From: an uncultured Planctomycetales bacterium
GTDB lineage: Bacteria > Planctomycetota > Planctomycetia > Isosphaerales > Isosphaeraceae
DNA length: 54,455 nucleotides
Assembly: GCA_903926465.1 (NCBI GenBank)
Contig: CAIYJE010000063.1
Span: 1 to 54,455 of the forward strand
Direction of reading: 5' to 3'
Part shown: one piece after another, positions 1 through 54,455 of the stretch
Layout of the letters: each line of letters starts with the position of its first letter
Position numbering within the stretch: the stretch's first letter is position 1
The notes under the pieces: generated by a model
What the model saw: only the letters and a program-made list of their open reading frames with translations
Databases searched by the model: none
Told to the model about the DNA's origin: nothing
Made by a program: the position numbers and the translations under genes

Positions 1-307
1 CCCCCCCCCCCCCCCCCCCCCGCGGAGAAGCGCGAGGGGGGGCAATACCGTCCAAGATACCGGAATCGGCTTGAGAGTCAAAAGCGTGGCTTGACCACAT
101 CCGATCTGAATCGTGCCCCCATGGATACGCCACACGATTACTTCCCGCTCGACCAGTGGCCAAACATCCAATACGAATCCAAGGGCCAATACGAATCCAA
201 GGGCCTTGGCAGGAACCAACGCGGTGGGTTGAATATTCCAATCAGGCACGAACGCGTACCGTCACAGGCGCTAAGCTCCAGGCCACCCATTGAACTCAGG
301 AGTTCTC
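1..307. other. Gene-free left edge with a 21-base poly-C run
   Basis: The window opens with 21 consecutive C residues, then a G-rich stretch. Open frames here are short, overlap one another and have no ribosome-binding site or recognisable protein content, so no gene is called. A run this long at the exact edge may be a contig-end or assembly artefact rather than biology. The only other structure is an 18-base tandem duplication, listed separately. Confidence 0.6.
168..203. repeat. 18-bp tandem duplication (two copies)
   Basis: The unit CCAATACGAATCCAAGGG occurs twice back to back without mismatch (168-185 and 186-203). It lies in non-coding sequence about 100 bases upstream of the SGNH hydrolase. 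Two copies are too few to call a functional iteron array; it looks like a simple slippage duplication. Confidence 0.85.
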
Positions 308-1573
308 ATGCTCAGGCGCTTTCCACACTCCTGCATCTTGAGCTTGCTTCTGGTGACCATTGCCCCGCCGGCCAGCCAGGCCGAATACGCCGTACACGAT
401 GGAGATACGGTGGTTTTCCTGGGCGATAGCATCACGGCCGCCCGGACGTACGGGAAGATCATCGAAAATTACACATTGCTCCGGTTCCCTGAGCGCAAGG
501 TCACATTCATCAATGCGGGCCGGGGCGGCGACACTGCGGCCGGCGGCCTCAAACGCCTGGACGAGGATGTGTTCTCCCGTGGTGCGAGCGTGCTGATCGT
601 GGCCTACGGCATCAACGACATTGGCTGGGGCACTAAAGCCGACGACGAACACCGCCAGCTCTACCTGAACTCGATTGCCGGCATCGTCAAGGCCTGCAAG
701 ATGCGTGGGGTCCGGGTCTTCATCTGCTCGGCCGCCATCACCGCCGAAGATCCAGACCGTGCCAGCGGCGGGTTTCTGGAACAAATGTGCGACGCCGGCA
801 TGGCCTTGGCACGCGAGCAAGGGGAATCCAGTATCGACGTCCAGCGCTCCATGCGGGCCGCCCAGCGCAGGGTACTGGAAGCCAATGCTCAGACCGTTCA
901 GGAAAAAGATAAGGTCAGCCTGCACGCCACCGACGGAGTTCACCTTAATGAGCTCGGGCAACTCGCCATGGCGTTCGCCATCCTCAAAGGGCTGGGGGCT
1001 CCAGCCGTGGTCTCGGCCGTGAATATCGACGCCAATCAGCTAGCCGTGACCAGCGCCGAGGGATGCAAAATCACCAATCTGAAGGGGAATGGTCAGCAGC
1101 TTGAGTTCGACCGGCTGGACGACGGTCTGCCGCTCAACCTGGGCCTTTTCGTCGTACTTCAGTTCCGGTTCGTGCCGGTTCACGAGGAACTGAACCACTA
1201 CATGCTCACCGTGACCGGATTGCCCCCGGGAACTCGTTACGAGGTGCTCGCCGATGGTCGTTCGCTGGGCACGTTCCCCGTTGACCAGCTTCGAAACAGC
1301 GTGAACATCAGCCACGCAACCGGCAACGGCTGGGTTCCCGGCGGCCCCTGGGATGCCCAGGCCTGGGCCCTGGCCAAGCTTACCGACGCACGCAGCGAAC
1401 TGGCTGCCGCTCTGTTCAGCACCAAGGAATTTGAGCCGCAACGGCCGGATTTGGCCAATATCATCGCCCAGACCGATGATGCCAACGCCCACCTCGTCCG
1501 CCTGCAACGCAGCCTGGTTCAGCCCCGCCCGTTCCATTTCATCGTCCGCCCCGCAGCCGAGCCAAAGCCCTGA
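308..1573 (+). CDS. Exported SGNH/GDSL-family hydrolase
   Basis: A 421-residue protein. The ATG at 308 is preferred over the in-frame TTG at 290 because AGGAG lies 7 bases upstream of it. Residues 1-25 form a signal peptide with an ASQA-like cleavage site. The SGNH blocks are visible: GDS at 39-41 (nucleophile Ser41), the Gly of AGRGGDT near 74, GIND at 101-104 and DGVHL with Asp209/His212. The C-terminal 200 residues resemble the accessory region of planctomycete SGNH proteins. The family cleaves O-acyl esters on carbohydrates or lipids, so an acetyl-esterase role outside the cytoplasm is likely; substrate unknown. It stands alone and is followed by a hairpin terminator. Confidence 0.88.
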   Translation: MLRRFPHSCILSLLLVTIAPPASQAEYAVHDGDTVVFLGDSITAARTYGKIIENYTLLRFPERKVTFINAGRGGDTAAGGLKRLDEDVFSRGASVLIVAYGINDIGWGTKADDEHRQLYLNSIAGIVKACKMRGVRVFICSAAITAEDPDRASGGFLEQMCDAGMALAREQGESSIDVQRSMRAAQRRVLEANAQTVQEKDKVSLHATDGVHLNELGQLAMAFAILKGLGAPAVVSAVNIDANQLAVTSAEGCKITNLKGNGQQLEFDRLDDGLPLNLGLFVVLQFRFVPVHEELNHYMLTVTGLPPGTRYEVLADGRSLGTFPVDQLRNSVNISHATGNGWVPGGPWDAQAWALAKLTDARSELAAALFSTKEFEPQRPDLANIIAQTDDANAHLVRLQRSLVQPRPFHFIVRPAAEPKP

Positions 1574-1644
1574 CCCAGGGCAAAGTACCAGGATAAAAAA
1601 CGGAGACTTCTCGTTCAACACCACCGCTCAGGTTTGAAATGTCG

Positions 1645-1675
1645 CACGCCTCTCCGAGGCGTGTTCTTTGTTTTC
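1645..1675 (+). terminator. Rho-independent terminator after the SGNH hydrolase
   Basis: CACGCCTC / GAGGCGTG form an 8-bp perfect stem with a TCC loop (1645-1663), followed by a T-rich tract TTCTTTGTTTT. It is about 70 bases past the SGNH stop codon. Confidence 0.75.
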
Positions 1676-1864
1676 CATCAGGCTGATGACTCGACTCAGA
1701 GAGTCGAGCGACTTTGAATCAGTTTCCCAAGCTTTCGGGTAAATTCCCGCATGTTTCAGATATTCCGGTGGAGGTGTTCGGCGAGAAGTGTCAAAAAACG
1801 GCATAATCAGACTGATTCTTGCGTTCATTCTCAACTTCGCCCCGACCGGAAACCGGTTGCCGCC

Positions 1865-2638
1865 ATGCCCACTCACGCGATTTCGACCCGGCTTGCCTGG
1901 GAACCTGGGCCGTTCACTCCTTCGCTCTCAAGCGATCAGGTCCACGTCTGGCGATTCCACCTGGACGACCAGGCCTCGGAAACGTGCCAGCGGTTGCGAT
2001 CCTGGCTTTCTGCTGAGGAATGCACGCGTGCGGATCGGTTTCATCGCGTCCGAGACCGACAGCGGTTCCTGATTGGTCGGGGCGCTCTGCGCGATCTACT
2101 GGGCCGTTATGTTGGCCTGTTACCCCAGGACTTGCGGTTTGCCACCGGGCCGTTTGGCAAGCCCAGGTTAGAGCAGCCAAACGACTCCGCCATCCAGTTC
2201 AACCTCAGCCACTCGCACGGGCATGGGGTCATCGCGGTAAGTAAGGGACGGGAACTGGGGATCGATATCGAGATGATGCGGCCGATGGAAAACATGGATG
2301 CCATCGCCAACCGCTTCTTCGCGGTGGGCGAACATTCCACGTACCTGGCGCAACCCGAAGCACTTCGCCCCCTCGCCTTCTTTCGGGTCTGGACTCGTAA
2401 AGAGGCCTACCTGAAAGCAACTGGAACCGGAATCTCGGTGCCGCTAGACTCGTTTGAAGTCACAGTGGATCCAGGCGATCCACCGGCAATTCGCCATGTT
2501 GCTGACCAGCCGGACGAAGCGGCACGCTGGTCGATGCGTGAATTCTGGCCCCAGGCCGATGCCCTGGTCTCGCTGGCCGTGGAAGGGCAGGGGTGGGCCA
2601 CGTATGGCTATGATTACAGCCCCAGAGACTCCTGCTAA
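1865..2638 (+). CDS. Sfp-type 4'-phosphopantetheinyl transferase
   Basis: A 257-residue protein from the ATG at 1865; the frame stays open upstream to 1751 but that part has no family similarity. Enzymes of this family move phosphopantetheine from coenzyme A onto a conserved Ser of acyl or peptidyl carrier proteins. Signature motifs: LGIDIE (Asp134, Glu136, Mg binding), WTRKEAYLK (Trp176, Lys179, Glu180, Lys184) and the NLSHSHGHG stretch near 114. Length fits the two-domain Sfp/Gsp class rather than the ~120-residue AcpS class. No polyketide, peptide synthetase or carrier protein gene lies nearby, so its partner is elsewhere in the genome. Confidence 0.9.
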   Translation: MPTHAISTRLAWEPGPFTPSLSSDQVHVWRFHLDDQASETCQRLRSWLSAEECTRADRFHRVRDRQRFLIGRGALRDLLGRYVGLLPQDLRFATGPFGKPRLEQPNDSAIQFNLSHSHGHGVIAVSKGRELGIDIEMMRPMENMDAIANRFFAVGEHSTYLAQPEALRPLAFFRVWTRKEAYLKATGTGISVPLDSFEVTVDPGDPPAIRHVADQPDEAARWSMREFWPQADALVSLAVEGQGWATYGYDYSPRDSC

Positions 2639-2709
2639 CGCCTCTTCATCATTGAACGAGTCGCCGCAAACCATCCCTGCTTAATTCCCAGTCTCCAAGG
2701 ACAACACTT

Positions 2710-4539
2710 ATGCCGATCGGTTTGATAAGAAGCCATTTCAAAACCGGGACTGGCACCGAGTCCACGAGGTGCCTGTCCCAGGTTTTCAAATCGCCTCTCA
2801 CGTTTCAATGCTCACCCGTTGCTCGGCGCCTGAGTGTTGCGGGAGCCATCGTGGGCCTGATCACGGCGTCCGCAGCGTGGTCTGGATCTTTGCTCGCTCC
2901 CAAGTCGAGTTCGGACAATCTACCGGTATTGATTCAGGTGGATGCCGGTGCAGACATTGGCCCCATGCGGCCTGTATGGCGGTTCTTTGGTCATGACGAG
3001 CCCAATTACACCTACATGCAAGATGGCGAGAAGCTGCTCACCCAGCTCGCCGACCTGAGCCCGGAACCGGTCTACATTCGCACCCATAACCTGCTGACCT
3101 CAGGAGACGGAACTCCTGCGCTCAAGTGGGGCTCCACGGGAGTCTATTCCGAGGACGAACAAGGTAACCCACACTACAATTGGACCATCCTGGACCGGAT
3201 CTTTGACACCTATCGCGACCGCAAAGTCCGACCTTTGGTTCAGATTGGCTTCATGCCCAAGGCTCTCTCAAGCCACCCTGAACCGTATCAGCACTCCTGG
3301 ATTCCCGGTGGCAAAGCACCGCTGGACACGGGCTGGGCTTACCCACCAAACGATTATGAGAAGTGGGGCGAACTGGTCTTCCAGTGGGCCAAGCACTGTG
3401 TGGAGCGTTACGGCATTGACGAGGTGAAGCACTGGTACTGGGAGGTCTGGAACGAGCCCAACATTTTCTACTGGCGCGGCACTCCCGAAGAATATCATCG
3501 GCTCTATGACCACGCTGTGATGGGTGTGAGACGTGCACTTCCCGAAGCACGCGTAGGCGGCCCTCACGTGGCCGGTACCCGAACCCCGGAATCCACTCGC
3601 TTCCTGAAAGGCTTCCTGGAGCATTGCATCCGAGGCAAGAATGCCGTTACGGGTGAGGTTGGAACACCGATTGACTTCGTGGCGTTCCACGCCAAAGGAA
3701 CACCTCGGTTTGCAGACGGACACGTGAGCACGGGCATTGCCTCGCAGTTGCAAGACATTAACAATGGGTTTTCGGTGGTGGCCAGCTATCCAGAGCTGAA
3801 ACATTTACCCATCATCATTGGCGAATCCGACCCCGATGGTTGTGCTGCGTGTCCATCCACGGTTTATCCTCCCAACGGATACCGCAACGGCACTCTGTAT
3901 GCCAGTTATACGGCGGCTTCATTTGCGCGCAAATACGCGCTGGCCGACCGGCATGCTGTGAATTTTGAAGGGGCCGTGACCTGGGCGTTTGAATTCGAGA
4001 ACCAGCCGTACTTCGCTGGGTTCCGGGTGCTTGCCTCCAACGGCATTCCACTACCAGTCCTGAACGTTTTCCGCATGTTCGGCCTGATGGGGGGCCAGCG
4101 GATCAAAACCGTGAGCAGTGAAGAAATGCCACTGGATCAGATCATGAGCCAGGGTGCCAACCGGCCCGACGTGGGCGCACTCAGCTCACGACAGGGGAAT
4201 CGCGTGGCTGTGCTCATCTGGCACCATTATGATGAAGACGTAACCGGCCCGAGCGCTGCAATTACGCTGAATCTGACCAACCTGCCCGGCGGCAACCGGC
4301 CTGTGCTGGCGCAACAGTTCCGGATTGATGGAACGCACAGCAACGCTTTCAGTCGCTGGCAGGCCATGGGATCGCCCCAAGCTCCAAGCCCGGAACAACG
4401 AACCGAACTGGAACAAGCGTCTGACCTCAGTTTGCTGGGCTCACCCACGTGGCATACGCCCCAAGCTGGAAGCCTTTCGCTGACCATCGACCTACCGCGT
4501 CAGGGCGTGAGCTTATTGCTGCTGGAAGCGGCACCTTGA
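2710..4539 (+). CDS. Exported GH39-like glycoside hydrolase
   Basis: A 609-residue protein from the ATG at 2710, with AAGGA about 8 bases upstream. A hydrophobic segment at about 42-58 is the likely signal sequence; the unusually long stretch before it includes about 16 residues encoded by a REP-like palindrome. The (beta/alpha)8 glycosidase domain covers about 75-450. WEVWNEPN supplies the acid/base Glu249 and IIIGESDPDG the nucleophile Glu372, the pattern of clan GH-A enzymes, closest to GH39 (beta-xylosidase / iduronidase type). The C-terminal part fits the beta-sandwich usual in that family. Substrate cannot be told from sequence. Single gene, facing a convergent protease gene. Confidence 0.82.
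   Translation: MPIGLIRSHFKTGTGTESTRCLSQVFKSPLTFQCSPVARRLSVAGAIVGLITASAAWSGSLLAPKSSSDNLPVLIQVDAGADIGPMRPVWRFFGHDEPNYTYMQDGEKLLTQLADLSPEPVYIRTHNLLTSGDGTPALKWGSTGVYSEDEQGNPHYNWTILDRIFDTYRDRKVRPLVQIGFMPKALSSHPEPYQHSWIPGGKAPLDTGWAYPPNDYEKWGELVFQWAKHCVERYGIDEVKHWYWEVWNEPNIFYWRGTPEEYHRLYDHAVMGVRRALPEARVGGPHVAGTRTPESTRFLKGFLEHCIRGKNAVTGEVGTPIDFVAFHAKGTPRFADGHVSTGIASQLQDINNGFSVVASYPELKHLPIIIGESDPDGCAACPSTVYPPNGYRNGTLYASYTAASFARKYALADRHAVNFEGAVTWAFEFENQPYFAGFRVLASNGIPLPVLNVFRMFGLMGGQRIKTVSSEEMPLDQIMSQGANRPDVGALSSRQGNRVAVLIWHHYDEDVTGPSAAITLNLTNLPGGNRPVLAQQFRIDGTHSNAFSRWQAMGSPQAPSPEQRTELEQASDLSLLGSPTWHTPQAGSLSLTIDLPRQGVSLLLLEAAP
2740..2786. repeat. REP-like palindrome inside the GH39 coding region
   Basis: AAAACCGGGACTGGCACC (2740-2757) and GGTGCCTGTCCCAGGTTTT (2768-2786) are imperfect reverse complements around a 10-base centre. 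The arms resemble short dispersed palindromes I recall from planctomycete genomes. Here the element lies within an open reading frame and is translated as part of an N-terminal extension. No second copy was seen in this window. Confidence 0.7.
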
Positions 4540-4698
4540 CCGCAACCCCACCTGCCCACGATCGAAGAAAACAGGGGGAGTATGCCGGCGAACGGTAATC
4601 CAGGGCATTCCAGGTAAACTCCCTCTGCCAGGTTATATGCCGCTGCGGCTCGGCTCAAGAAGGGTCAAACCACAACGCCACTGCAATGACCTGCCACC

Positions 4699-4740
4699 AA
4701 ACGAAGCGAGCCGCCCAAGTTGGGCGGCTCGCTTCGTTTT
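4699..4740. terminator. Bidirectional terminator between convergent genes
   Basis: A nearly perfect palindrome: 19-base arms (left 4699-4717) closing on a 3-base loop, with an A-rich left flank and TTTT on the right, so it can act on both strands. It sits between the GH39 stop (4539) and the stop of the minus-strand protease (4770), about 30 bases from the latter. Confidence 0.85.
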
Positions 4741-4769
4741 GCGTCAAGAACGTTCCATCCACCGATTCT

Positions 4770-7268
4770 TTACTTCTTGTCGTCTTCCAGGCCACCCAGG
4801 GCGGCCTCGATCTTGGCCTTGTCATCCAGCAAGACAAAGCCCTTGAACTGGGCTTCCAGCGGCTTCTGGGAGACGTTGGATGCACACAGGCCAATCTTCA
4901 CATCGTCGGGGAAGTCCAGCAGTAGTTGCTTGGTACCCAGGCTCAGCGTATCTCCCACCACGATCAGGCAACTGATCCGTCCGTTCCGCCTGGAAATCCC
5001 GAGCATCATCTCAGACTCGGGAACCGGCAGATATATCGGCTGGATCAGATGTTCGCCCTTCTTGACAATCTCGATCAGGATCTTTTGCTCAAGTACCGGT
5101 CGGCCATCCTGGGTGAAACTCGCTCTTTCCAGCCGCATGTAGTTATTGGCGTCCTGGTAGAGCAGCAACCCCGCGCCCTGGAAGGTGCCGGGCGGCTTGC
5201 GCTTGGTCTGGCCCCGGGCATCACGGTAAGAGACTCCCTCGGGCAGGGCCAGCGGTTCCGCACCTGGGTTCATATCACCCGTCACCCCTACCAGGGCCAT
5301 GAAGTCTCCCTTCACATCGATCAAGCTCATCGGCGCATTATTGACCGGCTTCTTCTGCTTCCGGACTTCCGGGGCAAGCACATGCAACTTGGGAGGAATG
5401 GTGAGCTTGATGGTGCCATCGTCATCGTTCTTGCTCAGGTGGCAATCCTGCTCGGGGTCAATCAGGGGACTGAGTTTCTCCATACTCTTGCGGAACATCT
5501 TCTCAACGATGCGCTGGATTGAGTTCGGAGGCAGAATCGGACCAGGCTTCTGGGGCACATCCAGGGTTCTGGGCGCGTGGTACACCTGTTTGCCGGCGGT
5601 ATCCAGGTGGGAGGTCTGCACCAGGACTTTGCGGCTATTGCCCTGGAACTGCGCCTGAACCCGGCCAACCACGGCCCGTTTCTTGTCGGGTGTAGCGGCC
5701 GACGACATCGGTACGGCCGTGGCACCAGGCAGTGGGTCCCAGGTCCCGTCTGGCTTGGGACCGAACTTGGAAACCGAATCAGCGGCAGCCACTTGTACAT
5801 TCACGGTATTGACCTGGTCTCGCGGGTCAATCAGTTCCGCCTGGATCGTGAGATCAGCGCCCGATGTGGAGAGTGAGTTCACAACGTATTGCGGTTCTCC
5901 CACGGTACCGGCCAGAGCGGTCCGAATATGATCGGCCGGCACCAGGAAGCCAATGGTGTCTGCACTGCTGGCCTTGGCAACGGCCATGCCGATAAACCGC
6001 CCGGTCCGAGCATCGACAATCGGGCCGCCGCTGTTGCCTGGCTGAAGCGATCCATCGACCTGGATCAGCTTGATCTGGCCGAACCGATCATCGCGCCGAA
6101 TTGCGGAGATACCGCCCTTGGTGATGGTGATCGACGGATTCCCCTCCGATTGTGCGATCTTGGAGACCAGGCCACCTAGCGGGAACCCACCGCCGATGTA
6201 GCTCTGCCCCTCGGTTGGCACAATGGCCGCGTTCAATGCCAGCGGTTTGGGCGGATTCATCACTTTGCGGGCAACCAGAAACGCGATATCGGTCTCAACG
6301 TCATCCGAAGGGTACGCTGCGGCAAGCTGGGCTTTTGCCACCTGCTCCTGACCCGGCTGGCCACTGCGGAACACCACTTCCAGTTCCGGCACGGCGTCTT
6401 TGGGGATCATGCTTGGCGGAATCTCTTCAAGGTCCAGCGTGGCCACATGCCGATTCGTGGCCATCAAGACGGTTCCGTCTGGCTGGGTCTCGATCGCATA
6501 ACCGGTTCCGGTGGAGAACGTTTTGCCACCAACCTTGAGCTTGATATAAACCGTGGCGTCCTTGAGGTCGGCCACAATCTGTTCACTGGTGCGTTCTTGC
6601 GTGGGGGCGGCAACCACGGCCGGCGGAGTGATGGTTGCGGTTGGCAGAACCGGCTGAACCGGAGCAGGGGCGGGCGTCACGGCAGGCACGGAAGCCTGAG
6701 CAACCGCGGGGGCTGCGGTGGGGGTCACGGCTGCGGCCGGTGCGGCTCCTGCGTTGACTTGGTTCCGGAACTGCTCGTTACGAGGGGCCGGCTGAGCCCC
6801 GTTCTCAATATCGGCCAACACCTTGTTGTTCTGATCGATCTTGGCTTTTCGGTCGCTCAGGACGAAGAACATCGCACCGATACTGGCAGCAAGTACAGCC
6901 ACCCCAATTCCAATCCGGATCGGTCCCACGGAAGAATTCGCGGGCTGGGCAGACGATCCACGGGTTCTGACCGGTGCTGCTCCGGCGCCCTGAGCATTGC
7001 CACGCCTGGGAAGCGCAGGGGCTGGCAGCAGGGGATCCTGATCGTGATCGCTCTCGCTCAGGGACGCCAGATCATCAAAGGCCGAGGCAGACCGCTGAGG
7101 CAGAACCGGCCGAGTAGCTCCGTTCCTCGGAGCTGGTGCAGCATCCTGACCCGTGGCCTCTGCAACACTGAATTTATTGCCACACTTTGGGCACTTGATC
7201 CGGGTGGCCGGCCCTTCTGGCAATGATAACTTGGTCTGGCAGGATGGACAGTTCACATAACTCGCCAT
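4770..7268 (-). CDS. Membrane-anchored trypsin-like serine protease with N-terminal zinc ribbon
   Basis: An 832-residue protein; GGAGG precedes the ATG. Residues 1-36 are an MJ0042-type zinc ribbon (Cys7, Cys10, Cys26, Cys29), followed by a disordered basic/Pro-rich linker, one membrane helix at about 118-138 and an Ala/Pro-rich spacer. The protease domain has the complete triad His274 (TNRHVA), Asp327 (ETDIAFL) and Ser413 (GNSGGP), as in DegP/HtrA-like trypsin folds, but no clear PDZ domain follows. About 350 C-terminal residues (480-832) are unassigned. The topology puts the zinc ribbon in the cytoplasm and the protease across the membrane, suggesting quality control or signal transmission. 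Monocistronic. Confidence 0.85.
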   Translation of the reverse strand: MASYVNCPSCQTKLSLPEGPATRIKCPKCGNKFSVAEATGQDAAPAPRNGATRPVLPQRSASAFDDLASLSESDHDQDPLLPAPALPRRGNAQGAGAAPVRTRGSSAQPANSSVGPIRIGIGVAVLAASIGAMFFVLSDRKAKIDQNNKVLADIENGAQPAPRNEQFRNQVNAGAAPAAAVTPTAAPAVAQASVPAVTPAPAPVQPVLPTATITPPAVVAAPTQERTSEQIVADLKDATVYIKLKVGGKTFSTGTGYAIETQPDGTVLMATNRHVATLDLEEIPPSMIPKDAVPELEVVFRSGQPGQEQVAKAQLAAAYPSDDVETDIAFLVARKVMNPPKPLALNAAIVPTEGQSYIGGGFPLGGLVSKIAQSEGNPSITITKGGISAIRRDDRFGQIKLIQVDGSLQPGNSGGPIVDARTGRFIGMAVAKASSADTIGFLVPADHIRTALAGTVGEPQYVVNSLSTSGADLTIQAELIDPRDQVNTVNVQVAAADSVSKFGPKPDGTWDPLPGATAVPMSSAATPDKKRAVVGRVQAQFQGNSRKVLVQTSHLDTAGKQVYHAPRTLDVPQKPGPILPPNSIQRIVEKMFRKSMEKLSPLIDPEQDCHLSKNDDDGTIKLTIPPKLHVLAPEVRKQKKPVNNAPMSLIDVKGDFMALVGVTGDMNPGAEPLALPEGVSYRDARGQTKRKPPGTFQGAGLLLYQDANNYMRLERASFTQDGRPVLEQKILIEIVKKGEHLIQPIYLPVPESEMMLGISRRNGRISCLIVVGDTLSLGTKQLLLDFPDDVKIGLCASNVSQKPLEAQFKGFVLLDDKAKIEAALGGLEDDKK

Positions 7269-7674
7269 TGGAGATTTTCCTCCCGAGCCTTGCTTCGATG
7301 AACCTTACATATGTCTGGAGCTGGGATTTTCTGAGAAGAAGACCTAGCCAGTCATCAGCCCCAGTGACTCCCAATCATGAGCGTCCAGTCGTCCGGTTCT
7401 CACCTCTTGCTTTTAGGAATTTGCAGGAGAGAAGTACCGTTCAGACCCTGTCTGACTCCGGAACAACCTCTGCAAGTTTACAGCCTGGCTCAAGGGATGT
7501 GACCGAAAATCGGTCCGTTTTTCCCAGAGTGTTCAGGCGAATCCCTATCAGGAAACTTCCAGACAACGGATCGCGCTGAATCCCAACTGAGCCGTTCGAT
7601 GAGGATGCTCACGGGAACCCACGGCCGCCGAGCCTGAACCCAGCGTGATGCTTAACCCGGGCGGTACGGTTGTT
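7269..7674. other. Intergenic region upstream of the protease
   Basis: About 400 bases between two minus-strand genes, with no convincing coding frame. At 7501-7522, GACCGA-AAA-TCGGTC is followed by CGTTTTT, a terminator-like hairpin read on the plus strand although no plus-strand gene precedes it. The protease promoter should lie here; no clear -35/-10 pair was found. Confidence 0.5.
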
Positions 7675-9132
7675 TCAGGAAACTGCAATCGGCGTTCCGT
7701 GATAAACCGGAAACGGGCGATCGAGCGTATCGCGCCAGAAGGTCTGGGCGGGAATTCCGAGTGTCTGGTAAATGGTGGCGGCCAGGTTTTCTGGGGTCTG
7801 CGGCTGGGCGATGGGAGTTCCGCCGGAACGGTCGGTGGCACCCACAATTCGTCCGCCTGGAATTCCACCCCCAGCCAGTAGAATGGACTGCGCACGCCCC
7901 CAGTGGTCACGCCCCGGCAGCTTGTAATGCTGGGGTAGGTGCGAGATGCGAGGCGTGCGGCCGAACTCGCTGGCCATCACCACCAGCGTGCTTTCAAGCA
8001 AGCCAGACTCCTGAAGGTCTTCCAGCAATGCGGCCAGGGCCCGATCGGTGGGAGGAAAGAGTTTATCTCTCAGGCTGGGGAACGCATTGCCGTGGGTGTC
8101 CCAGCTCTCGTTATTCCCCAGGTTAACCTGCACCAGACTGACCCCGGCCTCAACCAACCGCCGGCTCATAAGCAAGGACCAGCCGAAGGAATTGTTGCCA
8201 TACCGTTCCAGGACCTGGGCCGGCTCGCGTGAGAGGTCAAAGGCAGATCGAACCCTGGGCTCGGTCAGCAGCGAGGCCGCCGCCTCACGATATGACCCCA
8301 AAGACGCCGTTGAGGCCGAGCGATCCATGGCCTGAACCTGATTGTCAATCTGCCGCAGCAGTCCCAACCGCCCTTGAAGTCGGTCGGCCTGGAACCCTTC
8401 GGGCACACTCAGGCTGGAGAGGTCGAACTGCTTCCTTCGGGGGGAATAGGCACGCTGCTGATGGTCAAACTCGTAATCCGGAAACGCGCCATAGGCCGAG
8501 GCCTCGAATGCCGAGACATCCAGGAACCAGGGCTCATGCCGGGTACCGAGCAAACCGGCAAACTGACCAGGGATCACCCGACCGGTGTTATGGACAATCC
8601 TGTCCGGCAACACAATGACCGGAGGCAGATGGTTTCTGGGGGGTGCCAGGGCGTTTGCCAGCGCCGCGATGGACGGTTCGTCTTCGGGCCGGGGTCGGGT
8701 GGGATCAAACCCGGTGGGAAGCGTGGACCGCCCGGTGAGCATGAAGGCATGGCCGGCCGAATGATCATTGGTGCCATGCGTCAGTGATCGGACCACGGTG
8801 TAAAGGTGGCTAACCTGAGCCAGCCTGGGTAAGGGATCACAGATCCACAACCCCTCAGTACGGGTGGCAATCGGCTTGAATTCGCCGCGGATCTCTTCGG
8901 GAGCATCCGGCTTGGGGTCAAAGCTATCAATCTGCGACAGCCCGCCCGACAGAAAGATAAAAATCACGCTTCGAGGCGGTGCAGGGGGAGATCCAGGGGT
9001 TGCAGCTCGCAGGGCCGTTAGCTCGGCATGGCCCAACCCCAGAAGCCCGATGGCACCCGCCTGGAGGGCCACCCTGCGTGATACCCTGGGATGTGCACAC
9101 GCAACTGGCGAATCAAGGGAGGGTCTGACCAT
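7675..9132 (-). CDS. DUF1501 family protein (twin-arginine leader), copy A
   Basis: A 485-residue protein from the ATG at 9132, supported by TGGAGG about 11 bases upstream; an in-frame start at 9195 is less likely. The N-terminus has SRR (residues 18-20) followed by a hydrophobic stretch, as in Tat signals of this family. Family hallmarks: FIFLSGGLSQIDSFDPKP, APEEIRGEFKPI, SWDTHGNAFPSL, ASEFGRTPRI and GRDHWGRAQSILLAGG. DUF1501 proteins belong to the alkaline-phosphatase/sulfatase-like fold group and are greatly expanded in planctomycetes; their substrate is unknown. It follows copy B by 55 bases on the same strand, probably one transcript. Confidence 0.88.
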   Translation of the reverse strand: MVRPSLDSPVACAHPRVSRRVALQAGAIGLLGLGHAELTALRAATPGSPPAPPRSVIFIFLSGGLSQIDSFDPKPDAPEEIRGEFKPIATRTEGLWICDPLPRLAQVSHLYTVVRSLTHGTNDHSAGHAFMLTGRSTLPTGFDPTRPRPEDEPSIAALANALAPPRNHLPPVIVLPDRIVHNTGRVIPGQFAGLLGTRHEPWFLDVSAFEASAYGAFPDYEFDHQQRAYSPRRKQFDLSSLSVPEGFQADRLQGRLGLLRQIDNQVQAMDRSASTASLGSYREAAASLLTEPRVRSAFDLSREPAQVLERYGNNSFGWSLLMSRRLVEAGVSLVQVNLGNNESWDTHGNAFPSLRDKLFPPTDRALAALLEDLQESGLLESTLVVMASEFGRTPRISHLPQHYKLPGRDHWGRAQSILLAGGGIPGGRIVGATDRSGGTPIAQPQTPENLAATIYQTLGIPAQTFWRDTLDRPFPVYHGTPIAVS

Positions 9133-9187
9133 TTTGCAGAAAACCTCCAGTGGAAGAGAGAGGCGTAAGCCAGAAAAGGCTTCAAAG

Positions 9188-10579
9188 TCAGGCAAGCACC
9201 TGGGAAATCGGCTGACCGTTGGGCACCACCGTCAAGGGCCGGTCAAGCTGGTCTCGCAGCATCCGGTCCGACGAGATTCCCAGGCACTGGTAAATGGTGG
9301 CCACAATTTCGGCCGGTGTCACCGGGTCGGTCTGTGGCCGGGCTCCGGTCTTGTCACTTGAGCCGTGTACATAACCCGGCTTGATACCGCCGCCCGCCAT
9401 GTACAGGCTGTAACCGAAGTTCCAGTGATCGCGGCCAGCGCCCGCGTTCACTTTCGGGCTTCGGCCAAACTCGCCCATGACAACCACCAAGGTTCGGTCC
9501 AGCCGACCCCGGTTGTCCAGGTCGGCCAGCAAACTACTCAGCGCATCATCAAGTTGTGGCAACAGCTTCTCTTTCAGAGACTTGAAGTTATTGCCGTGCG
9601 TATCCCAGGTGGCATTGGCGTCTGGCGCCCAGCTGATGGTCACCACGCGTGTGCCCGCTTCAATCAACCGGCGGGCCATCAATACGCTCTGCCCGTAGAT
9701 GTTCCGACCGTAGCGATCGCGGGTCCGGGGATCTTCGCGGTCGATCTGGAACGCCTGCTGGGTATTCGACGAGGTGAGCAATTCAAAGGCACGCTGCTGG
9801 AACCGGTCAAGGTCGGCCAACCGCCGGTCCGAGGCAAAACCGGCTGGAACGGCGGCGAGGGTCTCTTCCAACCGCTTCCGCTGTTCGAATCGATGCGGCC
9901 CAACCAGAGCCGGCAGCGTGAGTTCGGGCATGGCGAAGTCGGCCGCATTCGGATCTTTGAGCACAAACAGAGGATCGTGCGAGCGGCCCAGCCATCCCCC
10001 GAAGAACCCGGGTTGCGGTGGCCCGCCGGCCCCTTCGGCGGTGATATAGGGCAGCGAAACGTATGGAATGACGGCAGCTTCGGGTGGGCGGCAGAGCCCA
10101 ACAACCGAACCGATCGACGGGTTATCGGTGGGTTTGAAACCACCCCCGTTCTCGCCCCGGTCGTGTCCGGTCAGGGCGCAGTAGACGGCTGCGGCGTGGG
10201 AGTTGTTCACGCTGTGATGCGCAGAGCGGATGAGGGAACCCCGGTGGATCTGCTGACTGAAGCGGGGTAGGTGCTCAGAGACCAAGACGCCGGGCATGGT
10301 CGATTCAATGGGCTTGAATTCGCCACGGATCTCGGCCGGGGCGTTCGGCTTCATGTCCCACATGTCGAGATGGCTGGGACCACCGTTCAGGAAAATCACA
10401 ATGCAGGCGTCGGCCGTGGGCTTGAACCCATCGCTGGAGACCAAAGAATCGGCGGCACGCAGCAATTGCGGCAGGCTCAGGCCCAAGGCCGCACTGCCGC
10501 CAATCTGGATCATTTCCCGACGCGAAAGCCGCCCAGGCCCACCGCAGCGGTTTGTTGAGGTTGGTTTCACCCGCGTCAC
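9188..10579 (-). CDS. DUF1501 family protein (twin-arginine leader), copy B
   Basis: A 463-residue protein starting at a GTG with GGAG 5 bases upstream. It has a Tat-like leader (LSRREMIQIGG, then a hydrophobic run) and the family landmarks IVIFLNGGPSHLDMWDMKP, APAEIRGEFKPI, TWDTHGNNFKSL, GEFGRSPKV and GRDHWNFGYSLYMAGG. It is clearly homologous to copy A along its full length but diverged, so the pair is an old duplication. Copy B is transcribed first. The DUF1549/DUF1553 cytochrome-linked partners often found next to DUF1501 genes are absent here. Function is unknown; export to the periplasm by Tat is inferred. Confidence 0.88.
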   Translation of the reverse strand: MTRVKPTSTNRCGGPGRLSRREMIQIGGSAALGLSLPQLLRAADSLVSSDGFKPTADACIVIFLNGGPSHLDMWDMKPNAPAEIRGEFKPIESTMPGVLVSEHLPRFSQQIHRGSLIRSAHHSVNNSHAAAVYCALTGHDRGENGGGFKPTDNPSIGSVVGLCRPPEAAVIPYVSLPYITAEGAGGPPQPGFFGGWLGRSHDPLFVLKDPNAADFAMPELTLPALVGPHRFEQRKRLEETLAAVPAGFASDRRLADLDRFQQRAFELLTSSNTQQAFQIDREDPRTRDRYGRNIYGQSVLMARRLIEAGTRVVTISWAPDANATWDTHGNNFKSLKEKLLPQLDDALSSLLADLDNRGRLDRTLVVVMGEFGRSPKVNAGAGRDHWNFGYSLYMAGGGIKPGYVHGSSDKTGARPQTDPVTPAEIVATIYQCLGISSDRMLRDQLDRPLTVVPNGQPISQVLA

Positions 10580-10760
10580 CCCTTCTCCGCGTTTTGTTTA
10601 ACAATAGCTTAGCGTACCCCGAATCCTGGAGTCCGCCAAGCGAAATCGGCCAGGGCGTTCCCCAAAACGGTGATCACTACGGAAAAAAACCGGTCCGTAC
10701 CCGATTACCCGTTAATGGCAGCGCCCGGAGTGCCAGTTCAATGGGCGATTGAGAACGAGC

Positions 10761-11594
10761 CTATCGGTCCAGGAACGACCGCAGCCGGGGCAAATCATCG
10801 GTACCGATCAAATCTACGTGCGCCTCTTGAAGTTCTCGCCAAAGAGTTTCCGATTCAGGCGTGGCCCAAAATCTGAGTTTGCAGCCTTTTGCGTGAACGC
10901 GAGCCACCATATCCTGAAGCCGCGTTCGCTCTTCCTCTGGCATCGGGCCAACACCGCGATATTGAAAATGGTTGGTCCAATCGTCGCTGATCAGCGGAAT
11001 CAAAGAGACCGGATCCACTCGATCCAGGTCGCTCGGGCGACCATCGATGCCGGCCATTCGCGGGTTGGCTGCGGTAATCTGCGGGATCGGCCGATCCCCG
11101 CTCACAATCACGGTCACGGCCCGCTCAACCCACTGATTATTTTCCCAGGCGGAAATGATCTCACGGTATTGCGTCAACTGCTTCTCAAGAATCTCCCAGG
11201 CCATTGCGCCTTGGCTCTTGATATCAACCAGCAGAATCAGGGATGGGCCACCTGGGTAGATACGGCCACCGTTCGTTTTCGCCAGTTCGGCCAGCGGTTT
11301 CAGGTAAAGCTGTTCCAATGTCTTGGTGCGGTCCAGTTCCAGAACGCTGTGCGCCACCAGCAGTTCATGGTTCACCGTAAACACGTCGGCTTCAATGCTG
11401 CCAAATCGCTGCTCGAGCGCATCCTGCAAGGGACGCTTATGCTTGTAATCATTATGGGCATGGGCAATCGGACGAACTTCTGATTGTTTTGAGGACCGAT
11501 CATCGTCGGCCGTGCCTGCGAAGCTGAACAGCCCGGCAAGCAACAGCATGCCCCCGGCAAGACTCGCAAAAAGGCCGTTTCGATTCTGGATCAT
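10761..11594 (-). CDS. Exported PI-PLC/GDPD-superfamily phosphodiesterase
   Basis: A 277-residue protein from the ATG at 11594, which puts a clean signal peptide (about 1-30) at the N-terminus; an in-frame start at 11648 adds 18 residues of unlikely content. The mature protein opens with HAHNDYKHKRPLQDAL and SIEADVF, then HELLVAHS, the His/Glu/Asp arrangement of TIM-barrel PI-PLC and glycerophosphodiester phosphodiesterases. The end (KGCKLRFWATPE, HVDLIGTDDLPRL) fits GDPD C-termini. It probably hydrolyses phosphodiesters of lipid head groups outside the cytoplasm. Same strand as the DUF1501 genes but about 180 bases upstream of them, so it may have its own promoter. Confidence 0.75.
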   Translation of the reverse strand: MIQNRNGLFASLAGGMLLLAGLFSFAGTADDDRSSKQSEVRPIAHAHNDYKHKRPLQDALEQRFGSIEADVFTVNHELLVAHSVLELDRTKTLEQLYLKPLAELAKTNGGRIYPGGPSLILLVDIKSQGAMAWEILEKQLTQYREIISAWENNQWVERAVTVIVSGDRPIPQITAANPRMAGIDGRPSDLDRVDPVSLIPLISDDWTNHFQYRGVGPMPEEERTRLQDMVARVHAKGCKLRFWATPESETLWRELQEAHVDLIGTDDLPRLRSFLDR

Positions 11595-11896
11595 GAAACA
11601 TTCCCCAAGCAGCGGCCAGAAACCAGGCGCACAACTCACACAGAACAAACGCGTTCAACGCAGGAAATCGTCGAACAGACCAGGCTTGGTTGCAAGGGCT
11701 ATCCCCCCTGGTTCTAGCTGAACTGAAACCCAGAAGCTTGAATGCCTGGGCGTTGAAGTGCCAGAAGCCAAAGGCAGGCTTCACGCCGTGGTATGACCAA
11801 CGGGCCGTTCGATCATGTCTTGATCCGCATTTACTCAAAGGAACCTACAACCCTAACCTTGAGCCACGGCTTCTTGCTCCAAACACCGGGATCTCG

Positions 11897-12694
11897 ATGA
11901 ACAGCAACTGCAAGACAACAGCGCATCCCCCGGGTTCAACCACCTGGCTCCGCCGGCTTTTCTGGAGCTTGGCGATCCTGTTCAGCATCGGTCTGTTCTG
12001 GTTAGGCCAGAAGTTTGCGCCTGAATTAACCCGCAGCTTGCCGGCCTGGGTCGAACGGATGGGGGTTTGGGGACCCCTCGGCTTTGGAGCGGTTTACGTT
12101 CTGGCTGTGGTACTGCTGATACCCGCCTCGTTGCTCACCCTGGCTGCGGGAGCGTTGTTCGGCGTTGCGAGGGGCATGCTGATTGTCTCGCTGGCTTCGA
12201 ACCTTGGGGCCGCGTTGGCGTTCTTGATCGCCCGCTACCTGGCCAGGGGACGGGTCGAGCGCTGGCTGTCAGGTTCACCCAGGCTCCTGGCCGTGGATCA
12301 GGCGGTAGACGAAGCAGGGTGGAGGCTGGTCGCACTGCTCAGACTCTCGCCAGCGGTTCCGTTCAACGTCCAGAACTACCTTTACGGACTGACCTCGCTG
12401 GGCTTCTGGCCCTGTGTGCTCACAAGCTGGGTTACCATGCTGCCTGGTACACTGCTGTACGTGATGCTTGGCCAAGCGGGCAGGGCCGGGCTGGAAGTTG
12501 CCGGCGGGCAACGGTTGCGGTCACCGGCCGAGTGGGCTCTGCTGGCATCCGGCCTGCTGGCAACACTGGGGCTGACCCTGTTTCTAACCCGGCTGGTAGG
12601 ACGCAGGCTGGCGGCACTCCACGGTAATCTGGCGGTTGGCGTTGCGAGCCACAAACCGGCAAAACCACCTGCTTCCCTGAAACCAATGGAGTGA
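11897..12694 (+). CDS. TVP38/TMEM64 (DedA-superfamily) membrane protein
   Basis: A 265-residue protein. The ATG at 11897 is chosen because the first hydrophobic helix starts soon after; the open frame back to 11690 reads as non-protein. About five to six membrane segments are evident, with the family core GPLGFGAVYVLAVVLLIPAS, AGALFGVARGM and RLSPAVPFNVQNYLYGLT. TVP38/DedA proteins act in lipid scrambling or flux across the membrane, and TVP38 homologues recur near mercuric-reductase-like flavoproteins. The stop is followed after 1 base by the ATG of the oxidoreductase, so the two are translationally linked. Confidence 0.88.
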   Translation: MNSNCKTTAHPPGSTTWLRRLFWSLAILFSIGLFWLGQKFAPELTRSLPAWVERMGVWGPLGFGAVYVLAVVLLIPASLLTLAAGALFGVARGMLIVSLASNLGAALAFLIARYLARGRVERWLSGSPRLLAVDQAVDEAGWRLVALLRLSPAVPFNVQNYLYGLTSLGFWPCVLTSWVTMLPGTLLYVMLGQAGRAGLEVAGGQRLRSPAEWALLASGLLATLGLTLFLTRLVGRRLAALHGNLAVGVASHKPAKPPASLKPME

Positions 12695-12695
12695 T

Positions 12696-14201
12696 ATGAG
12701 TTCCTCTGAATCCAACCCTGATCAGGCGTGGCAGGCCAACGTGCGCCCGGCAAACTGGGTGAACCCGTCGCCCAACGGTCGATATGGCTTGGTGGTGATT
12801 GGGGCAGGAAGTGCGGGGCTGGTATCGGCGGCGGGCGCGGCCGGCCTGGGAGCCAGGGTCGCCCTGATCGAAAAGCATCGCCTGGGCGGCGACTGCCTGA
12901 ACACCGGATGCGTTCCGTCCAAGGCACTGCTGGCCTCGGCCAGAGGGCTCAGAGAGCTGAAAAACTGGCAGAGACTGGGACTGGTGGGAGGCAATCCGCC
13001 GCACCCGGACTTTGCCTCAATGATGCAGCGAATGCGGCAGATCCGCGCCGAGATCAGTCCGCATGATTCGGCATCAAGGTTTCAGGGCCTGGGCGTTGAT
13101 GTCTTTTTTGGCTCAGCACGATTCACCGGCCCGCAGGCGATCGAGGTTGATGGAACCCGCCTGACGTTTTCCAAAGCCATCATCGCCACGGGGGCCCGCC
13201 CGGCAATCCCAGAAATTCCAGGCCTGCGGGCAGCAGGCCCGCTGACCAGCGAGTCCATCTTCACACTAACTTCGCTTCCACGCAGACTCGCGGTAATTGG
13301 CGGTGGGCCGCTGGGCTGCGAACTGGGTCAGGCCTTTGCCAGGTTCGGGTCGGTTGTGACGCTGATCGAATCCAATCCTCAGATTCTCCACAGAGAAGAT
13401 CCTGACGCCGCGGCAATGGTCGCAGCGTCCTTGGAGCGTGACGGCCTCCAGATCCTACGTCAAACTTCCATCGTAGCTGTTGAGTGCCAGGGAACGGAAA
13501 AGCGGCTCCAGCTCCAGACTGCAAGCGGTCCTCAGAGCCTGCCTTTTGATGCCATTCTGGTTGCCGTGGGTCGGTCGCCAAATTTCGAGGGCCTGGAGCT
13601 GGAACGGGCTGGCGTGGCTCTGAATTCCAAGGGGCTGGTCCTGGACGATCGACTCCGAACCACAAACCGACGGATTTACGCGGCCGGTGACGTGGCCACC
13701 AAGTATCAGTTCACGCACATGGCCGATGCCATGGCCCGGATCGTGCTGCAGAACGGCCTCTTTCTGGGCCGGGCTCGCGTGAGTGCTTTGACCGTTCCCT
13801 GGTGCACCTATACCGATCCCGAACTGGCCCATGTTGGCCTGCTGGAACACCAGGCCCGTGAACTTGGCCTGCGTGTGACCACCATCGAACAGCCCTTCGA
13901 GCGGACAGATCGGGCGATTCTGGACGGTAAAACCGAAGGGTTTATCCGCGTTGTGCTCAACGGTCAATCGGATCGAATTCTGGGGGCAACCATCGTGGGC
14001 GAAGGGGCAGGGGACTTGATCTCGATGGTCTCGCTGGCGATGAGTTCCAGGCTAGGACTCAAGGCGATCGGCAAAACGGTGATGCCCTACCCAACCCGAA
14101 GCGAACTGCTCAAACGGGTCGCCGATGCTTACAATCGTACCCGGCTGACTCCCACAACCCAGCGCTGGCTTTCTCGCTGGCTACGGCTCACAAATTCGTG
14201 A
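12696..14201 (+). CDS. FAD-dependent pyridine nucleotide-disulfide oxidoreductase (MerA/Lpd-like)
   Basis: A 501-residue protein. FAD-binding GAGSAG at 36-41, redox-active disulfide GGDCLNTGCVPSK with Cys67 and Cys72, a second Rossmann motif GGGPLGCELG near 205, and the second FAD motif YAAGDV. The class I fold matches mercuric reductase and lipoamide dehydrogenase, but there is no N-terminal heavy-metal domain, no C-terminal Cys pair, and the usual His-Glu dyad near the C-terminus is replaced (MPYPTRSELLKR). Mercury or lipoamide reduction is therefore not supported; a small-thiol, arsenical or selenium-linked reductase is possible. Middle gene of a three-gene operon with TVP38 and ArsS. Confidence 0.88.
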   Translation: MSSSESNPDQAWQANVRPANWVNPSPNGRYGLVVIGAGSAGLVSAAGAAGLGARVALIEKHRLGGDCLNTGCVPSKALLASARGLRELKNWQRLGLVGGNPPHPDFASMMQRMRQIRAEISPHDSASRFQGLGVDVFFGSARFTGPQAIEVDGTRLTFSKAIIATGARPAIPEIPGLRAAGPLTSESIFTLTSLPRRLAVIGGGPLGCELGQAFARFGSVVTLIESNPQILHREDPDAAAMVAASLERDGLQILRQTSIVAVECQGTEKRLQLQTASGPQSLPFDAILVAVGRSPNFEGLELERAGVALNSKGLVLDDRLRTTNRRIYAAGDVATKYQFTHMADAMARIVLQNGLFLGRARVSALTVPWCTYTDPELAHVGLLEHQARELGLRVTTIEQPFERTDRAILDGKTEGFIRVVLNGQSDRILGATIVGEGAGDLISMVSLAMSSRLGLKAIGKTVMPYPTRSELLKRVADAYNRTRLTPTTQRWLSRWLRLTNS

Positions 14202-14226
14202 CGAGACAACGCGAGATCCCACGGCC

Positions 14227-15276
14227 ATGCATTCACTCCCCACGCTCACGTTGAACCGACGCCAGGCCCCCCTTGCAGACCCCGCCAGCCAGAGACAGGC
14301 CCTTGCCGCCTCGAGATGCCCCACGTTTGACGTCGAGCTTGCCTCCCACGCCCTCAAGCCGCTCCACGCGTGCGGGATCCAGGTCTTGCAGATCAACGTG
14401 GGCAAGCTCTGTAACCAAACATGCCGGCACTGCCACGTGGATGCCGGGCCAGAGCGCACAGAATTGATGACGCGCACGAACCTGGAAGCCTGCCTCAAAG
14501 CGGTTGAGAACGCAGGAATTCCCACCGTGGATATCACCGGCGGTGCTCCAGAAATGCACCCAGACTTCCGCTGGTTGGTGACAGCCGCTCGCAGCCTGGG
14601 CGCCTATGTGATCGACCGCTGCAACCTCACAATTCTACTGGCACCCGGCTACACGGATCTGCCGGAATTCCTGGCCAGGAACCAGGTCGAGATTGTGGCC
14701 TCCTTACCCTGCTACCTGCCCGAAAACACGAATAGCCAGCGCGGCGATCGGGTTTTTGAACGATCGATTGCGGCCATTCAGAAACTGAATGAACTCGGCT
14801 ACGGCCAGCCAGACTCCCCTCTGAAACTCCGTCTGGTTTATAACCCGCTCGGTGCCAAGCTTCCACCCGACCAGGTCGGCCTTGAGGCAACCTATCGCCG
14901 CGAGCTGGCAGCGCGCCATGGCATCTCATTCACGTCGCTCTACACCATCACGAATATGCCGATTAGCCGGTTCCTGGACGACCTTCTGAATCAGGGCCAA
15001 CTTGAGGCCTATCTGGATCGCCTGGTCACTGCGTTCAATCCCAGGACCGTTGATGCCTTGATGTGCCGAAATACGCTTTCCGTGGCGTGGGATGGCAAAC
15101 TCTACGACTGTGATTTCAACCAGATGCTTGACCTGCCCACGGCAGCCGGGCAGCCTCGGACGATCCAGGATTTTCAGGCTCGATCCTTGGAACGGCGTCC
15201 GATTGTAACCGGCGTCCATTGCTTTGGCTGCACGGCCGGCACCGGTTCCAGTTGCCAGGGAGCACTGGCAATCTAG
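14227..15276 (+). CDS. arsS: ArsS-type radical SAM protein (arsenosugar biosynthesis family)
   Basis: A 349-residue protein. The radical SAM cluster motif CNQTCRHCH (Cys62, Cys66, Cys69) is followed by VDAGPERTE and the SAM-binding region VDITGGAPEMHPDF. The C-terminal half has PLGAKLPPDQ and ends with a Cys-rich segment HCFGCTAGTGSSCQG, typical of the ArsS (former DUF3641) family with auxiliary cluster ligands. Characterised ArsS enzymes act on dimethylarsenic species to add the deoxyadenosyl moiety during arsenosugar formation. The start is 25 bases after the oxidoreductase stop, so it is co-transcribed. No arsM methyltransferase is visible in the window, so the exact substrate is open. Confidence 0.87.
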   Translation: MHSLPTLTLNRRQAPLADPASQRQALAASRCPTFDVELASHALKPLHACGIQVLQINVGKLCNQTCRHCHVDAGPERTELMTRTNLEACLKAVENAGIPTVDITGGAPEMHPDFRWLVTAARSLGAYVIDRCNLTILLAPGYTDLPEFLARNQVEIVASLPCYLPENTNSQRGDRVFERSIAAIQKLNELGYGQPDSPLKLRLVYNPLGAKLPPDQVGLEATYRRELAARHGISFTSLYTITNMPISRFLDDLLNQGQLEAYLDRLVTAFNPRTVDALMCRNTLSVAWDGKLYDCDFNQMLDLPTAAGQPRTIQDFQARSLERRPIVTGVHCFGCTAGTGSSCQGALAI

Positions 15277-15413
15277 AACTCTTCAACGAAGTCCGGATTC
15301 TTAAATTTCTTAACATCGGCTCTGTCAAACCTAGCCTATGAAAACTGGTAAAACGCGGATAAAGTGTGAGTGACATCAGGACATTGAGCCTCTCCGCTTT
15401 TCAGGGATTCCCC

Positions 15414-16631
15414 ATGGCCTGTTTTTGGTGCTGGCTGACCTTGCCGGCCTTGGCGTTCACGGTTGGATGCGAGCAAGCGAAGCCTGCAAAACCTGCCGCG
15501 GCCAGCGTTCCTCCGGCAAAAGTTGAGAAAATGCCAGGTGAGGCCGACCTCACTCGCATGCATCTCAAACCCGAGGCCGCCGAGCGACTGGGCATCAAGA
15601 CGGCCGCCGTGGAACTTCGCGAAGTACCAGCTACGCGCCTGTACGGTGGCGAAGTGATGATTCCGGCGGGTGGTGCGGTAACAGTTTCCTCTCCGCTGGC
15701 AGGCACTTTGCTGGCCCCTGAAGCCGGCGTGCCCCACCCGGGGGCAGCCGTGAAGCCGGGACAGGTGGTCTTCCGCCTGATGCCACTGCTTTCACCAGAG
15801 GCACGGGCCACGCTGGCCACCACTCGGGTTGAGGCCAAGGGTCAGGTGGAGCAGGCCCGTACCCAGCTTGCCCAGGCCAAGATCCAGCTCGATCGCGCGG
15901 AACGGCTGAAACGGGACCAGATTGGAAGTACAGGCGCCCTGGCAGATGCCCAGGCTGCCTATAATGTGAGCGAGGCCACACTTCAAGCGGCTACCTCCCG
16001 GCTGGAAGCCCTGGAGAAAACGATTGCTGGGGTGGAAGGTGGCACCATTGACACCATTGAGATTGCCGTCGAATCTGAGGGAATCCTCAAAAACCTTCAT
16101 GCCACGGCAGGTCAGAAGGTAGCCTCTGGCTCGCTGTTATTCGATGTCGAACGGCTTGACCGGGTCTGGATCCGCGTTCCGGTGTACGCAGGAGACCTCC
16201 CCAAGATTGCAACTGGCGAAGTGGCCCAGGTTTCCACCTTGGGAGCCCCCGCAGACGCTGAACAGCACGTTGCCAGACCCGTCCCAGCACCACCGGCAGG
16301 CGACCCGCTAGCTGCAACCATCGACCTTTTTTATGAAGCAGCGAACTCGGAAGGGACCTTTCGGCCCGGCGAACGTGTCAGCGTGACCCTTCCCTTGAAA
16401 ACGCCGGCCAAGAGCTTGGTGGTTCCCCGTGAAGCGATTATCCGGGATTTCGATGGTGGGACGTGGGTTTACCTGGCCTCTGAGGGACCGACCTACGCCC
16501 GAAAACGGGTGAGGCTGGCCAGAATGGTGGGCCCATACGCTGTGCTCCAAAGCGGGCCTGAGCCGGGGACCCAGGTGACAACCTTGGGTACAGCCGAGTT
16601 GTTTGGTATCGAATTTGGCGGATTCAAGTAG
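15414..16631 (+). CDS. RND efflux periplasmic adaptor (HlyD family lipoprotein)
   Basis: A 405-residue protein from the ATG at 15414 (AGGGA upstream). A GTG start at 15366 would add 16 residues including the only basic residue of the leader, so the start is uncertain. LAFTVGC is a plausible lipobox with Cys19. Features of membrane fusion proteins follow: barrel-sandwich half-motif ([20 protein letters not shown]), a coiled-coil hairpin rich in Ala/Gln at about 140-200, the second lipoyl half ([14 protein letters not shown]) and beta-barrel and proximal domains. It bridges the RND pump to an outer membrane channel. The permease start lies 31 bases downstream. Substrate not evident. Confidence 0.88.
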
Positions 16632-16662
16632 CCAGCCCCCTTCGCTCACAGGCCCTCCATTC

Positions 16663-19600
16663 ATGAACTGGCTCGTTTCCACATCGCTCAAGCTCCGCGT
16701 ACTTGTGCTCGCCCTTTCGGTGGTGCTCATGATTGTGGGCGTCCGTACGGCCGAGAATGCGCCGCTCGACGTATTTCCGGAGTTCGCCCCGCCGCTGGTC
16801 GAGATCCAGACCGAGGCGCCTGGACTCTCGACCGAGGAAGTGGAAAGCCTGATCAGCGTGCCGCTGGAAAACGCACTCAACGGCACCATGGGCCTGAAAA
16901 CCCTGCGTTCCAAGTCGGTACTGGGCCTGTCTTCCGTGGTGCTCATTTTTCAGGAAGGGACCGACCTGATGCGGGCCCGCCAGCTCGTTCAGGAACGGCT
17001 TGCGGTTGAAGCCTCCCGTTTGCCCACCGTGGCTCGGCCACCCGTCATGCTGTCTCCACTCTCGTCCACCAGCCGACTGCTGAAGATTGGCGTGACCTCG
17101 AACACGCTATCACAAATGGATCTGACAGTTTTAGCACGCTGGACAATTCGACCGCGGCTGATGGCGGTGCCTGGGGTTGCCAACGTGGCGATTTGGGGCC
17201 AGCGTGACAAGCAATTCCAGGTGCTGGTTGATCCGGATCGCCTGCGGGCCAACGGCGTGACCCTGGATGCCCTCACACGCGCGGCCGGCGATGCCGTGGC
17301 TGTAGCTGGCGGCGGCTTTGTCGATACCGCCAATCAACGCGTGGCGATCCGGCACCGCTCGTCGATTGAGTCGCCCCAGGATCTAGCGAATACGGCCGTG
17401 GCGTTCCGTAAAGGAGCGCCGATCCGACTGGGAGATGTGGCCGATGTTCAGATCGGCTTTCCATCCCCCATCGGTGACGCGATCATTGCCAACCGGGCGG
17501 ATGGCCAGGAGGCACGCACCGGCAAACCGGGTCTGCTGTTGATTGTCGAAAAGCAGCCGACCGGAAACACACTTCAAGTCACTCGCAACGTTGAGAAAGC
17601 GCTTGAAGACCTGAAACCTGGACTTGAAGGGGTTGAGATCGATCCTACGATCTTTCGACCGGCATCGTTCATCGAGCGCTCGCTCAGTAATCTTTCGGAA
17701 GCGCTCTGGATTGGTTGCGCCTTGGTGGTGGGAATTCTGGTCCTCTTCCTGTTCGACTGGCGAACTTCACTCATCAGCCTGGTTGCCATCCCGCTCTCGC
17801 TGATCACAGCCAGTCTTGTTCTGATCAAGGCTGGCTACACCATCAACACTATGGTGCTGGCCGGTCTGGTTATCGCCATGGGAGAAGTGGTTGACGATGC
17901 CATCATTGATGTAGAGAACATTGTTCGCCGACTCCGTTTGAACAAGCAACTGGCGAACCCACGGCCGGCCTACGAGGTCGTTTTCAACGCCTCGATCGAG
18001 GTCCGCAGCGCGGTGGTCTATGCAAGCATGATCGTGATTCTGGTCTTCCTGCCTGTCTTCTTTCTGGACGGTTTGGCAGGCACCTTTTTCCGGCCTCTGG
18101 CACTTACCTATGTGCTGGCGATCCTGGCGTCGTTACTCGTGGCCCTGACCGTAACACCCGCCCTATCGCTCATGCTGCTCCCGGGTGCGGTCGATCGGCA
18201 CCGAGAGTCTCCCCTGGTTCGGTTGCTTAAAGTTCCCTACGCGGCCATTTTGCCAGCCTTGACCCGTAGCCCCGTCTGGGCCATTGGGGTGCTGATGCTC
18301 GCGTTCGGACTGACCGGCTGGGGAATGACGAAGCTGGGTGAAGAGTTCCTGCCAGATTTTCAGGAATATGACTTCCTCATGCACTGGGTGGAAAAGCCTG
18401 GAACGTCTCTGGAAGCAATGAGGCGGATCACGGTTCGGGCGAGCGAAGACCTGCTGGCCATTCCGGGTGTTCGCAACTTCGGGTCTCACATTGGCAGAGC
18501 CGAGGTTGCGGACGAAGTGGTGGGCCCAAACTTCACCGAACTCTGGATCAGCGTCGATCAGCAGGCTGACCACAAGGCCACGCTGGACCAGATTCAAAAG
18601 GTGGTCGATGACTATCCAGGCCTGTACCGTGATGTGCAGACCTACCTCAAAGAGCGAATCAAGGAAGTACTCACCGGGGCAGGGGCCACGATTGTCGTTC
18701 GCCTTTTCGGCCCTGACCTTCAAGTCCTCCGATCCAAGGCCAAGGAGGTTGAACAGGTCATGGCGACCGTCCCCGGTGTCACCAACCTGAAAGTGGAAGC
18801 GCAGATCCTGGTGCCACAACTGGATGTCCGGCTTCGCCCAGAGGCTGCCGCCCAGCTCGGCCTGACCCCTGGCGACGTTCGACGCGCGGCAGCCACCCTG
18901 GTGAAGGGAACCAAGGTGGGCGAGATCTACCAGGGACAGAAAATCTTTGATGTTGCCGTCTGGGGGGTTGAGCGTATCCGCGACGATATCTCGTCGATTC
19001 GCAATTTGCTCATCGAAACCCCAATCGGAACCCAGGTCCCGTTGTCTGACGTGGCCGATGTCGCCATTCTTCCAGCGCCTAACGAAATCAAACGCGAGGC
19101 CGCCTCACGACGGCTTGATGTGACCTGCAATGTTCAGGGAAGAGACCTGGGAAGCGTGGCCCGTGAGATTGAGGCCAAAGTTCGCCAACTCTCGTTCGAT
19201 CGCGAAAACCATCCGGAGTTTCTTGGAGAATATGCGGCGCGAGAGGCCTCTCAACGGCGGCTGCTGGCCCTTTCTGCCCTGGCACTGTTTGGCATCCTGC
19301 TCATCATCTACCTGGACTTTCAGTCAGTAAGACTGACGGCGCTAGTTGCCCTGACTCTTCCGTTCGCCCTGATTGGTGGAGTGGCCGGCACACTTCTAAC
19401 TGGGGGCATCCTGTCGCTCGGCTCGCTGGTGGGGTTTGTGACTGTGCTCGGCATTGCCGCCCGTAACGGCATCATGCTGATCAGCCACTACCGCCACCTG
19501 GAGTTGGAAGAAGGGGTTCCATTCGGCCCCGAACTGGTGGTACGCGGGGCAGTGGAACGGCTGGCCCCGATTCTCATGACCGCCTTGGCCACCGGACTTG

Positions 19601-19776
19601 CACTCGTCCCCTTGGTCGTGGCCGGTAACAAACCTGGACACGAGATCGAACACCCGCTGGCGGTGGTGATTCTGGGTGGGCTTGTGACTTCCACTGTGCT
19701 CAACCTGTTCCTGATGCCGTCGCTTTATGCGGCATTTGGACGGACAAAGAAAGCTGCATCAGATCCGATGATCTGA
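16663..19776 (+). CDS. RND efflux permease (heavy-metal/CusA-like)
   Basis: A 1037-residue permease from the ATG at 16663 ([14 protein letters not shown]); the frame continues upstream through the end of the adaptor gene, but the first helix begins at the chosen start. It has the RND layout: helix 1, first large periplasmic loop ([20 protein letters not shown]), central helices with the charged motif [14 protein letters not shown], a second periplasmic loop, and five C-terminal helices ([20 protein letters not shown]). Closest by eye to the metal-efflux group and its CzcA/CusA-like relatives. No outer-membrane factor follows; the TolC-family gene at 30473 is a candidate partner. Confidence 0.9.
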
Positions 19777-19872
19777 CCCATGAACAGCATTAGACACCTT
19801 CAAGAGTCACTACCAGGAGGTGGGCTGACTCTAAGAAGGACTCTGGCCGCTTTCAAATTCGCATGAACAAAC

Positions 19873-20193
19873 GGCAGCACAACGCGTGTGGAAATACCAG
19901 TGCAGGCTTGCGCCAGTTGCTGATTCCGCAAGCAATGCCCGATCGAAACGATGAGAGATGGCGGTACGGTTTTGGAATTCACCGACAAGCAACGCCGGCT
20001 CGAGGCCCGGCTCCTGGGGGAGAAGACCAATGGATTCAAAGAGCGTTAGGGAATTCGGTCAGGCATCGAGACAACCATTAGGGACTTGAAATGCCGGGTT
20101 GGGCTGGATGGAGAACGGCGAGAATGGTTGGCCCGATTGCCTATGGGCAATCATGAGAAGATGGAAGGCTTGGTGTGCTCAATTTTCGGCTAG
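19873..20193 (+). pseudogene. Decayed IS1182-like transposase, C-terminal part
   Basis: Reading one plus-strand frame gives the C-terminal landmarks of IS1182-type DDE transposases: a Cys-rich segment (QACASC, then FRKQCPIE), KQRRLEARLLGEKTNGFKER and GIRSGIETTIRDLKCRVGL, comparable to the family's Fk-x-RY-x-IRaGIEaT-x-SElK-x-x-GL pattern. The frame is broken by TGA at 19921 and TAG at 20047, the latter at the conserved Tyr of the RY motif, and ends at TAG 20191. No N-terminal half is recognisable. It is an old, immobile remnant marking an insertion next to the sugar cluster. Confidence 0.6.
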
Positions 20194-20225
20194 AGGGCTA
20201 TATTCGAGTACGGTTCAAGGAGCTC

Positions 20226-20327
20226 ATACGGATTCCAGCCAGAAATAGCGCGCCCTTGGCTCCAGGCAGTCGAACGAAAGGTTACATGCCAGTCCGCTAA
20301 CGCGCTATTTCTGGCTGGAATCCGTAT
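20226..20327. repeat. 27-bp perfect inverted repeat with a 48-bp spacer
   Basis: Arms at 20226-20252 and 20301-20327 are exact reverse complements over 27 bases (left arm begins ATACGGATTCCAGCC). The spacer is 48 bases. No target-site duplication is visible in the flanks. It could be the ends of a minimal transposable element or a long hairpin; it lies just past the transposase remnant. Confidence 0.9.
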
Positions 20328-20418
20328 CAGGGGCTGGTTAAAGGGCGAATCTCCCTGGCTCGACTCTTTGCTCAAACAACCCGCCTCGGCATTGACGCGG
20401 ATTCTGTCGGGGACGTTG

Positions 20419-20510
20419 AAGCAGTTCACGTTTGGGTTGTACATGTGGGACAGCCATACCCGGCTGTATCTTGAGGTTGTTTTCGTGTGTAACCCAAACG
20501 TGAACCGCTT
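20419..20510. repeat. 20-bp inverted repeat with a 52-bp spacer
   Basis: AAGCAGTTCACGTTTGGGTT (20419-20438) pairs with 20491-20510 with one mismatch. It is the second such structure within 300 bases, with different arms. Like the first it has no obvious target duplication and encodes no gene. Confidence 0.88.
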
Positions 20511-20677
20511 TAAATAAACAAAACGACTCCGCGAGTAACTGCTAGCGTGCAGTACTAAACTTAGATAATCTTGATTATAGTGAGGACTCTCATCAAACCG
20601 GCATCGCAATCAAACTTTTTCAAATTTCCCACTGAATCGTTTGGTCATTTTATCCAAAGCGAAGGATCGAACCAGCG

Positions 20678-21751
20678 TTGATTCCTTTCAAAAGTGTGCT
20701 GATCACTGGCGGAGGCGGCTTTGTAGGCTCCAATCTTGCACTCCTCCTGCGAGAAGCGTGGCCCAGCCTGCGTGTGACGGTGCTGGATAGCCTGAAACGC
20801 CGCGGCAGCGAGTTAAATTTGCCGAGACTCGCGGAGACGGGTATCGAATTTCGACACGGCGATATCCGATGCCGAGATGACTTTGACGACCTACCGGCTT
20901 TTGACTTGATGATCGACTGCTCGGCCGAACCCTCGGTCCAAGCCGGCCTAGGCGGCTCGCCCCAAGCCGTGCTCGATACCAATTTGATGGGCACCATCCA
21001 CTGCCTGGAAGCGGCCAGAGAGCAGGGGGCGGCATTCCTATTCCTGAGCACCAGCCGGGTCTATCCCATTCAGCCGCTCAACGATCTACCACACGAGGAA
21101 ACCAGCACGCGATTTTCCTGGACTGACCGGACGGATATTCCGGGCTATTCGGAACGGGGGGTTTCTGAAGGGTTCACGCTCAAGGGCGCCCGATCGTTTT
21201 ATGGCACCAGCAAGCTAGCTGGCGAGCAACTGATTGAGGAATACGTCTACAGTTACGGCTTGCGAGCCCTGATCAACCGCTGCGGAGTGATTGCCGGGCC
21301 CTGGCAAATGGGGAAAGTGGATCAGGGGGTGATCACGTTGTGGGTGGCTCGCCATTTCTTTGGTCGCCCCCTTCGCTACACGGGATTTGGCGGCACGGGC
21401 AAGCAGGTCCGAGATATCTTGCACGTTGCCGACCTGTTTGACTTGATTCGCCTCCAGCTTGAAACCCCCGAATGCTGGGACGGGCGGGTTTACAACGTGG
21501 GCGGCGGACGGGAAGGCTCGGTTTCTCTCTTGGAACTCACGGAACTTTGCGTGAAAGAAACCGGCAACACCGTGCCCATTACGAGTGTGCCGGAAACCGC
21601 CGGCGTAGACCTACGCGTTTATCTGACCGATACCACCAAGGTCCAAGCAGATTTCAAGTGGAAGCCAGCACGAAATCCAGCACGCATCGTGCATGACATT
21701 CACGCTTGGATTGATAACCATCAACAAATGGTCGGACGTTTGCTTGCCTGA
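20678..21751 (+). CDS. NAD-dependent nucleotide-sugar epimerase/dehydratase (CDP-paratose 2-epimerase-like SDR)
   Basis: A 357-residue extended SDR starting at TTG 20678, with AAGGA 11 bases upstream; no earlier ATG gives the intact Rossmann motif. GGGGFVGS (11-18) binds NAD(P), DSLKRRGSELN and FRHGDIR resemble the CDP-paratose/tyvelose epimerase group, and the catalytic set is intact: Ser124/Thr125 and Tyr175-x-x-x-Lys179 (YGTSK). It likely epimerises or dehydrates an NDP-sugar in the cytoplasm. First gene of a run with a GT2 enzyme and a second SDR, so it should supply sugar for a surface glycan. The exact substrate is inference. Confidence 0.8.
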   Translation: MIPFKSVLITGGGGFVGSNLALLLREAWPSLRVTVLDSLKRRGSELNLPRLAETGIEFRHGDIRCRDDFDDLPAFDLMIDCSAEPSVQAGLGGSPQAVLDTNLMGTIHCLEAAREQGAAFLFLSTSRVYPIQPLNDLPHEETSTRFSWTDRTDIPGYSERGVSEGFTLKGARSFYGTSKLAGEQLIEEYVYSYGLRALINRCGVIAGPWQMGKVDQGVITLWVARHFFGRPLRYTGFGGTGKQVRDILHVADLFDLIRLQLETPECWDGRVYNVGGGREGSVSLLELTELCVKETGNTVPITSVPETAGVDLRVYLTDTTKVQADFKWKPARNPARIVHDIHAWIDNHQQMVGRLLA

Positions 21752-21845
21752 TGGCAATGCCAATGCGTTGGCCAACAAAATCTCGGAGCGATGCGACATC
21801 TGGATCGGTTAACTGGCTGAAGATTTACCCACTCGAGCCTCTTCC

Positions 21846-22739
21846 ATGAAAAATGTTCTTTCCATTGTCATCCCCGCTTATAACGAGTCGCAGAATATCG
21901 GGCACTGTATTCAAGAACTCCGCGCCACGTTGGGAACCAAGTATCAGATCCCTTATGAGATCATCGTTGTCAACGACAACAGCAAGGATACCACGGCCGA
22001 AGTTGTTCGCGGCGAAATGGCGAACGATCCTGGCGTCAAACTGGTGAACCGCCGCCCACCCGGCGGCTTTGGTCGGGCAATCCGGTCTGGCATCGAGAGC
22101 GTGACCGGCGACATCGTGGTGATCTACATGGCCGACCTCTCGGACGATCCCGAGGATGTGGTGAAGTACTACCGGAAAATCCTGGAAGGCTATGATTGCG
22201 TTTATGGTTCACGCTTCATGAAAGGAAGTTCGGTTCAGCATTACCCCAAGCTCAAGCTCGTGGTCAACCGGATTGTGAACCGATGTGTTCAGCTCATGTT
22301 CTGGACCCAGTTCAATGACCTCACCAATGCCTTCAAAGCGTATCGCACCGAGGTGATTCGAGATTGTGGCCCCTATCGTGCCAGCCACTTCAACCTGACC
22401 TTGGAAATGTCTCTCAGCGCCCTGATTCGCAATTATCAGATTGCACAGATCCCCATTTCCTGGTCCGGCCGCACATGGGGAAGTTCCAATCTGCGTCTGG
22501 TGGACATGGGACGCCGATACTTGAGCACACTGATGATGATGTTCTTTTCAAGATATCTAATAGCTGACGATTTGATTGCCGAACGTCTGGCCAGTCAGCA
22601 AAATCGTCGAGATGATTTCAAAAATCTAGAGCAGCGACTCCAATTGATTGAAGATCGCCTCGGTCTGACCGACCCAGGTCGAGGAATTCCCACTCCACCG
22701 CTCACGCCCGTCCCATTCCCGATCACCAAAGACGCCTGA
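21846..22739 (+). CDS. GT2 glycosyltransferase (dolichyl-phosphate mannose synthase-like)
   Basis: A 297-residue protein. The GT-A fold starts with [14 protein letters not shown] and [10 protein letters not shown]; the metal-binding acidic motif is ADLSDDP (Asp97, Asp100, Asp101), close to the DADLSH motif of polyprenyl-phosphate hexose synthases, and [10 protein letters not shown] follows that pattern. It has no pair of C-terminal membrane helices; it ends with a charged, possibly coiled-coil tail (residues 245-285). Such enzymes load a sugar onto a lipid carrier for use by GT-C transferases, and one (24137) is encoded downstream. It is 17 bases from the next gene, so co-transcribed. Confidence 0.85.
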
Positions 22740-22756
22740 AAGGTTGTTTTGAATTC

Positions 22757-23806
22757 ATGAGAGTCTTCATTACCGGTTCCAATGGTCTGATTGGCTCCGA
22801 GGCAGTCAGTTATTTTCACAAATTGGGGGCCGACGTCCTAGGTGCCGACAACAACATGCGCGCCACCTTCTTCGGCAAGGAGGGAGACACTCGCTGGAAT
22901 CAGGCTCGGCTGGAGGCGGAATACACCCGGTTCCGCCACATCGAACTGGACATCCGCAACCGAGAAGCCGTTCTGAGCACTCTCCGCGATGCAGGGCCAC
23001 TCGATCTGATCATCCATTGCGCGGCTCAACCCTCTCACGACCTAGCAGCCAAGATGCCGTTCGAGGATTTTGACGTCAACGCCGTGGGGACGCTCAACCT
23101 ATTGGAGGGATTCAGGCGACATCAGAGCGATGCCGTTTTCACGATCACCAGTACCAATAAGGTTTATGGTGACTCACCCAATGAAAAGCCTTTGAAAGAG
23201 CTGGAAACCCGCTGGGAGTATGCAGACCCGAATGACTGGCACGGGATCGGCGAAACCTGCCGGATTGACCAGACTTTGCACAGCCTGTTCGGTGCCTCCA
23301 AAACAGCCGCCGATGTGCTCTCGCAGGAGTACGGCCGCTACTTTGGCCTGAAAGTGGGCGTGTTCCGAGGTGGCTGCCTGACCGGGCCCCAACACTCTGG
23401 AGTGGAACTGCACGGCTTTCTCTCTTACCTGGTAAAGACAGCCCGCACGGGCGGCACCTACCGAATCTATGGGTACAAAGGCAAGCAAGTCCGAGACAAT
23501 ATCCATTGCCGGGACGTCTGCTCGGCTATCCACCAGTTCTATGAAGCACCACGGCCGGGCGAGGTTTACAACCTAGGTGGCGGCCGTGAGAACTCCTGCT
23601 CGCTCCTGGAGGCGGCCGCACTGGTTGAAGAACTGGGCGGCGGGACACTCAAATCCGAGTACGTCGATGAACCACGCCGGGGAGACCATATCTGCTATAT
23701 TTCCGACCTGCGCAAGTTCAAGTCGCATTACCCAGGCTGGGGAATTACTATCGGTTTGCGTGAACTGGTAGCCGAGATGATCAATGCCTGGAAGGTGCGT
23801 ACCTAG
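22757..23806 (+). CDS. Nucleotide-sugar SDR epimerase-like protein lacking the catalytic Tyr
   Basis: A 349-residue extended SDR related to CDP-tyvelose/paratose epimerases. The NAD-binding motif is GSNGLIGS (7-14), the Thr/Ser region is [10 protein letters not shown] (129-138), but the expected Tyr-x-x-x-Lys is Phe178-x-x-x-Lys182 (LFGASK). From recall, other members of this subfamily also have Phe here, so it may be a subfamily trait rather than damage. The C-terminal half has [12 protein letters not shown] and [12 protein letters not shown], typical NDP-sugar contacts. Partner of the SDR at 20678 and of the GT2 enzyme between them; what it does to the sugar is unknown. Confidence 0.8.
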
Positions 23807-23929
23807 CCAGACCCTTGCTTACAGGCACTCAAATCAATTGGCTGTTGAGAGATGACTCCAACCGCTCATGATCGGATTGCCCTTGTAGGCATGACACCAC
23901 GGACAGTCGATAATCTCTTGTATTCGCAA

Positions 23930-23963
23930 GATGTGTGACAGCCGAGAGCGGCTGTCACACATC
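23930..23963. repeat. 15-bp perfect hairpin after the SDR gene
   Basis: GATGTGTGACAGCCG and its exact complement flank an AGAG tetraloop. It lies about 125 bases past the SDR stop and about 175 before the GT-C gene. There is no T-run on either strand, so it is not a classical terminator, but it may block transcription or protect the mRNA end. The rest of 23807-24136 shows nothing. Confidence 0.75.
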
Positions 23964-24136
23964 CAAAGAGAGAGCCAACCAGGAATAAACAGTTGCAACT
24001 GAAGTACGATCCGACTGTGAACAGTTGAAGTTACCTGAATGAACGCACTTTGACTCTGAGTTTGGTGATCTGTGAAACGACCATTCACAGGTGAGAATCC
24101 TTCCCATAATCCGCGCAAACAGAGTGGAGAAACAAC

Positions 24137-25714
24137 ATGTCTGAAGTCATAGATCGCGGTTTAGACCACTCTGGATTCTTACCTAAAAATAAACAGCCCC
24201 TCGTTATTTTCATCATTTTGACTTATACCCTATTAATGTCATATTTTGGACGTTTTTCAGGATATGATGAACCGTTTTTCAAAGGTGCAGGAAGAGAGTG
24301 GGGAACAACAGGACGATTTGCTGCCACGGAATTGGCGGATTCCGATTGGTATCCCACAACGTCTTTCAAAGTAGATGTAAAGCCAGAAGAGGTCTTTTTT
24401 TTCTACCCACCGCTTTACTCCCTAGGATTTGGGCTGATCGTCAAATTATTCGGTTTTGGCTGGCGCCAATGTGTTTTTTATGATGCATTCATACGAGCCG
24501 TTCTCGCTTATGCATTTGTCCAGATCGCCCACCAAATGTCTGTAGGGAAAAGACGGGATTGGCTGATCACCCTGCTGAGTTTTGCCATTTTATTGCAAGG
24601 GTTTTCTGAAAGGCCCGATGATCTAGCAACCTGTCTGGCCATGATCGGACTCTTACCACTGATTGGGTTATCGACGAATCGGTCTCAAATAATCCTGTCT
24701 GGAATCAGCTTCGGGCTCTGCGCGGGAACCAGTGTTGGGGCCGCAGGCATGCTGGCCATGATCGCGATCACTCTCCTTCTTAGTAATTCAACACCCTGGC
24801 AGGTCAGGATAAGAGATTTCGCAATTTGGTGCTCGGTGTCGGCTGCGGTGTTTCTGATGGTGGTGTTTCCCTTGCTCTACCTCCATCCAGGTGCAATCAA
24901 TCAGTATCGAGCGAATGCCGCCACGGCAATCAAAAGCTACCCCGAACTATTCTCAGCTCCACTTCAGTTCATTGGAGTCCACATCCCGTTCGTTTCTAGC
25001 ATGTCAGGAATTCTCGCCGTGAACCTGTTACTGGTTCCAGCGGCTCTACGGAGCAACAATCGTAAGTACTGGTTGCGCCTCTACTGTGGAACATTGGCGG
25101 CTCTCTTATTCTGGTTTATGAGTGTTCCTAATAAAATCCTCTACCTCTGGTTTGTTGCCCCGTGGCTGATTGCGCTTTATTTCTCCGTACTTTCAACCGA
25201 ATGGAATAAAGTGAATAAGATACTACGAACGTTCTCTCTCGCATTACTTGCTTTCTCCTTATTACTTGGCTCTATTAATACAATCAAGCCGATTGTTTAT
25301 ATTTCATTCTTACCAAAATCTCAAAGGCAGGACGAAAACCAACGCCTCCTCAATTCACTCATCCCCGCAAAGAGCAAAGTCCTGTGCACAGATGCTTGGT
25401 GGTTCATTGCTGACAACCGCGAGGTCTATGACGCACGATGGACTCACCCCGACATGGAAAAGATCGACTTCGTTATTCTCAGTGGTAACGGATCTGGCAA
25501 ACCAGGATTTCCGATTCTTGCGAATGAATGGCTTGAAGATTTTCCCTTATATGATCATTTCCACGTTGTGAATGACAACCTGAACCGCGAAGTTCCTCAA
25601 TTTTTTGGGGTCCCTCTCAGCCGAAGCTCCTATGGCTTTGGATCTCTTGTCCTTGAACGAAATTCGAGATCCAATCTTCCCCTGAACATTCGGGACACCT
25701 CTCAAGATCCCTAG
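24137..25714 (+). CDS. Polytopic membrane protein, probable GT-C glycosyltransferase
   Basis: A 525-residue protein with about ten membrane helices. After the first helix it has FSGYDEPFFKGAGREW (Asp44, Glu45), like the acidic first-loop motif of GT39/ArnT/PMT-type transferases that use polyprenyl-phosphate sugars. The last 130 residues are soluble. No characterised family member was recognised with certainty. The gene is markedly richer in A and T than its neighbours and uses more A/T-ending codons, suggesting acquisition by transfer. It lies 330 bases after the epimerase/GT2 run, which could supply its lipid-linked sugar donor. Confidence 0.7.
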   Translation: MSEVIDRGLDHSGFLPKNKQPLVIFIILTYTLLMSYFGRFSGYDEPFFKGAGREWGTTGRFAATELADSDWYPTTSFKVDVKPEEVFFFYPPLYSLGFGLIVKLFGFGWRQCVFYDAFIRAVLAYAFVQIAHQMSVGKRRDWLITLLSFAILLQGFSERPDDLATCLAMIGLLPLIGLSTNRSQIILSGISFGLCAGTSVGAAGMLAMIAITLLLSNSTPWQVRIRDFAIWCSVSAAVFLMVVFPLLYLHPGAINQYRANAATAIKSYPELFSAPLQFIGVHIPFVSSMSGILAVNLLLVPAALRSNNRKYWLRLYCGTLAALLFWFMSVPNKILYLWFVAPWLIALYFSVLSTEWNKVNKILRTFSLALLAFSLLLGSINTIKPIVYISFLPKSQRQDENQRLLNSLIPAKSKVLCTDAWWFIADNREVYDARWTHPDMEKIDFVILSGNGSGKPGFPILANEWLEDFPLYDHFHVVNDNLNREVPQFFGVPLSRSSYGFGSLVLERNSRSNLPLNIRDTSQDP

Positions 25715-26806
25715 CCGCTTCTCCGGGGAACCTAGGAACGAACCTCGGTTGTTCCGGGCAGAATCGCGAAAGATTTTCGAAGAAGAATTGAACTCTCTGA
25801 GACGCCATCAGATCACGGACCAAAACTGGAAACGCACAAAGATCTACACCCAGCACAGCCAATCGCCCCTGGGATAACGGCCAAAGACATTGGTTCAATT
25901 CTTATTCTTTGGATCGACAAGAATCGCCCCATCCAAGCGGTTTAGGCCTTCAGCAATTCGAGTGGTGGCCCGAGTGTGCCTGGAATGAAGTAATTCCAGG
26001 AAATTCCCTGAGCCTGTTTTGCAACCCTTCGGCTCATCTTCTGATTGGTCCAAATCCACTCGAACGCGTGAGCCCAGTTCTGGTTGCATTCCGCCCCCGA
26101 GGAAGCGATATAGGCTCCATGTAGCACGACGTTGAAGGCGCTATTGAGTAATTCAGCCTGATCCAGATGGGGTCGTTAATCAACGTGAGGCTGAATCAAA
26201 TGGATCGCGCAAGCAAGGCCGGTATCGAAGCCTTATCACGGATGTCCGTACCCGATTTTTCCATAAAAAACGTCGAATCTCATGGCCGAAAAATTGCATG
26301 CACCTCACGAATTCGGCCGGATTAGTACGACATCCGTAATACTCTCGGTCAGGCCGGGGCGTTCTTCAGCTGAACCTGGCTTGATTGCATCATCAGATAC
26401 GAGTCTACCAGATTGTACAGACGTCCCCCTTGTTTTCCTGGCTCATCCGGCCCGGCAAACTAGCAATGATCTAAGGTTGTGTGAAAACTGGGACGAATAC
26501 TGTAGGATAGGTAATAGTGCTCACTGATTACGTGTCGGGTTCAATACTCATTCCAGGTTCTTTTAGACGGCTTAGATACTTCTATGGCCCTGGAGCTGTC
26601 GTAAGCATACCAGGAGACAGCCCCAAACGCGGTCAATGTCGATCGTCAGTTGAACTTGAGGGCTGGATGTTTTGAACTCCGAGTAACTTCATTCGCTTGA
26701 ACCGTACCTCTGCAGGATTTGCACCCAACTCAGCGCAATAGCGGGTTTCGACACGGCGGCTCGGGACCCTGGTCTCTTAGTTTCAGTCCGCCCATACGAT
26801 CTTGCC
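25715..26806. other. 1.1-kb region without an intact gene
   Basis: The segment is relatively AT-rich at its left end and has several weak inverted repeats (for example TTCAGCCT near 26153 with AGGCTGAA near 26191, and copies of ACGGATGTC in opposite orientation near 26237 and 26330). No frame has a ribosome-binding site and family similarity. A possible broken gene on the minus strand is listed separately. The exosortase promoter should lie at the right end but is not recognisable. Confidence 0.55.
25895..26176 (-). pseudogene. Possible frameshifted gene remnant, unknown family
   Basis: One minus-strand frame reads as plausible protein (AELLNSAFNVVLHGAYIASS, then AHAFEWIWTNQKMSRR and GISWNYFIPGT); shifting frame near 25985 continues plausibly as ATTRIAEGLNRLDGAILVD to a stop at 25895. 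The pieces look like the C-terminal end of a gene with one frameshift and no start. No family was recognised, and chance cannot be excluded. Confidence 0.25.
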
Positions 26807-28594
26807 ATGACAAATGCGGCCCTGTCTGTCCAACCTGCTCCCGAATCGGACGCAGTTGGAAAATCATTTGATAAGAGCCTCAAGGCTCTGGCCCCGGTGC
26901 TCATCCTGGCGGCGGCCTATATCCCCCTGCTCATTTTGCACGCGACCAGACTCTGGGCGACGCCGCACCTCCAGTTCTTCCCGTTGCTACTCGTAGGATC
27001 AGGAATTCTGGCCTGGCGCCACGCCAGTCGGCTTGGACCACTTGAACCGGGCCAGACAAAGCCGGTTTTGTGGCTCCTGGGTGTTTGCTGGGGACTGCTA
27101 CTCATCGCGGGCCTGGTAATGGCCCCCAGTCCAGGCACCATGATCGCCCTGCTCACCCTGCCCATTGCCGCTTACGCTTGGGGCGGGTGGAGGCTGCTGA
27201 AAGGCCTGTGGCCCGCGTTGCTGTTGCTCTGGATGGCAATTCCGGTTCCGTTTGATTACGACCAGACATTGATCCGAAACATGCGCACCATGGCCACGGA
27301 TACAAGTAGTGGCGTACTGGATGTCCTTGGTGTAGACCATTTGCCGCTCGGCAATGTCATCGAGATCCCGGGCAAAACGCTCACCGTTGAGGCGGCCTGC
27401 AGCGGCATTCAGTCACTTTATGTGGTGCTGGCCGCCACGCTATTCTTTGTACTCTTGACGCAAGCAACGGTGCTCCGATCGCTGATGCTGCTGGCCACCG
27501 CAGTACTCTGGGTTTTGATTGGCAATATTCTGCGTCTGGTGGTTGTGGTAGGGGGGTATGCCCGCTGGGGACTCGATCTGAGTTCAGGTTGGCCGCATGA
27601 GTTGCTTGGGATCGTGATTCTCTTCTTCACCCTGGCAATGATCGCCAGTACGGATAGCCTGTACCGCCTCAGCGGAATGCTCGCGAAAGCGATCTGGAAT
27701 GGAGCCAAAGTTCAATGGAGGAAGTTCCAGCGGAAACAAGGCAAAAGCAAGAATCGAAGTAAAACTCGAAATTCCGCGGAGGAATTGGCCGAATCCGCAC
27801 CCGATCTGGAAGTCGTGGCTTCCGACGAGCGTGGTTCGGTCTCGGATCTTGGGCCGACCCGTTTTCCCGCACTGGCACGGACAAGCCTGGTTCGCTGGCC
27901 TGTGCTTGCGGCTTTTGGCCTGCTGGCTCTGGTCCAGTTTGTCTGGCTCTGGCCTGCGCTTTCGTTTCCCTACCTTACATCGTTTGCTGTCGTTGAAATC
28001 ATAGAGAACAAGGTCAGCGCCGACACCCTTCCATCAGCGGTGGGCCCAATGATAGAACCTAAATATCAGGCTGAACACCGTGAACTTGAAAGCGATTTTG
28101 GCCAGAACTCACGAATCTGGAATTATCAGTTTGGCCCTAACCAGGCAATCGTTTCAGTTGATTTTCCATTCCAGGGCTATCATGAGCTTACGGTTTGTTA
28201 CATCAACTCTGGGTGGAAACTTGAGAAACGAACACTGACCGATGGACCGAGTGGACCAAGGGTCGAGGCCGATTTCACGATGCCATCTGGCCGACATGCT
28301 TTCCTGCTCTTCCAGGCATTTGATGCGCAGGGTGTACCCATTCAGCTTCCTGTCGAAACTGGCGGCTCACCGTTTGTCCGTCTTAGAAAAGTTGCAAAAA
28401 GCCTAAAAGTCTGGGATGCCAAAGTGATTGATGAACACTGGAGAAAGTTTGTAGATAGCGAACAAATCCAGGTATTCGTGGAAGGTCCAAGAGCCTTGAC
28501 CGAAGCAGAACGAGAACAGGCACGAACCTTGCACGACACGGCGCGCGAACGAGTTCTGGACGCAATCGGAGCCAGCCGGAGGACCAATTCATGA
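26807..28594 (+). CDS. Exosortase with fused C-terminal EpsI-like domain
   Basis: A 595-residue protein. Residues 30-290 hold about eight membrane helices with the exosortase catalytic set: Cys198 in EAACSGIQS, Arg243 in GNILRLV and His264 in GWPHELLG. A basic linker (about 295-335) leads to another helix near 365-385 and a soluble C-terminal domain of about 200 residues that resembles EpsI, usually a separate partner protein. Exosortases cut and anchor PEP-CTERM-type surface proteins, often in loci for exopolysaccharide export. It overlaps the TPR gene by 4 bases. Planctomycetes have their own exosortase subtypes; this one was not assigned to a subtype. Confidence 0.88.
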   Translation: MTNAALSVQPAPESDAVGKSFDKSLKALAPVLILAAAYIPLLILHATRLWATPHLQFFPLLLVGSGILAWRHASRLGPLEPGQTKPVLWLLGVCWGLLLIAGLVMAPSPGTMIALLTLPIAAYAWGGWRLLKGLWPALLLLWMAIPVPFDYDQTLIRNMRTMATDTSSGVLDVLGVDHLPLGNVIEIPGKTLTVEAACSGIQSLYVVLAATLFFVLLTQATVLRSLMLLATAVLWVLIGNILRLVVVVGGYARWGLDLSSGWPHELLGIVILFFTLAMIASTDSLYRLSGMLAKAIWNGAKVQWRKFQRKQGKSKNRSKTRNSAEELAESAPDLEVVASDERGSVSDLGPTRFPALARTSLVRWPVLAAFGLLALVQFVWLWPALSFPYLTSFAVVEIIENKVSADTLPSAVGPMIEPKYQAEHRELESDFGQNSRIWNYQFGPNQAIVSVDFPFQGYHELTVCYINSGWKLEKRTLTDGPSGPRVEADFTMPSGRHAFLLFQAFDAQGVPIQLPVETGGSPFVRLRKVAKSLKVWDAKVIDEHWRKFVDSEQIQVFVEGPRALTEAEREQARTLHDTARERVLDAIGASRRTNS

Positions 28595-30099
28595 GTGACG
28601 TTACAAAGCCGGAAGCCGGTGCTGAACTGAAATCTGGTTCCGGTTCCAAGAAGCGTTCGCGAAAACGTGCCCGATCTGCATTGGTTCGCTGGCTGATCCA
28701 GTATGGGCCGCTGCTCGCGGCCGGGCTGCCGGCACTGATCATTGGACTGGGAGCCGGAAGCGTGGCGATGGCGGTTCTCCTGAACCGGGATTTGAGGCCG
28801 GCGCATTACACCGCCGCGGCGTATTCCCGCGCGGGTTCCAAGGATCTAGAAGGCGCAAAGGTCTGTTTTGAAAGACTGCTACGCCTGAACTCGGGAACCG
28901 ACAAAACCAAATTCAACCTGGCCCAGATTTATCAACAATCAGGCCAGCCGGAACGTGCCCTGAGCATGATCAGCGAGCTTGCCCCTCTGGACAAAACCGG
29001 CCATCCCCCAGCCCACCTGGTCATGGCGGTCTATCTCTTGAACCGGCGAGAGATTTCAGAAGCCAACCTCCTGCAAGCCGAGACTCATCTCAAACGCGTA
29101 CTTGAGGCAGGCACTGGGGAATCGGAAAATGCCCGTATGATGCTGGCACAGCTATATGCCAGATCGGGGCGTACCCAGGAAGCCAAAGTCGAACTGACAA
29201 CACTGGTCCAGTCTCGACCAGAACTACTCCTACAACTGGCAGCGCTCGAGCGTTCCATGGGTATCGAAATTGATGCAACCACTCATGCAGAAAAGGCATT
29301 CAAAACGTTCAGTGACCGCACCCTGGAAGAGCCGAACAACTTGAATAACCGGGTTCTGTCGGCCGGTGCGGCAGCCTTTCTGAAACAATACCCAAAGTCC
29401 GAGTCCATCTTGCTGGATGCGCTTGCGAAAGGGGATAACCGAGACATTCATTCGGCTCTCGCAGGTCTATATCTGATCTGGGCGGACGACGTCATGAAGG
29501 ATCCACAAAATGGGCCTTCCAGCTGGCTCCCGTTACTAGAGCGCGGTATTCGTCACGAGCCTAAGAACCCCTTACTCCTCGATCGCTTCCTCACGATCAT
29601 CAACAAGCACGGACGGGACAATGAGGAAACTCGAAGCGCCATGATGGACATGCTTTCCGACGGGAAAGCCCCGGCCAGTGCACACTTCCTTTTGGGGGTT
29701 GATGCCTGGCAGCGTCAGAAGCCTGAGGAAGCACGGTTTCACTGGGAGCGTGCCCATGAACTGGCTCCCGAACTCGTGGGCGCTTCGAACAATCTGGCCT
29801 GGGTCCTGGCCAGCGGTGCGAACCCAGATCTTCCCCGTGCACTGGAAATCATCAATCTGGCACTCGACCGGTCGCCCAAAAATCCGACCTATCTCGGCAC
29901 TCGAGGCCGGGTCCTGGTTCGCATGGAACAGTGGAAAGACGCCGTCAACGATCTGGAAGCAGCGCTGACCTCGACTCCTGACGACATCGACCTCCACAAA
30001 GACCTTGCAACCGCCTACAAAGGACTTGGGATGACCGATCTGGCCGCTCGCCACGAGGAGCGAGCCGAGAAACCCCAACCAACCGGTGCCAAACCGTAA
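28591..30099 (+). CDS. Membrane-anchored TPR protein of the exosortase locus
   Basis: A 502-residue protein whose start overlaps the exosortase stop by 4 bases (ATGA), so translation is coupled. A basic N-terminus (KKRSRKRARS) precedes a single membrane helix at about 37-67. The remainder is a series of TPR-like helix pairs, for example TKFNLAQIYQQSGQPERAL and NARMMLAQLYARSGRTQEA, and a final set NPTYLGTRGRVLVRMEQW. TPR proteins are regular members of PEP-CTERM/exopolysaccharide loci (PrsT-like) and act as scaffolds for the export machinery. The ending KPQPTGAKP is not a sorting signal. Confidence 0.85.
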   Translation: MSDVTKPEAGAELKSGSGSKKRSRKRARSALVRWLIQYGPLLAAGLPALIIGLGAGSVAMAVLLNRDLRPAHYTAAAYSRAGSKDLEGAKVCFERLLRLNSGTDKTKFNLAQIYQQSGQPERALSMISELAPLDKTGHPPAHLVMAVYLLNRREISEANLLQAETHLKRVLEAGTGESENARMMLAQLYARSGRTQEAKVELTTLVQSRPELLLQLAALERSMGIEIDATTHAEKAFKTFSDRTLEEPNNLNNRVLSAGAAAFLKQYPKSESILLDALAKGDNRDIHSALAGLYLIWADDVMKDPQNGPSSWLPLLERGIRHEPKNPLLLDRFLTIINKHGRDNEETRSAMMDMLSDGKAPASAHFLLGVDAWQRQKPEEARFHWERAHELAPELVGASNNLAWVLASGANPDLPRALEIINLALDRSPKNPTYLGTRGRVLVRMEQWKDAVNDLEAALTSTPDDIDLHKDLATAYKGLGMTDLAARHEERAEKPQPTGAKP

Positions 30100-30121
30100 T
30101 CCATTTTCGGCCGTTCCATTC

Positions 30122-30149
30122 CAGCGGGTGACACTTCTGTCATCCGCTG
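30122..30149 (+). terminator. Hairpin after the TPR gene
   Basis: CAGCGGGTGACA and TGTCATCCGCTG form a 12-bp stem (one G-T pair) with a CTTC loop, 22 bases past the TPR stop. There is no T-tract, so it may be a Rho-dependent or mRNA-stabilising structure. It suggests the exosortase/TPR unit ends here. Confidence 0.5.
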
Positions 30150-30472
30150 AACCCTGATCCTGGGACTCCTATGCTGCTAGCGGCTTCCACGGCAACGGAA
30201 CAAAAAACCACAGGATTCTATTCCGACTGGGCTGATAAATCGCTCAAAAGCCACTTCTGTGCTGTCCGATCTTGTTAAAATGGCAACATAGAACCCCTAA
30301 AAATGCAATCGGTTCATGGGCTTTCATCTGATCGACTGGTGAAACAGAGCGGTGATAGCCGATGGAATTCATGTGGCGCGTCAAAGATCAGGCCCCGCGA
30401 AGCTGAGGAGTCAGCTTTCAGGGCTCCAGTCATGTATGACAGTCCCCCTCGGGCTGTCGAGAGTTAGTTCCC
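30150..30472. other. Intergenic region before the TolC-family gene
   Basis: No coding frame is convincing. A short imperfect hairpin (GACAGTCCC...GGGCTGTC, about 30437-30456) lies immediately upstream of the TolC start codon and could influence its translation. No promoter pair is clear. Confidence 0.4.
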
Positions 30473-31960
30473 ATGGGCAGGACGCCTTGGCTGATCGGAT
30501 TGGTTGCACTCTCACTACCTTGCTGCAAGCTGAACGCACAACTGACCTTGCCAGCCAATGCCGATGCGTCGCAAACGAATTCAGACCATAGAATTACACG
30601 CACGCAGGACATGTCCCTGAACCTCCCGGCGCTACCGGACCCTGCGGCTCCATCCTTGAGAGACCTGGAGGCAGGCTCTGCACAACCGCTGACCATGGAG
30701 ATGGCTCTCTATGGTGCCCTTACCCAGAATCCCGATCTTGTGTCACTTCGGCAGTCAACACAAGCCTCTGCGGAAGCAGTTGAGGTTGCCCGTCATTTTC
30801 CTGTCGCCCTGAATCCAACCTTATGGATTGAGGCGCGGCCTTGGAGCTTTCAACCGATCCGAGAGCACGGGGCAACCCAACGTGAAGCACGGATGCCTGG
30901 CTATCTTTATGTTTCACTTCGACAACCGATCGAACTCGGGCACCAGCAACGGTACCGCCGCCGAATTGCTGAGGCCGCATTTGCCCAGGCCCGCTGGACT
31001 CAGATCCAGGCGGAATTGATCGCGGTTGTGCAAACCTACCGATTTTTCCAGACAGCGGCCTATCGCAGAGAGAAAATGCGGATTGCCCGAGAGCTGGCCG
31101 TGTTCAATCATCAGCTTGTCTCATCCCTGGAACAGCGGCTTGAGGCCAATCAGGTCTCCCCGGCCGATCTGGCATTGGCTCGGGTCGAAGACGAAGCCGC
31201 CAACCAACTGGCCGAAACGGCTCAAATGGACTATGCCACCGCACTGGCAGACCTCCATAATCAGCTCGGGACGCCCGAGACCGCCGGCCGTTCTGAACCG
31301 ATTGGCGATTTCGTCCTTCCACCCTATTTGCAGGATGCGGACGAGAGGCAGTACATCGAAATCGCTCTGCAGTCCAGACCCGAAATCCATGCCGCCACCG
31401 CTGGTGTCGATGGGGCAAAGGCAGCGGTTGGACTGTCCCGCGCCGACCAGATTCCCACTCCCGTTGTGGGGCCGCTCTATGTCCGAGACGAGGCTCTGAT
31501 TCAGTATTACGGCTTTGTTTTCGTGATGCCGCTGCCGGTCTGGAATAGTGGACGCCCCTTGGTGCGGCAACGCGAGGCCGAATATCGCCAGGCCGCCGTG
31601 CGTTTGGAACAGACCCGACAACGGACAATCACGCAGGTCCGTACCGCCCTCTCACGATGGAACAATGCAAGCCGACTCGTAAGCAGCGTTGCCGGAGCCA
31701 CTCCCAGCTTGGTCCATCAGGTTGAGGTCCTCCAGCGCCTGTTTGACGAGGGCCAAGCCGACCTGAACAAACTGCTCCAGGCCAGACAACGGCTCATTCA
31801 GCTTGAAAATGCTCGTCTGGATGCCGTCTGGGCAGCAACCCAGGCTCAGTCTGAGTTGTTGACAGCCCTCGGTGCCCGCTCACTTCTGGGAGCCATCCCA
31901 CAGCCCCTCGACGATCTTGAAGTCGGCTTCCCTACACACCTACCGCCCGAACCTCGATGA
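30473..31960 (+). CDS. TolC-family outer membrane channel protein
   Basis: A 495-residue protein with a signal peptide of about 22 residues (LIGLVALSLPCCKLNAQ). It has the duplicated helix-barrel-helix plan of outer membrane factors: LTMEMALYGALTQNPDLVSL opens the first repeat, with long Ala/Gln/Glu-rich helices at about 150-260, a second DADERQYIEIALQSRPEIHA repeat, and a further helical pair to about 480. Such trimers form the exit duct for RND pumps. No pump gene is adjacent; the adaptor/permease pair at 15414-19776 has no channel of its own and is a candidate. It could instead serve the exosortase locus. GAGAG precedes the ATG. Confidence 0.85.
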   Translation: MGRTPWLIGLVALSLPCCKLNAQLTLPANADASQTNSDHRITRTQDMSLNLPALPDPAAPSLRDLEAGSAQPLTMEMALYGALTQNPDLVSLRQSTQASAEAVEVARHFPVALNPTLWIEARPWSFQPIREHGATQREARMPGYLYVSLRQPIELGHQQRYRRRIAEAAFAQARWTQIQAELIAVVQTYRFFQTAAYRREKMRIARELAVFNHQLVSSLEQRLEANQVSPADLALARVEDEAANQLAETAQMDYATALADLHNQLGTPETAGRSEPIGDFVLPPYLQDADERQYIEIALQSRPEIHAATAGVDGAKAAVGLSRADQIPTPVVGPLYVRDEALIQYYGFVFVMPLPVWNSGRPLVRQREAEYRQAAVRLEQTRQRTITQVRTALSRWNNASRLVSSVAGATPSLVHQVEVLQRLFDEGQADLNKLLQARQRLIQLENARLDAVWAATQAQSELLTALGARSLLGAIPQPLDDLEVGFPTHLPPEPR

Positions 31961-32064
31961 TCTCAAGGACGCGGCGGAGCGAGCGGGAACTGTTTCCAGC
32001 TCAACGCCACCGATCCCACTCTGAGCTCACACCCTAACGTCCGCATTCAGGGAAACAGCATCTG

Positions 32065-33324
32065 ATGAGTTCGCGCTCCTTCAGTCCCACGAGCAATTCC
32101 AGCACGATCGATGAGATTGCGCGGATCAACCTGGGACGAATTCCCGAACGTGTCAGGCTTAAATATGAGCGGATGAGCGAAGACGTGTTCGCGTTCTTTC
32201 GGGGAACCGATCATCTCTTCGCACGCAACTGGGCCTCCGGACTCAGGCCCGTGGATCCAGGCCCAAACCTGCTCCAGTGTGGCGATCTGCACCTGGAGAA
32301 TTTCGGCATTTATCTGACCGAAGCGCGAGAACTGCTGTTCGACATCAACGACTTTGATGAGGCCCTGGTCGCGCCCGCCGGATTTGATATCACCCGCTGT
32401 CTGACCAGTATCCTGCTCGCCGCCGATGTCTGGAAACTTTCATCGGTTCGTGCGGAACGGATTGCCGTTGCCTTTCTTGATCGATATCGCCATGCACTCG
32501 GTGAACTGGCTGACCCGGATTCGAGCCAGGAATTACGTGCAGGCCAAGGGCAAGGCCCGGTTTTCAAGCTCCTCGGCGAGGCTGCGGCTTGTACCCAGAA
32601 AGAACTACTCAACAGTCAAACCCGGATCGGGAAAGACAATCAGCCGAGAATTCGCGGTCGAAAAGGAGCCCACCCGCAGCTTCTAAAAGCCGAGCGGCAG
32701 GAAGTGATCCGCGCCTTGAATGCGTATGCCCAGACCACTCAGACCCCTGATGCCTACAAAGTCCTGAGCGCGAGAGGACGGGTTGCAGGGATTGGAAGTC
32801 TGGGCGTGCCACGCTACCTGGTGTTAACATGGGGTACAGGTTCACCCGATGGCTACTGGCTACTGGATCTCAAGCAGGCCATCCCCTCGTCGGTTCGACC
32901 GTTTCTGGGTGTTCAACCTGAGGAAACCTGGACCACGGAGGTGGAACGAATTCTGGAGGCTCAACGCAGGTTACTACCGCACCCACCGGCCGGCCTGGGG
33001 GCAGCGCAAATCCAAGGCCAAGACTTTCGAATTCGGGCCATGATCCCAGCCGAAAACCGAGCCAGACTGAGTGCTTTCCGCCATCAGATCCACAAACTGA
33101 GCCACGCTGTTCTCATGGCGGGCGACCTGACCGGCTGGTCCCAGACGCGTGGCGCTCGGTATCTGAATGAGAAACGGTACCACCAACTCACCAAGTGGGC
33201 GGTTGGGCCCGGACTTGAGTCCACCCTGGCCACTGCAATCCGACACGCCAACCAAACCCGAGACGCGTATTGTGAGTTTTTGGACGCGTTCAAGTTAGCC
33301 GACCCCCGCCTGAGTCAACCCTGA
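32065..33324 (+). CDS. DUF2252 family protein
   Basis: A 419-residue protein of the DUF2252 family, with RMSEDVFAFFRGTDHLFA, QCGDLHLENFGIY and LFDINDFDEALVAPAGFDI as hallmarks. The last two resemble the catalytic-loop (HGDxHxxN) and metal-binding (DFD) motifs of aminoglycoside-phosphotransferase-type kinases, so a small-molecule kinase fold is likely; no substrate is known. Cytoplasmic, with no signal or membrane helix. It starts about 100 bases after the TolC gene and could share its transcript, though no functional link is apparent. Length is usual for the family. Confidence 0.88.
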   Translation: MSSRSFSPTSNSSTIDEIARINLGRIPERVRLKYERMSEDVFAFFRGTDHLFARNWASGLRPVDPGPNLLQCGDLHLENFGIYLTEARELLFDINDFDEALVAPAGFDITRCLTSILLAADVWKLSSVRAERIAVAFLDRYRHALGELADPDSSQELRAGQGQGPVFKLLGEAAACTQKELLNSQTRIGKDNQPRIRGRKGAHPQLLKAERQEVIRALNAYAQTTQTPDAYKVLSARGRVAGIGSLGVPRYLVLTWGTGSPDGYWLLDLKQAIPSSVRPFLGVQPEETWTTEVERILEAQRRLLPHPPAGLGAAQIQGQDFRIRAMIPAENRARLSAFRHQIHKLSHAVLMAGDLTGWSQTRGARYLNEKRYHQLTKWAVGPGLESTLATAIRHANQTRDAYCEFLDAFKLADPRLSQP

Positions 33325-33518
33325 GCGGCCATATTCCTGACCCATCCACTTCCAACCACCATCGGTCCTCATCGGACTGGGAATACTCGAAAAAACGGCC
33401 CAGCAAGCGGATCTCTGTCCAAAATGCTCATGCGCCTGGATGACCTTGCCTGCGGCGAAGTGTGACATGCACGATACTGCCTGGCCATCCACACTCTATC
33501 AGACTGAGGAGCCTGGAA

Positions 33519-34409
33519 ATGGGCCTGATCCGTTCCTGGATCTCATCGGGGCCGGTTATCACCGACGGAGCCTGGGGCACAGAGCTTCAGAAACGCGGCT
33601 GGCGCGGCCAACAGCCCGCCGACCTCTGGAACCTGACTCACCCTGAAGTCATTCGTGAAATCGCCAGTGAATATCTGGCTGCCGGCAGCCAGATCATCCT
33701 TACCAATACATTCCGTGCCAATCCGATTGCCCTTTTACCCTTTGGGCTCGCAGATCACTCCGTTGAGATCAATCGTCGCGGTGTCGAACTTGCTCGTTCG
33801 GTTATGACTGACACCGCGTCGCTCATTTTTGCCTCACTCGGCCCCACGGGCAAGAGGATCGATCTTGGCGAAATCGCTGAAGCTTCGGCCAAAGCCAGCT
33901 TCAAGGTCCAGGCTCAAGCTCTGGCAGATGCCGGAGTAGACGCTCTGATCTTTGAAACCTTCAGCAACCTCCCCGAGGCCAGACTCGCATTAGAAGCCGC
34001 ACGACCTACAGGATTACCAATCATCGTATCGTTCACTTTCAACGATCATCTCGGGCGGCCCCGCACACAGGGGGGCGAGTCTGCGGAAATGGTCGCCAGG
34101 GCCATGCAAGAAGCTGGGGCAGACAGCGTAGGGGCGAACTGCGGAACCCATCCTGAAAGCTTTCTGGAAATCTGCCGTCAATTTCGATCGAGTTCGGACC
34201 TACCGCTCTGGATGAAACCCGGAGCCGGCCTTCCCGAGGTTGACCAAGGAGTGGCCTTTTATACACTATCTTCGAATGAATTCGCCAATTATGGACTCCG
34301 CCTGATCGCGGCCGGGGCCAACTTTGTGGGAGGGTGTTGCGGAACGTCCCCGCAATTCATTGCAGCCCTCAAGAGTGTTTGTGGCACAACCGCCCTCCCT
34401 AGAGCCTGA
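33519..34409 (+). CDS. Homocysteine S-methyltransferase family protein
   Basis: A 296-residue protein from the ATG at 33519, chosen because GAGGAG lies 7 bases upstream; the frame is open from 33462. It is a stand-alone version of the homocysteine-binding barrel of MetH/BHMT/MmuM. The zinc ligands are all present: Cys208 (ANCGTHPE), Cys273 and Cys274 (GGCCGTSP). ITDGAWGTELQKRG and LTNTFRANP are the usual N-terminal motifs. It should move a methyl group from a donor (S-methylmethionine, betaine or a corrinoid protein) to homocysteine to make methionine; the donor cannot be told from sequence. Monocistronic as far as can be seen. Confidence 0.87.
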   Translation: MGLIRSWISSGPVITDGAWGTELQKRGWRGQQPADLWNLTHPEVIREIASEYLAAGSQIILTNTFRANPIALLPFGLADHSVEINRRGVELARSVMTDTASLIFASLGPTGKRIDLGEIAEASAKASFKVQAQALADAGVDALIFETFSNLPEARLALEAARPTGLPIIVSFTFNDHLGRPRTQGGESAEMVARAMQEAGADSVGANCGTHPESFLEICRQFRSSSDLPLWMKPGAGLPEVDQGVAFYTLSSNEFANYGLRLIAAGANFVGGCCGTSPQFIAALKSVCGTTALPRA

Positions 34410-34604
34410 TCACTGGCCTTATGCAAAAAAAACCGTACGATAGATTCTGGCTGACTCGGGAAGGGCGGTTAAACTTGTCTATCTTTTGCCTAAGGAGTGC
34501 CTTACATTTTTGACCAGAAATTGTCAGCGGCTGCTCTTCCGGCATTTCGTTTGCTCGCGTTCCGTTGATCTCTCACTGACATGTAAACCGTTTGCACTCA
34601 TGCG

Positions 34605-37322
34605 ATGAATATTTACACAGAAGAGCCTGAAGATTCGCTTGTTGTTGATGAGGAATCGCTCGATTTACTCTTGGCAGAAGTGGTCGACGAATTTACGAAC
34701 CGGCTCCAGCGTGGTGAGTCGGCGGGCATCATTGCTGATGAGCTTTGCAGACAACATCCTGAACTGGCTCCAGCAATTCAGGACCTGGTTCCTACCCTCG
34801 CTGGCTTGGCCACAATCGGACGAGACGAGCGAGGTCGCCTCCAGAGCTCGAATGAACTCGACGAACCGCAAGCCGACCGAGAACTGGGGGGATACCGCCT
34901 CATTCGCCAGATCGGCCAGGGGGGGATGGGCGTTGTCTATGAAGCGGAAGACCTTTCACTGAACCGGATGGTCGCGCTCAAAGTTTTGCGTGGACAGGCT
35001 GCGCTAGATTCTCGTTGTTTGCAACGGTTCAAGGTTGAGGCCCAAGCCGCCTCGTGCCTGAGTCATCCGCACATTGTGGCAATTTACGCCATTGGGCGCT
35101 CAGACGATATCTCTTATTACACAATGCCATTGATTGATGGTTTGAGCTTGGATCGAGTGATCCAGATGCTTCAGGCTCGCTCTGGGACCGAGGCCGAACA
35201 GAGGGCAGCACCGGCCGATGTGGCGTTGCATTCCGGGCTCGTCCAAGATCTTCTCAATGGCGACTTCAAATCAACCAAGCAGCCAAGCGATCACATTCCC
35301 AATCCGAGCGGCTCAAAATCAGCTACCAGTTCGATCTCGACACCACCGGCGACCGTTCAGACGATTGGAAAAACGTCCTATATTCATTGCGTGGCGGCTC
35401 TGGGAATTCAGGTGGCCGATGCCCTTCATCATGCCCATGAAACAGGCATCCTCCATCGAGATATCAAGCCAGGAAACCTGCTCCTGGACCGTCGTGGAAA
35501 TCTCTGGATTACGGACTTCGGCCTGGCGCGGTTGCCGGATTCTTCCTATGCGATGACCGACACGGGAGAACGTCCAGGCACGCTGCGCTACATGAGCCCC
35601 GAACAGGCGGCTGGCGACTCGGCCCGCGTGGATCGACGGACCGATCTCTACGCTTTGGGGGCATCCCTTTACGAACTGCTCACACTGGAACCCGCAGTCA
35701 GAGGTTCAGACCCTCAGGTGATTTTACGGGAGATCTTTGAAAGGGATCCCGTCCCCTGTCGTTTATTCAATCCCGCCATCCCTCATGACCTCTCGAACAT
35801 TATTTCCAAGTGTCTCTCCAAAGATCCCGCCCACCGTTACGACACCGGCCGTGAACTGGCTCAGGATTTGCGCCGGTTTCTGGCTGGCGAACCGGTGGAG
35901 GCACGGCCGTTGCAGTGGCCGTCTCGACTCTTGGCCTGGAGCCGCCGCAAGCCCACCATCGCCGCTCTGGCTGCTCTGCTCCTGGGATCGGTCATTGCGG
36001 GCTTCGCTGGCGTGACCATGGCATGGCGTGCGGCAGTCAGTGAACGTGATGAGAAAGATATCGCCCAGCGAGCATCCTCTCACGCACTAGAGCACGCACG
36101 CATCTCTCATCTTAAGTCCGTGATGGCACTTAATGAGGTCGATGCGTTCTCTCAATTCCTGCGCAACCATTTTCTGATGACGCAGGCACCCTTCTCGCAC
36201 GAATTCGACAACAAGCTCACCCTGAAACAAGCGTTGCTACAAGCGGCTGAAAGTATTGAACCCACCTTTCAGAATTCCCCGAAACAGATGACGCTGGTTG
36301 ATAAAGACTTTGCACAGGCATTTCATGATCAGGGCCTGTATGAACGCTCTAGCTTTCATATCAATCGCGCCTTGAAAACGGTGGAAATGCAGGCGAATGC
36401 ACCGCCCGACCCGAGCTATTTAATATTGCCCGGGGGCCTTTCCAGTTTACCAGGCGCGGTTGTGCCGCCCATGCTCTCCGATACCCGACTCTCCTTGGAA
36501 ATCATGCGTGGACACAGCCTCTACCATCTCGGTTTGCTGACAGAGTCCGAGATTCAGCTCCGGCAAATACTCGAAGAACTCGATGTCCTGAAAGAGCCAG
36601 AGTCATTACGCCGAGTCATGTGCGAGAAATATCTCTCGGAAACCTTGATGGGCCTGGGCAATTGGGAAGAGGCCGAACGCATACAGCGGCCACTCCTGGA
36701 TCGAATCCCGCGAGTTGAAGAACTGCCAACTCCGTCTCTGAACTCGATGGAGGCCGACGTCACGCTTCGGCTCGCGGATATCGAATTCGAACGAGGCGAC
36801 CATGTTCAGGCCATCGAGCGGGTTCGAAAACTGGAGACTAAACTTCTTTCAGCAACACCAGTTCCCATCGAGATGCTCCTGAATTGTCGGAACAATCTGG
36901 GTTCCGATCTCCAACGTGACGGGCAACTTGAGAAAGCGGAGGAAATCTTCCGGGAACTGGTGAAAACCTCTCTCCAAATCCACGGCGAATCCGACTTCCG
37001 GACGCTGCTGGTTCAGGAAAATCTGGCCAAGGTCCTGCTGCATCAACATCAGAAACTGGATGAAGCCGAGTTCATCATTCGCGGCGTGCTCTCCAAACTA
37101 ATGGTTGAGCCTGGACCCGACGATGCCTTGACCTTGAAAACCCAGTTCTTGCTGGCACAGTTAATTTTTGAGAATGGACGGATCCGCGAATCGGTTGAGC
37201 TGACCGAGAGAATTCTAGAACGGCAACGCGACAGCCTGGGTGCAATGCACCCGGACACCAAAGCGACAGCCGACGTACTTGAGAGGATTCGCAACATGCC
37301 TGATGACCAGATCAATAAGTGA
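34605..37322 (+). CDS. Receptor-type Ser/Thr protein kinase with C-terminal helical repeats
   Basis: A 905-residue protein. An acidic N-terminal helical region (1-90) precedes a PknB-like kinase domain (97-430): IGQGGMGVVYE P-loop, Lys126, Glu145, HRDIKPGN with Asp286, and DFG at 304-306. A hydrophilic Ser/Pro-rich insert of about 65 residues (193-257) separates the hinge from the catalytic loop, which is unusual. One membrane helix lies at about 451-473. The remaining 430 residues are alpha-helical with TPR-like segments (RDGQLEKAEEIFRELVK, KLDEAEFIIRGVL) and would be outside the cytoplasm. This plan is expanded in planctomycetes; ligand and targets are unknown. Confidence 0.88.
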   Translation: MNIYTEEPEDSLVVDEESLDLLLAEVVDEFTNRLQRGESAGIIADELCRQHPELAPAIQDLVPTLAGLATIGRDERGRLQSSNELDEPQADRELGGYRLIRQIGQGGMGVVYEAEDLSLNRMVALKVLRGQAALDSRCLQRFKVEAQAASCLSHPHIVAIYAIGRSDDISYYTMPLIDGLSLDRVIQMLQARSGTEAEQRAAPADVALHSGLVQDLLNGDFKSTKQPSDHIPNPSGSKSATSSISTPPATVQTIGKTSYIHCVAALGIQVADALHHAHETGILHRDIKPGNLLLDRRGNLWITDFGLARLPDSSYAMTDTGERPGTLRYMSPEQAAGDSARVDRRTDLYALGASLYELLTLEPAVRGSDPQVILREIFERDPVPCRLFNPAIPHDLSNIISKCLSKDPAHRYDTGRELAQDLRRFLAGEPVEARPLQWPSRLLAWSRRKPTIAALAALLLGSVIAGFAGVTMAWRAAVSERDEKDIAQRASSHALEHARISHLKSVMALNEVDAFSQFLRNHFLMTQAPFSHEFDNKLTLKQALLQAAESIEPTFQNSPKQMTLVDKDFAQAFHDQGLYERSSFHINRALKTVEMQANAPPDPSYLILPGGLSSLPGAVVPPMLSDTRLSLEIMRGHSLYHLGLLTESEIQLRQILEELDVLKEPESLRRVMCEKYLSETLMGLGNWEEAERIQRPLLDRIPRVEELPTPSLNSMEADVTLRLADIEFERGDHVQAIERVRKLETKLLSATPVPIEMLLNCRNNLGSDLQRDGQLEKAEEIFRELVKTSLQIHGESDFRTLLVQENLAKVLLHQHQKLDEAEFIIRGVLSKLMVEPGPDDALTLKTQFLLAQLIFENGRIRESVELTERILERQRDSLGAMHPDTKATADVLERIRNMPDDQINK

Positions 37323-37970
37323 TCCAGGCCGAGCATACAAAACTCAGGCAGTCGACACGCCGCTCGCCTGCAACCTGAACACGCGAACACAATCTTCTCC
37401 AACTTGGGACGCGAGCCGGCGGAAATTCCGGCGTTGCCCTTGCCTCAGAATTTACCAACGCTGGCCAGGCTCAAATCGAATTCGGTTCGATTTCGAATCT
37501 GGCACCAGAGTTGGTGTGCAGATTTTCTCATCCCGACCATCAAGCTTTTCCACGTCTCAAACGTTCAAAGTATTCAGTGCTTATACCCAGATTCACACCC
37601 CAACCACAAGCACCAATCGCAACCCACATACCCCATAAATACGATTAGTCAAAATCGTTGTTTTTTTCCCAAGCCCCGCATCTTCCCGTATTGAGTTGCG
37701 GTATCTTAATCAGGGTGCGTAGACGTATCGCGCTTACGAACCAGGCATCCAGCAGCGACAACCTGAAAGATTTACTCCCGTTAACTCCGACCAGTCACGA
37801 TCCAAGATCGTGGCCGTTTCTGGGACAGACGCAGTCTTTCTTGAGCTTGTTGTGTTGGAGAAATTGGGGTCTGTCATGAGTTCGGCGACTCGATCTTCGC
37901 ACTCTGCCTGAATACTCACGTGATCGTGACCAGGTTGGATTCGTTGAATAAGCAACTGGAGATTTTTTCG
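37323..37970. other. 650-bp gene-free region before the repeat protein
   Basis: Short overlapping frames only, none with protein-like content. A small perfect hairpin CACGATC-CAA-GATCGTG is at 37796-37812, and a run of T residues lies at 37661-37667. Long 5' leaders are common before highly expressed surface-protein genes, so regulatory sequence is expected here, but no promoter pair is clear. Confidence 0.45.
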
Positions 37971-40586
37971 ATGATGAAGAAGACGATGGCAGCGTGGATG
38001 GCCGGTTTGTTGCTGGCCGCTGGTGGGCAGTCTGCCTCGGCCTGTTGGAAATGTGGTCACGGCGTTAAGGGTGGTCTTGTAGGCGGCTGCTCATATCATT
38101 CGGCCGGCGGTTTAGGCCTCGGTAACGGAAATAGTAACGCAGGTAGTTGGGGTACTGTTGGCGGAAATTCGGCTCCTGCCATCGCCAGCTACGGTGGCTC
38201 TTGCGGAGTGGCCTCGGTTGTGGCTCAGTCGGTTACCGAGTACCAGACCGTCGTCGATACGATTTTCGAACAGGTACCGGTCACCCAGTTGCAGACCCAG
38301 TACCGGACCGACTACCGCACCGAAACCTACCCGGTCACTCGCACCGTGGCGGAACAGGTGCCCGTCACCCAGATACAGACTCAGTACCGGACCGATTACC
38401 GTACTGAAACCGTCCCGGTCACCCGTACCGTAACCGAGCAGGTGCCTGTTACCACCACCCAGACCCAGTATCGGACCGACTACCGCACCGAGACCGTCCC
38501 GGTCACCCGCACCGTGGCCGAGCAGGTGCCCGTCACCCAGATGCAGACCCAGTACCGCACGGAACTCAAAACTGAGACCGTCCCGGTCACTCGCACCGTG
38601 GCTGAACAGGTGCCCGTCACCCAGATGCAGACCCAGTACCGCACTGAGGTTCGCACCGAGACCGTTCCGGTCACCCGCACTGTGACCGAGCAGGTGCCTG
38701 TTACCACCACCCAGACCCAGTACCGGACCGACTACCGCACCGAAACCGTTCCGGTCACCCGCACCGTGACCGAGCAGGTGCCTGTTACCACCACCCAGAC
38801 CCAGTACCGGACCGATTACCGTACCGAAACCGTTCCGGTCACGCAGACCGTTTCGGAAACGGTGAACGTTGCTCGGACGACCACGGTGATGGTTCCCCGG
38901 TCCCAGGTTGTGAATCAGCCGGTCACCCGCACGGTTTACCGCAACGTCACCCAGATGCAGAACCAGCAGCAGGCCTACACGGTCATGCAGTCAGTGACGA
39001 AGACCACCTACCAGCAGCGTCTGGTTCAGGACGTGACCACCAGGCTCGAAACCAGCCTGCAGCCCCAGACCTACGTTGAGCAGGTCCCTGTCACCACCTG
39101 CCGCCAGGTCATCGACGGTTACCAGACAGTTGCCGTGGCTTCCAACGGCACCGCTGGTGCTGGTGCGGCCAATGGCGGTGGCATCGCTGCCGGAACTTGC
39201 GGTTCTTGCGGCAAGCACATCTCCTTCTGCGGCCATGGCCTGCTGAAGAAGTGCGGCCACGGAACCCATGCCTTCAATGGTAGCTGTGGCGGAGCCGCTG
39301 GCGCTGGTGTTGCCGGTGCCGCTAATGGTGCCAACTGCGGCGTGAGCTATGTTTCTCAGCCAATCGTCCGGAACGTCAGCGAAACCAGCTACGTGAACCA
39401 GACCCGCACCCAGATGGTGCCGGTTCAGCGTCAGGTTCAGGTTCCAATCACCCGCACCGAGACCGTTCCGGTCAACGTCACCGTGATGGAGCCCAAGCAG
39501 GAAATTCGCACCGTTCAGGTGCCTGTGACCTCCACCGTCGCCGAACAGGTCACCGAGAATGTGGCTGTCACTCAGACCGTGATGGTTGCCGAACAGCGGA
39601 CCGACATGGTTCCTGAAGTTCGCACCCGTCAGGTGACCACCAACGTCTCCCGTCAGGTTCCAGTTCAGGTTCCCGTCCAGGTCCCTGTCACCACCTACCA
39701 GACCGTCGCCAAGCAGGTCACCGAAAACCAGACCCGCCAGGTTCCGGTTCAGGTTCCTGTTCAGGTGCCTGTTACCACCTACCAGACCGTCGCCAAGCAG
39801 GTCACCGAAAACCAGACCCGCCAGGTGCCTGTCACCACACCAGTTCAGGTCCCTGTCACGGTGCTGACCACCCAGTACAAGCAGGTCACCGAAAACCAGA
39901 CCCGTCAGGTTCCGGTTCAGACCGCCGTGCAGGTTCCTGTTACCGTGATGACAACCCAGACCCGCCAGGTTACCGAAAACCAGACCCGTCAGGTTCCGGT
40001 TCAGGTTCCTGTTCAGGTCCCTGTCACCACCTACCAGACCGTCGCCAAGCAGGTCACCGAAAACCAGACCCGCCAGGTTCCGGTTCAGACCGCCGTGCAG
40101 GTTCCGGTCACCGTGCTAACCACCCAGACCCGCCAGGTCACCGAAAACCAGACCCGTCAGGTTCCGGTTCAGGTTCCCGTGCAGGTCCCTGTCACCACCT
40201 ACCAGACCGTCGCCAAGCAGGTCACCCGTCAGGTTCCCGTCACCCGCACCGTGCTGGTTCCTACGGTCCAGCAGGTAATGGCACCTGCTGAAGGTGTTGT
40301 TTACGGCTCGGTTGAGGGAACTGTGATTGGTAACGGTTCGGTGGCTCCTTCCGCACAGACGCCAGCCGCTGCTCCAGCGGTTGCACCTGTTGCTGCTCCA
40401 GCTACAGCGGCTCAGGACAGTGTTCCTGCTGTTCCGGCTGCACCTGCTCCAGCTCCGGCTCCAGCCACTGCTGTTCCGGCTGCTCCAGCTCCAGTTGCTG
40501 ACGTGGTGAACGAAGTGAAAGCGGCTGTCACGGGTGAGGCTGTTCCTGCCGCTCCCGCTCCAGGCGCTGATGCTCCAAAGAACTGA
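37971..40586 (+). CDS. Exported repeat-rich surface protein (two blocks of 28-residue repeats)
   Basis: An 871-residue protein from the ATG at 37971 (CTGGAG upstream); a GTG at 37920 is less likely. Signal peptide about 1-25, then a short Cys/Gly segment (CWKCGHG). Block 1 (38268-38855) has seven 28-residue units of the type EQVPVT-x-x-QTQYRT-x-x-RTETVPVTRTV. A middle part has a second Cys/His/Gly patch (CGSCGKHISFCGHG). Block 2 (39648-40235) has about seven 28-residue units of the type TRQVPVQVPVQVPVTTYQ-TVAKQVTENQ. The tail is Ala/Pro-rich. Alternating V/T/Q patterns suggest stacked beta structure. It may relate to the Cys- and YTV-motif-bearing wall proteins reported from planctomycetes; that link is untested. 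Ends at a strong terminator. Confidence 0.8.
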   Translation: MMKKTMAAWMAGLLLAAGGQSASACWKCGHGVKGGLVGGCSYHSAGGLGLGNGNSNAGSWGTVGGNSAPAIASYGGSCGVASVVAQSVTEYQTVVDTIFEQVPVTQLQTQYRTDYRTETYPVTRTVAEQVPVTQIQTQYRTDYRTETVPVTRTVTEQVPVTTTQTQYRTDYRTETVPVTRTVAEQVPVTQMQTQYRTELKTETVPVTRTVAEQVPVTQMQTQYRTEVRTETVPVTRTVTEQVPVTTTQTQYRTDYRTETVPVTRTVTEQVPVTTTQTQYRTDYRTETVPVTQTVSETVNVARTTTVMVPRSQVVNQPVTRTVYRNVTQMQNQQQAYTVMQSVTKTTYQQRLVQDVTTRLETSLQPQTYVEQVPVTTCRQVIDGYQTVAVASNGTAGAGAANGGGIAAGTCGSCGKHISFCGHGLLKKCGHGTHAFNGSCGGAAGAGVAGAANGANCGVSYVSQPIVRNVSETSYVNQTRTQMVPVQRQVQVPITRTETVPVNVTVMEPKQEIRTVQVPVTSTVAEQVTENVAVTQTVMVAEQRTDMVPEVRTRQVTTNVSRQVPVQVPVQVPVTTYQTVAKQVTENQTRQVPVQVPVQVPVTTYQTVAKQVTENQTRQVPVTTPVQVPVTVLTTQYKQVTENQTRQVPVQTAVQVPVTVMTTQTRQVTENQTRQVPVQVPVQVPVTTYQTVAKQVTENQTRQVPVQTAVQVPVTVLTTQTRQVTENQTRQVPVQVPVQVPVTTYQTVAKQVTRQVPVTRTVLVPTVQQVMAPAEGVVYGSVEGTVIGNGSVAPSAQTPAAAPAVAPVAAPATAAQDSVPAVPAAPAPAPAPATAVPAAPAPVADVVNEVKAAVTGEAVPAAPAPGADAPKN
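38268..38855 (+). repeat. Seven tandem 84-bp coding repeats, block 1
   Basis: Seven in-frame copies of 84 bp with no insertions or deletions (588 bp exactly), each encoding EQVPVT(Q/T)-x-QTQYRT-x-x-(R/K)TET-x-PVT-x-TV plus one residue. Units alternate between TQM/TQI and TTT variants, suggesting duplication of unit pairs. DNA identity between copies is high, so the array is young or homogenised by recombination. Confidence 0.92.
39648..40235 (+). repeat. About seven tandem 84-bp coding repeats, block 2
   Basis: In-frame 84-bp units encoding (T/S)RQVPVQ-x-x-VQVPVT, then TYQTVAK or a VLTTQ-type variant, then QVTENQ; the seventh unit loses its last three residues. The sequence differs from block 1 but the period is the same, 28 residues. 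Units with TTYQTVAK and units with TV(L/M)TTQT(R) are interspersed. Confidence 0.9.
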
Positions 40587-40620
40587 TCGGAATCTCATTC
40601 CGATCGTGAGTTGAACCAGA

Positions 40621-40650
40621 CCCCCGGGACCTAGTCCTGGGGGTTTTTTA
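40621..40650 (+). terminator. Strong Rho-independent terminator of the repeat-protein gene
   Basis: CCCCCGGGAC and GTCCTGGGGG form a 10-bp GC-rich stem (one G-T pair) with a CTA loop, followed by TTTTTT. It begins 34 bases after the stop codon. Confidence 0.92.
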
Positions 40651-40971
40651 TTTCCCAATGGCAATCGAAGCAAGTTACTCGTTAAGCTAAACGCGGTACG
40701 GTTGTAATCCGTTCGCACCTTTGATCAAGTCACAGCTTCGCCTGCGATCGCGCAATCAAAAGGCTTGGGTGGCTTCACCACTCATTACTCCCGAGCCGGT
40801 TCTGGTCTGTTGACCCCTCAGTCTATCTAGGGATCTGGTCGCTGCCGTCCTCACGGCCTAAAACGCACAGATGTCCAGAATCTGACAGTTCACTTGCTCC
40901 ACCAGATCAACCTGGCCGTCAATCCTGGCAAACGGTCTCACTGCAGGCTGTGCTCTTTCAGGGGTCAAAGC
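40651..40971. other. Intergenic region before the sigma factor gene
   Basis: Nothing coding. The frame upstream of the sigma factor start is open from 40894 but reads as non-protein. No promoter pair or palindromic operator was recognised. Confidence 0.4.
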
Positions 40972-41583
40972 ATGTCACGCGAGACTGAACTCGATCGCCT
41001 GATGACCCTGGCTTCCGAAGGGGACGCGCAGGCTCGCCAGCAACTGCTCAACCGCTACCGAGAACCGTTACGCCGCATGGTGGCGAATCGTCTCGATCCT
41101 CGGGTCTCCTCACGCGTCGATGCCTCTGACGTGGTTCAAGATACCTTGATCGAGGCCACTCGCCGGATGGAGGACTTTCTCGAACGCCGACCGATCGCGT
41201 TCCCCGCTTGGCTCCGGCAAATTGCCACCGAACGGATTATCGACGCCCATCGCCGGCATGTTGGCTCCCAGCGCAGAAGCGTGACTCGTGAGATCCGCGA
41301 ACCCTCGGTGCGCGATCAGTCGGCCTCAAGATTAGTCCATCTCTTGCTGGACAATCAAACGAGCCCGAGCGGCCAGTTAATGCGTCGCGAACGGCTGGAC
41401 CGGGTTCGTGCAGCCCTCTCAGCGCTCAAGCCCCATGATCGGGAAGTGCTCGAATTGCGTCACCTCGACCAGATGTCGATCCTTGAAATTGCCGAAACCC
41501 TCGGCCTGACAGAAGCGGCTGTCAAATCTCGCCTGCTTCGTGGCTTGATTCGTCTGCGTGCAGAGCTTGAAACCAGGACCTGA
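40972..41583 (+). CDS. ECF-type RNA polymerase sigma factor
   Basis: A 203-residue protein from the ATG at 40972 (AGGGG upstream). Region 2 runs from LLNRYREPLRRMVANRLDPR through DASDVVQDTLIEATRRME to FPAWLRQIATERIIDAHRRH; region 4 is HDREVLELRHLDQMS, with the helix-turn-helix ILEIAETLGLTEAAVKSRLL. The linker is short with no region 3, as in ECF factors. The RLDPR...DASDVVQ and FPAWLRQIA patterns are those of the ECF groups common in planctomycetes, which often work with Ser/Thr kinases instead of a classical anti-sigma factor. No anti-sigma gene is adjacent; a receptor kinase is encoded 3.6 kb upstream. Confidence 0.88.
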   Translation: MSRETELDRLMTLASEGDAQARQQLLNRYREPLRRMVANRLDPRVSSRVDASDVVQDTLIEATRRMEDFLERRPIAFPAWLRQIATERIIDAHRRHVGSQRRSVTREIREPSVRDQSASRLVHLLLDNQTSPSGQLMRRERLDRVRAALSALKPHDREVLELRHLDQMSILEIAETLGLTEAAVKSRLLRGLIRLRAELETRT

Positions 41584-41762
41584 TCTCCAAACTCGGAGTT
41601 CCTGAACCAGATCCAGGAATCTCCTGGCGGCCTGGTCGACGTCTTGCCTTGGGGCATTGCATGACACATGCCAAGCATGGGTAAAGCCAGAATCCGTGCC
41701 TAGCCAATCGAATACCAGCGCCGGCACCACGATCCATCTCCAGACTCCAACGAATGGTTCGG

Positions 41763-41783
41763 GCCTGGCGCAGGCGGCTTTTT
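41763..41783 (+). terminator. Short terminator hairpin
   Basis: GCCTG-GCG-CAGGC followed after two bases by CTTTTT. It lies 180 bases past the sigma factor stop and 120 before the FIST gene. The stem has only 5 bp, so the call is moderate. The rest of 41584-41903 holds no gene. Confidence 0.5.
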
Positions 41784-41903
41784 ACCAACGATCTCCTCTG
41801 GTCAGGCTGCCGGAATTTTCACGGCTAAGGTAGGATCAATCAAGATCTCTACCGATCTCCGCAACCCTCTACCATTGCCGAGTTTTCCTAATAAAGGTTC
41901 CCT

Positions 41904-43058
41904 ATGCACGCCACGTCCATCCTTTCCATTCTGGAAAATCCTGGTGCGGCCATCCAGGACGTGGTTGAACGGCTCGGCAAGGAACCCGGGCCACAGCCCT
42001 TTGATCTGGCGGTTGTCTTTGTATCGCCCCATCACGCCGAGACGCTTGGCCCACTCGCCCAGGTCCTGAAAGAAACCGGCCTGGTCACACATATCCTGGG
42101 CGTAACGGGAGAAACGATCGTCGGCCAGGATCACGAAATCGAAAACGCTCCAGCCATCAGCCTATGGGCCATCCGATTTCCCCAGGGAGTAACCGTGACC
42201 CCGGTCCGTCTCGAAGCAACTCGACAGGGTCTTACAGGCTGGCCTCCTGAAACCCTGGCCCAGCATCCCACCAATCAGATCCTCATCCTGCTTGCCGATC
42301 CATTCTCATTCCCAACCGATGAATGGCTTGCGTCACTCAATACCGAGAAGCCAGCGCTCCAGGTTGTGGGGGGCAACGCCAGTGGTGGACATCAGCCTGG
42401 AAACAACCGGCTGGCGCTGGGATCAGAGATCTGGGAAACAGGAGCCGTTGGGGTTCTTATTGAAGGACCGGTTCGGATCAGGACGGTGGTTAGCCAGGGA
42501 TGCCGACCAATCGGCCACCCCCTGATCGTGACCCGCACCGAGAAAAACCTGGTGCGGGAACTGGGCCGCCGGCCTGCGCTTGAGGTCTTCCAAGAAATCT
42601 TCGAAGACCTCGAACCGAGCGATCAGCGGCGGGTTCTGACGGGGCTTCACCTTGGCCGTGTGATCAATGAGTACCAGGAACGATTCAACCGTGGCGACTT
42701 CCTGGTCCGGAATGTTCTGGGGGCCACCGAGGAAGGCGCGATCGCTATCACAGACCAGTTGCGAGTGGGCCAGACAGTCCAATTCCACGTGCGTGATGCC
42801 GACTCTGCCGACGAAGATCTTCGTGAATTACTCCTTTCTGCCCAAAACTCCAAGCCGGCCGCAGCACTCCTTTTCTCCTGTAACGGCCGCGGCACTCGTC
42901 TGTTCAACAGCGCAGATCACGACGTCTCGTTGATTCACGAAATCCTGGGAAAGATCCCTGTGGCCGGCTTCTTCGCCATGGGTGAAATTGGCCCAATCGG
43001 TGGTCGAAACTTCCTCCACGGTTTTACGGCCAGTATCGTGCTTTTCGAGTCTGAATGA
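41904..43058 (+). CDS. FIST-domain sensory protein
   Basis: A 384-residue protein with AAAGG 8 bases upstream of the ATG. FIST_N: FDLAVVFVSPHHAETLGPL, HILGVTGETIVGQDHEIE, GGNASGGHQPGNNRLAL and AVGVLIEGP. FIST_C: LVRNVLGATEEGAIAI, ALLFSCNGRGTRLF and VAGFFAMGEIGPIGG. FIST domains bind small ligands, amino acids being suggested, and are normally fused to or encoded near signalling outputs; here the protein is free-standing with no output domain. Its stop overlaps the start of the alpha/beta hydrolase by 4 bases, so the two are made together and may work together. Cytoplasmic. Confidence 0.88.
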   Translation: MHATSILSILENPGAAIQDVVERLGKEPGPQPFDLAVVFVSPHHAETLGPLAQVLKETGLVTHILGVTGETIVGQDHEIENAPAISLWAIRFPQGVTVTPVRLEATRQGLTGWPPETLAQHPTNQILILLADPFSFPTDEWLASLNTEKPALQVVGGNASGGHQPGNNRLALGSEIWETGAVGVLIEGPVRIRTVVSQGCRPIGHPLIVTRTEKNLVRELGRRPALEVFQEIFEDLEPSDQRRVLTGLHLGRVINEYQERFNRGDFLVRNVLGATEEGAIAITDQLRVGQTVQFHVRDADSADEDLRELLLSAQNSKPAAALLFSCNGRGTRLFNSADHDVSLIHEILGKIPVAGFFAMGEIGPIGGRNFLHGFTASIVLFESE

Positions 43059-44140
43059 GTGACCGGCTCATGAAACCTCAACGCGGAACCACGTCACCAA
43101 ACCAGGAACCAGGCCGTCCAACCACATCCACGCGGTTGGACGCCGATCAACCGGCCCCAATCTTGTTCGACGGCGAACACCAGCCGATTACCACCCGCAA
43201 TTCCTGGGAAGTGCAACGGAAGTCGCTGATCTCGGCCTGGGAAGCGGCACTTGGCGCAGCTCCCAGCAAACCCGATAACCGGGAAATCGAGGTGCTTGAG
43301 CAAGAACTTTTGCCCGAGCACTCGGTCATTCGAGAGCGAATCCAGTACCAGGTCGAGCCAGGGTTTACCACCCAGGTCTATCGCCTTGCCCCCATCAAGC
43401 CCACCACGGGCCCACGACCAGGCTGCCTCGTATTTCACTCCACGGTAGATCACACCATTCGCCAACCGGCCGGTCTTGAAGGGCCGCCTGAACTCCACCT
43501 GGGACTTCAGCTGGCTCAACTCGGGATGATTGCCCTCTGTCCTATGAATTTTCTCTGGCGGTTCGGAACCGGTCCCGACAAGTTCCAGCAAGCCGTAGCC
43601 TGGCATCAAGAGCAGCACCCAGAATCAACCGGTATGGCTCTCATGCTCCACGAAGCTCGTATCGCGCTTGATGTTTTGCGGCGCGACTCCAGGGTGGAAG
43701 GGGCACGTATCGGCGCGATCGGCCACTCTCTGGGAGCCAAGGAAGTGCTTTACCTGGCCGCATTCGAACCACAGATCCACGCTGCTGTCTTCAGCGAAGG
43801 GGGACTCGCCCTCCCAGACTCAAACTGGGACGCCCCCTGGTACCTAGGCCCTCAGGTTCGCCGCCCTGGTTTTCCGCTCGACCATGGCCGACTGCTGGCA
43901 CTCATTGCGCCTCGACCGTTCCTTGTGATTGGAGGCGATTCGGCAGACGGCGATCGAACCTGGCCGACCATTGAGGCGTGTCGGCCGGTCTGGGATCTTT
44001 ACCCCAGAACCGATTCTGGTCCCGGCCAGGCCAGATCCGAGAGTTTGCTTGGCTTCCTGAACCACCACGGCGGCCACCAGCTTCCATCCCAGGCACACGA
44101 TCATGCGCTGGCCTGGCTGCAGTCGCATCTGGGGTCGTGA
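43055..44140 (+). CDS. Alpha/beta hydrolase (dienelactone hydrolase/acetyl xylan esterase-like)
   Basis: A 361-residue protein with no signal peptide. The nucleophile elbow is IGHSLGAKE (Ser225); candidate acid residues are in IGGDSADGDR (Asp294/Asp297) and the His in LNHHGGHQLP (His337/His340). The core resembles dienelactone-hydrolase-type and acetyl xylan esterase-type family members common in planctomycetes, which often carry Tat or Sec leaders; this one does not. The first 90 residues are extra and unassigned. Its ATG overlaps the FIST stop (ATGA), implying coupled translation. Substrate unknown, probably an ester. Confidence 0.82.
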   Translation: MSDRLMKPQRGTTSPNQEPGRPTTSTRLDADQPAPILFDGEHQPITTRNSWEVQRKSLISAWEAALGAAPSKPDNREIEVLEQELLPEHSVIRERIQYQVEPGFTTQVYRLAPIKPTTGPRPGCLVFHSTVDHTIRQPAGLEGPPELHLGLQLAQLGMIALCPMNFLWRFGTGPDKFQQAVAWHQEQHPESTGMALMLHEARIALDVLRRDSRVEGARIGAIGHSLGAKEVLYLAAFEPQIHAAVFSEGGLALPDSNWDAPWYLGPQVRRPGFPLDHGRLLALIAPRPFLVIGGDSADGDRTWPTIEACRPVWDLYPRTDSGPGQARSESLLGFLNHHGGHQLPSQAHDHALAWLQSHLGS

Positions 44141-44281
44141 CCAATTTGGCGGATGGGAGCTAACCCGGTCCAAGGTGAAGAACGGCTGAAACAAGCAATA
44201 ATGCGACGGAATCGGCCCCCCACCTGACCCGATGGATCGTGAATGGGACTTGTTGTTCGGGAGCCGACTGACTAAGATTCC

Positions 44282-44311
44282 TTGTCCGGTCGGGCTTGAC
44301 GGTCATACTAT
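44282..44311 (+). promoter_or_regulatory. Candidate promoter for typA
   Basis: TTGTCC (44282-44287) and TACTAT (44306-44311) are separated by 18 bases, a partial match to sigma-70-type -35/-10 boxes, 57 bases ahead of the typA start. Planctomycete promoters are poorly defined, so this is tentative. Confidence 0.3.
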
Positions 44312-44368
44312 GCGCGCTTCGAATGCTCGGCACGCGCTCCGCCCGACGACACTCACCAGCGACCGAAC

Positions 44369-46204
44369 ATGAAGAGCCGCAACGATATCCGCAACGTCGC
44401 CATCATCGCACACGTCGACCACGGCAAGACCACTCTGGTGGATGCCTTGCTCAGGCAATCGGGTCAGTACCGATCCAGCCAGCTTCAGGGAGATTGCATT
44501 CTTGATTCCAATCCCCAAGAGCGGGAACGCGGAATTACGATTCTTGCCAAAAATATTGCCATCACCTATGGCGAGATCAAGATCAACGTCATTGACACAC
44601 CGGGCCACGCCGACTTCGGTGGCGAGGTCGAGCGCACATTGGCGATGGCCGATGGAGCGTTGCTGCTGGTCGATTCGTTTGAAGGCCCAATGCCTCAAAC
44701 CAAATACGTGCTTCGCAAGGCGTTTGCCTCAAACTTGAGGCCGATTGTTGTCATCAACAAGATCGACCGCCCCGATGCCCGTGCCGACGAAGTCTTGAAC
44801 GAAATCTTCGACACCTTCGTCGAACTCGGTGCCAATGAAGAACAGCTCGAGTTTCCTTACATCTTTGCCTCGGGCCGTGGTGGCTTCGCCTCGCATGACC
44901 CCAAGGCCACCGGTGGCGATATCAAGCCGCTCCTCGATCTGATCGTGGAGAAAGTGCCGCCGCCACAGGTTCGTCCTGATGATCCGTTGCAGATTCTCTG
45001 CACCACACTCGACTTCTCCGAATTTGTGGGCCGTATTGCGATCGGCCGCATCAGCGCTGGTGAGATTCGCCGCGGTCAGCGCCTGGCTCTGATGAAAGCC
45101 GACAATGTGGTTCTGAACGGAACCGCCGATCGCGTTCTGGTGTTCGACAAGCTCGGCCGTGTTGAAGTTGAGAAGGCCGAAGCTGGTGATATTGTGGCGG
45201 TGGTTGGGCTTGCCAGCGTGGACATTGGAGACACCATTGCCTCCGCAGAAAACCCCGTCGCCCTGCCGCGTATCGAGGTTGACGAACCGACCCTGAGCAT
45301 GCTCTTCACGGTGAACAACTCGCCCCTCTGCGGCGAGGGACAGTTCCTGACCTCACGCCACATTCTGGACCGGCTCAACCGAGAGCTCCAATCCAACGTG
45401 GCCTTGCGGGTGGAGCCGTCGGAAGATCGAGATGCGTTCCAGGTTTCCGGGCGCGGTCTACTCCACCTGGGTGTGCTTATCGAAAGCATGCGTCGGGAAG
45501 GGTTCGAGCTCTCAGTCGGCAAGCCTCAGGTCATCATGAAGGACATCGACGGCGTCCTGCATGAACCGGTGGAATATCTGGTCATCGACGTTCCCCACGG
45601 CCAGATGGGCCCGGTGATGGAACTGGTGGGGGCCCGCAAGGGGGAAATCTCCAAGATGGAGAGCAAGGGAGCCTACTCCCACTGTGAATTCGTGATTCCC
45701 GCCCGTGGTCTCATCGGCCTCCGAAGCCGCCTGATGAGCGGCACCCAGGGCGAGGCAATCATGCACCACAACTTCCACGGCTACCAGCCGTTCAAGGGCC
45801 AGATTCCTCGCCGCTCCAACGGCGTGATGATCTCCATGCTTCGCGGTGAGGCCGTGGCCTTCGCGCTCGACAGCCTTCAGGAACGCGCCACCATGTTCGT
45901 TGCCCCCGGAGACGAAGTCTACGAGGGAATGGTTGTGGGTGAACACGTCCGCGAAAACGATTTGGTCGTCAATCCAATCAAAGAGAAGAAGCTCACGAAC
46001 ATGCGAGCTTCCGGCTCTGACAAGAACGTACTGCTCAAGCCGCCCCGCCAGATCAGCCTTGAGTATGCCCTGGAATACATCGAAGAGGATGAACTCGTCG
46101 AGATCACACCCACCAAGATCCGCTTGCGCAAGCGAATGCTAACCGAAGAAGAACGCAAGCGATCGGACCGTAAATCGGCCAGTCGCGCCGCAGCCATGTC
46201 TTGA
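44369..46204 (+). CDS. typA: Translational GTPase TypA/BipA
   Basis: A 611-residue protein of normal family length. G motifs: AHVDHGKTT (14-22), the switch segment ERERGITILAKN, DTPGHADFGGEVER and NKIDRPDAR. Domain II (LDFSEFVGRIAIGRI), the EF-G-like domains III and V (GRGLLHLGVLIESMRREGFE) and the TypA-specific C-terminal domain (SRLMSGTQGEAIMHHNF) are all present. TypA/BipA binds ribosomes and supports 50S assembly and stress or cold adaptation. Single gene, with its own candidate promoter and a strong palindromic terminator 28 bases after the stop. Confident on full-length similarity. Confidence 0.97.
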   Translation: MKSRNDIRNVAIIAHVDHGKTTLVDALLRQSGQYRSSQLQGDCILDSNPQERERGITILAKNIAITYGEIKINVIDTPGHADFGGEVERTLAMADGALLLVDSFEGPMPQTKYVLRKAFASNLRPIVVINKIDRPDARADEVLNEIFDTFVELGANEEQLEFPYIFASGRGGFASHDPKATGGDIKPLLDLIVEKVPPPQVRPDDPLQILCTTLDFSEFVGRIAIGRISAGEIRRGQRLALMKADNVVLNGTADRVLVFDKLGRVEVEKAEAGDIVAVVGLASVDIGDTIASAENPVALPRIEVDEPTLSMLFTVNNSPLCGEGQFLTSRHILDRLNRELQSNVALRVEPSEDRDAFQVSGRGLLHLGVLIESMRREGFELSVGKPQVIMKDIDGVLHEPVEYLVIDVPHGQMGPVMELVGARKGEISKMESKGAYSHCEFVIPARGLIGLRSRLMSGTQGEAIMHHNFHGYQPFKGQIPRRSNGVMISMLRGEAVAFALDSLQERATMFVAPGDEVYEGMVVGEHVRENDLVVNPIKEKKLTNMRASGSDKNVLLKPPRQISLEYALEYIEEDELVEITPTKIRLRKRMLTEEERKRSDRKSASRAAAMS

Positions 46205-46232
46205 GCCATGGGCTTCTAGAGATTGATCGGGT

Positions 46233-46283
46233 CATAAAACCAGTAAGCCGGCGAGGACCTCTCGCCGGCTTACTGGTTTTATG
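46233..46283. terminator. Perfect palindromic terminator between typA and the DUF3472 gene
   Basis: 23-base arms (46233-46255 and 46261-46283) are exact complements around a GACCT loop. The left arm begins CATAAAACC and the right ends GGTTTTATG, so T-rich ends are present on both strands. It serves the convergent typA (+) and DUF3472 (-) genes. The rest of 46205-46517 holds no gene. Confidence 0.9.
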
Positions 46284-46517
46284 ACGGTTCATGTTTGCGT
46301 TGTGCCCCGGTTGCCAAGACGAGCCCGAGTCGCAAGCGAGTGAAGCTCTGGTTTCCCCAGGAAGGACAGGTCAATTTGCCCCCCCAAAATCGATGGGGGC
46401 TAGGTCGTTCAGCAAGAAATCCTTGCGCTTCGAGCTTGAATATCCCCTCAACCACCTTCCCAGGTTGGGTGGAACGCAAATGAAAAACGCGGTAATCACT
46501 TGGCGAGCGTTCCAAGC

Positions 46518-47456
46518 TCACCGTCCGCTTGGGGTTACCTTCTGGTCACCCACCGCTTCCGGTAGAACGGGTAACCCCACAGGCGCTGGACCTGGGTCGG
46601 CCTGATCCTGAATCAGTCCCCTCAACGGCGTGCCCGTATTCTCGGTCTTGCCGCCAGTCTGTAAGAAGAACCAACCATCAACCTGGCCGGCGTTGATATT
46701 CTTGGCCGGGTTGGAATCGGCCGTAAACCGGGCGCGGAGCAGGGGACTCCAGGTCCCGCCGGCAGACTGGATCCAGCCATGTCCATACTTCGCCCGCCGT
46801 TCCTGGGTGGCAGACTCCTTGTTGCGCAAAAAGTCTTCAATGAATCCATAATAGCCGCCCAGTGCCTGGCCTTCACCAAGCGCAGAGAACGTGGCCAGAT
46901 GCTTCCAGGCGTTCTCCTCGGGAATAAAGAAGTAGCCGGCAAACTCGGTCCGGTCCCCCACAACTTTGGCCCGCACCAAGAAGCGGTATGGCTGGCCGAC
47001 CTTCCAGTCATAGTCTAAGAACGATTGACCGCCGGTCCCTTCGCCGCCGAACCGGCCTGACCGGACGGCGGGGTCTTTATAAAGCAACTTGGTTCGCCTG
47101 GACTCATCCACTTTGGTGGGGTCGTCCCCCTCGCTCGGTTCCCAGACCGAGAAGATGACCAGTTTCTTGCCGTTGGATAGCTCCTGAATCCCAAAGTACC
47201 CACGGTTGAACCCGCAAACACAGAAGTAAGTCCCGGGCGCGGATCGCTCGACTATGACCTCGCTGGTGAACGCCACTCCGGCCTGGCCGTCATACCCCAG
47301 ATGAACCGACCGACATGCCAGGCCGGCAAGACTTTCATCGGCTCCAGCGACCGGCACACACGCCAGTGCGAGAACGACAAGCCATCCATATCGGCTCAAG
47401 GCGGTTTGCAGGTTTTTGAACAAGGTGACACCGCGTGGTGACGGGTTATTGCGCAT
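46518..47456 (-). CDS. Exported DUF3472-domain protein
   Basis: A 312-residue protein. A leader with a basic start and hydrophobic core (about 18-38, WLVVLALACVPVAGA) marks it as exported. The DUF3472 domain is clear: TSEVIVERSAPGTYFCVCGF, NRGYFGIQELSNGKKLVIFS, SFLDYDWKVGQPYRFLVRAK and TEFAGYFF. Proteins of this family look like extracellular carbohydrate-associated beta-sandwich domains; no enzymatic activity is established. It is downstream of the thermonuclease on the same strand (88 bases), so possibly co-transcribed. The C-terminal 40 residues are low in structure. Confidence 0.85.
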   Translation of the reverse strand: MRNNPSPRGVTLFKNLQTALSRYGWLVVLALACVPVAGADESLAGLACRSVHLGYDGQAGVAFTSEVIVERSAPGTYFCVCGFNRGYFGIQELSNGKKLVIFSVWEPSEGDDPTKVDESRRTKLLYKDPAVRSGRFGGEGTGGQSFLDYDWKVGQPYRFLVRAKVVGDRTEFAGYFFIPEENAWKHLATFSALGEGQALGGYYGFIEDFLRNKESATQERRAKYGHGWIQSAGGTWSPLLRARFTADSNPAKNINAGQVDGWFFLQTGGKTENTGTPLRGLIQDQADPGPAPVGLPVLPEAVGDQKVTPSGR

Positions 47457-47544
47457 GATGGTTGGCTCTCATCGAAATTCCTGGGATATCACGTCATTCA
47501 TGACCCGAACAGACCCCGCAACGCCTGACCCACGGGTGCCGAAC

Positions 47545-48198
47545 TCACTTAGCACCACTGGTCTCTTTCAGCCGTTTCCGAAAAGCCGAGGGGTCCTCAA
47601 ACGAAGGCGTCCCCACTTTGCGGGCCGCCGAAAGCACGCCGGCTGCCTCGCTACGTAAGCCATTACTTCCGTACGCACTCACCGTCTCGTACGCCAGCCT
47701 GGCCTCGATGATCAATTCCGAGAAATTGCGCCCATCCAGAAAGAAATAGCCCAGAGTGCGGCCATACTTATCGAGTCGATCCGCTCTGAGCAACTCGATC
47801 GTCTTTGCCTGACCAAACGCCTTGCGTGCAAAAGCTACAGCGTCTGGACCCTCCTTCTGTCCCAGCGGCCGGCCGCGATTCTTGTGCGCAATCTCAGGTG
47901 CGTCGATCCCTAAGATCCGCACCTCTTCAGCCGTCCCGCCAGACCACGTGATTTTTACCGTGTCGCCATCATCAAAGTAGATCGACCTGAGACTGACTGC
48001 CACTCGCACGCCATGGTCACGAGACTGCAATGCGCCAGGCTCGCCATAAACTACGGGGGCCCGTTCTCGGGGTAGCCTGCTCGCCAGACTTCCGGAAAAC
48101 GGCCGGAACCACCGCCTTGAATGCCTGCCACTGACGGCAAACAAAAGAAGCAGCCCCAGAAGGCTCAGTGCCAGAGCTTTCCGAAGCTTCCGTTTCAT
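47545..48198 (-). CDS. Membrane-tethered thermonuclease (SNase-like)
   Basis: A 217-residue protein with a basic N-terminus and one hydrophobic helix (about 8-24), either anchor or signal. The staphylococcal nuclease domain spans about 65-175. The catalytic set aligns: DDGDT (Asp79), RILGIDAPE (Arg94, Asp99, Glu102) and DKYGR (Arg147), matching Asp21, Arg35, Asp40, Glu43 and Arg87 of the staphylococcal enzyme. It should cut DNA or RNA with calcium outside the cytoplasm, for nutrient use or defence against external DNA. The C-terminal 40 residues are not conserved. It starts about 100 bases after the epimerase gene stop. Confidence 0.87.
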   Translation of the reverse strand: MKRKLRKALALSLLGLLLLFAVSGRHSRRWFRPFSGSLASRLPRERAPVVYGEPGALQSRDHGVRVAVSLRSIYFDDGDTVKITWSGGTAEEVRILGIDAPEIAHKNRGRPLGQKEGPDAVAFARKAFGQAKTIELLRADRLDKYGRTLGYFFLDGRNFSELIIEARLAYETVSAYGSNGLRSEAAGVLSAARKVGTPSFEDPSAFRKRLKETSGAK

Positions 48199-48230
48199 GG
48201 GAACCGTTCAGCGTGAAAGGAAAACGAATG

Positions 48231-48276
48231 AAGGGGAAGGAGTCCCACGACGGGTGTCCTCCTTTCCCCTTTTTTC
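48231..48276. terminator. Probable hairpin between the epimerase and thermonuclease genes
   Basis: AAGGGGAAGGAG (48231-48242) pairs with CTCCTTTCCCCTT with a one-base bulge across a 15-base loop. On the minus strand it follows the epimerase stop and would end the sugar operon; the longest T-run is on the plus strand, so its direction is uncertain. Confidence 0.5.
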
Positions 48277-48299
48277 AAAACTAAAATTCGAATTCTCGA

Positions 48300-49148
48300 T
48301 CAGCGAGTGTTCTTATGGATGAACGCCAGGCCGTCTTTACAAAGCGACATCGGGTCATCGAACAGGTCTCGCCATACCTTGGTAGCCGCCGCCAGAGCTG
48401 GCAGAGCCCGACCAAAGGCCTCGATGGTCACAAATCCATCGTAGTTCACATCCTTGAGTCCCGACCAGAATGAGTGCCAGTTCACTCCACCGGTGCCCGG
48501 CGTACCACGATCATTCTCAGACACATGCACGTGGATGAACTGGTTCTTGCAGGAAGCGATCGCCCGGGCCTGATCTTTCTCTTCAATGTTGGCATGAAAG
48601 CTGTCATACATCATCCTCACATTGGGATGATTCACCGCATCCACAAACCGAGCGCACTGCGCGGCCGTGGTCAGGAAGTAGATCTCGAACCGGTTCAAAT
48701 ACTCAGTCGCAATCATCATCTTGCGTGCCTGAGCTTTCTCACCGGCCCGCTGCAACGTCTCGACCCCGTGCTTGAATTCGGTCTCGGTCGGGGGCTGGTT
48801 TGAGAACACGCCGATCGCCGAGTGGGTGGGCCCGCAAAGAATCTCGCAGCCGAACGCCTGGCCACATTCCATCACCCGGTCCAGGTGAGCAACCGCGGCA
48901 TCGCGAATTGACTTCTCGGGCGAGATCGGATTGGCCTCTGGACCCATCACCGTCACACCGGTTGCCCGCAGGCCGAGCGACTTGAGTCGCTTGCCAAGCC
49001 GCTCGTAATCACGCATGGCGTCGGCATCGGTACGGAACATCGGCACTTCCACGGCGTCGAAACCAAGCCCCTTTAGCTGGTCCAGGACTGGGTCGAGAGC
49101 CTCGGTGACGTGGTCGGTCCAGAGCAGCAGATTCATTCCGGTCTTCAT
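48300..49148 (-). CDS. Ketose 3-epimerase (D-psicose/D-tagatose 3-epimerase-like TIM barrel)
   Basis: A 282-residue protein from the ATG at 49148, which has AGGAA upstream; an in-frame start at 49178 adds ten residues. The four metal ligands of the ketose 3-epimerase family are present at the expected spacing: Glu149 (ATEYLNRFE), Asp182 (MYDSFHANIEE), His208 (HVHVSENDRGTPG) and Glu243 (VTIEAFG). Characterised D-psicose 3-epimerases have nearly the same numbers. It should interconvert ketohexoses at C3 using Mn or Co; the native substrate is open. Last gene of a minus-strand sugar operon after a Gfo/Idh/MocA dehydrogenase, which may oxidise the sugar it uses. Confidence 0.85.
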   Translation of the reverse strand: MKTGMNLLLWTDHVTEALDPVLDQLKGLGFDAVEVPMFRTDADAMRDYERLGKRLKSLGLRATGVTVMGPEANPISPEKSIRDAAVAHLDRVMECGQAFGCEILCGPTHSAIGVFSNQPPTETEFKHGVETLQRAGEKAQARKMMIATEYLNRFEIYFLTTAAQCARFVDAVNHPNVRMMYDSFHANIEEKDQARAIASCKNQFIHVHVSENDRGTPGTGGVNWHSFWSGLKDVNYDGFVTIEAFGRALPALAAATKVWRDLFDDPMSLCKDGLAFIHKNTR

Positions 49149-49181
49149 GGATATTCCTTGAGTGAGAAGAGAAATCAAAGA

Positions 49182-49775
49182 TCAGCGCCGGAACAGGTCG
49201 ATGCGGTAGAACATGGAGAGAAGATACAGCCCCGTACAGGCCCAGGCCAGCCCCAGGATCAATCCGAAACGCTCTTGCCAGCCAAGAACACGGCGACGCC
49301 GTTTTCGCCGTCTCAGACTACGGCCGGCCCAAAGCGCCAGCACCATGTAAAGGGCCATCAAGGGGGTGCCGTAAAAATAACAGACCGCCGTGACGTCTTT
49401 CCCGTTCCCCCCACTCAGCTTCTGGTAAACCACGGGCGGCCAAAGCAACCAAGCGGCGGTCCCGCTGGCGAACCAGAGGGTTTTGCCAGGGCCCCAGATC
49501 GAAGGTGGGCGACGGGCTCGGTCTCGAAGCAAGAGCGGTACGCCGGCAAGCGAGAGCCCACCCAGCCCTACCACCATCAATGTATAACCAAAGCTATCCA
49601 ACCACCCGAGGAAGGGCTGAAACCCCATGGAGTCGGGTGGAGGGGGTACGCGCCAAGCCTGCAGCAACGGCTCGGTAAACGCCCAGAACGCCACCGCCAG
49701 GCCTGCAACAAACACCATGCCATCCACCAGGGAAAAGCGGCGGTTCCGCTCGGGTTTCAGTGGTAGGTCTGGCAT
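49182..49775 (-). CDS. Hypothetical polytopic membrane protein
   Basis: A 197-residue protein with about five membrane helices (about 17-37, 57-80, 95-115, 128-150 and 172-192) and a strongly basic cytoplasmic loop (SLRRRKRRRR). No family recognised. It is embedded between the Gfo/Idh/MocA and epimerase genes with gaps of about 39 and 33 bases, so it is part of the same transcript. Too small for a typical sugar transporter; a role as an accessory or unrelated passenger cannot be told from sequence. Confidence 0.75.
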   Translation of the reverse strand: MPDLPLKPERNRRFSLVDGMVFVAGLAVAFWAFTEPLLQAWRVPPPPDSMGFQPFLGWLDSFGYTLMVVGLGGLSLAGVPLLLRDRARRPPSIWGPGKTLWFASGTAAWLLWPPVVYQKLSGGNGKDVTAVCYFYGTPLMALYMVLALWAGRSLRRRKRRRRVLGWQERFGLILGLAWACTGLYLLSMFYRIDLFRR

Positions 49776-49814
49776 GGTGCTCTCGAATTCCAGGTCAGGC
49801 AGAGTTGACTGCGA

Positions 49815-50960
49815 TCACAAGACCACCGATTGCCACTGCTTGGTTTCGGCACTGTCGAGCACGGCGTCACACACAGCCTGCGTCTCAAGCGCCTCTCGGA
49901 AGGTGGGCGAGCAAGGCTTGCCGGCAGCCAGATTCTCCAGGAAGTCTGCAACCTGATGGATGAAGCTGTGCTCATAGCCAATCTGCAAGCCGGGCACCCA
50001 CCAGTGCTTCATGTACGGCTGGTCGCCGTCGGTTACATGGATCGAACGCCAGCCCCGCAGCTTGCCTTCATCATCGTGTGTGAAGTACTGAAGGCGATGC
50101 AGGTCGTGCAGATCCCAGCGGATCGAAGCCTTCTCGCCGTTGATCTCCAGCGTATAAAGTGCCTTATGACCACGGGCGTAGCGGGTGGATTCAAACAACC
50201 CGAGCGAGCCGTTCTGGAACCGGCACAGGAACGCACAGGCATCGTCGATGCTGACCTTTTCGACCTTGCCGGTGAGGTTGTGCTTGCGCTCCTTCACAAA
50301 GGTTTCGGTCATCGCCGTCACCGTGTCGATCGAGCCGTTCAGCCACAGCGCCGTGTCAATGCAGTGGGCCAGCAGGTCACCGGTCACACCCGATCCGGCC
50401 GCGGCGGCGTCGAGCCGCCAAAGCCCGGCACCGCCTTGGGGCAGGTCGGCCGAAATCGTCCAGTCCTGCAGGAAGTTGGCCCGGTAGTGGAAGATCTTAC
50501 CCAGCCGGCCTTCTTCAATCAGTTGCTTAGCCATGGTCACGGCTGGTACCCGGCGGTAGTTGTACCACACGGTATTAGGCACACCAGCCTTCTCAACCGC
50601 TTCCACCATCGGTAGCGATTCTTTGAGCGTACGGGCCAGTGGCTTCTCACACAGTACCATTTTGCCGGCCTTGGCCGCAGCAATGGCAATCTCAGCGTGG
50701 CTATCGTTGGGCGTACAGATATCCACAGCATCGATGTCTTTACGCTCAACGATTTTTCGCCAGTCGGTCTCAAAGCTTTCGTAGCCCCAGTTTTCAGCAA
50801 ACTTCCGGGCGTTTTCTTCGCTCCGGCCACACACGGCCTTGAGTACCGGGCGGTACTCCAGGTCAAAGAACTGGCTCACCTGCTTGTACGCATTGGAATG
50901 CGTCCGGCCCATGAAGCCGTACCCCACGAGTCCAATATTCAGCGGTTTCTTCTGGGCCAT
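49815..50960 (-). CDS. Gfo/Idh/MocA family oxidoreductase
   Basis: A 381-residue cytoplasmic protein; GGAG precedes the ATG. The N-terminal Rossmann domain has [17 protein letters not shown], and the family signature [12 protein letters not shown] includes the catalytic Lys of the EKP motif. The C-terminal alpha/beta domain contains [19 protein letters not shown] with the substrate-proximal Asp/His. Members oxidise or reduce sugars or inositol with NAD(P). No Tat leader, in contrast to many planctomycete homologues. It lies in a five-gene minus-strand cluster with three TIM-barrel isomerase-like proteins, which suggests inositol or rare-sugar catabolism; the substrate is inference. Confidence 0.92.
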
Positions 50961-51017
50961 GAACCAACTCCGAAATGAAGAAAAAAAACAGGTGCACCAG
51001 GTGCACTCGGAATCAAA

Positions 51018-51848
51018 CTAAGACGCGGACAGTTCGCTCAGATACGGCGCCAGTCGAAGGCGCAACGACCGGGCCAACGGCCCAGCCTCTGCCAGGCTCG
51101 GCACAACCAAGCTCCACCAGGAGTCTGGAACCCAGGCATCCGCCAGGCTGGGAATCAGCCGATCCCAGTCAATTGGTGGCGGTTGGTCCGGTGCCATTGG
51201 GACGGTCTCTCCGGCATATCCGCTCAACCGGATCGAGCCAATCCAGCCCTTGTAGCGTTCAACCAGGCCAAGTGCCCCCTTGATCGGTCGCCCTTCCTCG
51301 ATCTGCTCATGGCGTTCGGCCAGCGCCAGGCGATGCATGAACTCGGTGTCAAATACCAGACCAAAGTTCGGTTCATCGACCTTCCTGAGCACCGCCTCGA
51401 TCACACCGGTGCTGGGCGCAGTTTCAGAATCGTGACGACCAAAGGCCCAAAGCACGCGCTGACCATGTTGGGCCGCTACCAGAGCGGCTTCCTTCCATCG
51501 CGTCGCCGACCAGGTCACTCGATCGCGTTCGGTATCGGCGGGTACAGAACCCTCACGTAAACAGATATTCACGGTCCCAAGGGCCTGGCCGAGTTCGCAT
51601 AACGCTTTGACCTGCTCTGGCCCTTCAGAAACGGATGAAAATTCACCCTGCACCCACGCGACAGACAGGCCAGACACACCAGCCATGGCCAGCAGGTCAG
51701 CAACCTGACCACCAGAACCCTGACCGCTGAGATCGACGCCAATTCCCTCGTAGGAAAGACCTCTCAATTCCAGTAACCGTGCCGGCCACTCAGCCGCATT
51801 CAAGGGATTGAGGATTTGCGTGGAAACCGCGAGCTTGGGCTTGAGCAT
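51018..51848 (-). CDS. Divergent xylose-isomerase-like TIM-barrel protein
   Basis: A 276-residue protein beginning LKPKLAVSTQILNPLNAAEW, with LSYEGIGVDLSG, GLSVAWVQGEFSS, LGTVNICLREG and GLVFDTEFMHRLAL in the order of strands expected of a sugar phosphate isomerase/epimerase barrel. Metal ligands cannot all be assigned; Asp in FDTEF and Glu in the early strands are candidates. It may be a degenerate or specialised member. Its start is about 150 bases after the preceding gene's stop, and its own stop is 57 bases before the oxidoreductase, so it belongs to the sugar cluster. Function unknown. Confidence 0.65.
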   Translation of the reverse strand: MLKPKLAVSTQILNPLNAAEWPARLLELRGLSYEGIGVDLSGQGSGGQVADLLAMAGVSGLSVAWVQGEFSSVSEGPEQVKALCELGQALGTVNICLREGSVPADTERDRVTWSATRWKEAALVAAQHGQRVLWAFGRHDSETAPSTGVIEAVLRKVDEPNFGLVFDTEFMHRLALAERHEQIEEGRPIKGALGLVERYKGWIGSIRLSGYAGETVPMAPDQPPPIDWDRLIPSLADAWVPDSWWSLVVPSLAEAGPLARSLRLRLAPYLSELSAS

Positions 51849-51958
51849 TCAGGAAATTCCAGGGCAGCAGATTCGAATCTCTGTCTTCTTGAAAAACGTC
51901 TTCAAGGGAGGTCGGCATTGGAAGAAGGGGGATCAGCCTCAATAATGAGACAAGATTG

Positions 51959-51969
51959 CCCCCCCCCCC
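51959..51969. repeat. 11-base poly-C (poly-G on the coding strand) tract
   Basis: Eleven C residues, about 28 bases past the stop of the minus-strand TIM-barrel gene and between two operon genes. Homopolymers of this length can slip in replication, but lying between genes it would not shift a frame. Count errors in sequencing are possible. Confidence 0.85.
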
Positions 51970-51996
51970 GCGATTAAGCATGGCTCGGTGGGGCGC

Positions 51997-53055
51997 TCAG
52001 GCGGTCCAACCGTGGGCGTTGCGTACCGAGATCATGGCCCTCAGAATATCGTTCCAGGTCTTGGGGTCGTGCATCACGGCATTCGGGAACATACAACCAT
52101 CCCAGCAGATGTGCTGGAACTTCTTGGTGACGTTCCCCAGGCTATCCCGCAGCCAGAAGCCGGCGTGGTGGGCAATATCGAGCTTGCCGTTGGGGTCAGT
52201 CGCCTGACAATGACGGCCCGTGTGGTCATGATCACCCGAGCCGAATACAGTGGCATCGTTCTGGGCCACGTGGAAGTCGATGGTCCAGGGGCGCAAGGCG
52301 TCGGTCAGAACCTGAAGTGCGTGGTCCAGTGTTGCCCGGTCCTTCCAGTCATAGCCCACAGGCAAGATCCGGTCTTCTGGCGCGTTCTCACCCAGGGTGT
52401 AAAGCAGGGTGTGGGCCATGTCGGCCTGAAAACCAACCGTCTCTGGCTCGCCAACTCGTTCTAGCAGGTCCACCATCTTGCGCCAGGAGTGCATGCCACC
52501 CCAGCAAATTTCCCCTTCAGCGGCCAGCTTCTCGCCGTGGTCACGCGCCACCTTGGCGGCCTGCTTGAAGGTCTCGGCGATTTCCTTCTGACCTTGCTCA
52601 GGATTCTTGGCCCACTCTTCGGGCGATGTAGCCGAGTCAATCCGGACCACCCCGTACGGCCGTACTCCCAGTTCTCGCAGTTTGCTGGCGATCCGGCAGG
52701 CCTTGCCAACCTGGGTAATGAACGCCTTACGGCCTTCACCTGGATCCATGGCACTACCGCCACCGGTGCCGCCCCAAACCGGGGCGACCACCGAACCAAC
52801 CACAAACCCGCGTGATCGCACCTTGTCGGCAACCACCTTCAGGTCATCGTCGGAAATATCAATGCTGATGTGGGGATCGAACAGAAAGATATCAACCCCA
52901 TCAAACCTGACACCATCAACCTCGGCGGCGGCCGTCAGGTCCAGCATGGCATCGAGTGACAGGAACGGCTCGCCATCGGCCGACCCTTTGCCGACCAACC
53001 CGGGCCACATGGCGTTATGAAGCTTGGGAGCGTTATGCGAGTGGGCGGCGCTCAT
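51997..53055 (-). CDS. TIM-barrel sugar isomerase/epimerase family protein
   Basis: A 352-residue protein; AGGAAA precedes the ATG by 9 bases. Barrel elements: [65 protein letters not shown] and [14 protein letters not shown]. The Glu, Asp and His in the last segments are likely metal ligands, as in xylose isomerase-like and IolE/IolI-like enzymes. Planctomycetes encode many such proteins beside Gfo/Idh/MocA dehydrogenases. It is the first gene of the minus-strand sugar cluster (53055 down to 48300), followed by the divergent barrel protein, oxidoreductase, membrane protein and ketose epimerase. Substrate unknown. Confidence 0.82.
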
Positions 53056-53345
53056 GGCAAATTTCCTGGCCCGGTGCGGGCCGCGGCTGGAAAAGAAGGA
53101 ATGTCTGACCCCAGTGTAGATTCAACATCATAGTCTAGCCTGGCGCGGGAATCACGAGGCTGGTGGCAGGCAAAATCTGGCCCCACGAGGATGGTCCCCC
53201 AGGAAGGACATTCATTGCGTCCTTGATCCAATGAGCCCATGAGTTTCACGGCCGGACGCGTTGTGTATCAGGCGTTTCTCTTGAGCGAAGGAGGGTTTGA
53301 CCGCTAGAAATGGATCGAAAAGCGGGAAGAAGGAACCGGTCAGCC
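53056..53345. other. Divergent intergenic region
   Basis: Between the minus-strand sugar cluster and the plus-strand toxin-antitoxin pair. It should carry the sugar operon promoter on the minus strand, but no clear boxes were seen. No gene is supported in it. Confidence 0.4.
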
Positions 53346-53373
53346 TTGTTTGTATTGCAAAACACAATACAAT
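53346..53373 (+). promoter_or_regulatory. Promoter with overlapping palindromic operator for the tacAT-like genes
   Basis: TTGTATTG (53350-53357) and CAATACAA (53365-53372) are an exact inverted repeat around CAAAACA. Overlapping it is a promoter-like pair: TTGTTT (53346-53351) and TACAAT (53368-53373), spacer 16. A ribosome-binding site TAGGAGG follows at about 53386-53392, ahead of the ATG at 53400. Ribbon-helix-helix antitoxins bind such palindromes as dimers and repress their own operon, so autoregulation is expected. Confidence 0.75.
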
Positions 53374-53399
53374 TTCCTTGATAAGTAGGAGGTCCGATC

Positions 53400-53684
53400 A
53401 TGACCAGGCCCAGTGACACCGGAACTAGCCCGTTGATGGTCCGCCTGGATGCTGAGAGCAAACAGGCGCTCGTGAAGGCTGCTGAGCTAAGAAAGATCAG
53501 CCTGAGCGATTATGTGCGAACGGTCACCGTAGCCCAGGCGCGGCGCGAGGTGGCGAGCGCCCAGGAGCAGACAATCCAAATGACCCCGAGCGAGCAACTC
53601 GCCTTCTGGCAGGCTCTCCAGGCTCCTCCGGAGCTCACCCCGGCCCAAAAGCGGCTGGCTTTGCTCATGCGAGGAGAGTCGTGA
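53400..53684 (+). CDS. DUF1778 (TacA-like) ribbon-helix-helix antitoxin
   Basis: A 94-residue protein with an excellent ribosome-binding site (TAGGAGG). The N-terminal part LMVRLDAESKQALVKAAEL followed by KISLSDYVRTVTV is a DUF1778 ribbon-helix-helix DNA-binding domain; the C-terminal part (about 50-94, PSEQLAFWQALQAPPELT) is the toxin-binding tail. It neutralises the acetyltransferase encoded next and represses the operon. Its stop overlaps the toxin's GTG start (GTGA), the usual coupled layout. A palindromic operator lies over the promoter. Family assignment is by recognised motifs and by the neighbour. Confidence 0.88.
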   Translation: MTRPSDTGTSPLMVRLDAESKQALVKAAELRKISLSDYVRTVTVAQARREVASAQEQTIQMTPSEQLAFWQALQAPPELTPAQKRLALLMRGES

Positions 53685-54205
53685 TCGGTGTCGTCTTCCC
53701 AGACGGTTACCGGCTCGCCAACCTCCAAAAATCCCATCCCAGGAAGAGGTTTGACTGCGGCCAGGAACAGGTGAACCACTGGCTTCGGACCCAAGCCCTT
53801 CAACACCAGGAGAAACGGCTTTCCGTCACCCGAGTGCTGCTCGATTCTCAGAACCGGATCGCCGGCTTTTATACACTGGCAACCGGTCAGGTCGATTTCA
53901 GCGATCTGCCAGCCGAGCTAGCCAAGCCGCTCCCCCGACGTGCTCTACCCGTGGCCGTACTGGTCTGGCTTGGTGTGGATCAGGCCTACCAGGGCCAGAA
54001 ACTGGGCGAACGGTTGTTAGCACAGGCCCTGCGAGATTGTTACCTGGCCGGTCAGACGTTCGCCTTCATCGCCGTTATTCTCGATTGCGTGGACGACCGA
54101 GCCAAAGCCTTCTACGAGAAATGGAATTTCTCCACGCTCCCCGGCCATCCCTACAAACTATTTCTCAACAGCCAGACCCTCGCCACGATGATCGCTTCAG
54201 GCTGA
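53681..54205 (+). CDS. GNAT-fold acetyltransferase toxin (TacT-like)
   Basis: A 174-residue GNAT protein starting at a GTG that overlaps the antitoxin stop; GAGGAGAG is just upstream. CoA-binding motif A is VLVWLGVDQAYQGQKLGERL (94-113), with the QGQKLG pyrophosphate loop at 104-109; the catalytic Tyr is probably Tyr145 (AFYEKWNF). N-terminal FDCGQEQVNHWLR is typical of toxins paired with DUF1778 antitoxins. Known TacT/AtaT-type toxins acetylate the amino group of aminoacyl-tRNAs and stop translation. All key residues look intact, so it is probably active; which tRNAs it targets is unknown. Confidence 0.9.
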   Translation: MIGVVFPDGYRLANLQKSHPRKRFDCGQEQVNHWLRTQALQHQEKRLSVTRVLLDSQNRIAGFYTLATGQVDFSDLPAELAKPLPRRALPVAVLVWLGVDQAYQGQKLGERLLAQALRDCYLAGQTFAFIAVILDCVDDRAKAFYEKWNFSTLPGHPYKLFLNSQTLATMIASG

Positions 54206-54327
54206 ATGCGCCAACTTCAAGAAAACGTAGGGAATGTCAGGCTTTACCCTGGGATCGGGCAGAGCTCGCATGGCCTGTCATTTCGTTTTCCTCGAACTGG
54301 TCTGGCTGATTTCATTTTTGTAACCAT

Positions 54328-54455
54328 TCAGCCGAATGCAGTGCTTGATCCTGGAAGCGGCGGGAGTTGGCCGGTCTTGAGGTACTCGCGAACAGCATTC
54401 GTCACGGCGGATACTGGGTTATGGCCCCTCTGTTTCAGAGTCCGGAAGACGCTCA
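54328..54455 (-). CDS. C-terminal end of a probable IS66-like transposase (cut by window edge)
   Basis: About 41 codons on the minus strand running off the right edge, ending at a stop complementary to 54328-54330. It reads SVFRTLKQRGHNPVSAVTNA, then VREYLKTGQLPPLPGSSTA, which resembles the C-terminus of IS66-family transposases (RTL-x-x-RGHNP ... YL-x-TGQLPPLP). The rest, including the DDE residues, lies outside the window, so intactness is unknown. The 120 bases before the toxin stop contain nothing else. An adjacent mobile element suits a toxin-antitoxin pair acquired by transfer. Confidence 0.5.
   Translation of the reverse strand, partial: SVFRTLKQRGHNPVSAVTNAVREYLKTGQLPPLPGSSTAFG

Follow-up and report, generated by a model that had tools for sequence, protein, structure and literature searches.

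Gene and protein product

The window, by which we mean the whole stretch of 54,455 nucleotides analyzed here, carries a gene for a protein of 871 amino acids (Table 1). We hereafter call this product the window protein and its orthologues the window-type proteins. The signal peptide of the window protein is probably cleaved before Cys25. The terminator scan detected a similar number of sites in shuffled sequence, and the terminator-like hairpin listed in Table 1 is argued purely from its position.

All of the 102 Gln codons in the window gene are CAG, and 119 of the 149 Thr codons are ACC. The bias in Gln codons exceeds that of 10 of the 11 neighboring genes (the remaining one contains just 3 Gln codons), and the bias in Thr codons exceeds that of all 11, a usage that would fit high expression. 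The gene lies between those for a PknB-like Ser/Thr kinase (34605-37322), TPR-like in its C-terminal region, and a sigma-70-like factor (40978-41583), both of which were recognized by eye. These two neighbors gave no functional clue for the window protein, and no immediate neighbor was found in common at the loci L048-L050, with the window gene itself excepted.

Table 1. Features of the window gene and its product
Feature	Positions	Strand	Basis
Whole gene, ATG at 37971, 871 aa plus stop	37971..40586	+	ORF list; related sequences found by tblastn within the family
Sec-type signal peptide MMKKTMAAWMAGLLLAAGGQSASA, aa 1-24	37971..38042	+	By eye; orthologues have comparable N termini
N-terminal Cys/Gly/His-rich segment, aa 25-85	38043..38225	+	Read from sequence
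Arm 1, aa 86-390, unbroken alternating strand	38226..39140	+	HMM 86-380; AlphaFold2 strand reaches 390
Array 1, 7 x 28 aa, consensus EQVPVTQTQTQYRTDYRTETVPVTRTVA	38268..38855	+	TRF and unit alignment
Arm-1 spacer, aa 296-390, without repeats; partner is the arm-2 junction	38856..39140	+	Profiles, AlphaFold2, charge pairs
Gly/Cys/His-rich patch, aa 391-458, proposed hairpin tip	39141..39344	+	Composition, HMM, AlphaFold2
Arm 2, aa 459-770 (HMM 460-770), unbroken alternating strand	39345..40280	+	HMM, AlphaFold2
Arm-2 junction, aa 459-559, YVSxPxVRxVxETxYV...; clear likeness to canonical YTV proteins	39345..39647	+	Profile test
Array 2, 7 x 28 aa, units mainly of two kinds, VPVQVPVTTYQTVAKQ and VQTAVQVPVTVLTTQTRQ	39648..40235	+	TRF and unit alignment
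Outer closing motif RQVPVTRTVLVP, aa 753-764, kept across the superfamily	40227..40262	+	Orthologue alignment
C-terminal Ala/Pro-rich tail, aa 771-871	40281..40583	+	Composition
PSAQ motif inside the C-terminal tail	40347..40358	+	Read from sequence
Intrinsic-terminator-like hairpin (13-bp stem), then T run, just 3' of the stop	40618..40646	+	Terminator scan

Alternating arms and the 28-residue arrays

When every second residue of the window protein is read, T, P, Y, and Q fall on one face, with V, R, E, Q, and K on the opposite one. The phase of this alternation does not slip through array 1 and the spacer, nor through the junction and array 2. Neither array is an isolated block; each makes up the outer portion of an alternating arm that extends beyond it. 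An arm finder, a three-state HMM for which 16 window-type proteins served as the training set, recognized two alternating arms in 67 of the 71 family proteins, almost all of them without a phase slip. None of the 1295 control ORFs, taken from a 400-kb portion of a related genome, had an alternating arm of at least 60 residues, and the window gene is the sole ORF of the window that does. The alternation is far beyond chance.

In line with the initial annotation, ORF and TRF analyses found block 1 (array 1) to comprise seven 84-bp units with no indel (588 bp) and block 2 (array 2) to comprise seven in-frame 84-bp units, the last of which diverges in its final residues. TRF assigned 6.9 copies of 84 bp to each block, with scores of 681 and 647, respectively. 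The patches placed before block 1 and between the blocks also agree with the positions of Cys and His (Cys25, 28, 40, and 78 ahead of block 1; Cys377, 410, 413, 420, 428, 439, and 456 and His416, 422, 430, and 433 between the blocks). On the other hand, the units are not nearly identical as had been stated; the mean nucleotide identity is just 81% in block 1 and 76% in block 2. The mean pS between units is 0.44 in block 1 and 0.36 in block 2, while the corresponding pN values are 0.10 and 0.20. As pS is far greater than pN, the expansion of the arrays is mostly old and maintained by purifying selection, and these values give no general support to the recent expansion supposed earlier. The pairs that look recent (pS of ~0.13-0.14) are units 3/6 in block 1 and units 2/5 and 1/5 in block 2.

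The Cys residues of the window protein occur only in the N-terminal region, where arm 1 ends, and in the tip (one in arm 1 and none in arm 2), a distribution that does not amount to Cys-rich repeats. The tip, which spans 41-109 residues between anchors and is flexible in composition, bears no Cys in three orthologues (L026, L048, and L049). The initial suggestion that the cysteines are available for cross-links has to be qualified to this extent, as those at the tip are dispensable.

Besides the tail of the window protein, PSAQ, ASPQ, PSGQ, or ASGQ motifs were observed in nearly all window-type proteins and in many YTV proteins (see below) of Isosphaeraceae (L048, L049, L026, L021, L032, L089, L091, and others). 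They reside in the segments at either terminus or in the tip and almost never within the arms. These motifs are possibly a signal for processing, attachment, or cross-linking. We rejected the idea that a PSAQ/ASPQ tail is a general secretion signal, as it was found in only 1 of the 69 signal-peptide-like proteins encoded within a 400-kb part of a related genome.

Kinship with YTV proteins

In the scans of Pfam and NCBIfam, no model recognized the window protein, and YTV (PF07639) was absent at E≤10. The orthologue L032 matched PF07639 with an E-value of 0.00087 and 19.7 bits, just under the cut-off of 21. Homology to YTV proteins was detected by the profiles of the spacer and junction built from window-type proteins. 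The spacer profile reached 74 bits on real YTV proteins, compared with a maximum of 41 bits in 990 shuffles preserving the alternation, and the junction profile up to 64.7 bits against at most 43.6 bits in 990 such shuffles. Furthermore, the signal peptide, the two arms, the Cys/Gly patch between them, and the closing motif, by which the superfamily is recognized, were all found in the window protein. The arms of window-type proteins contain ~0.9 Cys per 100 aa versus 5.9 and 10.4 in the Pfam-hit YTV set. Altogether, the window protein is a divergent, arm-cysteine-poor sister within the YTV superfamily. Four canonical, Cys-rich YTV proteins (L082, L084, L097, and L112) have many Cys in arm 2 and share the two-arm layout with the window protein.

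According to the literature (PMC10632474), PF07639 is confined to the class Planctomycetia, and we found its matches in 147 of the 148 genomes of the same class and in none of the 14 controls. Window-type orthologues (E≤1e-20) were found in 26 of the 45 Isosphaeraceae genomes, representing 10 of the 21 genera, and the relatives include those of Singulisphaera acidiphila and Singulisphaera sp. GP187. There are three further loci with YTV matches in the genome encoding the window protein, and some genomes possess two different superfamily proteins of the window type (L028, and C42 and C19 in G005). YTV proteins have been reported to be major constituents of the boiled-SDS-resistant walls of Gemmata obscuriglobus (PMC5287468) and of the wall preparations of Rhodopirellula baltica and Gemmataceae (PMC8567305). 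In Planctopirus limnophila, the Planctomycetes-restricted group of essential genes includes that for a YTV protein (PMC10632474). Since the YTV relatives are reported wall constituents, an envelope role is likely for the window protein as well.

Coupled arm lengths and opposed indels

Among 67 proteins of the YTV superfamily with arms of 104-451 residues, arm 1 and arm 2 are correlated in length, with an r of 0.93 and a median difference of 7 aa, albeit the orthologues counted here are related by descent and non-independent. The mean difference between the two arms is 15, compared with 78 for the arms permuted among proteins (10,000 permutations; minimum of 52). Independent contrasts on a FastTree phylogeny yielded an r of 0.83, while the largest value in 5,000 permutations was 0.48. 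Most YTV proteins that we tested obey the two-arm rule.

In 17 of the 20 window-type orthologues, arm 2 anchored by sequence is longer than arm 1 by exactly 2 residues, the arm-1 values being 142, 170, 198, 222, 226, 278, and 282. The steps among these values are multiples of 28 or deletions of 4 residues, and the three exceptions (L019, L050, and L121) are each off by exactly one 28-residue unit. An error in the copy number introduced by short-read assembly, which the initial annotation had named as a pitfall, is unlikely because the arms of 282 and 284 residues obey this rule of the family.

The 4-residue deletions are opposed to each other across the tip. Compared with the window protein, L048 and L049 lack four residues near aa 282 (the last unit of array 1) and four near aa 567 (the first unit of array 2), while L026 lacks four near aa 142 and four near aa 707. 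For positions i and j of the two deletions, both pairs satisfy i+j of ~849 within alignment ambiguity. As j-i is not constant (~285 in L048/L049 vs ~565 in L026), parallel pairing is excluded.

The dominant periods of the two arms are equal in most of the superfamily proteins, including those with unusual periods (28/28 in the window type, 16 or 32 in the majority of YTV proteins, 44/44 in L099, 46/46 in L104, and 48/48 in L111), and the dominant lag is even in all the arms examined. A shared structural constraint, by which the initial annotation accounted for the equal period of unrelated motifs, stands, but that account was incomplete; the periods would be equal because the arrays are partner strands that must stay commensurate.

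The arms are clearly unequal in some Cys-rich YTV proteins (172/104 in L110, 158/265 in L111, 451/354 in L084, and 137/201 in L099). They count against the hairpin model proposed below, which must explain them. At L028, two superfamily genes lie side by side, with arms that are internally matched (222/237 and 153/154).

Charge pairing and register

We counted cross-arm pairs of charged residues at each register, defined as i+j=C, over 67 odd offsets. At C=849, 184 opposite-charge and no like-charge pairs were found across 11 orthologues, which are related by descent and not independent. This offset was the best register in all 11 proteins, while other registers gave mixtures. At C=847, there were 100 opposite-charge and 5 like-charge pairs, and Tyr-Pro pairs reached their maximum (158). 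In a right-twisted antiparallel pair, C-2 corresponds to the diagonal contact of the hairpin. Thus, we take 849 as the direct register. In the orthologues obtained later, the same offset was the best in five out of six; the sixth was the unbalanced L121, in which this offset scored nearly as high.

The part near the tip, which is free from repeats, displays on its own 134 opposite-charge and no like-charge pairs in 19 proteins. Charges are swapped between species (+/- in one and -/+ in the other) at the position pairs 324/525, 340/509, and 344/505. A clear single register near the center was also found in the less regular YTV proteins, with opposite-charge/like-charge counts of, for instance, 32/0 in L015, 31/0 in L083, 31/1 in L089, and 23/0 in L100. 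The register was ambiguous, as expected, in the strongly 16-periodic YTV proteins.

Structure prediction

The AlphaFold2 prediction was based on an alignment of 4 sequences, with a pTM of ~0.2 and a pLDDT below 50 over most of the arrays. In the full-length model (mean pLDDT of 37), two unbroken strands were built at residues 304-390 and 458-543, mostly with a pLDDT of ~62-77; outside these strands, no structure was confident and the arrays were left unresolved. In the model of the fragment comprising residues 212-643, strands 277-390 and 458-570 were paired over ~114 residues at i+j of ~847-848, with a pLDDT of ~75 near the tip and up to ~82. This register, obtained independently of the charge counts, is almost that of the charge pairs. 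As the confidence of AlphaFold2 in the arrays is low, the pairing of array on array is argued from sequence, by which it appears to be strongly supported.

Neither the family profile nor a YTV protein found a solved relative when searched against the sequences in PDB. The fragment model had no significant match in Foldseek (E≥0.024) or VIA (Z≤3.8), which provides no argument for a new fold. The weak matches were mostly with long-hairpin proteins, and the aligned ranges span the tip, supporting the hairpin topology.

Proposed architecture and alternative explanations

We consider it probable that the window protein is a secreted member of the YTV superfamily, which folds into one giant antiparallel beta-hairpin, a two-stranded ribbon serving as a fibre of the envelope. 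The two-arm antiparallel architecture, the coupled lengths, the register, the charge covariation, and the YTV homology are established by the computations above. Arm 1 (residues 86-390) would run out, the patch (391-458) would turn the chain, and arm 2 (459-770) would run back at i+j of ~849, so that array 1 lies on array 2 and the spacer on the junction, residue for residue. Both arrays would need an equal, even period and an equal number of units to hold this register. Face A of the ribbon would display T, P, Y, and Q, and face B would display V with cross-strand salt bridges between R/K and E/D. With ~305 paired residues per arm and ~0.33 nm per residue, we infer a ribbon of ~100 nm. Such ribbons would presumably pack side by side in the envelope through the T/P/Y face, where they may play a mechanical role, and be linked by Cys at the tip and N terminus; in canonical YTV proteins, Cys would serve along the arms too. 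As there are few Cys in the arms of the window type, its cross-links would be mainly at the ends. We are slightly inclined to extend the same architecture to the whole YTV superfamily, in which the giant antiparallel beta-hairpins would have arms of ~100-450 residues (35-150 nm).

The length coupling, register, and charge complementarity would be satisfied equally well if arm 1 were paired antiparallel with arm 2 of another chain, yielding a swapped dimer or a polymer of ribbons joined end to end, and the tip has a length and a flexible composition suited to a linker. Nevertheless, AlphaFold2 builds the hairpin within one chain, and folding of one chain on itself offers the simplest route once the protein has been secreted. 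We regard such intermolecular pairing as unlikely. It is far less probable that the protein forms a beta-solenoid or a fibre of stacked beta-turns, in which the 28-residue unit makes one or two coils, an idea that goes back to the initial annotation. The 28-residue period and the beta propensity speak for such a fold. The corners of a solenoid are expected to interrupt the alternation, which is unbroken over ~300 residues, and AlphaFold2 shows continuous strands. Moreover, a solenoid gives no reason for the equal arms, opposed indels, and antiparallel charge pairing, and stacked turns are contradicted by these features together with the strict alternation.

The low pLDDT in the arrays and the skewed composition might be taken as signs of a low-complexity, largely disordered protein rich in Thr, Val, and Gln, of which the repeats have no defined fold. 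We give this reading hardly any credence, as pN is far below pS between units, no phase slip occurs, and the precise coupling of arm lengths and charges requires a specific structure. Finally, relatives inherit common lengths and some pairs of units look recently copied, so that equal arms might stem from shared descent or DNA-level mechanics (joint gain of units) with no pairing at all. This explanation seems the most improbable to us: slippage in one array is unable to copy the other, as their sequences differ, and the correlation persists in the independent contrasts. Without a structural link, neither the charge swaps nor the opposed deletions of 4 residues would be accounted for, and the covariation in the non-repetitive part also contradicts this explanation. 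Having weighed these alternatives, we favor the intramolecular hairpin. The initial annotation was correct in regarding the product as a planctomycete protein with beta structure and a constraint shared by the equal periods, and its envelope role is made probable by the YTV kinship. Its stacked turns, near-identical units, and recent expansion as a general account are not retained.

In the open-access literature, to which our search was limited, we found no structural model of YTV proteins. If these proteins are length-matched giant beta-hairpins, the protein wall gains a defined unit, for which dimensions, register, and cross-link sites are predicted. The strands would belong to the longest beta-strands of biology, and the arm length and the placement of Cys would set the ribbon length and the cross-linking in the wall. 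The hairpin would also represent an extreme case of folding, in which the register of ~300-residue strands is held by paired indels and salt bridges. In practice, the balance of the arms offers a sequence-only check on the assembly of such repeats.

Comparison with known proteins

We know of no example of two equal arms of ~300 residues paired over their full length. The pore-forming stems of the lysenin, aerolysin, and binary-toxin Ib/CDTb families likewise consist of one long two-stranded antiparallel hairpin per subunit. However, the alignable parts of these stems amount to ~50-60 residues in all, their context is different, and they have neither a sequence relation nor a significant structural score to the window protein. 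Silk, chorion, and corneous beta-proteins are repeat-based beta fibres with alternating faces and, in some of them, Cys cross-links, albeit they are not homologous to the window protein. The closest likeness lies in the YTV proteins (PF07639), which are similarly secreted and bear two alternating arms with a common period around a Cys/Gly patch, a T/P face and a V/R/E face, the junction, and the closing RQVPVxxxxxVP. The window protein differs from them in the size of its units, which have 28 residues where theirs mostly have 16 or 32, and in being missed by the Pfam model.
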